Below are positions 1 through 64,000 of a stretch of DNA of 64,000 nucleotides, one piece after another (within the stretch, counting starts at the first letter, position 1; each line of letters starts with the position of its first letter). The notes beneath the pieces are model-generated. The model was not told where the DNA came from, did no database searches, and saw only the letters and a list, made by a program, of their open reading frames with translations. Position numbers and translations under genes: made by a program. Source of the DNA: Cliona cf. orientalis (lineage: Eukaryota > Porifera > Demospongiae > Clionaida > Clionaidae); NCBI GenBank assembly GCA_963930775.1, contig OZ005702.1:5642001-5706000 (forward strand). The letters are read 5' to 3'.

Positions 1-1300
1 TTGCTATTTATGGTATAGCACACATCATGCTCCGACCAACCTGATATTCAGAAACTGTATGGCACTGTTGAGTTCGTCTCCTCTGATTGAAGCATCAAAA
101 CTTGTCATTATCAAGGTCGAGAGTCAGGCTCAGACTCTATCGCTGCAGTTAACATATCGATGTGGCTTGTATGCACTACTGTAGATCGTATTTTGAATGC
201 GTAGTTAAACAATTGCGAATGGTGCTATTGCGATTCTAATGATTGCAAATAGCCAAACGAGAAAGCCTCACCCTCAATCTTAGCCATAGAGGTGTGGCTT
301 GTGAGGCTGCATGTGGGGTGGGCTATTATTAGAATACCATGCATACTACTCAAACGACGGTTGCGCTAGCTTGGCTTGGTGTTGGCTATGGTGTTGGCAG
401 GTTAGCAGTTGGTTTGAAGAATAGAAGAAACCTCATTCTCGATGATCGACAGCTGTACATACATGCATGCAAGTAGATCGAGCACGCACCGTGATATCGA
501 TAACGCATGCGTATTTGGGCCAGGATCGCAAGCGAGCACACACACAAAATTGGTGTGGTCATGTGTACCACTATTCACTGCGTATTCTTTTTCCTGCAAT
601 TCTTTTGATTGTGTCCTGTGTAAAAACTTGCAATTTGTAGTCAAAAAAATCTCGCATTCAAAACCCAACCTACAGTATATTAACGATCATTACCCCGCGC
701 ACATGCGCAAGGGGTAAAGCAATCGGTTTGTCTGTCTGTTGTCATTGTCGTTGGCACGAAAATCGCCAGATCTTGCGTTCTAGGCCTCTATGTGCGCTGT
801 AAGCACAACCAATCGGTAGATATCGGTGAAAAATTGGTTTATATGTACTTTGAATTGTTCAAAAAGGCTTACTAGTGCTACAAATCGTGCATTTTCTGTT
901 CAGCATGCCTGTGGTTTATCGATCACACCCAGTATGCTGATGTGACTGCGCATGCTCAAGCTCTATGTTGGAAAGGGTCGTCAAGTCATAGAACAGCTAT
1001 ATACGCCACAGAGTGTTGCAATACTACGCTACAGTGGCTACAGAGCACGCAGGGTATGTGCTCTACAGAGCTCTAGTTTACCATATGTGACCGTCCATGA
1101 GAAAACCATGCATAATGCGCTGGATATCAATCTGAGATACAGGCCAAAATAGTTGCCTATGGTGATAACTATCGATTTCACTTTTTGGTATAGATTGATA
1201 GAGGAATCATTCCTTTACACAAAAATCTGCTTCATAACTTCTAGAATGCTATAGTTACTTACCGAGTTAGCTATGGCTTGAAGAAGTCAGGCAAGTAGCT
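1..1300. repeat. Dispersed repeat family C, diverged copy, interrupted
   Basis: Positions about 20-200 resemble 52880-53000 and 55205-55320: all share a block with ACCAACCTGA or GTTTGGAAG, then a GTTCGTCTC-type block, then GATTGAAGCATC. Positions about 1080-1260 resemble 55440-55570, sharing CCATGAGAAAACCA-type sequence and a GATAGAGG block. The middle part is unrelated, so this copy is interrupted or rearranged. I find no convincing coding sequence; the short open frames here have no splice logic or recognisable domain. Confidence 0.45.
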
Positions 1301-2504
1301 ACACAGAGCGGCCATGATACGGAGCCCTTGCGGTTAGATAAGCATGGCAGCTGCACACAAAAACGTCTCTAGCCACTTCTTTCTTCGATTCTGTGTACTA
1401 ATGATCTTTAGAAACGCTTGTCTTGTTCTTTTCCATCGAAACGTTGGCTACTGCTCTCGTTCGAGCATTTTGGCAGCCAGCTAGCTTATTGACTTGGTGG
1501 GCGGGGCCACGTATTTACCATAAACAGCGAATATACAGACTTCCGCGTGCAATGTATGTAGCAAAGTTCATTGCAATTTTTTGTAAAACTTTAGTATGGG
1601 CAATCCGGGTATATTTTTGCTCATATCTCTATGACTACACGGACTAGAGACTTCAAAAATTTTTTCAGCGCATTATGCTTGGTTTTCTCGTGGACGGTCA
1701 CATATTATGCTCTGTTAGAACTATGCAGCTATACTGAGGATATGGTATTCATTGGATACATGCGTCTGGTACTTACCAATTTTCAAATCTCAGATAGGCT
1801 CCATGGAGACCCTGAATTTTCTGGTAGTCACCTCATAGAGTACATCACAATTATCTAATAATCACAGAAAAGTAAATTGCTACTGGGGATATAATAATAT
1901 TATAATAATAATACAAATATACTAAATAATGAACACGAACTTCTCTCACATGCATACAAGATTCTATATATAGCACCAATGGATCACCATCAACAGGTAC
2001 ATGATATTCGAGAAAAGCAAGCGTAAGAATTATAATGGACGTGATTATCCTTATATATTGTTTGTGTATTAATTTTTCTGGCCCTTCCATCCCTACTTCA
2101 TCCTTCAACTTCAATTAAGTACATGTATTCTGTTTCTCGGGCCTTACCTCAGGATAGGGTAGCATATGTATACCCGGATGAAAAGGACTGCACAAATATG
2201 CGGTTAGTGCAAGTATTGGTGGGTACAACATGGATATCCACAGATATACATGAAATATTGACCGAACAATGTCTGGTCATTCCCAAACGCACGGGGGCAA
2301 GTGGTTCAAAAATTAATGACGATTGCATTTTGATATTGAAGGTTTGTAGCGGGTGATACTCAGGATCATTGAAGCTTAGTAGCCGAAGGTTCGAATGCAC
2401 ACAGAATCGAAGCACTCCTTTCTTAACTTTGTTTTCAATCACACCGGAAGTAAATGGTTTGGTGCAGCTTGGTATTTAACTTGCATGATAATAATAAGAA
2501 ATCT
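1301..2504. other. Non-coding stretch, nothing recognised
   Basis: A+T-rich DNA with short open frames of at most about 97 codons on either strand. None shows a domain, a splice-consistent neighbour or a paralogue in the window. I see no RNA gene. Confidence 0.4.
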
Positions 2505-2912
2505 AAGTGTAGTCCACTTAATTCAAATCTGTTTAAGACGAATTTTTGTCTAATTCAAATTCTTTCAGATTCCTTACATAGAGCTAATACATAAATTTGA
2601 ACTGGTCTTTTCGCTTAATTAGAAAAAATATAGCCAGCTTTAGCACACAAAAGTACACATTTATATGAATACAGAACGTAGATCACATGCAGATCACTAC
2701 TATCCTGCTTGAGATATGAAACTATATTAAAGTATGTTACCTAAATCACTCTCAGAACAATTCTAACGCTTTATCTGTGGCTGAATGCTCCACAAATAAG
2801 TATTGCAGGGTCTCAATACAGTGGTTTTTATGGATCTTTGTAATTCAAATTTTTATTTAATTCAAATATTTCTCATGGATTTCGAGATTCGATTTATGTG
2901 GACTACACTGTA
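2505..2912. mobile_element. Short TIR transposon (Tc1/pogo-like MITE)
   Basis: The left end AGTGTAGTCCACTTAATT and the right end ATTTATGTGGACTACACT are inverted copies with A+T-rich flanks that would suit a TA target duplication. The left 200 bp match 56566-56745, including the phrase AGAGCTAATACATAAATT. No transposase is encoded. The family assignment rests only on TIR style and is tentative. Confidence 0.55.
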
Positions 2913-3022
2913 TTATGTTGGCATTTACATTACGAGTACTTCTGGATTTATTGATGATTCCAGATATTATCATGTCCCAGGTTGGCCATTCCAGTACCTT
3001 TTCCTTTCTGCAGCCTTGTAAT

Positions 3023-4122
3023 CATAAGTAATAGTAGTATTATACATGTACATGTATGTGTAGTATGTGGTGGATATCACTGTGTACATGACCTTGCACT
3101 TGTCTCCATTTGAGATCAATCTTCCAAATCAGTCGCCACATAATAATATCAGTATCCGGACACAACTGCAAGGAAAATTCAAGCAAAGAATGCATCCCTC
3201 CAATTTTCACCTTTTTACCTATATATAGCTCCGGCATCTTTTTTTGTGTACAACACTAAATCGCTTCTTAAATATGTTTTCGAGGAGGTCAGTAGATGCA
3301 GAGCTCGTATCTCGCTGGATGTTACAGTAGTTAATGTGTTTATTATCTTGCTCGCTCAGATAGCAGAACCTTAAGTTTGAGGTTATTAATAAACACAAGG
3401 TTCTCCCCAAGGCGTAGCGGATGGGCAAAAATTATTGATCACAACTATCATTGTCTTATTCAAGAAAGATGGAGGCATGGGGGACATGCCTATATGGAGA
3501 ACACCGAAACAGTAGGCCACAAATTGTCTCTATGGCCTGGGCCATTTGGGGGGGGGGGGGGGGGGCTGCCCTGTCCGTAGCTAGGTATCGCTTTACTGTG
3601 GATCTCACAGAGTGGAAGGGGGGGGGGAGAGCTTGGTATATTATGTAATTCATGTAGAGGATGAAATGGGAGGGTGTAATACAACATTAGAGTTAGTTAG
3701 CTCTATAAACATGGTATAATCCATGATTTGCTTACCATCAGGCCAGACCAAATTGATTTTCTGTTTCTCAGATTAAATAGTGATCCAGCAGATGGATATA
3801 AAATTATTTCCAATCTTTGACCTCGTACGTCAGTCTTGTTGCTCTCTTTAGCTCACTGAAGCTGTACACATGCCACGTTTCTTAAGTATAAACTTAGAGT
3901 GTAGAGTGTGTATATGTTTGGCAATATAGCTTCCATAATGTTGTATCACATTTTTTAGACATACACACTTCCTTTGTGGCCATATATACATACATACAAT
4001 TGTAAGCGCCACAAGTGCAGTCCATAATTACCCTCCTCCTAAGAGATGCGAGGCTAAATGGGATACCAGTCATCATGGACTATTATGTATTTCCTTTTCA
4101 AATCGGAATATTTTGGTTGTAG
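3023..4122 (+). repeat. Upstream flank/intron of NLR cassette 1 (segmental duplication arm)
   Basis: From about 3023 the sequence aligns with 28755-30297, the DNA before the second NLR exon: the same TACATGTACATGTATGTG start, the same ATATGTTTTCGAGGAGGTCA region, the same G-run and CTGTCCGTAGCTAGGTAT-type block. Cassette 2 has an extra insertion of about 550 bp (29560-30105). The segment ends in a polypyrimidine tract and the acceptor TTTTGGTTGTAG, so it is probably the 3' part of an intron. It contains a homopolymer G run near 3548-3566. Confidence 0.7.
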
Positions 4123-7100
4123 GTCAACTGGACCAAGTTAATGACAGAGGCAGTCATGAATCAATGGATATAGCCAGCATAATTGAAAATCTAGAGAATC
4201 AGTTTTGTAGTCTCCGCACTAGGATTATACGTGAACTATCTGATAAACCTGACATGACCGTCCAAACATTGTTAGATATATTAACAGGTCTACCACTGTC
4301 ACTGAGAAAAGAATATGAATCATCCATAGCAAAATGTATTCCTGATATGCGAAAAGAGACACAAGTAAATGAATTATTTATTGTTTACCTCAATCCTCTC
4401 ACGTCATTTATAGACTATGAATTGATTGAATATGTTATAAAGAAGTTCGGCAGTGATGCCTTAAAGCGAGATATGCAGTCCTATTGTAGTGAGTTGATAT
4501 TATTCATGAGGAAGACAACAATTAAACAGTTAATAAACCATTTACCTGGTCAAACTGAAATTCCACCGAAGTTTTCCCTGATAGAAGCCAAAATTGACCA
4601 GAATGCTAGTGAATGCACTTTAGAAGAACTTAATGTAATCAGAAAGAGATACTGCGGTGAGGTAAAACTATCAGAGATTGTCTTTCATCTGGTGGCAGTT
4701 GTAGAGTCCAACTCCTTCATTGTTAGGTGGCTAGTACCATTAGCACTTATTTCTGACATAATGAAATCGGCTAGAAATCTTGACCAAAGCTTCTACCAGG
4801 AGTGTAGAATCACCTCCCTTACCCTGGATGGAATGTGGCTGTTTCTAAGTGAGGTTGAGATTGATGGAATGTGGTCACAGGTTCATATCAGTGACACAAA
4901 AGTTAAGGATCGATTCCATGCCATGTATAAACAAACTATGTACGAGTTAGAAATGGAAGAGATATCAGTGCAAAGGTTATCATTGTCTCTGGCAGACTAC
5001 TGTCCAAGACTTGGAAGTTATACAAATGTTCTTTTACCTATAAGTGAGGCATTTCTGAATGACCATTTCCCATTGTCATTTATTGACTTTAAAATTCTTG
5101 CTATTATTATAGAAAGGTTTGGTAGTGATTGTTTGAAAAAGGTATTGAATTCTTATTGTAATTATATATCAATCTATGTGAAGAAATTAACTGCAGAGCA
5201 GCTTATAACTTTGTCACCTGAACCTTCAGATTATTTTGTAGCAGCTAAATGCAGAATGATGGGAGAGTTATCAGATTATGGATTAGAAAAGCTGTTCAGT
5301 TTTCAGACTAGATTCTGCACCATTCTTAACTTCAACAAAGTATGTTTCGTTATGGGTGAAATAACCAAAGAAGAGAGTTGTTCATTCACTGTTAGCTGGC
5401 TTGTACCATCCGGCCTAGTGTCTGACCTAATAAAATTAGCTGGTTATAGTCTAAGAAAAGAAATCGAATTCTTTCAAGAATTTAACATAACCTCACTACA
5501 TCTTAGTAAGAAATTGCTATATAGTCATCAACTAACACAATTTGGTATTGAGCTAAAGGAGCGGTATCAACAGTCCCAGGGCTTACTATCTCCAATTCCT
5601 TTACCAACAAAAAAAGTATTCCGACTAACTATGGTCAAGGGAGAGATAGTGCAGCAAGACCATATAAAAGACAGATCAGTACAAATGAGCATCATTAGTA
5701 GGTTAGATGATATTCTATATACCAAATGTTCAGTGGAACTTCAGCACATATTCAAAAATGGACTAGATGGAGGCGAGATCATTTTGATTGAAGGAGCCCC
5801 AGGGTCTGGCAAGAGTACTCTAACAGTCCACATCTGTCAGAGATGGGGCAAAGGAGAGTTATTTCAACAATTCACTGTTGTGATACTTGTCCAGTTACGA
5901 GACCCAGCAGTGCAAAGAGCACAGACCATAGCTGACCTGCTTCCTGTTGAAAATGCTGAGGAGATAGCTACTGAACTAATAGCTACTAATGGACGTGGTG
6001 TCCTGTGGGTCCTTGATGGATGGGATGAGCTCCCACCTCACCTACAGCAAGATTCGATATTCTGCGAAATTTTGCCACCAAAGCCTAGTGAGGAGAAGCT
6101 AGCAGAAATAAAAAAAGATCCTTGGCGTTGTAAATATGTAGGAGAAGAGCACAGCAAAGAATCACTTTCAATAACTCAGTATTATAAGGATAGGTTGCTC
6201 AATGAGGCATCGATCATAGTCACTTCCCATCCAATTTCATCAGATGACCTACACCCTGTGGTCTCTTCACGAATTGAGGTGTTGGGGTTCACCCCAGAGG
6301 AGCAGAGGCAATACTTCACTGAGTGTTTCAAGGGAGACACCAAAGCTTTAGAAGCCGTACTTGAGAAGATCCAAGAGAACCCTGTGGTACAAAGCATCTG
6401 CTACCTTCCACTCAATGCTGCTTTAATAGTACACACTTTCAAATACAGGGATCAATCACTACCCAATACTGAGTATGAGATCTACTTATCAGTCATTCTC
6501 AGCTGCATTCAACGCCATTATGACAGGGAGGGCAGAGGTCATGACCTACCTAGAGAGCTAGCATCTTTAGATGATCTTTCCAGGAGTGAAGCAGTGAGAG
6601 AGCCTTTTCAGTGTCTCTGTGAGCTTGCCTATCGTGGTGTGATGGAGAACAAAGTGACCTTCTCTTCCAGTGACTTGCCTCAAGGATCCAACACACTCAG
6701 TCTTCTTCAAGCAGTAGAGAGCTTTCTCCAAAGTAGAAAGTCAGTGTTCTATAACTTTATTCACCTGTCAGTCCAAGAGGTCTTGTCAGCCTACTACATA
6801 GCCACTAAGTTGTCAGATAGTGAGCAGGTGTCTCAATTCCAGCAGTTGTTCAGCCAGTCTCGTTTTGCTGCTGTGTTTCAGTTTTATGCTGCCATCACCA
6901 AGTTGAAGAGTCCAGGGATACGCCAAGTTATTGATAGAATAGTAGAAGCCAAGTCCAAGCCTCTCTTAGTGTCTCTTCTTTGCTGCTTACACGAGGCTCA
7001 GGATCCTGCCCTCTGCCTTTATGTAGCTGAAAGACTAGAGTATAAACTAAATCTTGGAAATACCTCACTCAGTCTACTGTACTGTCTCTCTGTTAGTTTT

Positions 7101-10100
7101 TTCCTCTCCTGTCTTAATGGTAATGAAACCAGTGTTCACCTTGACCACTGCACTATTGGTGATCTTGGTGTAAAGTACTTATCAAAGTATCTGCATGTAG
7201 GTAGTAATTTGAATTGTATCAATAAAGCAACTATTGACCTTGCTAAAAATGAAATTTGTGAAGAGGGTGCTATACATATTGTTAGGATATGTTACTTTAT
7301 TGAACATCTATACTTGTCATATAATCCAATTGGAGACACTGGAGCATCCTTGGTATCTGAAGCTGTAAGAGAAACTACTACACTCAAGACTTTATTCCTG
7401 AACATTTGTAGCATCACTTCAAGAGGGGCTGAAGATCTTTCAAGAGCACTAGCTCAAAATAGTTCCCTGGAGAAGTTGGATATCAGTGAGAATAATCTAG
7501 GAGATGAGGGAATAAGCCACGTGGCTGAGGCCCTCAAACAAAACAACCAACTAAAGGAACTCTGGATTGGTGATTGTGAAATGACAGACGAAGGAGCAAC
7601 TTCTCTGGCCAGTGCTCTCACTGTCAACAACTCTCTTAAAATGTTGCACATGGGTGGAGCTAAAGGAGCACTAACAGAAGATGGGCTCTCAACAATAGCT
7701 CAATCATTAGCTAGCAAATCATTGTTCGTGAAATTAGCAATCCCTACTCTCTTTGGCTCTACTATTGCTGATCGTTTAAGTCAGGAGATCAATGAAGCAA
7801 GGAAGAGAAACGGACTCCCACCCATTGAAATTCAAACTGCAGCCAGAATTACAGATATGTTCACTACTATCAGTGACAATAAATTTGATGCCATTGAAAA
7901 TGAAGGTGATTTGGGGTGGGCTTTGGTCCCGGAAATCCTGAACAATCAGTTTTTGGAATTTAATGCTCAATTAGATGATCAACCACCTTTAAGTATCTCA
8001 TCACTCAATGAAACTAAGCGACTACTCTTTCAATCGTGTAAAGACGGATGTACAGGCACAGTTCAACACCTGCTGACTCAGCACTCCGATCTCAGAGACC
8101 AGATAAATTTACTAACAGACGATGATGGAAACACTGCTTTGATCATCGTGAGCAAAACTAGACACACAGGTATCGTTAAGTTACTATTAGAATGTGGTGC
8201 TAATGTTGATCATAGAAATTCACACGGGTGGACAGCATTAATGAAAGCAAGTGAAAACGGAGACTCTAAATTAGAGATTATTGAACTATTACTAAGCTAT
8301 GGAGCTCAAGTAGACCTACAGAATGGTGATGGTCAATCTGCTTTGATGGTGGCAGCTCAAAACAGCCAAGCTAAGGTTGCTACTAAACTAGTACAAGAAT
8401 ATGGAGCTAGTGTGGGTCTAAAGCAAAAGCACTCTAGCTGGACTGCTTTGATGAAGGCTAGTGAAAGTGGGAGTATCGATATTGTTAAACTCCTTGTGGA
8501 GCATGGTGCTGATGATTTGGAGTGGGCTTTAGTATTAGCAATCCTCCACAAACATAATGATATTATTGAATTGCTTTTGAAACATGGTGCTCAAGTGGAT
8601 GACACGAACTGGTCTCTCTTTCTTGATCAACCACCTTTGGTACTGGCGATTGAGACAGGGGATGCTGACATGGTTAAAATGCTATTGGATCATGATGCTA
8701 CACAAGGAATAGATCAGGCAATAATAAGTGCAATCTTTAATAAGAACACTGAAATTATCAAAATACTGTCCGAACGTGATGCTCAAGTGGATGAAGTGGA
8801 CTGGTCTCCCTTGGTAGAAGCAGTTGAGAAAGGAGATGCTGATATAGTTGAACTGCTATTAGAGCATGGTGCTAAACAAGGAATAGATTGGGCCATGACA
8901 AATGCAATCCTTAGTAAGAATGCTGATATTATCAAAATACTCTCAGAACGTGGTGCTCAAGTGGATGAGATGGATTGGTCTGATCAGCCTCCCTTGGTAG
9001 AAGCAGTTGAGAGAGGGGATGCTAATATAGTTAAATTACTGTTAGAGCATGGTGCTGAACAAGAAATAGATTGGGCCATGACAGATGCAGTTATGAGTGA
9101 GCAGACTGAAATTATCCAAATGCTATCAGAACATGGTGCCCAAGTTGTGGATGATGTGTATAAAGATGGGGTAGGTGAGGAGCCTAATTTGGTCACTGCA
9201 TGTAAAAATGGAGACACTAATGTTGTTAAACTGCTACTGGAGCATGGAGCTAAGGAATCTGAGTATTGTGGGTGGGCATTAACAGAAGCAATTTTGCATA
9301 AACACACAGAAGTTGTAGATCTGTTGTTAGAGCATGGTGTTTGTGTTGCGGATGATGGGGATCGCCTTGAGTTGGACCACGACCCTGCTATAGTGGAAGC
9401 AAGTGAAAAAGGTGACATTGATAGTCTTAAATTACTTTTGAAGTATGGAGAGAAAGAAGAGTATCAAGGCTACTTGGGATGGGCATTATGTGTGGCTGCC
9501 ACGCTTGAAATTGTTAGCTGGCTTTTAGAAAATGGTGCTGAAGCAGATGAGATAAATTCCATACTAGATGAAATTCCTTTGGTAGAAGTTAGTAGCGAAG
9601 GAAACATTGAAGCTGTTAAACTGATGCTAAACCATGGAGCTAAGGAGTACATGCCAGAGGCTCTAGTTAGAGCTATTGAAAACAAACGCACTGATATGAT
9701 AAAACTATTAACACAGCATGGTGCTCATGTGGATGATGAGAGTTGGTTTGATTTTGATGCAATGCCAGTTTTGGTAGAAGCAAGTATGAAGAGTGACATA
9801 GAAACTGTAAAATTGCTTTTAAATCATGGAGCAGAAAAGTACCTAGACTGGGCATTGGAAGCAGCAAGCAAGGGAGGACATACTGAAATCGTTAAGTTGC
9901 TATTTGATTATGGAGTTGAAGTGGATAACTGTGATATGTTTGATACAGCTGCTTTAGTAGAAGCAAGTAGAAATGGGAAAACTGATACTGTGAGATTCCT
10001 TTTGGAGCAATTAGGAATAATGAATCGTTTAGGGCTGGCTTTGAGGGCAGCGAGTGGGGAAGGCCATCTTGATATTGTGCACTTGCTATCCGAGTATGGA

Positions 10101-13100
10101 AATGCAGAAGACTTGGGATATGCTTTATTCGAAGCAAGTCGGAGTGGTCATACAGAGGTCATAAAATTTCTCATTGAATGTGATGTTTTTGTAGATTTTC
10201 AAGATGAAGAGCAAACTACAGCACTAATAATTGCAGGTGGGAATGGACATACTGACTCTGCTGAGCTTCTAATTGAATGTGGTGCTGAAGTAAATTTACA
10301 AAATACTCATGGAACATCTGCTTTGATGGCAGCAAGTCAAGCCAATCACACTGATGTGGTGAAATTGCTGCTCAAATATGGTGCCAGTGTTAATCTTGAA
10401 GACGAAAATGGCCAAACTGCAGCCAAAATTACAAATAATGATGATATGATTGCGTTGTTTGCTGCTGTTAGTGATGATAAATTTGATGCTATGAAAACTG
10501 AAGTTGATTTACACGAGGAGGTGAAACTCACACATGAAGAAGAAGCACATCTAATTGCTATTGAAAATGCTATCACAGAAACAGGTATGCTGGATCATAC
10601 CCTTGTTCACGGTGTATTTGTTGGACCACCAAGATCTGGTAAAGATTCTCTAATGGAGCGTCTTTTAGGGCAAGCTGCCTCTAAATTTTCACCCAGCACT
10701 GAAACTATGATTCAAGAGTCTTGCACCTATGCAGCCACTATTGGGCAATCAAACTGGACTAGACTGGATTATGATGAAGAAGCTCTTAATTTTATGAAAA
10801 TAGCATCAGAAGATAGCTCAAGTTGTTCACTGACAATTGAAGGAGAGGTCCTGGAGTCTTTTGATACTCCAATAGCAGATTCATCTTCAGCTATGAAGGA
10901 TAGCACATCTGATGCTTTTGACAATGCGAAAAAGAGGACTATGCATATGCACACAGGCAGTACTTCAGAATTCCAATTAGAAATTGATCCTCAGCCTGCT
11001 ATAGCCTTTCAGGATGAAACTTCTTTAAAATTTCAGATTGACAAAATTGAGCATATACATCGGTTGAAAGGCAAGCATAAGACTCCAATTGAGATTTTTA
11101 AGGAAGCCATTATGAAGAAAGGCTTGAAAGGTCTTAGAAAGCCATTCACAAACTCATGGTCACTTTACCTCACTAATACTGGAGGACAAATGGAATTTCA
11201 AGAGCTCTTGCCTCTATTAGTGTCTGGTCCATCAATGTTCTTTATCACATTTCAACTGCATAGAGATCTCAATGAATGTTTCCAAGTTGAATATGAACTT
11301 CCCAGTGGAGAATCATCAAAGTGCTATGAGTCCAGCCTCAGTATACTAGATTCAATCCTTCAGACTCTTTCAACAATTGCAGCAATGGGCACATTCATTT
11401 ACAAAGGATTGCAAAAGAAGTGTGTTCCTCTGAAACCAAAAGTGTTTCTGATCGGGACCCACAAGGACCTACTCGACAAGAAATCTGCGGCTACTATTAT
11501 CGACAGAATTGATGCTCAACTACAAACAGTTATAAAGTCAACTTCACACTATCGTGAAGGAATTATTCAATTTGCTTCAAAGTCTCGCATGATATTTACC
11601 GTAAATAACCTCGATCCCAGTGATTCTGATTTTCAAACTATCCGATCTGCCGTTGAAAAAACAGTAGAAAGAGGAGACTATAAAATGAGATCCCCCGCCC
11701 ACTGGATGATTTATAGCCTTGTGGTGCGGCAGCTTCAAAACCGAGTTGAATCATATGATGAGTGTTTTGCAATCGCTAAGGAGTGTGTAATAAAAGATAA
11801 TTAATGAGGCACTTCATTTCATTCACACAAAAATGGGACTTGTCCGATATTTTCCTCATGAAGAATTGAAAGATATTGTCATAGTGGATCCTCAAATTCT
11901 ATTTGAAAAAATGACGGAACTCATTGTTGAAACATTCACATTTGAAAATTTTCCTAGTGATCGTTTCAAGCTAGAAACTTTCAAACACAAGGGAATTTTT
12001 AATTTGAGTGACTTCACCAGAATCAGCAGCCGAACCGGTCAGAAATTGACACCAACTCTTTTTGCTAAATTATTGGAATATCTTCAAATAGCTGTTCGAT
12101 TTCAACAAGGTGGAGAGACTAAATATTTTTTGCCTTGTGTGCTTACCCATGCTCAAGTAAACAAGAATGTTTCTAGCTCAGCAATACCACAGTTGATAGC
12201 TATATTTCAGTGTGGTTACTGCCCCAAAGGCCTTTTTGGCACCTTAATCACCTTCCTGATCAACAATGAAATGCAATCGGACTTCGAATGGGAACTTGAT
12301 ACAGAGAATATCTATAGAGATGAAGTATGTTTTCGTGTTGGTCCTTATGATACTGTCACTATCAGATTCATGCCAACACACCTGCAAATATCATGTGCTG
12401 AATCCAACCCTGATTTACAACGAAAAGATTGTACACAAGAAGATATATGTCAAGAGGTACGTGAATCGGTGGAGAAAGGGATCAAGACAGTCACCTCTGC
12501 CATAAATTATATTAACGCTCAACATTCATTCACTTTCTACTGCACATCTGATGTTTGCAGTGAAGACCCTCATCCATCTAAGCTGAAAAAGCTCAAGGGA
12601 AAATTGTGTAGTCTCATATGTGATAAATTGAAAAAGTGCTTCCCCTTACCTTCAGGATATGAAAAATGGCGATTGTGCTCGACCGAGGTATACCATAGTC
12701 TGAAAGAAAGGTTTGATAAATCCTTTCTAATCCAGCAGTTGAGTGATTGTGCAGCCAAATGGAGAAAAATTGGTACTCACTTGAAATTTCAGCAGAAAGA
12801 ATTAGACATTATCCAAGCCAATCCATTACTTCTGAATGGTGCTCCAAGAAGTTGGTTGTCTGTGATGTTATCAGATTGGATGGAGTGGGCTCCAGGAGAC
12901 AGCCGTGGGAGCACAAGCTATGCCAATCTTGAAGATCTAAAGTCTGCTGTATCCAAAGCTGGATTTGGTATCATTGCAGCTGAGCTATCACTGCCACAAG
13001 AAGTAGCAGCAGGAGAGAGTGGTCAATCCACTGACACTGGAAGAAAGAGAAAGTCTTTATCAGCAGCAGAAAGGTCATCAAAGAGACCTCGACTGTCTTA

Positions 13101-13101
13101 A
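4123..13101 (+). CDS. NLR1: NACHT-LRR-ankyrin-Roc-COR-Death protein, single-base frameshift
   Basis: This giant exon has about 2,990 codons. It begins at the splice acceptor TTGGTTGTAG, with no internal ATG start, so a 5' exon is missing. Residues are numbered from 4113. Two tandem helical repeats come first (about 10-230 and 270-460, each with a FIDxxxL...FGSD core). Then NACHT: Walker A GAPGSGKST near 561 and Walker B LWVLDGWDEL near 630. LRRs lie at about 1000-1235 and about 24 ankyrin repeats at about 1265-2100. The Roc GTPase follows: P-loop GPPRSGKDSL near 2170, NTGGQMEF near 2355, THKD near 2448. A COR-like region (YFPHEELKDIVIVDPQ) and a C-terminal Death domain (12700-12990) close the protein. 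NACHT should drive oligomerisation, Roc-COR a GTPase switch and Death adaptor recruitment; all three roles are inferred from families. One extra T at about 11802 breaks the frame inside the Roc-COR linker, so the gene is disabled or misread here. Lacking 5' exons, its expression is unknown. Confidence 0.85.
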
Positions 13102-13379
13102 TACCTCTGTATTGAAATGATTAACAAAAGTATATCCTAACAAAAATTTAATAACTGTTACAATAATTATTATAGTGATTTGGAGAGAAGTTATATAACG
13201 GTCCATCCAGTAACCTTCACTAATGCATCATATACTATCAATAAAAATTTTCTACAAAAATAATATTCAAGGTATCATTGACTATCCTGGTCCAGCAATC
13301 GTAATTTTTTTGTGTATGGTGGTGTTTCTCCCATGATCATTGAAGAGCCAAAGTTTAGTGGTACTAATAAAAATTAATG

Positions 13380-14250
13380 TGAATATCAATTCATTGAATG
13401 AAACTGAATGGGGTTATTGACATTATATTACAAAAGTAAATTTGCCAAACAGTCGTGGAACGTCTGCAGCAAATTAAGCCAATGATGTGGTAAAGCTATG
13501 CTTATTTATTGTGCCAGTATTAAGATAAGAATGCAGCCAAAAATTACAATTATTATTACGATAATTGCTTCTGATAGTGGTGATAAATTAGACACTACAA
13601 ACAGTGAAAGTGGTGAGGCACAGTGCACAAGAGGAAGCACAACTCCAATCACTATATTGAAAATGAGATAGTTACACTAAATCACACTTGTCATTGGACC
13701 ACAAATGTACTCATAATCTTATGTAGGTGTATGAAGTCACCCTGTTACAGTAGTATCTCACCTATTACTGGAACTGCAGTTCATATAGAAGTAGAAGAGT
13801 CTTGCACTTACGCTACCAAAATCGGGCAATCAAACTGTAATATGATGAAGAGGCTCTTTATAATTTTATTGAACAGCATCAGATAAAAGCTTAACAAATT
13901 ATTCAATTGAAGAAGCTATAAAAAGAATAACATTACATGAAGGATATATAGTACATCTGATGCATGCATAAAGAGGACGATGCATGTGCAGACAGAAAGT
14001 ACTTCAGAAAGCCAGCCAGATATTGATCCTCAGCCTTCCAAGATAAATTTTTAAGAAATTGACCAAATACATACAAAGAGAATGTACAAGAAGAGAAGTC
14101 ACTGTTCCTCTTTAAATTTGCCGGCTATGTAAATTTGCAGCCAAGTGGCCAAGCGGAATGAAATGGTCCCTACTTGAGAAGCTGGACTAACGATCTAGGA
14201 GATGAGGGAATAGCCACGTGGCTGAGGTCCTCAGATATAACAACAAATGA
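13380..14250 (+). pseudogene. Degenerate duplicate of NLR1 ankyrin/Roc segment plus LRR scrap
   Basis: Blocks here match NLR1 in order. 13440-13590 matches the last ankyrin repeat and linker (10290-10500). 13600-13680 matches 10516-10590. 13795-13890 matches 10705-10800, sharing GAGTCTTGCAC and GGGCAATCAAACTG. 13950-14040 matches 10905-10995. All frames are broken. At 14190-14235 a scrap of the LRR region follows (CTAGGAGATGAGGGAATA, as at 7494), and then the sequence enters the flank shared with cassette 2. The arrangement suggests that the ANK-Roc segment was inserted into or duplicated within an LRR exon, leaving debris on its far side. Confidence 0.7.
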
Positions 14251-15985
14251 AAGGTGTGTGTATATGTGTTGTGTGGATGTGTCATACCAATAATTATTCT
14301 ACATGCACGTTACTTTTGTATACTTGTTTAAAAAGCATAGCTGATTCACACTGTGGATGCTACTTTTATATACTGTAACATGTAGTTGCAACTTATTTTC
14401 ATACAGCTACTGCAGTTTCTTCACAGAATCACTTCGTATTCTGTCCGAGTGCTGATCCCTTCAGTTTCCCACCGCTTTCTGATATTACATGACCAGCTAA
14501 GACTACAACACTACAACAGTTTAACACAAGTCAAATAGTTTTTAATGGTTAGTGCTATATGCCCCATACCTCAACAAGTTCTCCATCAATCCCAAGCAGG
14601 GTTGCATACAGGGGGGGGGGGGGGGGGGGGGGATACATTGGGATTCCCCCCCCCCCCCAGAATTCCATATTATGTATACAGCACAAATAGTGTGATTACA
14701 TACACAAGCAAGAAGGCATCAATCGTTTGTTATCACAGCGTTATTGTGTGATTTATTAACTAGTATACACATGGCAGTGGCGCATATACACACGTACAAA
14801 GTAAATCATCCGTGAGATCCCCCCCAAGGCCCGGAAGAATCCTGTATGCAACCCTGCCTGATCCCCAGTCTGATGATGTTTTGCATGGACACACAGTCTG
14901 TCCCAGTCTTCCGATGCAATGCATCCGTTCTTGTTCACTGCAGACCTCTCCATGTGCACAGTTAGCTACTCAGTAGTAACTTTGATGTTGATTGGAGCCC
15001 ACAGTTTCAGTCCGGGCAGTGAGTTGGACTCCAGCTACATGTACTGAACATGTCAGCAGTGACAATAAGTTTGTCCTTGTTCACTGACTCTGTGACATTT
15101 ATCTTATTCAGTTTTGTTAGTTGTGTGGTTCCATTCTCAGTCTGGCCGGGCCATCACACTCCAGTCGTCATGATTTATGCTGAGTCAGCAGGGGCTGCAG
15201 CTGGGTTCAGAGGTCATTAGTGTTGTGTTAGGTTAGTTGTATGTTGGTTGTGGTTTTAGTGTGTTCATGTGATGTCATTCACTAGCTTTGTTGTCTTGTT
15301 CCATAGTTTTGTGTGTGCACATGTCTGTGGTTTGTCTGGTCATTTTCCATTCCTTTTTGTTGTCCCTTTAGCCTACAGTTTCATTGCTAGTTCACTGACA
15401 CCATATCTCATCATACACCACAAAAGATTTTAACAGTACATCAGTTGCAATTTCATTATCATCATGCCTCCTTGCCTAATGACAATTTACATTACATTTT
15501 TTACGCTTGTATCATAGTGTGACCACTGAATGTGTACTAACTGTACATTTTATAATTTCTTGCATGTAATTTTTTATTCGCATCAACCGCGGCCTATATA
15601 TGTCTTAAGTGACAACATTCAATCATCACAATAATATATTAATATCATGTATCATCAACTTTTTCGGCATTCAATCATCACAGTATTTTTCTATTTGACA
15701 TCCACCTTCTGTTGTATTCACTAATTTTGACTCGGGGAATTTCACTCCAGTAATTCAGAGGTGGGTACAGAATAACAGTCACATGACTTGTCACATGACC
15801 TCTTATTTATGTCTCATTCAGGAGCTAGACTCAAAAGAGGACAGCAGTTTACGTTGAGAGGTCTGATCTGAGCTGTGAAACTCCACCCACAGACCCACCC
15901 CTTCCTCCTCCAACCAACATGTGTTCATCTGTTGACTACATCTACATGTATGGGTATGTGTTCTCATGTGTAGTGCACTGTCTGT
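14251..15985. repeat. Downstream flank of NLR cassette 1 (duplication arm)
   Basis: Collinear with about 34016-35680 downstream of NLR2. Shared landmarks include CAGTCCGGGCAGTGAGTTGG, GTTGTCTTGTTCCATA, ACATCCACCTTCTGTTGT and CACATGACCTCTT. No open reading frame is conserved between the two copies, so it is most likely non-coding (intron, UTR or intergenic). The copy here carries a private MITE at 14597-14856. Similarity fades near 15985, about 270 bp before the first visible SCAMP exon. Confidence 0.7.
14597..14856. mobile_element. MITE with G/C homopolymers, absent from the paralogous flank
   Basis: Terminal inverted repeats CAGGGTTGCATACAGG and CCTGTATGCAACCCTG bound 260 bp containing a long G run and a C run. 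The matching position in cassette 2 (about 34605) lacks it, so insertion came after the duplication. No coding capacity. Confidence 0.7.
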
Positions 15986-16879
15986 ATGCATTAGTATGTA
16001 CATGTACATGTACATGCATGTGTGTACACAAGCAAATGGCAGTGTACATGCAGCCACGTATATTAAGTGCATGCAAGTGTACCCTGCCAGTCATAATAAT
16101 ATTATAGGTACTTATGCTTTAGGCTCTAAATTATCTAACACTCGTGTCTATAGCATATGGTGTTGAGATTAATTTTGCTATTAGCGTACTTGTATATAAT
16201 CCTATTGCCTATTTCATACATGTACACACACTATAACTACTTGTGTTGTATAGGATCCATCAGCGACAGCTGCCACATCCGCCCAGCCAGGGGCAGGTCA
16301 GGATGACTACAACCCCTTCACAGATGAGGGAGTCAAGGAAAAGGAACCAGAGGTATGAAGTGCATGTACAATATATATCAGTTTTAAGTAGCAGTGTCCG
16401 ATTTTAAAAGAAATGGCGTCCTCATTTCAGAGATAGTTTTGTATACATGATAATATGCTGTATCTCAGAGTGTTGTACTAATTTGGATGCCTTCATATCT
16501 AGGATAAGAGTCCTGGATCAGTCTGAAGGATTTTTGTGTAGTCCATGTGACCCCCTGTTGTGTTGTAATTGAGATTCAGGAGGTGTCCTCTAGCTTTGTG
16601 GGTAATGGGGGTCAGCCATTGCGGTAACAAGGTACACTCATGTTTTGCTAACTCAGTGGAACTTGGGGCTTGGTAATAGGTTTATCCTCCACCCACCTTA
16701 GTTCCAAAATGACCTTCATGTGATATCATGTGACTGGCTGCTTTCAGAAGTGATCAGCAGATTGATGTCTAGTTCAGGTTGTGGTGTTCACTATCACTAT
16801 CACTATTCATGTTGCATGCATCGTAAAACATGTATGTGCACATCTGTTCCTTAGCGTTAGCATAATATTATGTGTATTA

Positions 16880-17420
16880 TGTGATGTTTGCCCAGCAGGG
16901 GGAAAGTCAGGATGACTACATGCAACCCCTTTTGCAGATAAAGGAGTCAGGGAAAAGGAACAAGAGGTATGAAGCATATCATTTTAAGTTGCTGGGACCT
17001 AGTGTCTAATTTTAAAAGAAATGGCTTCCTCATTTCAGATTTAGTTATACTGTATCTCAGAGAGTCATACTAATTGGATGCCTTTATACCATAGATCTGG
17101 AAATTTTCGTGTAAAGAAACTTTAGTATGATAAGTAAAAAACTTCGTAGGAACGACCGCTTACCGCATTAGCGTTAATAGTGCATGCTAATTTTCGTAAG
17201 ATTAATTTATCGTAGCCGCCATCGACTACGAAAATATTTTTACAATGAAAATTTCCATAGATTTACGGTATCTACGATAAGAGTCCTGGACCAGTTGTTT
17301 AGATATGAAGGATTTTTTGTGTAGTCTATGTGACCTTGTTGTGTTGTAATTGAGATTCAGGTGTCCTCTAGCTTTAACGGTAATGAGGGTCAGCTATTCG
17401 TAGTAACAAGGTACACTCAG
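16880..17420 (+). repeat. Degenerate tandem copy of the first SCAMP exon and its intron
   Basis: This repeats 16256-16660: the exon core GTCAGGATGACTACA, the donor AGAGGTATGAAG, then AAAAGAAATGGC, the CTGTATCTCAGAG block and CAAGGTACACTCA. The exon copy carries small indels that destroy the reading frame. A MITE at 17087-17270 interrupts the second copy at the point corresponding to 16493. Confidence 0.75.
17087..17270. mobile_element. Small MITE inside the duplicated SCAMP intron
   Basis: Imperfect inverted ends, about CCATAGATCTGGAAATTTTC on the left and GAAAATTTCCATAGATTTAC on the right, bound about 184 bp that is absent from the sister copy at 16493. No coding content. Confidence 0.6.
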
Positions 17421-17485
17421 GTTTTGCTAACTCAATGGAACTTGGACTGGGTAGTAAATTTATCTTCCACAGGTTCTGGTGTTTG

Positions 17486-17912
17486 CTAGCCTCGTCCCCA
17501 GGCCACTCCCACGTTTTCAATGTTACACGCAGAAAACGGGGAGGGTCTGGTACGCGAAGTCACGTGCATTGTGTCATGATGATTGATCGTGATGTGGCAT
17601 GACGCAAACGAAAAGTAGGTCGATCGAGGTCAACAAAACCGGGGCGTTTCTACGCTATCCATGCCTTCTATCAACTACAAACATACAGTTTGAGCCGACG
17701 AAGGATCACCTTTTACTCATATGACAGCGATATCTCTATGTCTCTTATATCATTTGCGAGCTGTAGCACTCATAAGTCCGGTGACCTTCGACCCACGAGG
17801 TGTTGTGGACCTTCTCTCACCTTCTCTCTCCATCATGTGACTTCGCGTACCAGGCCCTCCCCCTTTTCTGCATGTAACATTGAAAAGTGGGAGGGCCTGG
17901 GGACGAGGCTAG
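17486..17912. mobile_element. Foldback element, family TAGCCTCGTCCCC
   Basis: Inverted arms of about 80 bp: the left starts CTAGCCTCGTCCCCAGGCC and the right ends GGCCTGGGGACGAGGCTAG, with an internal block about CGCGTACCAGGCCCTCCCCC. Interior about 260 bp, no protein. A second copy lies at 59693-60106 and a short scrap near 23451-23485. Confidence 0.75.
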
Positions 17913-18323
17913 GTGTTCGCTACATGCTATCACTTTGCATGTTGCATTGTAAAACATAGGCATGTACGTGTGTTCCTTAACATTAGCATGTGTGTATTGT
18001 GTGATGTTTGTTGAAAACTATTTTGACCTTTGAGCCTTTAGATGCACTGTGTTAGGATGTGTAGAGAGTTTTGCCAACTCAGAAGATTAGTGGGTTGTAC
18101 ATGTACATAATTTGAAATGTGAGCTACAATTATAATTCAGCATACCACGTCTTTACGAGTGTAGTCTACTTGTTTTTTGTTGTTTTTTTTCAAGGAGACC
18201 ACACACTAAGCAGAAAAAAATTGTCCGAAAACCACCACATAATTAATTTGTTGTTGTTTTTTATGCGTAGCCTGTGCATTTGCCCTTGCCACCAAGACAG
18301 AGAAGAAGACTAAGGAAAAGTAG
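17913..18323 (+). other. SCAMP intron, remainder
   Basis: Non-coding between the foldback element and the proline-rich exon. A run of T near 18172-18192 and another near 18250 resemble polypyrimidine tracts. The open frame over 18119-18313 runs into the exon but in the wrong phase. Confidence 0.4.
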
Positions 18324-19335
18324 AAATCGAAGGAGCGTCCCCCAGCCCCAACGAGACCCCAGGACTCAGAGCCAGCCATCATGCAGCCCGACCAGGACCT
18401 GCCTCCTGCATACCCTCCTGCTGTACGTTTTTAAATATCACAAGTAATGTAATGTACCTGTTGGGATTTCCCGTGGGCAAACGAGCTTCAACCATCCTTA
18501 ATACTTGAGGCTAGGCACCTAAGTCGCTTGGGATTAAGTAGGCTTGCCTGCCTTCGGTTTGGGGTAGTAGTAGAAGATAGCTACTATATACAGTAAGTTT
18601 TCGTGTGCCTAATGAAAATTTTTGGTACTTTGGCTTCAAATTTTTACTACATTTTTGTCCATACATGAGCGGCAGTGTTGGCTGACAATCCTCTGCTACT
18701 GGTAGCATGACTAGTGATACTTCACTATAATAATATTATTATGATATGACTACTATATAGTGTATGATGTGAAATCATTTCCTCCACAGCCAAATAATTT
18801 TCAAGATGATGAGCTAAGAAAGAGAGAAGAGGTAAACTTTTTCATCGTTTCAATTAAAAACCTTATTAATTAGAGGGATTTTCTCATTTCCAAATCTGTT
18901 TCATACTGGCTTTGACAATAGGCAGTATCCTTACTAGAGAGTTGTGGTTGTTTCGGAGTTCCTTAATAGAGAGACTCCACTGTATACGAGTGATACTATG
19001 TGAATCCATTTGCGTGGGATTCATTGTGAAAGATGAAGCTCATCCATTGTTGTAAACGTTTAGGAGGTAGCTCGTCGAGAGGCTGCACTGAGCGAGAGAG
19101 AGAGGAACATCGAGCGGCTCAGCGTTGGAGAGTGTCCCAACAACCTCCCTCCGTTCCTCAAGTTTTACCCCACCCCCTTTAAGCCGTGCTTCTACATCAA
19201 TATCAAGATGGAGGTCCCTCCCGCTGAACAGTGGAAGGTCTACCTGCTACTGGCACTGCTAGTCTGTAAGTTGGCTGCTGACGGTGCTACATGTATATAA
19301 TATTGTAATATTGACGTGCTGACTTCTGATTATTT

Positions 19336-19460
19336 ACACGCAATCTCTCTCTCTCTCTCTCCCTCTCTCTCCCTCCCTCCCTCCCTCCCTCTCCCTCTCC
19401 CGCCCACTCTGTTTGGCTCTCTTTCTCATTTCTCCTTCGATCTCTCTCTTTGTCCACCCT
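19336..19460. repeat. CT/CCCT microsatellite in the SCAMP intron
   Basis: Pyrimidine-rich simple repeat (CT)n grading into (CCCT)n. It occupies the place where the SCAMP exon with the CWYRP loop is expected, so an assembly collapse here could explain the missing exon. Confidence 0.85.
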
Positions 19461-19662
19461 CCCAGGAGGGACAGCTCTTGGCGTTCATATGGATCTTCTT
19501 TATTCTGTTCTTCCAAGGTCTCAGCTTTATCCTCAGTGCTATTGGCATTCCTCAACTTGGAGCAGCGTAAGTAATTGACATACCGTAGGATTTTGTTATT
19601 AAGTGCATGAGGTATCAATAGTAAGGTAATAGGTACTGGTTACCTGCTTATGTAATCACACA

Positions 19663-20131
19663 TCAGGGTTTCATTTAGGGGGGGGGGGCACTCGCCCCCC
19701 CCCCCTTGGAAGCTGGCTGCCCCCCTTGAGAATAGCCACCAACCATACGTATAATACATGTACATGTAAACGTTTAAATGATGAAAGTGTCCAACACTGC
19801 AGTTTTGCTCATATTTAACCTATAAACTATCTGAAGCTTTGCACTACGCGCATTAGGAAACACATTCCCCATTCAACATTTGACTATTAAAAAGGAGGGA
19901 TATCACTGATATGCTTCTCCATCCGAGTGCTCAGAAGCCACCAGAAACAGTCTCAGAGGTTATAGGGTTAAAAAACTTCCTGGGGGAGCATACCTCCAGA
20001 CCCCCCTAATGTACTATTCTACATTATTTATTGATGAAAAAACACAAAGCATTACTATAGTCCTCGCCCCCCTTTAACTCCGCAACTGTCACATTTGCCC
20101 CCCCTTGACGAAAATCCTAAATGAAAGCCTG
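19663..20131. mobile_element. MITE with 16-bp TIRs in a SCAMP intron
   Basis: Ends CAGGGTTTCATTTAGG and CCTAAATGAAAGCCTG are inverted copies (one mismatch), flanked on both sides by CACAT, a plausible target duplication. Internal C runs and G runs, no coding sequence. Confidence 0.75.
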
Positions 20132-21670
20132 CACATGATTAAGCCCAAATCAACTGGGGGGGGGGGGGGGGGGGGGGGGGAGCTGGCACTCTCCTTGTAA
20201 AAATTTGACTTCTAAGGCTGCTTTTCCCACTTGAATAAATTATGTATTGATTACTCTTCCAGTGGTTACTTCAATGGTGCCCAGTTCTTCCAAGGTGACC
20301 GGACTGAGCAGGAGAATGCTGCTGGTGGTATGTACATCATCATGGGGTTCCTCTGGCTCACTGGAATAGCTACCAGTCCTCGTAGTGGCCATTGTAATGG
20401 TGAGGATTAGTAATAACAATAATATGCATGTATTGTTAGCCTAGTAACGTAGAAACTGGTTGTTAAGCGCATGTGCTTATAACACGTGGCAGCAAGAAAA
20501 CATGCGCTTAATTAAAAGTGCTAAAACACGGTAGGTGGGGCGTGCGTAAAGAACATGTTGAGGGTAGAAAGGCCTACAACGGTGGCCAAGAAGCGACCAG
20601 AGAGAGTAATTTTCGACGTTTTCTTCTGGGCATATGCGCCTAACAAAGAGCGGTAAGGCTCGCACAAAACTATGCGCTTAACAGCAAGCAGCGCCTAATA
20701 ACCAATTTCTACGGTATGTGGCCAAACTTGAACTTATGCATACTGTATTTTTGAATATTTCACAAAGGTAGCGAGTGCTGAGATTTTTCTAGCATATGAA
20801 GTGTAATACACCATATTTTACAAGCACTACCAAGATTACAAAAAACTGCCTTAATAGTGCGATGCTTACTTCTTGTTTTTATAAGGAGTAGGATTTGATA
20901 TAATTTTGCTACTCTTATGCTAAATTTACTCCACCTTACTCTATTTTATCCACCCCCCTTTTTTCCTCAACTTGAAATTATTTGTTTTAGGTCCATCGGT
21001 ACTACCGTTCATCTGGCCACACCATCAACAGTGCCATGGAGGAAGGGGTGAGTGGAGCAGCCAAGAACAAGTATGTGCGTGGAGCGGTCAAGTCTAGCGT
21101 CAAGGCTGGGATATCAGCAGCTTATGACAGCAAGTAACTCTCCTATTGTTGGTCTAGTGTGCTTACTCTATTTCTGGTGTTTTATTTTGAAGCTCATGAA
21201 GCTGTCTACATAAGTAAAGAGATGTTCCTTTAGAGTATTTAATTTTTGATTCCACCTTGTTATTTGTATTGATGTGGCATGCATGTCTGGTGTTGAAAGA
21301 AAGCTATTATCTTGTGTGTTCATTCTTACATCAACTATTGCCGTGCTTTTGAAAATTTGACATCCACTAAACCACATGGATTTTCTTCCCTGAAAATTCT
21401 CCCCAATATATACCATATTGTAAGCTTCTCTCTCTCTCTCTTTTTTAACCTACATGTATATGGCATGCACACTACTAATGTGCATAATAAATTCGGATCC
21501 GGATGATAGATATTTCAGAATGGAACCGGATCCCTGGGATTGTGCATGTTATCCGATCACGTGATTAAACCACCCTAGATCCGATCTTGTTTGTGTCTTT
21601 CAAGTCATGCAAGTGGAAAAGAACTTTCCTATTTGAAGATCATCACTCGCTACCAGGTCCACCGCTAAAG

Positions 21671-21985
21671 ATGGCATCTATAAATCAATCGCCTGAAGTC
21701 AAGTCGATCTTAAAACAAACTCACGATCTCACAACAGCGTTGTCGAACGATCCACTGGGCGTGGCGGGGAGACTGCTCAGCAAAGAACTGATTTGTACTG
21801 AAGTCTATTCAAAAATGCTGATAGGTTCTTATACTCCAGCAGAGAAAGCAGCCATTCTGGTCGAAGCGGCGAGAAATACAGTTGAAATAGCTCCAGTCAA
21901 CTTTCAATGTTTTCTTGAGATTCTTTCAGAGGTGGTCTGTGCTAAAGAGGTACTACGGTGGAGAAACTGCGTTCTACCTACCAAA
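21671..21985 (+). CDS. Death-fold/CARD-like first exon, copy 1
   Basis: The start ATGGCATCT follows the 5' leader CCAGGTCCACCGCTAAAG, which is nearly identical in copy 2 (57936). It encodes about 100 residues predicted helical: SPEVKSILKQTHDL, then ALSNDPLGVAGRLLSKELI, then EKAAILVEAARNTVE, then FLEILSEVV. The ILVEAxRNxxE...FxxLLEILSE spacing resembles the last helices of a CARD or related death fold, but I cannot prove the family. It ends at the donor CCAAAGTGAGT. Compared with copy 2 there is a one-base shift just before the end (GAGGTACTACGGTGG), so this copy may be defective. It lies 8.3 kb upstream of NLR2 on the same strand. Confidence 0.5.
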
Positions 21986-23170
21986 GTGAGTCACTGAGTT
22001 CACTGGTACATGTCAGAACAGATAGGTAGATAAAACCAAAGAGTGGGAGGGGCTGGTACTTGAGTTTAATTTGGTACGTATACAAGTAACTCCTACTTTG
22101 CACAATGCATCTGTTGAAATAGTTGGAATACTTGCTACATTGTGCTTCGAATCGTTTGGTAAGGTGCACGAGCATCGAAAACACTGTGTTGGCCACACCC
22201 ATCAACTGCACCCTCTTGTGCTTTCTGTTCATACGCAATGTCATAACCTAGCGTATGTAGGTAAGGTCGAGTCGTCAATAAGTGTACCTCTCATCCTCAT
22301 GCATGTCACAGTTGAGGCCTGGGCCAGGCCATATGCGCGCGCGCGGAAGTATACGGAGAAAATTGAATATTATACGGAGGTGTGGCTATATTATACGGAG
22401 GCGTGGCTAAGGCTGACTTGGCAGTCCATCAAGAAGCGAGTGGCTAGTGAGTTTAAAAACGTAGTTAGTTAGCTATCTACAGTGTCAGTCGTTAGCTTAT
22501 GCCTCTATTTAACGTGTAGTGAATAGTTTGAGTTCGTCACTAGGCTTTTCTCGTTCTACCTACAAGCGAGTCAAAGGCGGCAGCCGTATCGAGCAATCAA
22601 AACATTCGTCGAATACGGATTTGAAAAGAGCTAGTATAGGCTCTATCTAAGTATGACATAGAAACTACTCAAGCTACTCTACAAGATGAGCTGCTGGGAG
22701 TTGGCATTCATCATTGTGCGAGTCTGTAAAACTCGATAGAAGGGTGCTCGAGGTAAGTAATTTTTGTAAGTCTAGCATGTCTAGCCTTTATGAAGCTTTG
22801 AAGCTACATTCCTAGCAGCTCAATATAATATTTACATATAGCATTTAACATAAATAGAAGCCTTCAAGTAAGGTATTTCAAATCTGTATTTGACATTGTT
22901 TACCAAGATAGTCGATGACTTCAAAGCCACGCCTACCAATGGTTAATTAACTAGGGGGCGTGGCGATTGTTATTAAAGTAAAGGAAGGTCTACTCTTTTG
23001 TTTGATACCCATCAACTGTTATCAACTTGCTTATAGCCTTGAGTAAAATCAAAGGCTTATAGACCCTGGGGGTCTATAAGCCCTTGGTAAAATCAAGTAT
23101 ATTATTAACACAAGTTTTATGGGCTTTAGTCGCCGAGATAGACCTCAACACCCATGAGTCTTTATGCCAA
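21986..23170. other. Non-coding stretch after death-fold exon 1
   Basis: Probably intron. Contains a short CG run (GCGCGCGCG near 22336) and repeated TATACGGAG units near 22350-22400. An open frame on the plus strand (22071-22472) has no domain and no partner copy. Confidence 0.35.
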
Positions 23171-23177
23171 TAGATGA

Positions 23178-23290
23178 CTGCAGGATGGGCAAGTGGAAAC
23201 GGAGGAAACTGAAAACAGAAACGGAAAGCTGAAACAGAAAACTGAAGCGGAAAGCGGAAACAGAAAAGCTGAAATCGGGAAATGGTCGTC
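23178..23290. repeat. Left arm of a long-range inverted repeat (GGAAACGGA-rich)
   Basis: A purine-rich block built on GGAAAC/GAAAAC units and starting near GGGCAAGTGGAAACGGAGG. Its reverse complement is at 26865-26957 (CCTCCGTTTCCACTTGCCCC). The arms are about 95-110 bp and 3.6 kb apart. Confidence 0.65.
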
Positions 23291-24284
23291 AATATTGGCT
23301 GCGCTTATGGCATCTTTTGCGCATATGCGATCTGTTTGGGGCTAAGAGATAGTTCTTCCTTTGACATTCATCAGCTGGATAAAAGATTCCTGGCTTGAGT
23401 TAGGCTTGAGGACTAAGTTATAGTGTCAAGTAACGAGTGATAGAGGTCTAGCCTCGTCCCTAGGCGCTCCGGGGACAAGGCTAGTAGAGGTCTAGGTGGA
23501 TGGCTAGGAACAGCACATCACCTCCTATGGGTACTAATAGAAAGAGCCCAGTATGGCACCCAGAACACAAGGTGGTGAATGCTAGATCAGGCAGTAGAAT
23601 TGAAGGAAGTCCAGACTAATAAACTAATTACCAATACTCAGTGGCTGAAAGCCGCTCTCATCACGCGATTAAGGCTTATAATGAGAACTTACATTCAAGG
23701 TCAAAATTGGCTCAAAACCTGCTATTATTATTCAATTAAATTTTATTCACTGTGCTAACACTACTGGAAAATGCTGTAGGAAATGTGTTTTGAAAGTATA
23801 TGAATTTTCCACAGATCAGGGGCAATTCTAATAGTAGGAATTGTAGTGGAGAAGTGCGAGAAATTATGCGCGCATTTTTCTTGGGAAACCATTGCGATAC
23901 CACTGAAAAAGTACGATAATACTGTTGAAATTACCCTGTTGGTTTTATATCTATTCTGGGGTATTGTTGGAAAATATATTGTAATTCGATTGGAAATCAC
24001 GGTTTAGATATGTTAAAAAAGTGTTATAATAATATTAGAAATAGAATGATAATTACTAAATAAAAATAATATAATATTAATGATCACGAGGGATATAGAT
24101 CATAGTGATGAAGTGAAAAGAATCATGAATAATAACATTATAATGAATGAAGTGATAAGGATTAAATAAAGAAGATTGAGCATTGTGATAGATAAAAATT
24201 TAATATACATGTACATGTCATATAATATTATAGATATTATTATAGCAATTCACGATCAAGTTAATTATTAACCTTATTCGTTGT

Positions 24285-25945
24285 AAATGAGGCGATCCAC
24301 CTGGTGGGATTGGCCCTCCGGCTCCTGGTCTTCACGGCCACTCTTTTCCTTTAATATATTATACAACTCTGTATACATACCTGCAAATTGGTTAGAATAC
24401 ATAATTATTAGTGATGTCATATAATATTAAAAGTGTACGACTTACCATTAATTTTCATCAGGGACTTGATAAAATTAATGTTGTAGATCTCAGGACTACT
24501 CCCTTGTGCACAGTGTCACTATTATAGAAATTTTATAAATATACCTATCAATAATTGCAAGTAGATGTGTACACTCACCCACTTAAAATTAGCGTTTCTG
24601 GACGATCGACCTGTGGCAATAAAAGCAGCCATAACTTGGCAATGGAATTAGCTATGAACAGGAAACACAAACTACGAGTTAACTGAGTGAATGGCCTTTC
24701 TTCTGAACCTCGAATCAAGCTAATCGGTTTACCACACGCTTTGGATTTTTAGCTCTATGGAAATTTGTATGTAAAAATCTATTTTAGTCCGTATAACTCG
24801 AACAAGCTTTGTTCTTTCAACAGGAAACACCCAGCGCTGAATAGGCCTCATCGAGAGGAAGCTATTGACACCTTAACCATATGAATTGCTATTGCCGCCA
24901 CTTTGCAATATCGAGCCGAAAAATCGGGCGTCCGGAATCGCTACTAAAATTAACATTAATTTTAGTTGTAGTACTACCCCATATGTGCAAACTTAGCTAC
25001 ACAAACTCACTCATAATTAATGCAAACTCGTACAGACACGCACAAGGGTTAAATTGTCCCGAAGGGCATGATTCACATCCATATACACACGCACACATAC
25101 ACAAACTAACTTCAAGTTAGTGGAGTTGGAAAGGGTTGATTCCTCCACCTCTGGTGATGGGTCGAATGCTTCTGAACTCAAAGGACCGGCGTCGCTCGCC
25201 ATCTCCTGCAACCAAGATCTTAACGTGTCAGGATTTACTCGAACCAGCTTCTACAAAACTCCTTCCATCACCGTCTTCTTGGTTCTGTACTGACATCTAT
25301 TTTGAGACAGTCCAATATGTACCACCTGTGAGTCAGTAGCATATTTAATAATTGATCAACACCTTTGACAATTGCAGTTCAGCTAACATGAACCGTATGC
25401 GTATTAAAATGATCCAAAGCCCAGCAGTCTCTATGGCCATCGACGTTCTTACTGGGACCACCAAGCCAAACAAAGAAAGTAATCACCAATAAAACTCTCT
25501 TATAGCTACTTATGGAGGCGTCTTCCGTGACCGGAATAGTATTCTCGGCTGGTGCTTGGGTATATTTTGGCTTTAAACTCTCGCTTGCTTCTTAGTGTGG
25601 CGAGCGAGAGAGGGTTTAGCTCGCTAGACTATAGCTAGCTATCCTTGAGGCTAGCTACATCCTTCACGACAAACATTTATAAAGCATCCCGGCACCGCTG
25701 CATGCATACGTGATTTGTAGCTTACCTCCTGCCTGAACTCTCCCTTGCAGACAAACCCGAATCGATCCTCCTTTCCTCAGGTACTCATTTTCAATGTGTA
25801 GTCGATCTCTACTACTCAGGGCCTTCCTTGTAGAGAGGCCGGCGTGTTTGACATACATTTTGAATATTGCTGACTCAGCTTGGATCACATGCCTTGCACA
25901 TGCACTACTTTTCAACACTATGGTCCATTTTGCAATACAATTCAC
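24285..25945 (-). CDS. Possible small multi-exon gene; first visible exon SDHAF1/LYR-like
   Basis: Weakly supported. A minus-strand exon at about 25890-25726 reads HVIQAESAIFKMYVKHAGL then SSRDRLHIENEYLRKGGSI and ends at the donor GGAGGTAAGC. The F..HAGL......IE..L+.G pattern recalls the C-terminal half of SDHAF1-type LYR assembly factors of mitochondrial complex II; the LYR motif itself would be in an exon not found. Downstream, 24521-24447 (SSPEIYNINFIKSLMKIN) and 24375-24286 (GMYTELYNILKEKSGRE, stop TAA) join in phase at GT..AG sites and look like terminal exons. A piece around 25250-25110 (LRSWLQEMASDAGPL) may be an internal exon. Whether all belong to one gene is unproven. Confidence 0.3.
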
Positions 25946-26500
25946 ACATTATGATTGAATTTAAATGTTTCCAACACTTTATAGCTATTTCCTATACGAT
26001 TCTCACACTCTAGAAAATTCCTACATGAACTCGGAATGATATTTTTCCAACACCCAAGAATTTTGGTTGCTTTTCCAACACACGGTGGTAATTCCTACAT
26101 GATATTTTTCCAACACTCAAAAATTTTGGTTACTTTTCCAACACCATGGTAATTCCTACATGAACTCAGAATGATATTTTTCCAACACTCAAAAATTTTG
26201 GTTGCTTTTCCAACACTGTGGTAAAACACGCACTCTTTCGAATTCCAACACTGATAACATTTCTAAAACAAATCAGATGTAGCTGAATCTAATATCAATT
26301 ATTTCCTATACAATTCTCACACTCTCAAAATATTCCTACATGAACATCAATTATTTCCTATATGATTCTCATACTCTCCAAAATTTCCAACATGAACTCA
26401 GGATAGCATGTTTGAAAACATCCGTGTTTAATACAATTTTCAGATACAGTGTCATCAATGTTAACACTTTTTCAACACTATTATTATAATTTTCCAATAA
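25946..26500. repeat. Tandem degenerate repeats, TTTCCAACAC units
   Basis: Irregular tandem array with units of roughly 60-75 bp containing TTTTCCAACACTC, AAAATTTTGGTTGCTTTTCC and AATTCCTACATGAACTCA. At least five recognisable units. Low coding potential. Confidence 0.75.
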
Positions 26501-26864
26501 ACTATATCCAGTAGTGTAAGCAGTCAATTACCAAGCAAAGAACCACACTATAGCCAATAGTTATAACAGTTAATAAGTCTGTTGGAGGGCTCATAAAGTG
26601 GCTGTACAGTCTGTATCACAACTAGACATCAGTGTAGCATCAACAACCCTGATAATTAAGGAGTCCAATAGTAACAGAACTCTTGCAACAATATAGTTCC
26701 AGCTATCATGGCCCTCAAACACCGGTCACTGACAATACTGTAACATTGCCAATTGAGTCACTTGAATGTTTTGCAAGGTCTTCACACTATAATATACTAG
26801 CTGCAGAGAACGAACAATAGCTACACCAATCTTCATTATGCGTTTATATTTCTGACGACAACTA

Positions 26865-26957
26865 CCAATTTTCAGCTTTTCCGTTTCCACTCTCCGCTTC
26901 AGTTTTCCATTTCAGCTTTCCGTTTCCTCCGTTTCCACTTGCCCCTGCAGGATGCAG
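26865..26957. repeat. Right arm of the long-range inverted repeat
   Basis: Reverse complement of 23178-23290: TTTTCAGCTTTTCCGTTTCC and following C/T-rich units ending CTGCAGGATG. Confidence 0.65.
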
Positions 26958-26979
26958 ATGTAGCACATGGGGTATGTGC

Positions 26980-27180
26980 TCTATACACTGTTAAAAATAG
27001 TGTGTTGTGGTGACACACTTTTGGTGTGTCAGTACAGGTACTTAAATTTAACACGCCAAATGTGTGTCAGTCAACACCCTCTGTTTGGTGTGTTCTACAA
27101 CACTGAAATAGTGTGTTGCACAGCACTTATTTAGTGTGTTCAGTAGGGATTGTGGTGTGCTTCTGTAACATGCAACAATG
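26980..27180. repeat. GTGTGTT-rich imperfect repeat
   Basis: Repeated units such as TAGTGTGTTGTGG, TTTGGTGTGT and TAGTGTGTTCAG in both orientations. Possibly a decayed short transposon; no TIR pair is clear. Confidence 0.45.
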
Positions 27181-27510
27181 TGTATTAATTTTCATTTTCA
27201 ATATTAAAATGGTTCCAATAACAATAATATTACAACAATTATAAATAATTCGTTCAAAAGACATGACTGTAATACTATTACTAGTACTTTTACTGTTCAG
27301 AAGCTTTCATTGGTGTTGAATTATACACCCCAACTTTGGAGAAACAATGATCTTGCTGCTGCTGATGCTGTTATTTCATCTAAATGGAAAAACAGAAAAA
27401 AACATTGACTCAACTAGCTGAATTAGCGTGTATGGGTGGCCCTGATTATTCATAGACATACATAATTAAGGATAATGGAAATAGACGGGATGCAGGGACA
27501 GAATAAGCAG

Positions 27511-27857
27511 TAGTCTCTTGCCCAGCCCCCTTTTACGCACGCGGAGAGAAGGGGTCTGGACAAACATGTATAGAACCCGTGTCGCCCGTGCAACATACAG
27601 TGCACTCCAATCAGATGCACGGATCAAATCACATGACTGCACGGGCATGAATGGAATGCAAATTAATGACTGTGCACGTGCGCGTTTGTACACGATAGAA
27701 CCCTTGGTACCCAATGGAATGTTAATTTATTCGCGTTTCTTATTCACGCACACCAGAAATACGTGACATCATGCATTTCTCGGCGACACGGGTCCTATAC
27801 ACGTTTGTCCAGACCCCTTCTCTCCGCGTGCATGAAAGGGGGCTGGGCATGAGACTA
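27511..27857. mobile_element. Foldback element with about 90-bp inverted arms
   Basis: The left arm TAGTCTCTTGCCCAGCCCCC, then AGAAGGGGTCTGGACAAAC and ACCCGTGTCGCC, is mirrored on the right by GGCGACACGGGTCC, GTTTGTCCAGACCCCTTCTC and GGGGGCTGGGCATGAGACTA. Flanks AATAAGCAG and ATTAAGCAG may be target duplications. Interior about 165 bp, non-coding. Confidence 0.8.
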
Positions 27858-27859
27858 AT

Positions 27860-28750
27860 TAAGCAGTAGGAAAAGAGATAGGCATAAAAGAAAGAGATCT
27901 GCATGAGAGAGAGGTGAAACTCACCAGATTAACATGTGTTTGGTTGTATGACGCAACAGGAGGCAAAGTTATGAGCACCAGGCAGCAGCTGTATCAGGTA
28001 TAAATGAGAGAAAATCATTTACGCACTAGACCCTCAACAAGAGGAGGAAGAGAGAGAGAAGCAGGGAGGGAGGGAGAGAGAGAGAGACGTTGGGTATGGA
28101 ACTTACCAGATCGACATGTTGGGTAGTATGGTACTCCAGAATTACAAACAGCAGGTGACATCTGTATACCATGCAATGAGAAAAAAATCACCTTATGCAC
28201 TTGATATCATGACAGAAGGAAAGAGAACCTCAGTAAGAGAGGATAGAGAGAGAGAGAGAGAGAGAAATCAACAAAACTTGCTTACCAAGCATAATGTAAC
28301 ATCTTAGCTTGATAGCATCAGCAGCTGCATCATTTATGTGCCGGGGAGCAGCCTGGGAGAGAAACTTTTAAGTTGATAAATATGGCCCTAAAGTAGAGAA
28401 GGGTGAGAGAATATTTTCATTCAGGTATTGAAACGATTGCTCCATGCTTCTTATGGCCATTAATCTGGGCAATAACGGATTGTAAAATACCACCCCCTGC
28501 ATGTAAGTAAACTCTAAAAGGGAGGCCAGTCCAGAGACAGTGACCGAAAAAGATGGCAAGTTTAGCATGCAACTAGCTACAGCTTCCTAAAAGACTGGTG
28601 GTACTTATTTGGAGTAGCAGAGGGAATAAACCATTTATGCTGCACATAAATATTATCTTAACCGCTTACTAAACTCACTTATGCAGTTAGAAATCATCAT
28701 TTCACTGTCAGAGAGCTGGTCAGATATCATCATAAATATATGTCATCAGA
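27860..28750. other. Non-coding stretch, purine microsatellites
   Basis: AG-rich simple repeats near 27890-27915, 28045-28090 and 28240-28268. Two blocks (about 28000-28110 and 28150-28270) look like diverged tandem copies with ATGAGAAAAAATCA-type sequence and a GAGAGAGAGAG tail. No gene recognised. Confidence 0.4.
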
Positions 28751-28754
28751 TTAT

Positions 28755-30297
28755 TATAATAGTATTATTACGTACATGTACATGTATGTGTAGCATGTGG
28801 TTGATATCACTATGTACATGACATTGCACTTGTCTCCGTTTGAGATCAATATTCCAGATCAGTTGCCACATGTCAATATCAGACAACAACTGCAAGGAAA
28901 ATTCAAGCAAAGAATGACATCCCTCCTTCAATTTTTGCTTTTTTGCCTATAATATTATAGCCCTAGCATCTTATTTTGTATGTATAACACTAAATTGCTT
29001 CTTAGTATGTTTTCGAGGAGGTCAGTAGATGTAGAGCTCGTATCTTGATGGATACTGTAGTTTGTTGTGCTGATTATCTTGCTAGCTCAGATAGCAGAAC
29101 CTTAATTTTGAGGTAATTGTTATTGTTAGTAAACACATGTTTCTCCCCAAGATGGGCTAGAATTTATGATCACGTTAATTGTATTGGAGAAAGGTGGATA
29201 TTGAAAGCATGGGGGACATGCCTAGGGAGATTACCGAAACTGTAGGTCATGCACAAATTGTCACTATGGCCGGGGGGGGGGCTGCCCTATCCTGTAGCTA
29301 GGTATGGCCTTCGCAGCCTTCTACTATGGATCTCACAGAGTGGGAGGGAGCTTAGTATAGTATAATATTATTGTATGTAGAGGATGAAGCTATAATCCAT
29401 GATTTGCTTGCCATCAAATTGATTTCTATTTCTTGGTGTAAATAGTCACGATAGTGATCCAGCAGACTAATATATACATTTCCAACCTTTGACCTCGTAT
29501 GTATGCTGCTCTCTTCAGGTTACCAAAGCTGTACCCATGCATGCCACGTTCCTTAAGTATGCCCCTGTCAATATACTAAGATTACAGTTGTCTGTACATG
29601 CGTGCGTACGAGTGGGAGGTGACCGGAAGTGATTCGACCCCAAACTAAAAAGTTTTCTTTCTCAGCGTCACTGGACTTGGGGCGATACAACAGACAGTCC
29701 ACTGACACAGTTGGCTATGGCCCAGCAGCCACTAAAGTGAGCAGCTTCAAAAAAAAGCAGGGCAGAATTAGACTGAACTGTACACTTGCTAATGGCGGCC
29801 TGGAGAATGCGAAAGGGTGACATTCTAAGTCGATGTTGCCCATAGGTGCTTTCCAGAGGGAGGCGATTCTCTTCTAAGTGTCTTCTCTTGGGACCCCTTG
29901 CGAGCGAAGGTGCAAGACAAGTATTAAATTTTTCAGCTAGCTGATTGACAGTCACATGATTAAGCAGGATGTGCACGTGCGGTAGCTTGATCTCTATGCA
30001 TGTGCAAAAATCTATAGGTAAAGGTCGTCGACCACACATGCACAATAATAGCACGGGGATAAAGGGGTGAGCGAGCAAAGTGAGCTCATTCCTTGTGATT
30101 ATGATTGGTGGTATAGCTTCCATAACGCCTTATCACATATTTGAAACATGTACACTTCCTTTGTGGTCATGTACATACATACCAATTGTAAGTCTCGCAA
30201 GTATAATCAGCAATTACCCTCTTGCTAAGAGATACCAAGCTAAACAGGATGCAGCTCAATACCAATTTTGATGGAGTATTATGTACTTTGGTTGTAG
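28755..30297 (+). repeat. Upstream flank/intron of NLR cassette 2 (duplication arm)
   Basis: Aligns with 3023-4122. An insertion of roughly 550 bp (29560-30105) separates the CCTTAAGTAT block from the ATAGCTTCCATAA block; it holds small open frames on both strands without recognisable domain and no clear TIRs. The arm ends at the acceptor ACTTTGGTTGTAG of the NLR2 exon. Confidence 0.7.
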
Positions 30298-33200
30298 GTC
30301 AACTGGACCAAGTTGATGACAGCGGCAGGCATGAATCAGTGGACATAGCCAGCAAAATTGAAATTTTAGAAGATCAGTTTGATAATCTCCAAACTAGAAT
30401 TATAAATGAACTTTCTACTAAATCTGGTATAACTGTGCATAACCTATTAAATCAATTAACTCGATTACCACTGTCGTTGAGGAGAGAATATGAATCGTCC
30501 ATAACAAAACGTATACCTAGTATGCGAACTGAGACACAAGTGAATGAATTATTTATTCACCTCAATCCTCTCACGTCGTTTATAGACTATGGATTGATTG
30601 AATATGTTATAAAGAAGTTCGGCAGTGATGCCTTACAGCGAGATATGCGGTTCTATTGTAGTGAAATGGTAGTATTCATGAAGGAGACAACAATTAAACA
30701 ATTAAAGGATCATTTCCCTGGTCAAACTGAAATCCCACCAAAGTTTTCTCTAATAGAGGCCAAAATCGGTGACGATGCTAGCAAGTGTACTTTAGAGCAA
30801 CTTAACAGACTTAGAAAGAGATACTGTAGTGAAGTAAAGCTATCAGACATTGTATTTCATCTGGTGGCAGTTGTAGAATCCAACTCCTTCATTGTTAGGT
30901 GGCTAGTACCATCAGCCATTGTTTCTGACATAATGAAATGTACCAGAAATGTTGACCAACGCTTCTATTAAGAGTACAAAATTACCTGCCTTACCCTGGA
31001 TGGATGGTGGCCGCATATGAGTGAGGCTGAACTTGAAGTAATGTGGATACACAAGAACAGTGCAAAACTTGTTGATCAGTTTCAAATTATACATAAGCAA
31101 ATTGTACATGAATTACATGAATTGCAGTTTCAAAATACACCAATAGATGAGCTATCACAGTGTTTGATAAACCAACAGCCAAATCTTCAGAAAGACGCAA
31201 GTAACTTTTTGAGCCTAGTAATCTTAACTTTTCCTGGCTCTGGATTCTTTCTAGACTTTGATATGCTTAGTATTATCGTAAATGAATTTGGTAGTGATTG
31301 CTTAAGAGACGTGATGATGTCATATTGTAAATTCATGTCAGGCTTTATTGAGCAGTTGTCAGTACAACAGCTACTTGACTTGCCACCTGTTCCTTCTAAA
31401 CGACATGAAGGCTTTATTAAAGCAGAGTGTAGAATCATGGAGGAGCCTTCAGGATATACCTGTGATAAGATTCTACGCATCGAAAATTCCATCTGTGCAG
31501 AGATGGACGTTAGTGGATTTATGCTTACCATGAGCCATGTCAGAAAACCACTGAGTGATTCATTTTTTGTTAGGTGGCTTACTCCTGCTCATTTTGCCCC
31601 AGATCTGATAGAGTCTCTCAATCATGTATTAAATAGTGAATTTTTTGTAAGAAAGAGCATAGCATCACTCTCTATTGGCAACCAATGGGTATACAATCAA
31701 AAATTGTGTCCATTCAGTTTCAAACTCAAGAGGAAATATGGTAACCAGTGGTCCCAGGGCTCACCATCTCCAGTTGAATGGATTCCTTCACCAACAAAGA
31801 AAATATTCCGACTAGCTATGATCCAGAGAGAGAGAGTACAACGAGATCATATTGAAGATAGATTCGTGCAAATGACCATCAGTGGTAGGGTAGATGACAT
31901 TCTTCATGCTAAATCTCCAGTGGAACTTAAATACATCTTCAGAAACACACTACATGGAGGTGAGATCATTTTGATTGAAGGAGCCCCAGGGTCTGGCAAG
32001 AGCACTCTAACAGTCCATATCTGTCAGAGATGGGGCAAAGGAGAGTTATTTCAACAATTCACTGTTGTGATCCTTGTCCAGTTACGCGACCCAGCAGTGC
32101 AAAGAGCACAGACCATAGCTGACCTGCTTCCTGTTGAAAATGCTGAGGAGATAGCTGCTGAACTAATAGCTACTAATGGATGTGGTCTCCTGTGGGTCCT
32201 TGACGGGTGGGATGAGCTCCCACCTCACCTACAGCAAGACTCATTATTCTGTAAACTTTTATCTTCGAAAGTTAGTGAGCAAAAATTAGGAGATATTCGA
32301 GAAGACCCCTTATATGCTGAGTATGTAGAAAAGAATTATAGTGACGAGAAGCTTTGGAAAGTGTATGTGGAAAATAATCCCCAGCATGACCGATTGCTTA
32401 CAGAATGTTCAGTGATAGTCACCTCTCGTCCAATTTCATCAGGTGACCTACACCCAGTGGTCTCCTCACGAATTGAGGTATTGGGGTTCACCCCAGAGGA
32501 GCAGAGGCAGTACTTCACTGAGTGTCTCAAGGGAGACACCAAAGCTTTAGAAGCCCTACTTGAAAAGATCCAAGAGAACCCTGTGATACAAAGTATCTGC
32601 TACCTTCCACTCAATGCTGCTTTCATAGTACACACTTTCAAATACAGGGATCAATCACTACCCAACACTGAGTATGAGATCTACTTATCAGTCATTCTCA
32701 GCTGCATTCAACGCCACTATGACAGGGAGGGCAGAGATCATGTCCTACCTAGAGAGCTAGCATCTTTTGATGATCTTACCAGGAGTGAAGCAGTGAGAGA
32801 GCCTTTTCAGTGTCTCTGTGAGCTTGCCTATCGTGGTGTGATGGAGAACAAAGTGACCTTCTCTTCCAGTGACTTGCCTCAAGGATCCAACACACTCAGT
32901 CTTCTTCAAGCAATAGAGAGCTTTCTCCAAAGTGGAAAGTCAGTGTTCTATAACTTTCTTCACCTCTCAGTCCAAGAGGTCTTATCAGCCTATTACATAA
33001 CCTCAAAGTTGTCAGATAGTGAGCAGGTGTCTCAATTCCAGCAGTTGTTCAACCAGCCTCGTTTTGCTGCTGTATTTCAGTTTTATGCTGCCATCACCAA
33101 GTTGAAGAGTCCAGGGATACACCAAGTTGTTGATAGAATAGTAGAAGCCAAGTCCAAGCCTCTCTTAGTGTCTCTTCTTCGCTGCTTACATGAGGTTCAG

Positions 33201-34017
33201 GATCCTGCCCTCTGCCTTTATGTCGCTGAGAGACTAGAGAATAAGCTAGATCTTAGTGAGACCTCACTCAGTCCACTGGACTGTCTCTCTGTTAGTTTTT
33301 TCCTCTCCTCTCTTACTGGTAATGAAACCAGTGTTGTCCTTTGCCGCTGTGCTATTGGTGACCTCGGTGCCAAGTACTTATCAAAATATCAACACACATA
33401 TAGCAAAACAACCATTGACCTCGCTCATAATAAGATTCATGAAGAGGGTGCTTTACATTTTGCTAGGATCCTTTACTTTATTGAGCATTTATACTTGTCT
33501 TCTAATCCAATCGGAGATACTGGAGCATCCTTGATATCTAAAGCTGTAAGAGAAACCACTACTCTCAAGACTTTGTTTCTGCACAAGTGTAGCATTACTT
33601 CAATAGGGGCTGAAGATCTTTCAAGAGCACTAGCTCAAAATAGTTCCCTGGAAAAGTTCAACATTAGACGGAACACTCTAGGAGATGTGGGAATAAACCA
33701 CGTGGCCGAGGCACTCAAGCAAAACGAACAACTGAAGGAACTCTGGATTGGTGGTTGTGGAATGACAGACAAAGGAGCAGCTTCTCTGGCCAGTGCTCTC
33801 ACTGTCAACAACTCTCTCAAGATGTTGCATATTGGTGGCATTAAGGGAGCACTAACAGAAGGTGGACTCTCAACAATAGCTCATTCATTAGCTAACAAAT
33901 CAAAGTTTGTGAAACTGGCAATCCCTGCTATCGTTGGCACTATTATTACTTATCGTTTAAGTTGGGAGGTTAATGAAGCAAGGAAGAGAAATGGACTCCC
34001 ACCTATTGAAATTAAAG
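30298..34017 (+). pseudogene. NLR2: NACHT-LRR paralogue with an in-frame stop
   Basis: One exon of about 1,240 codons from the acceptor TTGGTTGTAG to the donor ATTAAAGGTGAGT. The order is as in NLR1: two N-terminal helical repeats, NACHT (GAPGSGKST, LWVLDGWDEL, IVTSRPISSGDLHP), a helical region ending in FLHLSVQEVLSAYY, then RI/NLR-type LRRs to LPPIEIK. No ankyrin, Roc or Death follows in the exon; the donor implies another exon that I did not find. At 30969-30971 TAA replaces the CAG found in NLR1 (FYQEC versus FY-stop-EY) with the frame intact on both sides. This single stop truncates the protein inside the first repeat unless it is an error. Nucleotide identity to NLR1 is very high over NACHT and lower before it. 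The death-fold exon at 21671 lies upstream but does not match in phase directly. Confidence 0.8.
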
Positions 34018-35680
34018 GTGAGTGTACTGTATGTTGTGTGGATGTATTATACCAATTTGCAGTGTTCTATATTATGTACATTATTATATGAATTACCGTA
34101 TTTCGCAAAAATTATGTTATTAAAAAAATTTCATTTTTCGCCGAAGTGATAGAAATGTTTTATGCAAATTTAATAGTTTACCTGTACTAACTTATGCAGC
34201 AAATATATGGCTTGTGCTTGAAGTTGACAGAAAATATTTGACTCCTAGCAGCTTCTCAGTTCTTTTTCAGATTCCCTTTTCCGCCTGTGTATAATATTAC
34301 AGTATTAACATCTTACTAATTGTTACATGAATATTTCTAACAAAATTTTTGCGAATAAAGTTAACATAAATTACGATATGTAAGAAAGGCACTAATGATT
34401 CACACTGTAGATGGTTCTTATGTAACTTTATTCATGCAGCTACTGGAATTATTTCAAGTTAAGTTCCATCCAAGTACTGATCCTTACAGTCCCCCCGCCC
34501 CTCGCTTTCTGATGTCACATGACCAGCTAAGACACAACACTACAACTGATCAACACGAGTCAAAAATTCATGTAAGTGCTACTAGACCTCAACAACAACT
34601 ATCCCACTCAATCCTAAGTGACCCCTTACCTTCACAGTCTCTTCCCGCTTTCAGTGCAATGCATCTGTTCTTGTTCGCTGCAAATGCACACAGTTAGCTA
34701 CTCTTTGATGTTGACTAGAGCCCACAGTTTCAGTCCGGGCAGTGAGTTGGACTCCAGCTACTGAACATGTCAGCAGTGACAATTAGTTGGTCCTTGTGCA
34801 CTGACTCTGTGATATTTGTCTTATTCAGTTTTGTTAGTTGTGTGGTTCCATTCTCAGTCCGGCCGGGCTATCACACTCCAGTCGTCATGGTTTGTGCTGA
34901 GTCAGCAGGGGGCTGGGCCAGGGTTCAGAGGTCATTAGTGTTGTGTTTGGTTAGTTGTATGTTGGTTGTGGTTTTAGTGTGTTCATGTGATGTCATTCAC
35001 TAGCTTTGTTGTCTTGTTCCATATAGTTTTGTGTATGCACATGTCTGTGGTTTGTCTGGTCATTTTCTATTCCTTTTTGTTGTCCCTTAGCCTACAGTTT
35101 CATTGCTAGTTCACTGACACCACATCTCATCATACACCACATTTTCACTGTACATCTGTTGCATATTTCATTAATAGTTTATCATCATGGTAAGTTTAAT
35201 TTGACGCGTTTAATGTTTTTAGTGTTTTTACACTTGTGTCATAGTATGCCCATTGAGTGTGTACTAACTGTATGCAATTGCAATGTCCTTTTTATAAAGC
35301 TGGCCTTTATTTCTTGATAACTTTCAATCATAAATAATATTAATATCAAACCTTTTTGTTACTTCTCGACATTCAATCATCACAGTATCTTTCTTTTTGA
35401 CATCCACCTTCTGTTGTATTCAGTAATTTTGACTCGGGAAGTTTCATTCCAGTAATTTAGAGGTGGGTACGGGTATAGTATAACAGTCACATGACTTCTC
35501 ACATGACCTCTTGTTTTTGTCTAGTTCAGGAGCTGGACTCAGAAGAGCACAGCAGTTCAAACACATTGAGAGGTCTGAGCTGTGAAACTCCGCCCACAGT
35601 GGATCAACATGTGTTTATATGCTGACTACGTCTGTACATATCGGTATGTGTACATGTGTAGTGTGCTGTCTGTGTGCAAT
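34018..35680. repeat. Downstream flank of NLR cassette 2 (duplication arm)
   Basis: Collinear with about 14251-15985. A segment of about 370 bp (about 34035-34395), with many ATTTTTGCG-type A+T-rich motifs, is present only here. The similarity stops about 75 bp before the first visible V-ATPase exon. Confidence 0.7.
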
Positions 35681-36149
35681 GATATCACAAATATGGATAT
35701 GTATATATCGATGTAGATCATCTTGTTTCTACCCTCATGCAATCATATACAACTATAGGCGTGTTTGATCATTGCTAGACTGTCGCCGTGCAGCCGTGAG
35801 GAGATGGAGCCTGATTATTTGAGCCAGTACCTTGGCTGGACTGTGTCTCAGCTTAGCTCTCAACAGGAGTACTTGGAGTGTGTCTCCAGAGCTCTCATGA
35901 GCTTCCTTAAGAAAGATGCCTACCGCCTTGCATTCTATAACGCAAATGGAGTTAAACCGTAAATTGTTAATACAGTATAGTATATTGTACATGCAACTAT
36001 TTCTTTATTGTACACATGATGTGCTGTAGAATCCCACCCATACATACTGTATAGCGGGAAACATATCAAAAAGTTTTATACTACCAGTGATCATGCTTAC
36101 TAGTGTGCTAACACAATAAAGATGGTGTGAGTAGGCGTGACTGGCTGTG

Positions 36150-37051
36150 ATTGACGCCTCCGTTCTACGTATCCTCCACTGTATTGTATTACGAAGGAAG
36201 ATTTCCGAATGTCCCAGCTTCTGAACGAATCGGCAGAAAGGCCATAATAGATGAGATCACCGCTCCTGTTCCCTGTGAATCTCCGTTCTTTCAGGTTCCT
36301 GATGGTGCCCTATTTTTTTTTCTTGCAAGCCTCTGTACTCGAGATATTAACGCGGAAAAGCGGGACACTCCCGATTTTTCCATATATGCTAATATTAAAT
36401 TTTTGCGCAAAATCGGCAGAGAGACAAAGCTCCTCCTACTTGTATGCTTGGTATTGGTGCATAGCTAATGATGCAAAGAAAGTGATGCTGGCCTATTTTT
36501 TTTTATATGGTGCACCTGGAAGCAGAAAATGACAAAGAACAAATCTATTTCCATAGAGATAATACATTGACTGAATGTGTCATTTGTGTGAAAAAGTGTG
36601 AGCTTGAGCAAATGATCACCAACTTCTTGATATGCTTTCAAGGGAGAAGACTTTCACGAATTTTGCGATTTTTCAGCCATCCATCCGTGAAAGTTTTCTC
36701 CATGAAATTCTAGGCATGCCACACCCTTTATGCGACCAGTTTTAACATTCCGTGAAAGTTTTCTCCGCGAAATGCACCTTTCCTACCAATCCGTTAAAGT
36801 ATTTTCCCTCGAACATTTCCCGCTATATGGTATATGCTCCCCTTATACATAAGCCCCCCTCCCTACTTCTAGCTCTTGCAGAGAAATTGCCGAGGTCACT
36901 TGCCCACATGGTCGGTATAATAATCGTCACACAGAAATAGCACGATACGGTAGACCAGTACATGAAGTAGAGTATTTTACGTTGACAAACTTTATTGTTC
37001 ATTAGTTGGTAAGAAACAAAGTGCTACATGGACATGCCACCAGTGCATAAG

Positions 37052-37084
<33 letters not shown>

Positions 37085-37592
37085 AATATGCCTCTGTATT
37101 GCTGGAATGGTGTATTTTCCTGCTATTAAACGCATGCGCTTATATCTCCACAAGAAGAAAACCTGCACTTAATAATGAGGTGCACCTAACAATGAGATGT
37201 GCCTAACAAAAATACCTACATTCAAGTATGCATGCACATCGGAGGGCATATTATTTAAGGGGCGTGGCCAGTTGCTGGATGGATCACACGATCGTTCGTG
37301 CTGCACGTTATCACACTATGATGTTCTCGAAATGGACCTTTAAAAATCCTGAGAATCGACCGTAGCCATCGTAATTTCGAAAAGGCTGGAACCCTGGGCT
37401 AGTAAGGAAGTATGCAAGTATCAAGGTCAAGGGTCACATGCGCTTGTAGATGAAATGCGCCTAATAGCAAGTGAATAGGACAGCAAATATGCACTTAATA
37501 TCGAATATGCACTTATAAGCAAAATGCGCCTTATAACGAGAAAATACATGACATTGTCATTAATTTTTGTGCTGATGTAGCATGGTACAAGA
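36150..37592. other. V-ATPase H intron, low-complexity remnants
   Basis: Contains related phrases CGTGAAAGTTTTCTCC (36687, 36756), a CCAT/CGTTAAAG block, and a C homopolymer of nearly 40 (37042-37081). Near 37120-37210 and 37440-37550 are repeated CGCTTATA/GCGCCTAATA units, perhaps decayed transposon ends; similar units occur at 20465-20700. Confidence 0.4.
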
Positions 37593-37862
37593 TACCGTAT
37601 TTCCTTGAAATCTCGCCGCACCTCGAAATCTCGCCGCACCTATAAGGAGGTTGGTTCCAATAAACGCCGCCCTCGAAGTCTCGCCGCATGGAAAAGGGTC
37701 GTCGGATTCAAAGTACGCGGAATGCAGGCGCACATGCGTGATTCGCACTATATAGCTATCGAAAGCAGGCGCGAGGCGGGTGAGTGGACTAGTCGCCGCC
37801 CTCGAAAGGGTGCAGCGACTTGAAATTAAATCTCGCCGCGGCGAGATTTCGAGGAATACGGT
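37593..37862. mobile_element. MITE with ACCGTATT..CTCGCCGC ends
   Basis: The left end ACCGTATTTCCTTGAAATCT is mirrored by AGATTTCGAGGAATACGGT at the right. TCTCGCCGC recurs as internal direct and inverted copies. TA at both edges fits a TA target duplication. Non-coding, inside the V-ATPase H intron. Confidence 0.8.
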
Positions 37863-39427
37863 ATTCACGATGTAATTTTTTAATTCATAACATGTAAGGT
37901 ATCTTTACATTTCCCTCAGGATCTTGGACATTCTTGACAGTAGGAGAGTAACCTTCCAGCTGCAGTACCAACTCATATTCTGTCTTTGGATGCTCTCCTA
38001 CCGCAGTGATGTTGTGGAGAGAATGAAGGAGTAAGTCGGGCATACAGTGGAATGATACCCAATACCCCGCTCCCTTACATATTCAAAAGCCAGAGACCTG
38101 GGTTTGATTCCTGGCAGCTTCCTGATTCTTTTCCACTTTCCATTTTCAGCCTGCATATAGTTTACTACTTTTTATTCACATGTCATTGTACACTTGTATG
38201 CATCTTATGTTGTTTATTGACCTGTGCAGGTTTCCAGTTGCAGTAGTGCTGTGTGATGTATTGAGATCAACCAACAGGGAGAAGGTCCAGAGAATCATCC
38301 TGGCTACTTTCTGAGTTAGTGAATTATTATGGTATTGAAGCTGTCTTAAATTACGTATGCATGTACATTGTATGCAAGAAGATTAGCACAAAGTTGATCT
38401 GTTCTTGAGTCCACTCGTATAGCAAGGCATAATAAAAGTAATAGACAGTGGTGTGATGAAATCAGCAGTGTTAATGTTTAATTTTACAGACCTACATGTG
38501 CATGTACAATATGCAGACACTGAGCATGAGACACATGTATATGTACATTTATGTGTACATTGACAAATATTTCTGTAGAATTTATTGGAAAAGCCGTCTT
38601 CTCAGATAGCTGAGAGTTACGCTGCTGAGATGATCCACTTCAAGTCAGTGCCGGTGCTGAATGTGCTGGTCAAGCAGAACAGGGAGGATGCTGACATGCA
38701 GGATGACATCACCTTCCTCCACGAGAAGCTCAACACCAGCCTGCAAGACCTCAGGTACACTGTACATTATCCATGGTCATAAAAAATAAACTCTATGTAC
38801 ATGTACATATAATAAACTTTTATGAATGACCTTGATTTGTGGTTTAAAGTGGCCAATGGTATAATAAGATATTATACATGTACAGTGTTCTCCTCAGCAT
38901 GCATGTATTACACTCTAGCCATTCAGAAGATGATGGTTCAGAATTGGTATGTTAATTTTTGTCTTTCAAAACAAGCCTCTTCTCTCCTTTTCAACAGTGG
39001 ATATGGCCCAGAATGGGAAGGGGGTTGTTTTCAAACGTGCCCTGCCCAAGGCCCTCTATAGAGCTGATAATAATAGTCTTACTTTCTCGGGAAGAGCTGG
39101 TGCCAATATGCTACGTTTATGTGTATAGTCTGTATTACATGTATAAGCCATTATCGTGTTTTATGCTAATGAAACGCATGATCTAATTAGTGCAAGAAAA
39201 TTCGCATTCTAGGATTTTTCATAGTGTATCTTAATAAAGCGTGTGACGACCTTTACCAGAAAATTGCGCAAAATTTAAAATAATTATTTTTAGGTTGTGT
39301 TCTATTAGCATGAACATGGTACTACATTGTGATACATGTTATGATACATTTGAGTATTATAATGTGATGATAGTGTGCTTTTTTCCTTAGGGAGTATTTG
39401 GGCAAGCAACTGGAAGGCCAGGCCTAG

Positions 39428-41140
39428 TCAAAAGCAGCACGGACATCCAGGTTGATGACTGTAATTGACTTGATATCTTTTTGTAAAAATAATTGTTGTG
39501 ATTGAGCGTTATTTATTAATTTTGTCCTGCTGTACAAGAAAAATTTTGCCAGTATTGGTTCATTTGTGAGATGTATTATTTCTCGGCAATCTGGGACCTC
39601 ATCACGGGTTTTATATAAGGGGGCTTGTCCAAAGTCGTTGTGGAAAATTATGACGATAGGGGAGGGGTCTTGGTCGATGACGTTTTATATACAACTGCAT
39701 TGTCAGCAGACGTTAGCTTTTGTTATGATTATGCATTCTTGTGGTTGAACAAATCCAGACACACCTCCAGCAGTGTCAAAATTTGCATGTAGTGACAGCT
39801 ATAATGACGTTAATTTTTCCACGACTTTGGATAAGGGCCCCTAAACTACTACAGAGAATAATTATTAATTTTGAACAAAAATTGATGTGTAAAAAGAACT
39901 TACTGCATGCATGATTCTTTGAGTCTGACCACAGTGACCAGTCTACATCAAAATAAAATTTAATTATTGTTAAAGATCCCCATGCATATAAACAATCAGC
40001 TAGCGATGCTTGCAAACCTGGTTGTACATTTAGAATATCAATACAACACTTAAACAAGCTAATGTATATGTGAGAAAATTAACTGACTTAATTCCCTACA
40101 CACAATGTATTATGGTATATATGGACAGCTTAACTGTTTGGTGATCATGAACTTGCATGTTGCAGCTGGTCGATGCTTCAACTGTACAAATAACATCCTG
40201 TTCTCTATCATAATAATAATATTATTATGCATACATGAATAGTTTCAGCCCTTGTGGCTGCATGTACGTTACCATGCATGGCAACTATCGATACCTAAGA
40301 ACACTGATTGTGACCTATAATAATATTATAAAATAATGTACACGTGGCATGCAGTCCCATGTAGAAAACGAACATTATTCCGTTTTTAATTCAATTAGCT
40401 CTCCTAATATTATGCTTTGACAGTTGAAGCCGGAAGTTGGCTCACCCCTAGCAGATATATAGATTGAAGTTACTAAGCCTAAATTTGGGAGATTCCACAG
40501 CAGAGTTACAGTCATTGTAATTTAAAAGTAGAAATAGTGGTCAAAATGTGATAGGAATAATGTTTGTTTTCCATAATATGGGACTGCCACAAAATTAATT
40601 ATGTTCTCATTTGTCCTCAGGCTTCTCAACCTTTCCTTGCATACAGATCTGGAAGCCTGGAACTAGTGAGCATGGTTATGCATTCATCCATGGAGTCACT
40701 GCATAACAATAATTATGTATGCATTACAGTAACTCAGGTACACACAAGACCAATAGGTTTGCAAAATCTTGCCCAATCAGGATACTGTTTGTGCATGACC
40801 TATGTCTCTAAATTTTGTGAGCATGTACTGTTACTAGATGATCATGCATGCTATATCCACATTATTCCATGATTGTGACAAAAAAGATACTTGTTATGAC
40901 ATTGTGTATGTATTTATTATTTGACTGGTGATGGTGGCTGTGGACAGGCTCAGTCTTTTGTCAAAACTCGCTAGGACGATCCTTCAGAGGAAAAGCTAGG
41001 TGTGTACCTACCCACATCCCTAGTAAAAATAATATCTCACAAGATCTTTGGGGATAATCACACAGAATATTTCAAGAATCCCAAACAAGATTGATATCAT
41101 TGTGTGGTTTTGGAACCAGGAACCTGCATGATCTCATGTT
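39428..41140. other. Non-coding stretch between V-ATPase H and the kelch gene
   Basis: No gene recognised. The open frame at 40564-40872 begins near a CCTCAG but matches nothing I know. The region is A+T-rich with AATATTATT clusters. Confidence 0.4.
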
Positions 41141-41144
41141 AGGA

Positions 41145-41290
41145 CCTTACCAAGATTCTAGCAAGATCATACATAATATAATCACGAGTATTCTTATGAT
41201 TTTCCACAAGATTTTAGCAAGATCTTACATAATTATAGTCACGAGTGTTCTTATGATTTTCCACAATTAAGATTCTAGCCAGATCTTACT
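41145..41290. repeat. Three tandem units of about 58 bp
   Basis: Units share AAGATTCTAGCAAGATC, ATAATCACGAGT and TTCTTATGATTTTCCACA. The third unit is partial. Downstream of the kelch gene's stop. Confidence 0.7.
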
Positions 41291-41506
41291 TATAATTGCA
41301 TGTTGTAAGATTTCTGCAAGAGCATGTGATCATACATGATTCTATAGGTGTATTTGTTCTTACTAGTCTTATCCTTTATAATATTATTATTATGATCTTA
41401 TAAGAACTTAGCAAAATGTGTTGTATTAGGATCACAACTAAAATAAATGACTTGTGTGCTATAGCTACAGAATCAGTCAATTATTGACTCGTATTATTAT
41501 AAGTGG

Positions 41507-44500
41507 TTATTGTGGTTTTAGATATAAGCTGCCCTTGTACACAGTGTTCACTCTGTCACCACACCTGCCTCCAATCACTAGGACATCTGTTGACAAAACA
41601 GCAGCTGTAGTGCTAGATCGTGAAGCAGGTAGATAACTGATGTAGATCCAGGAGTTGGTGGAGGGAGAGTACATGTAGACTGCCCTCTTAGCGGCTTCTC
41701 CTTTGGTACCACCTCCTATAGCAAACAGGTTGCCAGCTAGCACAGCTGGAGCTGGTCGATAGGTTGGAGTGTTGGGTAGTGTCTTCCAAGCTGACTGAGT
41801 GTCACTGCTACCACTGTGGGTGGTCTGGTTGGTTGGTACAGCATTGCCAAGGAGATCATCAACTGAGGCATAGAGTGCTTGGTTGAGGTCTGAGCCATTG
41901 TATCCTCCTAGTGCATAGCATGTGTTGCCAATGGCAACTAGTGATAGGTTGCAACAAGCTGTTGGTAGTGGATCAGTACTGTACCACTGTGATGTGTCTG
42001 ATTTGAAGATCTCAACTGCATCTGTGTATCTGAGTGTGGCTCCACCTGCCACTACAAGTGCTGATTGGAGGCTCAAGACACCTGGAGACCGTCTAGCCGT
42101 TGGCATGGGAGGAATGGTCTGCTTCCACTTTTGTGATGACTCACCATAAGAATAAACTTTGTTAGTATCATTATGACCCTCCAGTCCCCCAACAGCTACT
42201 AGCTTGCCGTTAACTTGACCCAGACCTAACCCTCTGACAGGAAGTGGTGGTAGAGTGGTCCACTTGTCTTGTGATGGATCATAGCAGTAGACAATGTAAT
42301 TATCACCAGGACTGTTAGTTGATCCTCCTCCACAGTAGACTTTGCCATTGATGACTACAGTTTTTCCACTAATTAATTTGGTAGGCAGCCCAGTACACTG
42401 TTTCCAGATGATAATAGCCTATATTAAGCACGTCAAGATACAATATAATGTCATGTATAATGACATAATTTAATCTTAAAGTTCATTGTAGGATCACAGT
42501 ATTCGATGTGCACTTTAATAACTGTGCACTAATAAAAATCACGTATGTTGTATGTAGCTACCTATCAATTGTTTGCCACACCGTACCCCCACCTGGGGCA
42601 GAGGTGGGGGAGGTAAGGGGTATGACACCAGAATACGACCTGAGGGGTGGGGCAAATGTCATGCACCTGAGCAGCTGCCATACCGACAACAGTTCTTGTT
42701 ACCTATGTTGTTGACTAGAAGACTTAAGCCACTCAATTCATCTCGGGGATTTGTCAATGTTGGTCTCTCTAGGGACCTGGGTGGGGTCAGTACGAGACTG
42801 AAGTGTGTCAAATTTCCACCCATCCTTCACCTTTGCCCCAAGTGGGGCAAACAATTGATAGGTGCATTATTATGTACGGCGTGTTTAGGCTAATAGCTAA
42901 AGATTTTAACTTTCGCGTGATCATTTCTGGTAAAGGTCATCACCATCTACATTTATGAATTTTTCTTGCACTAATTATATCTTGGGTTTTTATGGTATAT
43001 AAACTTAGCTATAGATCATGCATGGGTGGAACACTCTCCCACAACAGATTCATCACTGTTCAAGCTAATTTCAATGGCACATTTAGTATAGGTTATTGCC
43101 CTAAGCCGAGGCTCTACGGCGTTTTAGAAACCCGAGGGATGTTGCATAATCGCCGAGGGCGGAGCCCGAGGCGATTATGCAACATCCCGAGTGGTTTCTA
43201 ATAGCCGTAGAGCCGAGGCGTGGGCGATAACCGGCTTAGACTATGGGGCGCGCCGCGCTGTGCATTTGTGGTCTGCTATAGTGCATCCTGTTGCTAGGTT
43301 ACCAATCATCTGTGTGAGCGTGGTTTTGTGGGTAGTTGCTTAGTAACCGTGCTGCAGTGAAAAGTGACCAATCAGATTCATGTTGCAGAGCAGGAAGTAT
43401 GCAGCAATGATGTCACACTTCCTTCACGTATATAAGCTAACAAGGCAGCCATGTGCGTTATTCAGTCTGCAACGCCTGTGTAACGTAGTGCTAGTGCTGG
43501 TGGCTCTGTAGATCTATTGCCCGCCACGTATGGTCTCCTATTTGCTACTAAAGCTGTTTGAGACACCCAAAGCTTGGCTATAAAGCCAGAGGAAAATTTT
43601 TCTAGGACCTTTTGACCGTGAGATCTGGACTGCGCTGGGAATGAAGGTGATTCTATGCTTCAAGCAGCTGAGGAGCAACTGTCTCAGCCGGATCTCGTGC
43701 GACACCCCCTTCTACACTTGCGAGACTTGTCTCACAACAGTTTTTAGTGGTAGGAGAGACTACATGGCGTTCAAAAGAGCCACCAATACTAGCACTAGTG
43801 CCGCGTGTCAGTGGGCTCAGCTCAGTCCCCATTTGAATTTTGCCAGAAAGCAAGGTTTTGCTAATTTAAACCTACACATTTTACCATCAATCCGAAAATC
43901 AATCATGCAGACAAAAACTCAATTTCCGCCTATTTCTTCCGTTTTGATACATTTTGTTTAATACAATTCAAATTCATGACAGGTCTTCTAACGAAAATTA
44001 ACTACTCCATTCTGAGTATCTACACTATTTTAGATACCTCATTAAATTCAAAAGATCAAAGCATATTATGCATACCATAGTCTAACTATAATAATATTAT
44101 TATTATTATTACTGCTAAGCATTAATTTTCATGCTAGAATGCTTAGACCGATGCATCACAGTTTAAGCTTAGCTCACCTGAGAAGGAGAGAAATCTCGTA
44201 GATTAAGCCCAGTAGTTTTATTTTCAATCTTCAACTGTTCAATTTCAGTTTTAAGTTCCTGTATTTCTCTATCTTTTCTCTCTATTTCTTCCATTAATCC
44301 TTTTGATTCCTCCAGCTTTTTCAAGTCTCTATTCACATTATCCAGTGCTTTGTTTTGTCTCAGTACTTCATCCAGTCGGTTGGCAAAGGAGGCAGGAAAC
44401 TGCAACACCATCTCTGCTAGTCGCCCCACAATCTCACTGGCATGAGCCCTTGCCCGGGGATGATTATGGATGCATTTAAGGATGAGATCCATCAGAGGAT

Positions 44501-45281
44501 GATCATTTCCAATGGCTCGAAGGAACACCTCACGTCGTTCAGCTTCAGATACTGGAGTCATTCTACCATCAAGCTCGGTATGAATTGGACCAACCTGTGG
44601 CTCTGGCCACTGACCACTGAACATGTGGATCATCATAATGCCATAGGAAAAGTCGTCAACACTTGTGTCGTATTTGGGATTGGCTACCATCACCTCTGGT
44701 GGCATATAGGCAGGAGTGCCAGGAGTCTGGGTCATGCGACTGACCTGTAGAGGGGTCAGGTTGAGGATCCTGGCCACACCCAGATCAGAGATCTTGGCTG
44801 TCATGTTGGGGGTGAGGAGGACATTGTTGGAAGAGAGATCTCGGTGAATGATGGGAGGAGTTTGGCTGTGGAGGTAGCACAAGCCCAGAGCCACATCATG
44901 AAGAATGCAGTAGCTGATCTCCTTTGGGAGAATACTGCATTGCTCAATGCAGGAGGTGAGGTTGGTGGGGAGAAACTCCATGACTAGGATGGGTGCTCGC
45001 ACTCTTTGCTGGAAATAGACTCCCAGAAACTGGACAATGTTGGGGTGGCGTAGTTGACTAAGTAGACGGCATTCTTCCTCAAATCTGCGAACAGTGTAGC
45101 TGGCATCTCCCTGCCTCAGTAGCAGTTCATGGATCTTCTTGCCAGCACATTTCAGTCCCATGTACTCCAGTTCTAGCACAGTAGCATAGGAGCCATGTCC
45201 CAGCTCTCGATCTGTCACTCTAACTCCAGTCAGCTTGTAGGGATCAAACCCAGTGAATGTTGCTGGTCTCACAGCACTCAT
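41507..45281 (-). CDS. TKL-like protein kinase with coiled coil and C-terminal kelch propeller
   Basis: Two exons on the minus strand: 45281-44178 and 42418-41507, joined in phase 0 (donor CTCAG/GTGAGC, acceptor TAATATAG), giving 671 residues. Residues about 20-295 are a kinase: glycine loop GHGSYATV, lysine in CAGKKI, catalytic loop HRDLSSNN, DLG instead of DFG, then PPE and a VDDFSYG helix-F motif. Residues about 300-360 are charged coiled coil (LKKLEESKGLMEEIERKD). The second exon has six GG-doublet kelch blades (VYCGGG, LVAVGG, LVVAGG, CYALGG, LFAIGG, LVIGG), enough for a propeller. Kinase residues are intact, so it is likely active. The kinase resembles RIPK/TKL enzymes of innate signalling; the kelch part may select substrates (inference). 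It is divergent to the Death-NLR starting at 45996. The frame is intact throughout, unlike most neighbours. Confidence 0.85.
42558..42867. mobile_element. MITE in the kinase-kelch intron
   Basis: Inverted ends CCTATCAATTGTTTGCC and GGCAAACAATTGATAGG bound about 310 bp with internal GGGGCA/CCCCAC words. Non-coding. Confidence 0.75.
43107..43216. repeat. Near-perfect hairpin, about 47-bp arms
   Basis: The left arm GAGGCTCTACGGC, TTAGAAACCCGAG, GGATGTTGCATAATCGCC is mirrored by GGCGATTATGCAACATCC, CGAG, GGTTTCTAA, GCCGTAGAGCC, with a loop of about 15 bases. It lies in the kinase-kelch intron. It could be a foldback transposon or an arm-pairing RNA. Confidence 0.85.
43230..44177. other. Rest of the kinase-kelch intron
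   Basis: No conserved exon. A plus-strand open frame (43641-43961) has several cysteines (TPFYTCETCLTTVF) but no known domain or splice support, so it is left uncalled. Confidence 0.4.
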
Positions 45282-45995
45282 GATTAGTCAGCACACTAAG
45301 CAAAGGAGGCTGAAAGATATAGCTTAGCTATCTCACAATGGATGATCAAAAAAGGGACCTATAAGCACAATACTGCCATCATGTGACATCCTTAACATTA
45401 TAATTTTGCAGAGGTGGTATATATAGAAATTATAAAAGTGATACGGCACAAGTTCATGTGTAATTGCAAGACTAGTACTAATACAAGTAACTATCGTTCA
45501 ATACATACACAGCAGACACATACGCTATCAAATTTAGTGTCACTTCTGTTGTGGTTTTCCAAACACTGCATTGCCAGATATTATAACACTTTGTGCATAA
45601 ACATCCTTGCTCAGCTAAAAAATCTAAATAAGTGAAAATTTAATGGAGCCACGTGCATGTAGGGGGTGTGTTGTGCGCTAATTTAGCTAGATACTCCATA
45701 GTTAATGCACCTGAGTATATATATTATATTATATATATTATGGCAATAATTCTTTATGCCACCGTCATTCATGGGTTGTTTTTTATTAAGATTAAACTTT
45801 ACACATCCTATTCATAGTTTATGAATAATTTCGGCAGCCCCTCCCCCAAAGCCTAGCAGCAACCACATTGTTATAAGAGCAGTAAAATCATACCTGTTAA
45901 GTTGATAGCTGAGTTTTAGTAACTAGCTTAATCTTATAGCTGGTTGCCTAGTAGCTGAGAGTGGCAGCCTATAGCCGTAGTGGATTGCATAGAGT
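45282..45995. promoter_or_regulatory. Shared divergent promoter region, kinase-kelch / Death-NLR
   Basis: 714 bp separate the two start codons, which point away from each other. The region is A+T-rich, with a TATATATTATATTATATA tract at 45715-45740. No other gene fits. A bidirectional promoter is an inference from spacing alone. Confidence 0.45.
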
Positions 45996-48785
45996 ATGGC
46001 TGTATCAGGTAATATGACTGGCAGGAGCAGAAGCCTTGAGGAGCAGTTGTCCATGTTCCCTGCTGAGCTCCTTGATCGTCAGTGTTTTGAGTCTCACCTT
46101 GGCAAACTAGTTCATCACATTACCACTGATGCCATGGTGATGATGGCCACTGATCTAGGGCTGTCGGATGTCGAGGTGGAAGATAGTCTATCTGCCTGGC
46201 CGAGGAACCCAGCAAAACAGAGACTGGACATATTCAAAAAATGGCAAGAGAAAAAATCATCAGAGGCCACTTACAGGTGTGCATCGTGTATACATGTGTG
46301 TATAATAGATACTGTTTGGTGCACATGGGACTACACAAAAATGTTAACGTTATCACAAGAAGAGGTACAATATTCAACTGAACTAGTTACAGTATAATTA
46401 GCTATGGTCAGTTAAAAATAATTTTACAAGGTGCATTATATTATGGGTATCACACAAAATTCTGTTCTAAATTGATTGCATTATATTTTTTGTGTATGCA
46501 GATATTTAATAACTATCTTTCATGAAACAAGGAGAATTGATTTAATAGATAAGCTTCAAAGAATTGTATCTTCACAACAAATTCCAATCCATCAACCTCA
46601 GCTAGCTCAACATGATCTTGACTGGTACGGAAGCTACCTAAAGAAGCAGAACGTGGAAGTCCTCTTCACCCTACAAGTATCTGCCAACCAGTGGCTTCCT
46701 TCACCAACACAAAAAATCTTCAACCTGGCCATCATCAAGAAAGATGAGATTCAAAGGGGAAGAGTTGATAATGCATTTATCCGCAAGACCATCAGGGGAC
46801 AAGTTGATGACATTCTTCTAGAGAAGTCCCCCATAGAACTGAAAGACATCTTCGAGAACGTTGAAGGAGAGAGAAAGGTGATTCTAATAGACGGTGCTCC
46901 AGGTAGCGGGAAGAGCACACTTACTGTACACATCTGTCAGCAATGGGGCAGAGGAGAACTATTTAATGAGTTCACTGTCGTCATACTTGTCCAGTTACAA
47001 GATCCAGAACTTCAACGTGCACAATCATTTGTTGATCTGCTTCCGGCTGAAAATCGTGAAATAGCTGAACAGGCTGCTGCAGAGATTGTGGCTGTCAAAG
47101 GCAGGGGTGTTCTCTGGATACTGGATGGCTGGGATGAGCTGCCACCCCACTTGTTAAAGAAGTCTATTTTCAGTAAACTAATAAATCCAAAGCGCCAGGA
47201 AAACCCACTGTCAAAAACTACAGTGATGGTAACTTCTCGTCCGATTTCATCAGGTGACCTTTATCCTGTGGTCTCCTCGCGAATTGAAATATTAGGGTTC
47301 ACTGCTGAGGAGCAGAGACTATTCTTTACCGAGTGTCTCAATAATGATACAAAAGCTGTGGAGACTCTAATGGAGAGACTTAGCAGTAACCCAGCCATGG
47401 AGGGCAGCTGCTACCTTCCTCTGAATGCTTCCATTGTAGCCCATCTTTACCTAACAAATGGATCCCTCCCTTCCACTATTTATGGCATATTTTCTTCTCT
47501 TGTGCAGCACTGTCTCTCTCGCTATCTTCACGAACGACAGGGGGTATCTCAAACACTAGCCAGTTTTGAATCATTTGATGAACTGCCTGACGAATTGCAC
47601 TCTTCTTTTAAACAGCTCTGTAAACTAGCATTCACTGGTGTTAGGGACAATATGGTAACCTTTTCTAGCAGTGATATAAAAGCTTTAGGATCTTCAGACG
47701 AGATTTGCAAGCTTGGTCTACTACAGGCTGTACCTAATATTGTTTCTCATGGTCAATCAGTTTATCACAACTTCCTACATTTGTCCGTTCAGGAGATGCT
47801 AGCTGCAGTTCATATATCTCGAATTCCAGCCAATGAGCAGATCTCAACATTTGACACCATGTTCAATGATGCTAGCGATCGATTTAGTGCAGTGCTTCAG
47901 TTTTATGCAGCCATCACCAAGCTTCGTACATCAAGGCCTCTCCTCAGCTTAGTACCACATTTCTTGTGTCCTGTCCCTGCAAGTATTTATGATCTTGTTA
48001 GGAAAATTGTTCGAAAAGGCTCTGAGGCTCTTTTAGTATCACTTTTGAACTGCTTGTGTGAGGCTCAGGACACTGACTTATGTAAGTATGTAGGAGAACA
48101 GCTTAGAGACAAGGTTTCATTTTTGGATAAACTACATGGGTTTGAATCTGAGCTTTCTCTTCTTGGTGTGTCACTATTACCCCAAGACTGCCTCTCCATT
48201 GGCTACTTCCTGGCTTCCATTGCTATTAGTTATAAAAGCAGATTCTCAGTTGACCTTAAGTTTTGTTCTCTAAGTGATACTGGCATAAAGATCCTCATGC
48301 AAAGTCTTTGCAGGAGCCTGGATCCTAACAGTGAAATAACTGGTCAACTTGACATGAACATAGGCTGCAATGAGATCACTGGAGTAGGGGCTTCATACAT
48401 AGCTGAGGCATTGAGAACTACTAGAGCATTGAGAAAGCTGAGTCTATCGGCCAATTCAATTGGTGATAAAGGACTACAGTACATTGCAGAGTCCCTATCA
48501 ACCAACACAACACTTACTGAACTACGTTTGGCGTTATGTGGACTAAGAATCACAGAGGAGAATGGTCCAGTACTCACTAAAATGCTACAGAGAAATAAAA
48601 CTTTGAGACTACTTGACCTGACATGGAACGGAACCATACCAGACCATGAAACATCATTTATCATAGAGGGTCTCAAGAAGAATACCACTCTCAAAGTATT
48701 GTATTTAGGCTTTTGTGGTGTCACAAATGAAGGCTTTTGTTTGATTCAGAGTAGTACCTCAACATGCAAGATACATAATAATTAA
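45996..48785 (+). CDS. NLR3: Death-NACHT-LRR receptor, intact
   Basis: Exons 45996-46276 and 46502-48785 join in phase (TTACAG/GTGTGC .. TATGCAG/ATATTT), giving about 854 residues. The start ATG at 45996 leads into a Death domain (residues about 20-125): LGLSDVEVEDSLSAWP and FKKWQEKKSSEATYRYLITI, spanning the intron. NACHT follows: Walker A GAPGSGKST near 225, Walker B LWILDGWDEL near 297, VMVTSRPISSGDLYP, and the winged-helix-type FLHLSVQEMLAA. RI-type LRRs run from about 675 to the end (SLSANSIGDKGLQYIAESL, LRLLDLTWNG). This is the classic metazoan NLR layout with a Death effector, expected to oligomerise on sensing and recruit Death adaptors. The NACHT is clearly related to NLR1/NLR2 but more distant. 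Both exons are open. It shares its promoter region with the kinase-kelch gene. The C-terminus ends shortly after an LRR, so a further exon is possible. Confidence 0.88.
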
Positions 48786-48862
48786 TCAGAACAAAATAAT
48801 ACCACAGGAAGTGCCACACCCCACCATGCAGACAAGAGATACTAACAGTACTGGGAGTATGT

Positions 48863-50640
48863 AGAGAAGGCTAGGATCTGTAGCTGATATCTTGGACAGG
48901 AGCTTGGAAGAGACAGACCAGATTAAAGTGAAAGACATGGAATACGTATGTTCTAAGAGCTAGTGTAGCTACAGTACATGTATGCATACGTATGTTGCAG
49001 AGTACACTATCAGACTGACACATGCACACCTACAATAGTTGTATAACATTAATTGGGGTTTGCATGCTAGGCACCCAACACATAATTATGTGCATACACA
49101 GATTCATGAGTACATTAATACCCACAGGTGAGAGAAGCAGCACTGTGGATGACTGGGGACTCTACTACTATTAATGCCCCGGCACTAACAGCTAGGGAGG
49201 TGCTGGTGTTGCTGACAGTTCCACAACTGGCCTGGAGATCGGCAATTCCCTCGAGTCAGCAGCAGATCACTAAAGGAACTCCTAGATCAATAAGAGAACC
49301 TGCTCAAGTCAAAACGTGTCCATCAAACCTCCCCAAGTGAGTTAGATATAATATCCTAACACATGGAAATGAGATGTAGTGTCCATGGACTCCAATTTTC
49401 CTATTCTTTCAGCTTAGGGATCAATGTTTATGTCCAGTGTTGTCTGAGTAAGGGGGTCTTGGCCGGCTGGGAGGATATGCTTCCCTAGGATATTTAATAC
49501 AAGACTGCAGCCACTTATGGCACAATATTCCACTTGTCCTGCGGTACGTGTTTTAAGGGTAGGGGTAGGTAAATTACGCTAATTTATTTGCCTATAATGC
49601 TATTTTCAAATGCTCAAGAAATTCCTATCAATAAATGTACCTATAATACATTGCCCGTTATGCTCAAGTTGAACCGACTATAATGTTAACTGAAATGGAT
49701 ATGAGTCATAATGAGACTCAGTTACGCTATAATCGCGAGTGCAACCATTTCAGTTTTATCGTGTACTTGGATTCAAAAGTGGGCACCAGTTGATTGATCA
49801 ATGCAACCCTTTCCCAGTCCACAATATGTAGTCTAGGCATTGTGACAAAATTAATGTCAATTTACGTATGTTAAACAGTTGCTTGCAATTGTATGCCCTC
49901 ATGATCAAATTCTCAAAATTATGTCATATAATACTAGCATAATTCTCAAATGCTTACCTATTATGCTCAAAACTATGCTAGCATAATTATTGAGTTTACC
50001 TACCCCTAGTGAAGGGTAGGGGATCTCAGGGTGCCCCCGGGCCTCCTCTAGATCTGTATTAATCCCAGTTCCTAATGGTTAGTCTCAGCTTACATACACT
50101 GTATAGCTAGCTAGATGACCCACTATCTGTGTCAACTAAGTGAGTCGGCCAATTCTCCACACCTTATATATGTTTACCCTATTACTACCTTATACCTATT
50201 TCCGCTACATACATGTATGTGTGCGTGTATATGTGTTTGGGGTACCCTTGTGATGATTGTGGTATTCAATCTGTTATCATGAGTCATTCCTTTGCTGTGT
50301 GTGCATGTGTGTGTAGGTCAGAGAAGAGTGATGCAATACAGTGCCATGGATCAAACTCTGGATTCCATTAATGAACTCTGCCTCTGCTCAACAACGCTCT
50401 CCGATCCTTGAACTCCAGTGCTCAAGTTAAGCTTCTTGGCTCGATGCAAACTCCTCCAGTACCCAGTCTCATCACTACTAGTAATTATTCTCAGAAACTG
50501 AGCAATGGGACTCCTTTTCATCAGCTTTCCTCTTCAAATATGCCTCCTCTTCGTCCCAAACTCCCATCAGGTAGTCGATCGTCTACAAAATCATTAAAAT
50601 TTTATCATTGGAGATTCTCATGTCACGGGTATATGAACTC
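48863..50640 (+). pseudogene. Unidentified coiled-coil gene remnants (several possible exons)
   Basis: Possible exon 48863-48943 (acceptor TATGTAG, donor TACGTATG) reads LGSVADILDRSLEETDQIK. A second at about 49129-49335 is flanked by CCACAG and AAGTGAGT; it has protein-like stretches in different frames, for example SSRSLKELLDQ followed by TAA and ENLLKSKRVHQTSPS. A third from about 50318 (acceptor GTGTGTAG) reads MDQTLDSINELC in one frame and LNNALRSLNSSAQVKLLG in another. The pieces look like a coiled-coil protein broken by frameshifts and a stop. I do not recognise the family, and the exon calls are uncertain. Confidence 0.3.
49560..50008. mobile_element. MITE, TAGGGGTAGGTAAA ends
   Basis: Inverted ends TAGGGGTAGGTAAA and TTTACCTACCCCTA bound about 449 bp, rich in TAATGCT and GCTCAA words in both orientations. 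It lies in what would be an intron of the preceding remnant gene. Confidence 0.75.
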
Positions 50641-50876
50641 GGTGGACTGGAATGGTGGAATGGAATGGTGGAGTGGAGTACTGGACTGGATCACTGGATT
50701 GCCACGCCCACAAATAAGCTATGATCGAGTAGCAATTCTTGATACGTAGACATATACTGTGAATTCATTCCCGTAGCTACGTGCATGCATGAAGACTCAT
50801 CAATAATTTATTATGATAGTCTGCAGGATATAAAAATTTAATGAAGTAACGACTATACGATTGCTACAGGGTTATA

Positions 50877-52222
50877 AGGTAAAGGGCCCCTCCGTTGGAC
50901 AGTACCGTTTATTGGACATGCTGCGGATGATCATGTGCCACGAAGCATACACATCTGTGATCCTTGTGTTTAGCCGAATCCCGTTATGTACCCGAAACCC
51001 GCGCGCTCCGCGCGCCATAGGCGCACGGCCCAGCCCCCGTAGGGGGCTGGGTTAAATCACACAGTATTATAATATGAACGCTAAGGCTAGGTAGGGTTTG
51101 GTTTAGGGTAGTGTTTGACACACAAGGGTTAGTACTACTATTGTCTATAAAGTCGTGACAAAAGAGCAACTGGCAGCGGCGTTCGCGGTGGTGTAATGGC
51201 TAAGGGTCTGGTGTATGGATCCGCGGACCCCAGTTCGATCCTCGCTCCATTTATTGATTTCCTTTTTTTTTTTCCCTTATACTCGGGAAATTTTCTAAGT
51301 TGGAAGCGGGTTTCGGGTATATAACGCCGCTCGTTTCAATTAAAGCGCATTTATCCAGCTGCTGTTTGATACCCAAGAAGTTGGATAATTCCTTGTAGTT
51401 CGTCTCTAAATGCTGCTAGAAAGAGGTAAGGGTTTTATGCTAATGATATTTGTTGTGTTATTTTTGGGATAAGTAAGAATTCTATGAAGTTAGACCACTC
51501 ACTAAAATTGTACCGCTTAAGCAAAATTCATGATTTAGCAGTCATTTGAAAGCTAATTTTTTGCTCTTTCATATTATCTACTGATTTATTGTTATAAGGT
51601 ACTGTGGTGTATAAGGGAGTGCTTTTAATATATACGGACTATCCTTGCACCAGATAATGGACAATTTCTTTTCTAGATCAAATTGGTGATGGCCGGCAAT
51701 ACCAGACGTAATTGGTCAACTGATGACTTGCAGGCTGCTGTTTCAGTGGTAAAAAATGACAAAATTACACTTAAAAGAGCTGAAACTGTAAAACCTAGAT
51801 TAATGTTTCTTGTTGTAAATATTGTGTTTGGAGTCATAGTGTCTTACATTCTGTTGGTGTATACAACAATTTTGGACTCGTTATCAAAATTTAAATTAAT
51901 GGTATGCAATTGATGACCATAAATTAATATTTCTTGGTACGACTGCATGATTTCTATCATGTAGATATTGCGTTTGGAGTCATAGTACCTTGTTTTCCTA
52001 CTTGTTCAACAACTGGACCGCTTGTCCTATAACTAGGACAAAAACTTGCTGTACAAAAATAGGTGTCATTGTCTAATAAATGGTCCATTCATGTCAGGAA
52101 TTGAGTTGTACATTGTCTAATGTCCCTAGATTATGGATCTCAAGTACGGTTTAGATTGGTAGAAAATTGTGGTGTATAGAGCCAATCAAACCTTAAGTGT
52201 CCAATACATGGGCCCTTTACCT
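50877..52222 (+). mobile_element. Pogo-like DNA transposon remnant with an HTH exon
   Basis: TIR AGGTAAAGGGCCC at the left and GGGCCCTTTACCT at the right, with TA on both sides (target duplication). At 51689-51790 an open frame reads NTRRNWSTDDLQAAVSVVK then NDKITLKRAE, the start of a psq/CENP-B-type helix-turn-helix as in pogo transposases. The catalytic DDE part is absent, so this is a deletion derivative. A second element (50982-51326) is nested inside it. Confidence 0.7.
50982..51326. mobile_element. Nested element with tRNA-like Pol III boxes
   Basis: Inverted ends CGTTATGTACCCGAAACCC and GGGTTTCGGGTATATAACG enclose a segment with an A-box-like TGGTGTAATGGCTAAGG (51190-51206), a B-box-like AGTTCGATCC (51231-51240) and a T run at 51263-51273. 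The acceptor stem does not pair, so it is not a working tRNA gene. It may be a tRNA-derived SINE-like insert. Confidence 0.45.
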
Positions 52223-52880
52223 TACTCGTAGCACTTGCACGCGAGCGATCGTAGCGGAGGGTACAACCCCCCAAGCCGTTATAGTATCTACAAGTATATA
52301 TTAATATTGACGATCATTACCAGTGATAAAATTTGACAAGATACGTATACGGATCGTGAAAGATTGAGTCTCTTTGAGTCTGCGTCTTGGACATTATTCG
52401 TCACGTACTGACGTTGTGCGACCCATATGTGCTGCCAAGTACTCAGTATGAACTGGGAGAAGTTGGACGGCCATAAGTGCAGGGATTTGAAGCAGGTTGC
52501 TGGAGAAAAATGGGCATCTTGCTTGAATGCATGGCACATTATCTCCCCAGTAGCAATTTACTTTTCTGTGGTTATGAGGTAATTGTGGTGTAATCTATGA
52601 TGAAATTATGATGAAATTATGATGCAACCTATGAGGTAATTATGAAAAAATCCAGGGCCTCGCTGGAGCCTTTCTGGGACTTGAAAGTCAGTAAATATGT
52701 AGAGTATCTTACGCGTGTATCCAGCGAATAGATTACAAGGTGAGCGCTACTTTCTCTGAGAAGTACTGTTGGTTGAACTTCACGTGTTTTCTTGGCTTAC
52801 GTAATGCCGTGGATAAATAAAGCTAGCCTTGCGCTATATATAGCACGCATCGTCACAAGGGGCTGGCCCGCGCGAGACCG
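52223..52880. other. Non-coding stretch, nothing certain
   Basis: Short direct repeats ATTATGATGAAATTATGATG near 52600. No gene recognised. Confidence 0.35.
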
Positions 52881-53110
52881 TAGCCGCGCGACCAACCTGA
52901 AGTTTGGAAGGAATACTGTGCTGTCGAGTTCGTCTCTGTGATTGAAGCATCGAAACCTGTCGCTATCAAGGTTGACAGTCGATCTTAGAGTCAGACGCCA
53001 TCTCCATGATTTCTGGGGCCAGCATCGATCGATGTGTACGCATTCTATTGACGACCTTTTACCACATGCACCATTACACTGTGCAGCTACTGGGGAGATG
53101 GTCAAGGGTT
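52880..53110. repeat. Dispersed repeat family C, copy 2
   Basis: Shares GTTTGGAAG, GTTCGTCTC, TGATTGAAGCATCGAAA, TTGACGACC..TTTACCACATGCACCATTAC and CTACTGGGGAGATGG with 55200-55400 and in part with 1-200. It truncates the 3' end of the SWIM gene, whose homology stops at its edge. Confidence 0.7.
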
Positions 53111-54587
53111 CATTACAATGATAATAGACATTGCCGAATCGGGCCTGAGCTGTTGCTGATCCTGGAGGAAAAAATTCCCGCCATTCTTTGTGCCATACAC
53201 ACAAATCGTTGGGGGGGCACGCAAGGTTTAGGGTACTTCTGTCGGCATCCGTAACACACGCTTATGTTCCCACTGATGAAACAAAGTACAAAATGCTCTG
53301 AAGTCTCTGATCCAGGCGAAGGACTCTGTGGTGTCAAATGGATAAGAGGCGGGGGGTGAACTGGCATTGAGCTGCTTGAAGACTGTGAGGAAGTAGACAC
53401 TCCAGGAGTACCAGATGCAAGACTAACAATAGGAGTCCTACTTGTGATCGGCAATACTTTCTTCATGTGCTGGGTTGTCTTGCCACCCTTCCTTCCTCTT
53501 CCAGAGGGCATTCCGGTGACTACCAATTTTGTCACAGAGGGTTTCTTCTTGGCCTTTGTCAACCAGGAAACAAAATTACGAAGCTCTCCATTGGTCTCAG
53601 CGACGGCTACAGTGTGTGAACATAAATTCAAAGAGTTCCAGTTACCACAAGCCTTGTCACAGACATACTGTCCAGTCTTTTTAGCCGACACCAAGTGTGG
53701 GCGTTTTCCTGAATAGCTCATCACAGTATGGGCTTTTGAATCCAAACCAGGAGCACTAGCAATAGCATTAGGAGAGGTCAGCAACTCGGATGCTTTTCTC
53801 CAGATGCTCTCAAGAACCATTTCGGGAATAAAGACCTGCTCACTGAATTCCATATAATCAACCGAAAGCTCCCTATGTGGAAAGTGTTGGCGTCTCTCAC
53901 CCACCCTTTTTGGTGGAGGGACTTCATCTTCTTCACTAGAACTGTTAGCTCCTGCAAATGAAGGCAAGTCATCAGCATGTTGTGAACTGCTGTGAGTGGG
54001 AGGATTTGACTCGGATTGAGGATACACTGAGTGCATAGCAGATGGGTAGCCAGATTCGCTGTAAGAGTCTGAATCAACGCCATCCATGTCCAAGCTTATG
54101 CTAATTGAGCTAGACGGCAATGCTGAAACACCACGAGACGTAGAGCCGTCGGAATGGCCTAATATGTTGAATGCAACAGACTTTTCTATCGGGAGAGTCA
54201 GAACCAGTAGATGATGATTTCATTCGGACCTTCAATTTAGTAACTTGTTGTTCATTGCGTGGGATTTCACATGAATCTGTAGCAGCAATGAACCCTCCAA
54301 CTTGAGCAGACACTTCAGACACCACCTTCTTTGGTCCATAACCTTTCTCGCATCCCTCTTTCATCTTTAGCATGGTACTAGGGAGGGTAGGATAAAATGA
54401 CTTGGATGATTTGCTGTTCCCATGAGGTAATGCTTGTGGGTGAAATCCACTAGGAAGATAGTATACTGCCAAACAGTACTGGTGAGGTTGATTGTTGTGA
54501 TCTGTAGCAAATGTAATCAAACTATCAAATTCTAAACTTGTCAATACTAGCATGATATAGGTGGAACCATACCAGAATAATAATTAT

Positions 54588-54991
54588 CAGAGGATGTTCG
54601 ACAGGGTCAAAAGGTCAGCAATAAACCCTGTTAATGTGTATTTTTGTACTTTGACCCTGAATTTAGACGGTCTTGATTTATCAGTGACAGACGCTGTTTT
54701 CTCTAAGGCGGGTGACGGATGTTTTACAAGTAATCGGCGGCTTTTCTATGCCATCATTCTCACTATGCTGTCCAAGGTTGCAAAGGTCAGCCAGAGGGTA
54801 GCCCGGGCTAGAAAATCATTCACGAAGGGTACAGGGCTCGAACTAGTAGTATTAGACATGACGAAAAATATGATAGACACTTTCGTAGCAAGATAACTGG
54901 GGTACAGTGGTGAAATCAGCACTCCCATACAAACATATGGGAGCACGTGATTAGCCAATGATGACCTTTTGACCCTGTCGAACCTCCTCTG
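54588..54991. mobile_element. hAT-like MITE in the SWIM-gene intron
   Basis: Ends CAGAGGATGTTCGACAGGGT and ACCCTGTCGAACCTCCTCTG mirror each other for about 29 bp, flanked by ATAATTA on each side (one base offset). The CAGNG start is typical of hAT elements. Non-autonomous, about 404 bp. Confidence 0.75.
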
Positions 54992-55194
54992 AATAATTAC
55001 TTGGTGCATGGTACACATCATCAAGGAGGCAACTTGAAGCATCAATCATGTACATGTATAACCAAAAATAGATGGCTACACACTACTAAGCTGAGAATAG
55101 GGCTTGGGGAGAAGCTGACATAATCCCATGGATAGGCTACATTATTATTACAGTATTATGCAACATGTATGCAACATGCCATGTCATAACAAAA

Positions 55195-55600
55195 TTAATG
55201 TGAAGTTTGGAAGCTGTACTACGCCGTCCAGTTCAACTCTTATGAATAAAGCTTCGAAAGTTGTCACTGTCTAGTAAAGAGTCAGTCTCAGACTCCATCT
55301 TTGCACTCAAGGCATCAGGATTGTACATATAGACTGTGTGCCAACTATATTGATGACCATTTACCACATGCACCATTACTACTGGGGATGTAGTCAACTA
55401 TTAGGTATGCACACCTCAATGAATGTTAAAATTCAATAGAAGACAATGTGACCTTCCATAAGAAAACCAAGCATACTGCACATGAGATACACGCCTAAAT
55501 AGTTGATCATTTTCATTTTCTGGAATGGATCAATAGAGGTACCACTCCTCTCTCTGTGGGTATATTATCTCCTAGTTTGCAAAGTGAATAGTTCAAAGGT
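55195..55600. repeat. Dispersed repeat family C, copy 3 (longest)
   Basis: Runs from GTTTGGAAGCTGTACT through TTTACCACATGCACCATTAC to the CCATAAGAAAACCA and GATCAATAGAGG blocks, thereby linking the segments seen separately at 1-200 and 1080-1260. It lies beyond the 3' end of the SWIM gene's first visible exon. Confidence 0.65.
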
Positions 55601-56565
55601 TGTAGTTGAACTAGGCGTATTATGCTTGGTCTACTTATGGAGGGTCTTTGAACATGTGGCTTCCTTACCATGAACAAAAGCAATCAACCGACGGAAGTCG
55701 CTGTTACTTGGGTGGGTGCTTCGCACACGACGTAAATAGTAGACATTAGAGCCGGTAGCACCAATAACACACTTTTCAATAGAGACATTATCAGTGTCAT
55801 CAAACGTACATCTGAACACTTCAGGGTGAGATCCACTATAGTCCCACCGCCCATACATATCCTTCTTCACATCATCAGGGTGCTTCAAACAAGTTAAATC
55901 AACGACAAATGTAGAACTCTCTTCAACTCGAACGGGTCGTTCTTTGGCCACCTTTGAAACGTCAATAGTTGGATTCAGTAGAATCTGCATGATTCTTGTG
56001 GCAGTATACTTTGGAGGGGGCCTTTCGAATATGGGCACACACAAGGAATTCCTGTAATATAGAGATAGATCTCATGATAAATTTTTTGCATGGCCAGTGA
56101 AAATGTCTGATCAAAATGAAGTTTGACTGGATATTGATACCAACTGCCCCCAGACATTAATTTTATTTTAATTCTTATTACCCCAATGTTTGTAATGTAA
56201 TAGGTATGGTGTGTAATAATTATCATATTGTAGTCCCAGTGATAAAATGCTCAAGGCTACCAGCAGATGTACAGCTGCTCAGTAATTTGTGGTCAATGTA
56301 ATTGGTAGGTTCTAAGCCAGCCTCCAAGCCATAGTTGATACTGCTACAGTGCAGCCTAAGCTAGTAAACAGGATGCTAGTCAGATATTAGTGCTTGAACT
56401 GCTCTATTGAATACTGCATTGAAAGTGTCCTGATAATCAAAGCACTTCTTAAATGCAGCATGCAGCAATATAGTGCAAAACCCTCTGCGGAGCTAGTCTG
56501 CATATTGCAAATTTGTAAGCCAACCAAGAATGCACTAATACGGATTGCACGCTACTACAATGTCA

Positions 56566-57397
56566 TACAGTGTAGTCCACCTAATTTGCCGAATCCGCAT
56601 ACCACGAATTTTCTTCTAATTCGAAGTCTTTCCAATTCCCCACATAGAGCTAATACATAAATTCGAAATGTCACTTTCGCTTAATTAGAAGAAGCACAAG
56701 GTCTAGTATACGGAACATAGATCACGTGGTCATCACATGGCTGCAGCTGAGTGCAGCTGCACTAGCCAGAAGTAGCTATATCTAGCAGTATCAGGCTCTA
56801 AACTGTTAAAAGAAAGCTAGAAATAGTAGATAGAGTGGATAGTCTGCCTCCAGAGAAGAAGAAAAAGGTTGTTGCATCTGAATATTATAGCTACTACAGG
56901 GGCGGAGAAATAGGGGGGGGCAGGGGGGGCTTCAGCCCCCCCACTTTGGAAACAAGGGGGGCTGAGCCCCCCCATTTTATCACATGCCCATACTACAAAA
57001 TTACAGCAACATAGTTCTGTCATAATTCTAGGTGTTTGCAAAGTGCTAAAATAAAAATTGCTACAAAAATCAGTCCAAAAACTGGTGCCAGATTGCATCA
57101 GAAACGCTCTCAGAGAGTCGAAATTTCCAAAATTTTCTGGGGGAGCATGCCCCCAGACCCCCCTAGGTGGGCTGTGGGCATATGCCCACAGCCTAACGCT
57201 TGTCACAACACTTGTCACAGTACACAGTCAAAGGTCTGAGCCCCCCCACTTTTGCTACCTGTTCTCCGCCCTTGTACTATAATAATTGAAAATTATCATT
57301 CATATGAGCAAAATTCGGATATTGCTATAATTCAAATTTTCCTTTATTTCAAATTATTTGGGTGCATGGATTTGTAAATTCCACGTAAAACTGTGTA
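56566..57397. mobile_element. Pogo-like MITE copy, with a nested MITE
   Basis: The left end TACAGTGTAGTCCACCTAAT matches the element at 2505-2912 for about 180 bp. The right end (TTCCACGTAAAACTGTGTA) is diverged. A second MITE (56894-57276) sits inside. Confidence 0.55.
56894..57276. mobile_element. Nested MITE, CTACAGGGGCGGAGAA ends
   Basis: Left end TACAGGGGCGGAGAAATAG, right end CTGTTCTCCGCCCTTGTA. It has internal G and C runs (GGGGGGCTGAGCC). A partial copy of its right end recurs at 57536-57614, with the same CAAAGGTCTGAGCCC phrase. Confidence 0.75.
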
Positions 57398-57935
57398 CAT
57401 CATGGGATATCCACAAACTTGAGGGTCAAGTGGCATAAATAGCCCCAAATTTTCACGTGCTACTGTGAAAGGGTTTTAGGTCACTGGTACCTTCTATGAT
57501 TGAAAACTTTCGTAGGGCCATTCTTGCCACTTGATCCTGCCCACAGCCTAACTGTTGTCAGAGTCAAAGGTCTGAGCCCCCCCCCACTTATGTTACCTGT
57601 TCTCCGCCCTTGTAGCTGAAGAGCACATGCTCTGCGCGCTCTGTAGCCAGTATCGCAACACTCTACTTCAGAGCTGTTTTATGACTTGATGACCCTTTCC
57701 AACACTGAGGTTGAGCATGTCACATCAGCACTAAGTCTTGCCAGTGGAGTAGGTGTGGTCGATAAACCACAGGCACAGAAAAAGTACGATTTGTAGACTT
57801 TCGAGCAATTCGAAGCGCATGCGCGCGGGGTAATGACAAAATTCCTACGAACGCTTGAGCTAGCTCATCTCTTTTGAGTGAAAAAGGACTCTCCTGTACG
57901 AAGATCAACTCTCACTACCTGGTCCACCGCTAAAG

Positions 57936-58243
57936 ATGGCATCTAATTCATCCCCCGAAGTCAACGCGATCACGATTCGAACTCGCGATCTTATGCTAGC
58001 GTTGTCGAACGCACCCTTGGGCGTGGCAGGGATTCTACTGGGCAAAGGATTCATTTCAGGAGAGATTATGTCGAAGATGCTTATTGTCTCTTACACCCCG
58101 ACAGAGAAAGCAACCATTCTGATCGAAGCTGTGAGAAATAAAATAGAGTTGGCTCCGTCAAAGTTCATGGAGCTCCTTGAGATTCTATCAGAGGTGGCGT
58201 GTGCTAAAGATGTTGGTGGAGAGCCTGTGCTCTACCTACCAAA
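57936..58243 (+). CDS. Death-fold/CARD-like first exon, copy 2
   Basis: The start ATGGCATCT follows the same leader as copy 1 (TGGTCCACCGCTAAAG). About 102 residues: SSPEVNAITIRTRDLMLALS, APLGVAGILLGKGFISGEIM, KATILIEAVRNKIEL, FMELLEILSEVACAKDVGG. It is open to the donor CCAAAGTGAGT, ending with two bases of a codon. Helical pattern and hydrophobic spacing resemble a CARD or related death fold; not proven. It lies 5.7 kb upstream of the third NLR exon at 63959, as copy 1 lies upstream of NLR2. A phase-compatible piece (60107-60251, KDECCTTLARLRSTINIT) could be a second exon, but its acceptor would come from a transposon end. Confidence 0.55.
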
Positions 58244-59692
58244 GTGAGTTAACTTCACTAATATATGATCAGAGCAGTAGTCACACTTAAATACGTAGCT
58301 AGCTACACTGGGGGAGCGGGGTGGGTGTTCTGGCTATCAGAGCCAGATAATTCAAAGATTGGGAAGGGCTGGTATATACTTCAGTTAAGGTCGGTTAAAG
58401 TGCATTTAGTATGCTGCTTAAATATCCTAGTGATGTTAACCTCAGGTCCCGCTCCCTTGTAATTGATAATAATATAGTTTTATCAAAATTCCACATTCAT
58501 GAGGTCGACCTCCAACTCCTTTTACATCACAATGTGTGCATTGGATAGCTAAAAGAATGTATTATGACATTCCAGTCTGCACTAAGCTCTCAGTTCCCTT
58601 CTCCGGTTACTGTATTGAACATAATTATGGAGGCCATGATTACAGCCATCATGTATGACAAGAAAGGTTAATTGCCGACTACTCATGTATGGTATAATAA
58701 TATTCCTGAGATTCTGGAGGCAGTGGATAATTATTATAATATTAATAATGTTATTATTAAGTAGACTAGCTACGCAACATGTGATACGTCCAGTTGTGTC
58801 CAAACTGTAGCATCCTCGCTACAGACGGCCGAATAACAAAGGTTTGGCCGAATCATTCTCAACCTTGTGGACAACCTGGAGGCTTTCATACTTCACTGCG
58901 GCTGGAAAGAGAGTACCACCAGTTACGTCGTCATGATAATATTATTATTTGTTTGACCAATTACCATAATATTATTTTTATTGAATTGTAATAATCATGA
59001 AAATTCATATATTCATTAACGTACTGTCATAATAGCTACAGCTCTGTAGACTAGCAGACTCAGACTGAGATTAATATACTCTAAAGCTTAGAAAAATTTC
59101 ATTTCTTCAACTCCCTTCATTGCTAGAATATGGAGCCGATCCCTCACCAACCAACTACCACACGATAATAGCATAGTTGTTACTACTCATAGCTAGCTCG
59201 ATTAATAATTATATTATTTTTACCAGCTTTCTGCATGGACAACCTGATACCGTATAGTTCAGAGCCAAGTCATGCCAGAGATCACACGGAGAGTTTGACC
59301 TCGAGAATTGTCCATCATTATTCTAGTTCTAGTTGGTTCTGCAGCAATTACTAACGCTAAAATTTAGTGTTGTAAAATCACAAGCTGATTAATCTTTGGC
59401 GCATGTGTGAGGGGTACGGTAGTCATTTTATGTGTATCACACACTCACTCACACACAGCTAGTAGCCAGGATTTATTGAAAGGGGGGCTGAGTAGCTATA
59501 TAGAAAAGGAGTGTGCGCGAAGCGCTCGAAAGATTTTCTGTTGACCATGCCCACTAATTATATATACTTGTATGTATGTTTGTGGGGTGATCATTTCAGT
59601 GAGGAGAGAGTTAAAATTTTGAACGCATAAGGAAATGGTCGTCATGCACATGCGCACCACACTGCACCATCAATCACTCCAAGTGTAGGCAA
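58244..59692. other. Non-coding stretch (probable intron)
   Basis: A+T-rich with AATAATATTATTATT clusters at 58725-58760 and 58935-58985. Nothing recognised. Confidence 0.4.
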
Positions 59693-60106
59693 TAGCCTCA
59701 TCCCCAGGCACCCCAATATTTTCAACTGCACACGAGAAAAGAGGGGGAGCCTGGTAAAACTTGTCACGTGCGTGACGTCAGGTGGAACCAACTTCCATAT
59801 ATGGGCACACACGCGTTCTGGGCCTTAAACTGTGTACTTATGACTTACCTTGCAGGAAAGTGTACCTTGGACACTTGGTTCTACCGCTGAGCATCTTCCC
59901 GAGAAGTTCGCGGCACACTACTCAGCTGCTAGATCATGCGGTCAAAGCCTAGCGTAGTGCGCGGTATAGATACAGCCTGGGACACGTGTGCACCCACATA
60001 TGGAAGTCAGTTCCACCTGACATCACGCATGTGATTAGTTTTACCAGGCTCTCCCTCTTTTCTTGCATGCAACTGAAAAGATTGGGGTGCCTGGTGACAA
60101 GGCTAG
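59693..60106. mobile_element. Foldback element, family TAGCCTCGTCCCC, copy 2
   Basis: Arms of about 130 bp: TAGCCTCATCCCCAGGCACC, GAGCCTGGTAAAACTTGTCA and TCAGGTGGAACCAACTTCCA mirrored by TGGAAGTCAGTTCCACCTGA, TTTTACCAGGCTCTCC and GGTGCCTGGTGACAAGGCTA. Ends match those of the element at 17486-17912, but the interior differs. Confidence 0.75.
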
Positions 60107-60294
60107 GAAAGATGAGTGCTGTACCACTCTGGCAAGGCTCAGGTCCACGATTAACATCACTGGTAGACTCCACTTGCCTGAGAATGAACATGACTGCATG
60201 GAGGCTTATCCTCTCAGTGCCTGGCTACAAGCACTTGGACTCATGGTCATGGTATGTAGACTACTAAAATTTAATATAGTAATAGGTGATCAAT

Positions 60295-60850
60295 AATTTA
60301 TTGGACTATAGCTATTATACTAGCAATCTGTGATACTTTCACTGTCGTGGTAGCTTCTCAGGCCTAGCTATTGGGGTACCAACCCCTTGTGCGCACAGAC
60401 GATTTTCATCACCACTAGTAGTTACTATTATAACTACAGTACTGTGCAGTCAACCACGCCCATCGATTGACCTTATATTTCGGAGTGGTGGCTGCCTAGC
60501 CTAAGCGCTTAGCAGCTACTTGTCTGAATTCATGAGCTTAAAACAGTAAGTATAGAAACTTATCTTTAGTGTTTTATACATGGTTTCTACGCTAACATGT
60601 GAAGGAATTATAATGAGATGCAAATAATATTCAGCACCCTTCAGGAAGTTCCAGCCAGGTTCCTATCACACCCATTGGTGGGAATAAAGTGTATTATGCC
60701 CTATCGGAGTAACATGCATTTATCGCGCTAGCCAAGTGAATAGTAGCTCTCTCAAAAAAGCGCCTCAGCTACATGGTGTATGGCACCCTAGAGTACCGTA
60801 GCTAGCGCCGTTTTTCTGTACCTACCCTGAAGCTCTGTACAGCCTCACTA
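60295..60850. other. Mostly non-coding; part of a local direct repeat
   Basis: 60640-60745 is a direct copy of 61675-61785 (AGGAAGTTCC, CAGGTTCCTATCAC, CCCATTGGTGGGAAT). Nothing else recognised. Confidence 0.5.
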
Positions 60851-61358
60851 GGGGAAAGGTGCTATGTGTTCCTTATTAAGACCAATTTGAGCAAGCTTCC
60901 AGCTAAAGTAAAAGAGTCTGAGGATGCTGATTTCTACTGGAAACCAAAGGATCTAGCTAGTGCCTACTGATGAATCTGCTTTCTGGTTCACCATGCAACA
61001 CTGTGGACGAAACTGTCTTGCTACTGTGGTGAAAACTGTTTGTGAAAAAGCCGGAATCCAGGGTAAGACAAACCACAGCCTTCGTGCTACAGGAGCTACT
61101 CAGCTGTTTGCAGCAAACGTACCGGAGAAGCTAATATAAGAGCGTACAAGTCATCATAGCACTACTGCTCTTCGTATGTATGAGCGCACATCTAGCCAGC
61201 AGCAGATGAGTGTTTCATCTACAATAGCATCTGCAGCTCCGAATGACCTGAGATTCTTTTGCCTCTTACTGGTCCAGAGCAGACTTCATCGAAGTGTGCT
61301 AAGGGTGAAGAATCTAAAGTTTCTTTTGACAGTTGTCAAAATTGTCCAATCAATGTGA
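60850..61358 (+). pseudogene. Crypton-like (DUF3504) tyrosine recombinase, C-terminal half
   Basis: Plus-strand coding fragments CYVFLIKTNLSKLPAKVKES and DADFYWKPKDLA, a one-base shift near 60970, then ESAFWFTMQHCGRNCLATVV, TNHSLRATGATQLFAANV, a TAA at 61137-61139, and ERTSHHSTTALRMYERTSS. The H-x-L-R motif (HSLR) and the later H...Y are the recombinase catalytic signature, as in Cryptons and Crypton-derived ZMYM/QRICH proteins. The broken frame shows a dead copy. The N-terminal half is on the opposite strand at 62140-63137. Confidence 0.7.
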
Positions 61359-61383
61359 ACATTTAGTATGCTTCTGTGTATGC

Positions 61384-61544
61384 TAGAGAAACTTCAAACA
61401 TTGTTGTATGTATAGCTTCTAACAATTGTGGTTAACAACTTCCTGATGCTATACTGTGCCATATCTAGATACTGGCACACTATACTGTGCCATATGCGAT
61501 ATATTGGCATAGCAATGCCTTTGATGTTATACGGCTTCATGCAA
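61384..61544 (+). repeat. Inverted repeat X, left copy
   Basis: About 160 bp (CTTCAAACATTGTTGTATGT, ATACTGTGCCATATCTAGAT, TTTGATGTTATACGGCTTCA). The reverse complement is at 63390-63575. It follows the recombinase C-terminal half, perhaps as its terminal or 3' non-coding sequence. Confidence 0.8.
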
Positions 61545-61659
61545 CAACAGACACATACACACACACTGCAGGGGCATAGCTAGCATAGGACTCAGCGGGC
61601 TCAAGCCACCCCCCCCCCCTTTTATCTTCTCAAAGTGGGCTCAGTGGGTGGGCCCACTG

Positions 61660-62143
61660 TCTATGAGATGCAAATGAAATTCAGCGCCCTTTCAGGAAGT
61701 TCCGGCCAGGTTCCTATCACGCCCATTGGTGGGAATCTAATATATTGCACTCTATGGGAGTAGCTTGCATTTTGGTAGCTGTCAGCAAAATTCTTCACAG
61801 TTTTGTTCCCGGATTTGTCTTTGTAGCTGCCAGAAAGGTTTTTAGAGCCATTTTCAGTGTACTCGATGAACTCCCTATCATCTTCGAATCCAAATTTAAA
61901 TTGAGAAATCATAGGCTCCAACTTTTCCTGAACAGCTCCAAGGACATAGACCACACCCACTAGATGTGGCCATCATTAATTAAAACTCCACCCACACCAC
62001 ACCCAATATGATTAAATTTGATGACCACAATGCCCAGAATATACTTTCTAGAGCATGAATTTGCAAGCCTAGTAGAGCTCTTGTAGTGTTGCTACTGCAG
62101 AAACCAAAGTTTGTAAGGCACTACCACAAGCAGGTTGTTCATT
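61660..62143. other. Repeat remnants, no clear gene
   Basis: Contains the direct repeat shared with 60640-60745. A minus-strand open frame (61960-61661, FGFEDDREFIEYTENGSKNL) overlaps the repeat and has no recognised domain. Confidence 0.4.
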
Positions 62144-63137
62144 TTACCACCAATAAGTGATTAGTTGTTCTATTACTACAGTGTTTATGCTAGTGTCTGG
62201 ACATCTTCCGGGACCAATAATACAATTAATGAGCCTTCCGGGACGCGGGACAATTGTTAAAAATCCGGGACTGTCCCGGAGATTCAGGGACAGTTGGAGC
62301 CTATGAGAAATCTTCAAACCCTTATGTTCACGACTACCTCTGGGGCATAAAACTTTACCATTCATGAAGAACACGGCATAAAAGAGTGACCTGGGAGTAC
62401 TGTCCCCCAAAATTCCCTTATCCCATAACAAAGCCTCTTCTTCGTGGGTGATGACTTCAACGTGCTTGACAGATGCCTGATGCCTTGCTCACACAGCTGG
62501 TGAGCAACGGTATCCCTTTTTCCATGCAAACCTTTGAAGTGATCGTCCTCTTTGTTGAGAAAGTTAGGAGTGGGAGGATTGATCTCTTTCATGTGGCGCT
62601 TCAGTCCTGCGAGTAGCAAATAGATAGTTTTCGAAGGATACTTGTTACCGTCCTGCTTTCTGACTTTGATTACCAATAGTGAAAGCCACTTATTCAGAGC
62701 CACAGCATCGCCGGAGGTAAGAACATCACTAGGAACACGGTCATCCTGGTACACACCATTTCTCCAAGCGCTCCAAGCCTCGAAAGTTTGTACAGCCCAC
62801 TGCGTATTTTGCTTGGTATTGGTGGGTACAGAGCCCTTCGAAAATGTTGTGAGTGTTTCTCCATCAGTAACGCAACTTCCAAATCAATTAGATATATCTT
62901 TCAACGGTTGACACTCATCCAATTTAACTTTCTTAGGAGGATTCTCAACAGCCGCTTTGTTGATCCAACTATAAGCAACTCCAGGGGTAAAATACACCTG
63001 TCTTTCGGAATGTTTTTCCAATCCAGCGTTTTAGCTCTAGCCTCCGCATGATCTAGAAGGGACTTAGAAACAACCTCTCTAGATTAGTTGTCCTCTAGAA
63101 AGTCAAGTGGAAGATCGGAGAAATCAATAACATCCAT
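62144..63137 (-). pseudogene. Crypton-like (DUF3504) recombinase, N-terminal half
   Basis: Minus strand. Possible start MDVIDFSDLPLDFLEDN at 63137, followed by a TAA. Then NTQWAVQTFEAWSAWRNG, LNKWLSLLVIKVRKQDG, PSKTIYLLLAGLKRHMKE, a one-base deletion near 62475, and VEVITHEEEALLWDKGILGD, SLFYAVFFMNGK. This is the SAM-like N-terminal region and linker of Crypton/ZMYM-type recombinase proteins. The end dissolves into a GGGACAGTCCCGG palindrome near 62265. Its order and orientation relative to the C-terminal half imply an inversion or two separate copies. Confidence 0.65.
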
Positions 63138-63254
63138 CGCAAAAGCGCTTAACTCGAGCTGTAGATTCAAACCTGAGCAATGACGTCATGAGTTACCAAG
63201 GTAACGCGCACGTGTTTCCATGCAACAAACCAGTTATTACATAGGCACTCATGC

Positions 63255-63345
63255 CACACGCCAGATATTGGCACAGTAGCTCCGTAAAGCCCTCGGTCCT
63301 GCGGCCCTCAGGCTTTATGTCACTACTGTGCCAATATCTGGTGTG
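63255..63345. repeat. Hairpin, 24-bp perfect arms
   Basis: ACGCCAGATATTGGCACAGT is mirrored by ACTGTGCCAATATCTGGTGT, and the loop itself folds (TAAAGCC / GGCTTTA). It lies just upstream (minus strand) of the recombinase start. Confidence 0.8.
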
Positions 63346-63389
63346 TAGCCCCATGCAAATACACGAGGAACAGGAAGTGGTTTTATATG

Positions 63390-63575
63390 TACATGAAGCC
63401 GTATAACATCAAAGGTGTCGCTATGCCAATATATTGCATATATGGCACAGTATAGTGTGCTAGTATCTAGATATGGCACAGTATAGTATCAGGAAGTTGT
63501 TGACCACAAAATACAAATTTAAATTGTTTGAAGCTATACATACAACATACAACAATGTTTGAGTTTCGCTCAGGC
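63390..63575 (-). repeat. Inverted repeat X, right copy
   Basis: Reverse complement of 61384-61544 with small indels. Read on the minus strand it precedes the N-terminal recombinase half. Confidence 0.8.
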
Positions 63576-63958
63576 TTGCCCCGAACTACTGTACAGTAAC
63601 ATTGTTGCTTGGCTCTACAAATTTGCAACATGCGGACTAGCTATAGCTAGCTAATGTGCCGAGGATTTTACTACAGTGCTTCATTTATTGCTTGCATGGC
63701 ATGCAAGCGGATGTATGCTCTAGAGAGCTCTGTTGTGCCATTATTCTCTTCATCCATTCTGCAGTCATGTATATAACTATGTTCTGATTAATCTGCCTTT
63801 GTGTAGCTATACTCTGAATGAGCATTGGTTCTTTTTTTAAAGTGTTGAAATTTAAATGCAAATAATATTATAGTAGTTTATAATCATATTATTATTTACG
63901 AGTATGGCATGATATGCAATGCATGTAACATTTCCTTATGCATATTTTGGTTATAGGT
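63576..63958. other. Non-coding stretch before the third NLR exon
   Basis: A+T-rich; ends in ATATTTTGGTTATAG, the same acceptor as in NLR1 and NLR2. Confidence 0.5.
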
Positions 63959-64000
63959 CATTTGGACCAAGTTAACGACAGAGGCAGTCCTAAACAAGTC
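63959..64000 (+). CDS. Start of a third NLR1/2-type main exon, cut by the window edge
   Basis: After the acceptor TTTTGGTTATAG the sequence reads GTCATTTGGACCAAGTTAAC, in frame HLDQVNDRGSPKQV, matching QLDQVNDRGSHES of NLR1 and QLDQVDDSGRHES of NLR2. Only 42 bases are visible, so its tail type cannot be known. Confidence 0.8.

Follow-up and report, generated by a model that had tools for sequence, protein, structure and literature searches.

A probably recombinant and truncated NACHT-LRR-ankyrin-Roc gene within a large family of two-switch receptors in the sponge Cliona cf. orientalis

The present analysis concerns a gene of Cliona cf. orientalis carried by a stretch of 64,000 nucleotides (hereafter the window), which looks like a recent, damaged recombinant within a large two-switch receptor family. 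As assembled, this gene encodes NACHT, leucine-rich repeat (LRR), ankyrin (ANK) and Roc domains only. We put at roughly 0.75 the probability, judged from sequence comparisons, that it derives from recombination between two tandemly amplified classes of genes with a common tail and was later truncated by an 8-nt deletion. Its present state is most likely that of a young pseudogene or of a gene for a tail-less protein. Other proteins, too, combine NACHT and Roc-COR on a single chain.

The region 3939-11804 (+ strand) is one open frame of 2621 codons, from stop to stop, with a first ATG at 4164. A reading of this DNA made from the sequence alone had proposed that NACHT, LRRs, about 24 ankyrin repeats and Roc are contiguous, and Pfam and a motif scan bear this out. 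The features are:

3939..11804, + strand: open frame (N-terminal region, NACHT, LRR, ANK, Roc), from translation and motif positions
4164..5618, + strand: N-terminal region, in whose translation two repeated stretches are visible by eye (SFIDYEL.. and LSFIDFKI..)
5778..6332, + strand: NACHT NTPase (Pfam NACHT, E 4.9e-19)
7137..7832, + strand: leucine-rich repeats, bounds approximate (Pfam LRR_6, E 4.3e-15)
7833..7912, + strand: linker copy 1, homologous to the end-of-ankyrin/pre-Roc linker and in the same position as in NACHT-LRR-Roc paralogs
7992..10412, + strand: ankyrin block (Pfam Ank_2, E 2e-132), 22 units by crude scan, about 24 by length
10413..10510, + strand: linker copy 2, directly before Roc, from comparison between copies
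10557..11786, + strand: Roc-like GTPase, with P-loop, NTGGQ and THKD motifs
11799..11804, + strand: position of the 8-nt deletion, which creates a stop at 11802-11804, from comparison with paralogs
11803..13101, + strand: out-of-frame continuation with COR-A (about 11806-12144), the rest of COR and a Death-like region (about 12736-13000), from Pfam and paralog alignment
30300..34043, + strand: neighbouring NACHT-LRR paralog with one in-frame stop and a donor-like GTGAGT at the end of its LRR exon

The NACHT domain, to which the LRRs are C-terminal, has Walker A (GAPGSGKST, at 5793) and Walker B (LWVLDGWDEL, at 6003) motifs, and a profile built from 31 relatives matches NLRP3 structures (E 1.1e-50). 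The crude scan for 33-residue ankyrin-like units compares with a mean of 0.08 units in 50 shuffles of the block. The three Roc motifs that had been read from the letters were located as well (P-loop near 10611, NTGGQ at 11175, GTHKD at 11454), and the P-loop, NTGGQ and TH.D columns are invariant across the alignment of 31 relatives. Pfam recognises the window Roc weakly (E 0.054, short of the cut-off), and only 3 of 31 and 2 of 11 relatives have a Pfam Roc match at E up to 0.01. Between 4164 and 5700, where CARD, Death, PYD and BIR effector domains were sought, there is no Pfam match at E up to 10, and a divergent domain or an upstream exon may exist; the database copy of the window gene (P0001) carries the precomputed Pfam label PF27087.1. 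NCBIfam matches of the window frame are mostly ankyrin-driven and far below cut-off, with none for COR-Death. A sequence search of the PDB gave no match for the window Roc and one chance-level match for COR-Death, and when two family profiles were compared with the PDB, the best 60 of 91 and the best 60 of 609 matches were NLR/LRR and ankyrin proteins, with no Roco or DAPK chain among them. A scan of viral contigs revealed no relative of the window gene.

COR and Death had been placed on the same chain as Roc, but they are out of frame. The frame 3939-11804 stops at a TAA (11802-11804), and COR and the C-terminal part are encoded by a second frame (11794-13101, + strand), open over 435 codons, which overlaps the first by 11 bases (11794-11804). 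The window has 4 nt (11799-11802) where all four paralogs compared at the DNA level have 12 nt, and the residues missing at this border are present in P0002, P0003, P0012 and P0014; the separate COR/Death frame is thus accounted for by an 8-nt deletion. An intron at the Roc/COR border is ruled out, since the two frames overlap and the compared paralogs read through. The out-of-frame tail reaches the same C-terminus as the paralogs. COR-A, found in all relatives scanned (31 of 31 and 11 of 11), is matched in the window (E 3e-5, 24.4 bits for a cut-off of 35.3), not after Roc in the same protein but in the other frame, beyond the stop. P0001, the only entry at the window locus among 116 database relatives, ends at the same stop, though it is probably from the same animal.

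The order ANK-Roc-COR-Death is therefore present in the window DNA but split across two frames. Within the window, Pfam matches Death weakly (the C-terminal piece gives E 0.13, and no match is listed for longer pieces); relatives do better, with Pfam Death matches at E up to 10 in 7 of 13 C-terminal family segments and a best value of 5.3e-5. In a profile search of the C-terminal domain against the PDB, the best match was 1wxp (THO complex subunit 1, E 0.12), presumably a death-domain structure. The Pfam Death matches of P0028 and P0030 were dropped as support for a C-terminal Death domain because they are located between ANK and Roc (residues 615-681 and 614-680).

Proteins that combine a STAND ATPase with a Roco GTPase are not confined to the window gene. 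According to precomputed Pfam labels, NACHT occurs without ankyrins in 87 of the 116 database relatives, COR-A being present in 84 of the 87, and ankyrins occur in 28. Furthermore, the genome contains at least 19 stop-free, near-full-length frames matching a NACHT-Roc-COR protein, this number being a lower bound. Two genes of the same genome are intact NACHT-LRR-Roc-COR genes with a Death-like region and no ankyrins (C14:5361466-5367987, P0014; C14:5488638-5495165, L023). They have in common with the window gene the N-terminal region, NACHT, LRR, linker, Roc and COR (L023 also the Death-like C-terminus), but neither an ankyrin block nor a frameshift. Database proteins of about 1450 aa (P0032-P0042, P0044-P0116) likewise have NACHT, LRR, linker, Roc and COR but no ankyrin block; the few C-termini inspected stop close to the presumed Death region or within it. 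The ANK-Roc-COR genes of the same genome (P0003, that is L024, C14:6225600-6233000, and relatives) share with the window the ankyrin block, linker, Roc, COR and Death-like C-terminus (P0002/P0003 being 65-86% identical to it over the common parts) but differ from it by the absence of NACHT or LRR labels. Among the 116 relatives, NACHT and ankyrin labels occur together only in the window's own protein, and ankyrins lie between LRR and Roc only at the window locus. This is the one unusual feature of the layout, and the window sequence there resembles a recombination product.

Several observations at the junctions point to recombination. The two linker copies are 92% identical over 25 nt and 78% over 55 nt. 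Window residues 59-1325 match at 65-69% the NACHT-LRR-Roc proteins P0012/P0014, which run straight from the LRR front into Roc, without ankyrins (72-77% to the window Roc, 82-83% to its COR-Death). Beginning with its start methionine, the ANK-Roc-COR protein P0003 is matched by the window from residue 1351 onward, and the DNA homology of the ankyrin block to the L024/P0003 gene starts at most 3 nt from the L024 ATG. Downstream of the neighbouring paralog (30300..34043), no Roc-COR match of P0014 or P0003 is present within the window. In the Roc and COR trees, the window tail falls in a clade of 15 rows, 11 of ANK type and 3 of NACHT type (support 99/99 for Roc, 100/99 for COR). In the COR tree, NACHT-type tails are scattered and do not form one group; therefore, conversion between loci may blur this history. 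Roc contains a 50-residue piece with 96% identity to L022, but no donor above about 87% identity across a whole domain was found, so that the recombination is not dated.

Pairwise dN/dS values (0.26-0.39 for the out-of-frame tail, 0.39-0.52 for the ankyrin block) show constraint, on average, on these two parts. On the window branch, the codon changes suggest relaxed constraint: there are 39 nonsynonymous and 16 synonymous window-unique changes versus 82 and 88 in the other rows (Fisher p 0.005, for changes treated as independent under a simple definition of unique change, with 3-4 other loci). The ratio is also high (11:5) for L022, a comparison locus whose Roc frame is broken.

In the scenario that we favor, a first class (NACHT-LRR-Roc-COR-Death-like) and a second one (ANK-Roc-COR-Death-like) would have one Roc-COR-Death-like tail in common. 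A NACHT-LRR front already carrying the end-of-ankyrin linker would have been joined to an ankyrin-Roc-COR gene, giving NACHT-LRR-linker-ANK-linker-Roc-COR-Death, and the 8-nt deletion at the Roc/COR border would have truncated this recombinant afterwards. Against reading it as a recombinant pseudogene stand the average constraint shown by the dN/dS values and the state of the 2621-codon and 435-codon frames: both are open, so that the gene was probably coding until recently.

This openness, as far as the normal C-terminus, would also fit a working NLR with NACHT-LRR-ANK-Roc-COR-Death on one chain, whose frameshift would be an assembly error or a minor allele; the NACHT and Roc nucleotide-binding motifs are intact, dN/dS stays at 0.26-0.52 across the compared parts, and the deletion may be a rare allele or a base error. 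Nevertheless, we consider a working NLR unlikely: an 8-nt loss outside a homopolymer is unusual as a consensus error, no copy without the deletion was found (the P0001 stop, probably from the same animal, being the same), the window-branch changes look relaxed and no other protein among the 116 relatives bears both NACHT and ankyrin labels. Slightly less probable again is a useful NACHT-LRR-ANK-Roc protein without COR/Death that would work alongside the intact paralogs as their decoy or dominant-negative partner. Its 2621-codon frame is intact and its motifs are kept, but in Roco proteins normal dimerisation is not expected for Roc without COR, the deletion appears to be young, given that no stop has arisen in the orphaned 435 codons, and the same window-branch changes suggest relaxation.

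That two separate genes, or a false assembly join, meet at the LRR-ANK boundary is most improbable. Free-standing NACHT-LRR paralogs do end in a donor-like site at this boundary, and the compared ANK-Roc-COR gene begins there. However, the GTGAGT site is missing from the window gene and its frame is open through the junction, which argues against the two-gene model that the sequence-only reading had considered as a way to be wrong, and the duplicated linker is a biological joint; we rejected this model on these grounds. False contiguity fares no better, as neither half is near-identical to any scored locus (best candidates) or to L023 and L024: long aligned DNA pieces of both halves are 13-21% diverged from the latter two, unlike a misassembly of those copies.

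STAND ATPases and Roco GTPases are normally alternative switches. Many genes here have both on one chain, which makes the coupling of two nucleotide cycles in one immune receptor testable on intact relatives; since the window gene is truncated, claims about function can hardly be built on it, and the wider dual-switch family is the more interesting part. In intact relatives, the NACHT ATPase, if there is one, would oligomerise once freed by LRR or ankyrin sensing; Roc-COR would act as an additional dimer switch under GTP control, and the signal would reach Death-domain partners through the Death-like domain at the C-terminus. The window gene also suggests that front ends on a common signalling tail can be swapped, doubled or lost inside a cluster, and that new receptor architectures may arise in this way. 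It is possible, at somewhat less than even odds, that this animal lineage has a large, expressed dual-switch NLR class, with NACHT ATPase and Roc-COR GTPase over one C-terminal Death-like output, whose front ends (NACHT-LRR or ankyrin) are swapped on the common Roc-COR-Death tail by recombination in tandem clusters. The window gene would then represent an intermediate captured while bearing both front ends, one that was intact until very recently or is so even now in other haplotypes.

The literature searched, covered in part and as text without figures and supplements, held no description of NACHT-LRR-ANK-Roc-COR. The C-terminal half of DAPK1 has the order ANK-Roc-COR-Death, as is also stated in the available text of PMC12365538. 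For the NLRs of the sponge Dysidea avara (PMC12909245, 2026), COR is among the drawn domains that the legend of the architecture figure names, as in the window family, and the words "Roc", "ankyrin" and "GTPase" are absent from its main text (whole-word search); according to the same paper, sponge NLRs without an N-terminal effector domain are described as NLRX. A kinase stands at the N-terminus of DAPK1, which lacks NACHT-LRR, whereas the window gene has no protein kinase match within its frame (Pfam, E up to 0.01) and its COR-Death is out of frame. The domain order of the DAPK1-like tail proposed for this gene was read correctly, and the likeness is fair, but COR and Death do not belong to its open frame.

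Most likely, the window gene is a recombinant, broken not long ago, within a cluster of receptors with one common tail. The sequence-only reading had described a one-exon protein in which NACHT, LRRs, ankyrins, Roc, COR and Death follow each other. The window spans C14:5642001-5706000 in a genome of 217 Mb and 149 contigs. The part from NACHT to Roc does lie in one frame, but COR and Death are not in that frame:

3939-11804, + strand: open frame of 2621 codons with NACHT, LRR and ankyrin matches, all at very low E-values, and, after the ankyrins, a Roc-like GTPase that shows a P-loop as well as NTGGQ and THKD motifs
11802-11804, + strand: TAA closing this frame
11794-13101, + strand: second frame, with COR-A (E 3e-5, under the Pfam cut-off) and the C-terminal part

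The N-terminal region (4164-5618) contains two related repeats and has no match in the Pfam copy scanned; among precomputed whole-protein labels, the newer PF27087.1 is common to P0001 (the database protein of this gene), P0012, P0014 and P0023. The C-terminal domain can be called Death-like from profile matches: the window segment matches Pfam Death weakly (E 0.13), 1wxp is the best match of a PDB profile search (E 0.12), and 7 of 13 C-terminal segments of the family match Pfam Death at E up to 10 (best 5.3e-5). Pfam Death also occurs between ankyrins and Roc in two ANK-Roc-COR relatives, P0028 (residues 615-681) and P0030 (residues 614-680).

Comparison with relatives devoid of ankyrins or of NACHT is informative about the origin of the gene. 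P0012 and P0014, two NACHT-LRR-Roc-COR proteins, align to window residues 59-1325 and then from 2158 onward, the ankyrin block having no counterpart in this alignment; P0003, an ANK-Roc-COR protein 100% identical to locus L024, aligns from the ankyrin start onward. GGTGAGT directly follows the LRR in three of the four printed free-standing NACHT-LRR paralogs (window 34015-34043, L010 and L011) and GGTTAGT is found after the LRR in the fourth (L013); both may be read as putative splice donors. Just after its LRR, the NACHT-LRR-Roc-COR gene L023 has GGTCAAACTGCAGC, which resembles GGCCAAACTGCAGC, the last-ankyrin/pre-Roc sequence of L024 and of the window before Roc, and the linker is present twice in the window gene (7833-7912 and 10413-10510). 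A two-step history would fit the window gene: an end-of-ankyrin linker would have been fused onto an LRR front, and this LRR-linker fusion would later have recombined with an ankyrin-Roc-COR gene.

A false join created by assembly collapse of extant copies is unlikely, because long aligned pieces of the window diverge by 13-21% (DNA) from L023 and L024 and because no near-identical second copy was found among the candidates scored in genome searches. Judged against extant copies, the contiguity of NACHT-LRR with ANK-Roc thus looks real. P0003 and P0014 are identical to loci on C14; P0001 probably comes from the same animal as the window and therefore is not an independent assembly confirming the join.

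In the Roc and COR trees (L020 and L022 labelled ankyrin-type without reading their fronts; outgroup P0023 and P0031 being long branches flagged by the program), three close NACHT-type tails are nested within ankyrin-type tails. The window gene falls in the same 15-row clade in both, its position within it not being firmly resolved. Inside this clade, the COR tree differs from the Roc tree by parting P0012 from the other two NACHT-type rows, a discordance that could reflect ongoing conversion.

The passage from Roc to COR reads ECGI(K/D)D(E/K)NEF(N/D)EALHF in P0002 (another ANK-Roc-COR protein), P0003, P0012, P0014 and L023. At the DNA level, each of the four paralogs compared (L020, L021, L022 and L023) has 12 nt at a point where there are 4 nt in the window. 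Since the 435 codons past the break are still open to the same C-terminus as in the paralogs, the frame was probably broken recently. Among codon changes seen in the window gene but in none of the other loci, there are 22 nonsynonymous and seven synonymous ones in Roc (379 codons; three other loci compared) and 17 and nine in COR-Death (430 codons; four other loci compared), versus 82 and 88 for the other rows summed (Fisher p 0.005; p 0.002 if L022, whose Roc frame is broken and which has 11 to five, is left out). This difference suggests that constraint on the window gene has been relaxed. Pairwise dN/dS is 0.26-0.47 across NACHT-LRR, Roc and COR-Death, and 0.35 in the N-terminal region (dS 0.90). 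For the ankyrin block, the comparison with L024 gives 0.39-0.52. These values still show that the gene was under constraint in the past, ankyrin block included.

At least 16 genes, the window gene included, have COR-Death tails at least 83% identical to that of the window (97 of 578 candidates scored). Leaving the window gene aside, four or more of these 15 genes are damaged, so that decay is common in the cluster:

Similar-tail genes with an internal stop, split frame or broken Roc
C14:7781866
C14:6236730
C14:7634351/7634850
C14:7582387 (L022)

NACHT and Roc-COR on one chain is a family. A protein search with the window Roc region, limited to proteins that have exact words in common with the query and are 0.55-1.75 times as long, gave 116 matches, one being the window's own protein. 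According to precomputed labels, 87 carry NACHT without ankyrins (COR-A in 84) and 28 carry ankyrins without NACHT (COR-A in 27); domain scans found NACHT and COR-A in all 31 chosen from the former and ankyrins and COR-A in all 11 chosen from the latter. P0038 (1445 aa; labels LRR, NACHT and COR-A) has at least 33 matching places in the window's genome (32 of 920 candidates scored). By homology, at least 19 span the query from residue 81 or before to 1424 or beyond with no internal stop, one further gene is in two stop-free pieces, eight of like coverage carry one to three stops and four others are partial. The window's N-terminal region is also present in two close NACHT-LRR-Roc-COR genes that are intact, one at C14:5361466-5367987, which is identical to P0014, and one at C14:5488638-5495165. 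This wider class, combining a STAND ATPase and a Roco GTPase, merits attention over the window gene itself. The database protein P0023 (2347 aa) has, in one frame, NACHT-LRR and then two Roc-COR modules separated by a Death-like segment.

Other receptors were noticed as well. In L009 (C14:5867500-5877400), a single frame stays open for 3299 codons or more in the piece analysed (3702 in a separate count). It contains four Walker A motifs and as many Walker B motifs, each within a NACHT-LRR-like unit; L010, L014, L016 and L017 have two of each. From these motifs, all five are putative poly-NACHT receptors. The window also contains a second NACHT-LRR paralog (30207-34091), split by a single in-frame stop (30969-30971) and without downstream Roc-COR match of P0014 or P0003 inside the window, and a third NACHT-LRR frame (46476-48785; 44% identity to P0014). 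A BEL/Pao-like retroelement frame (Peptidase_A17, DUF1759; L018:3-5378, minus strand) lies within the receptor cluster.

No description of the NACHT-LRR-ANK-Roc-COR layout was found in the accessible portions of the literature searched, including those of PMC7159879 and PMC11797021. In the portion available, PMC8195603 presents both Roc (AP-GTPase) and NACHT as switches in death/immunity proteins of animals and reports that domains have been shuffled in a lineage-specific way in Amphimedon; no NACHT-Roc-COR protein is named there. In excerpts of other works, Roc-COR is combined with TIR or Death in sea-anemone genes (PMC5094078) and with TIR in Aplysia TIR-Roc-COR proteins (PMC9334734), and the legend of a figure on NLR architecture in Dysidea avara names COR among the domains (PMC12909245).
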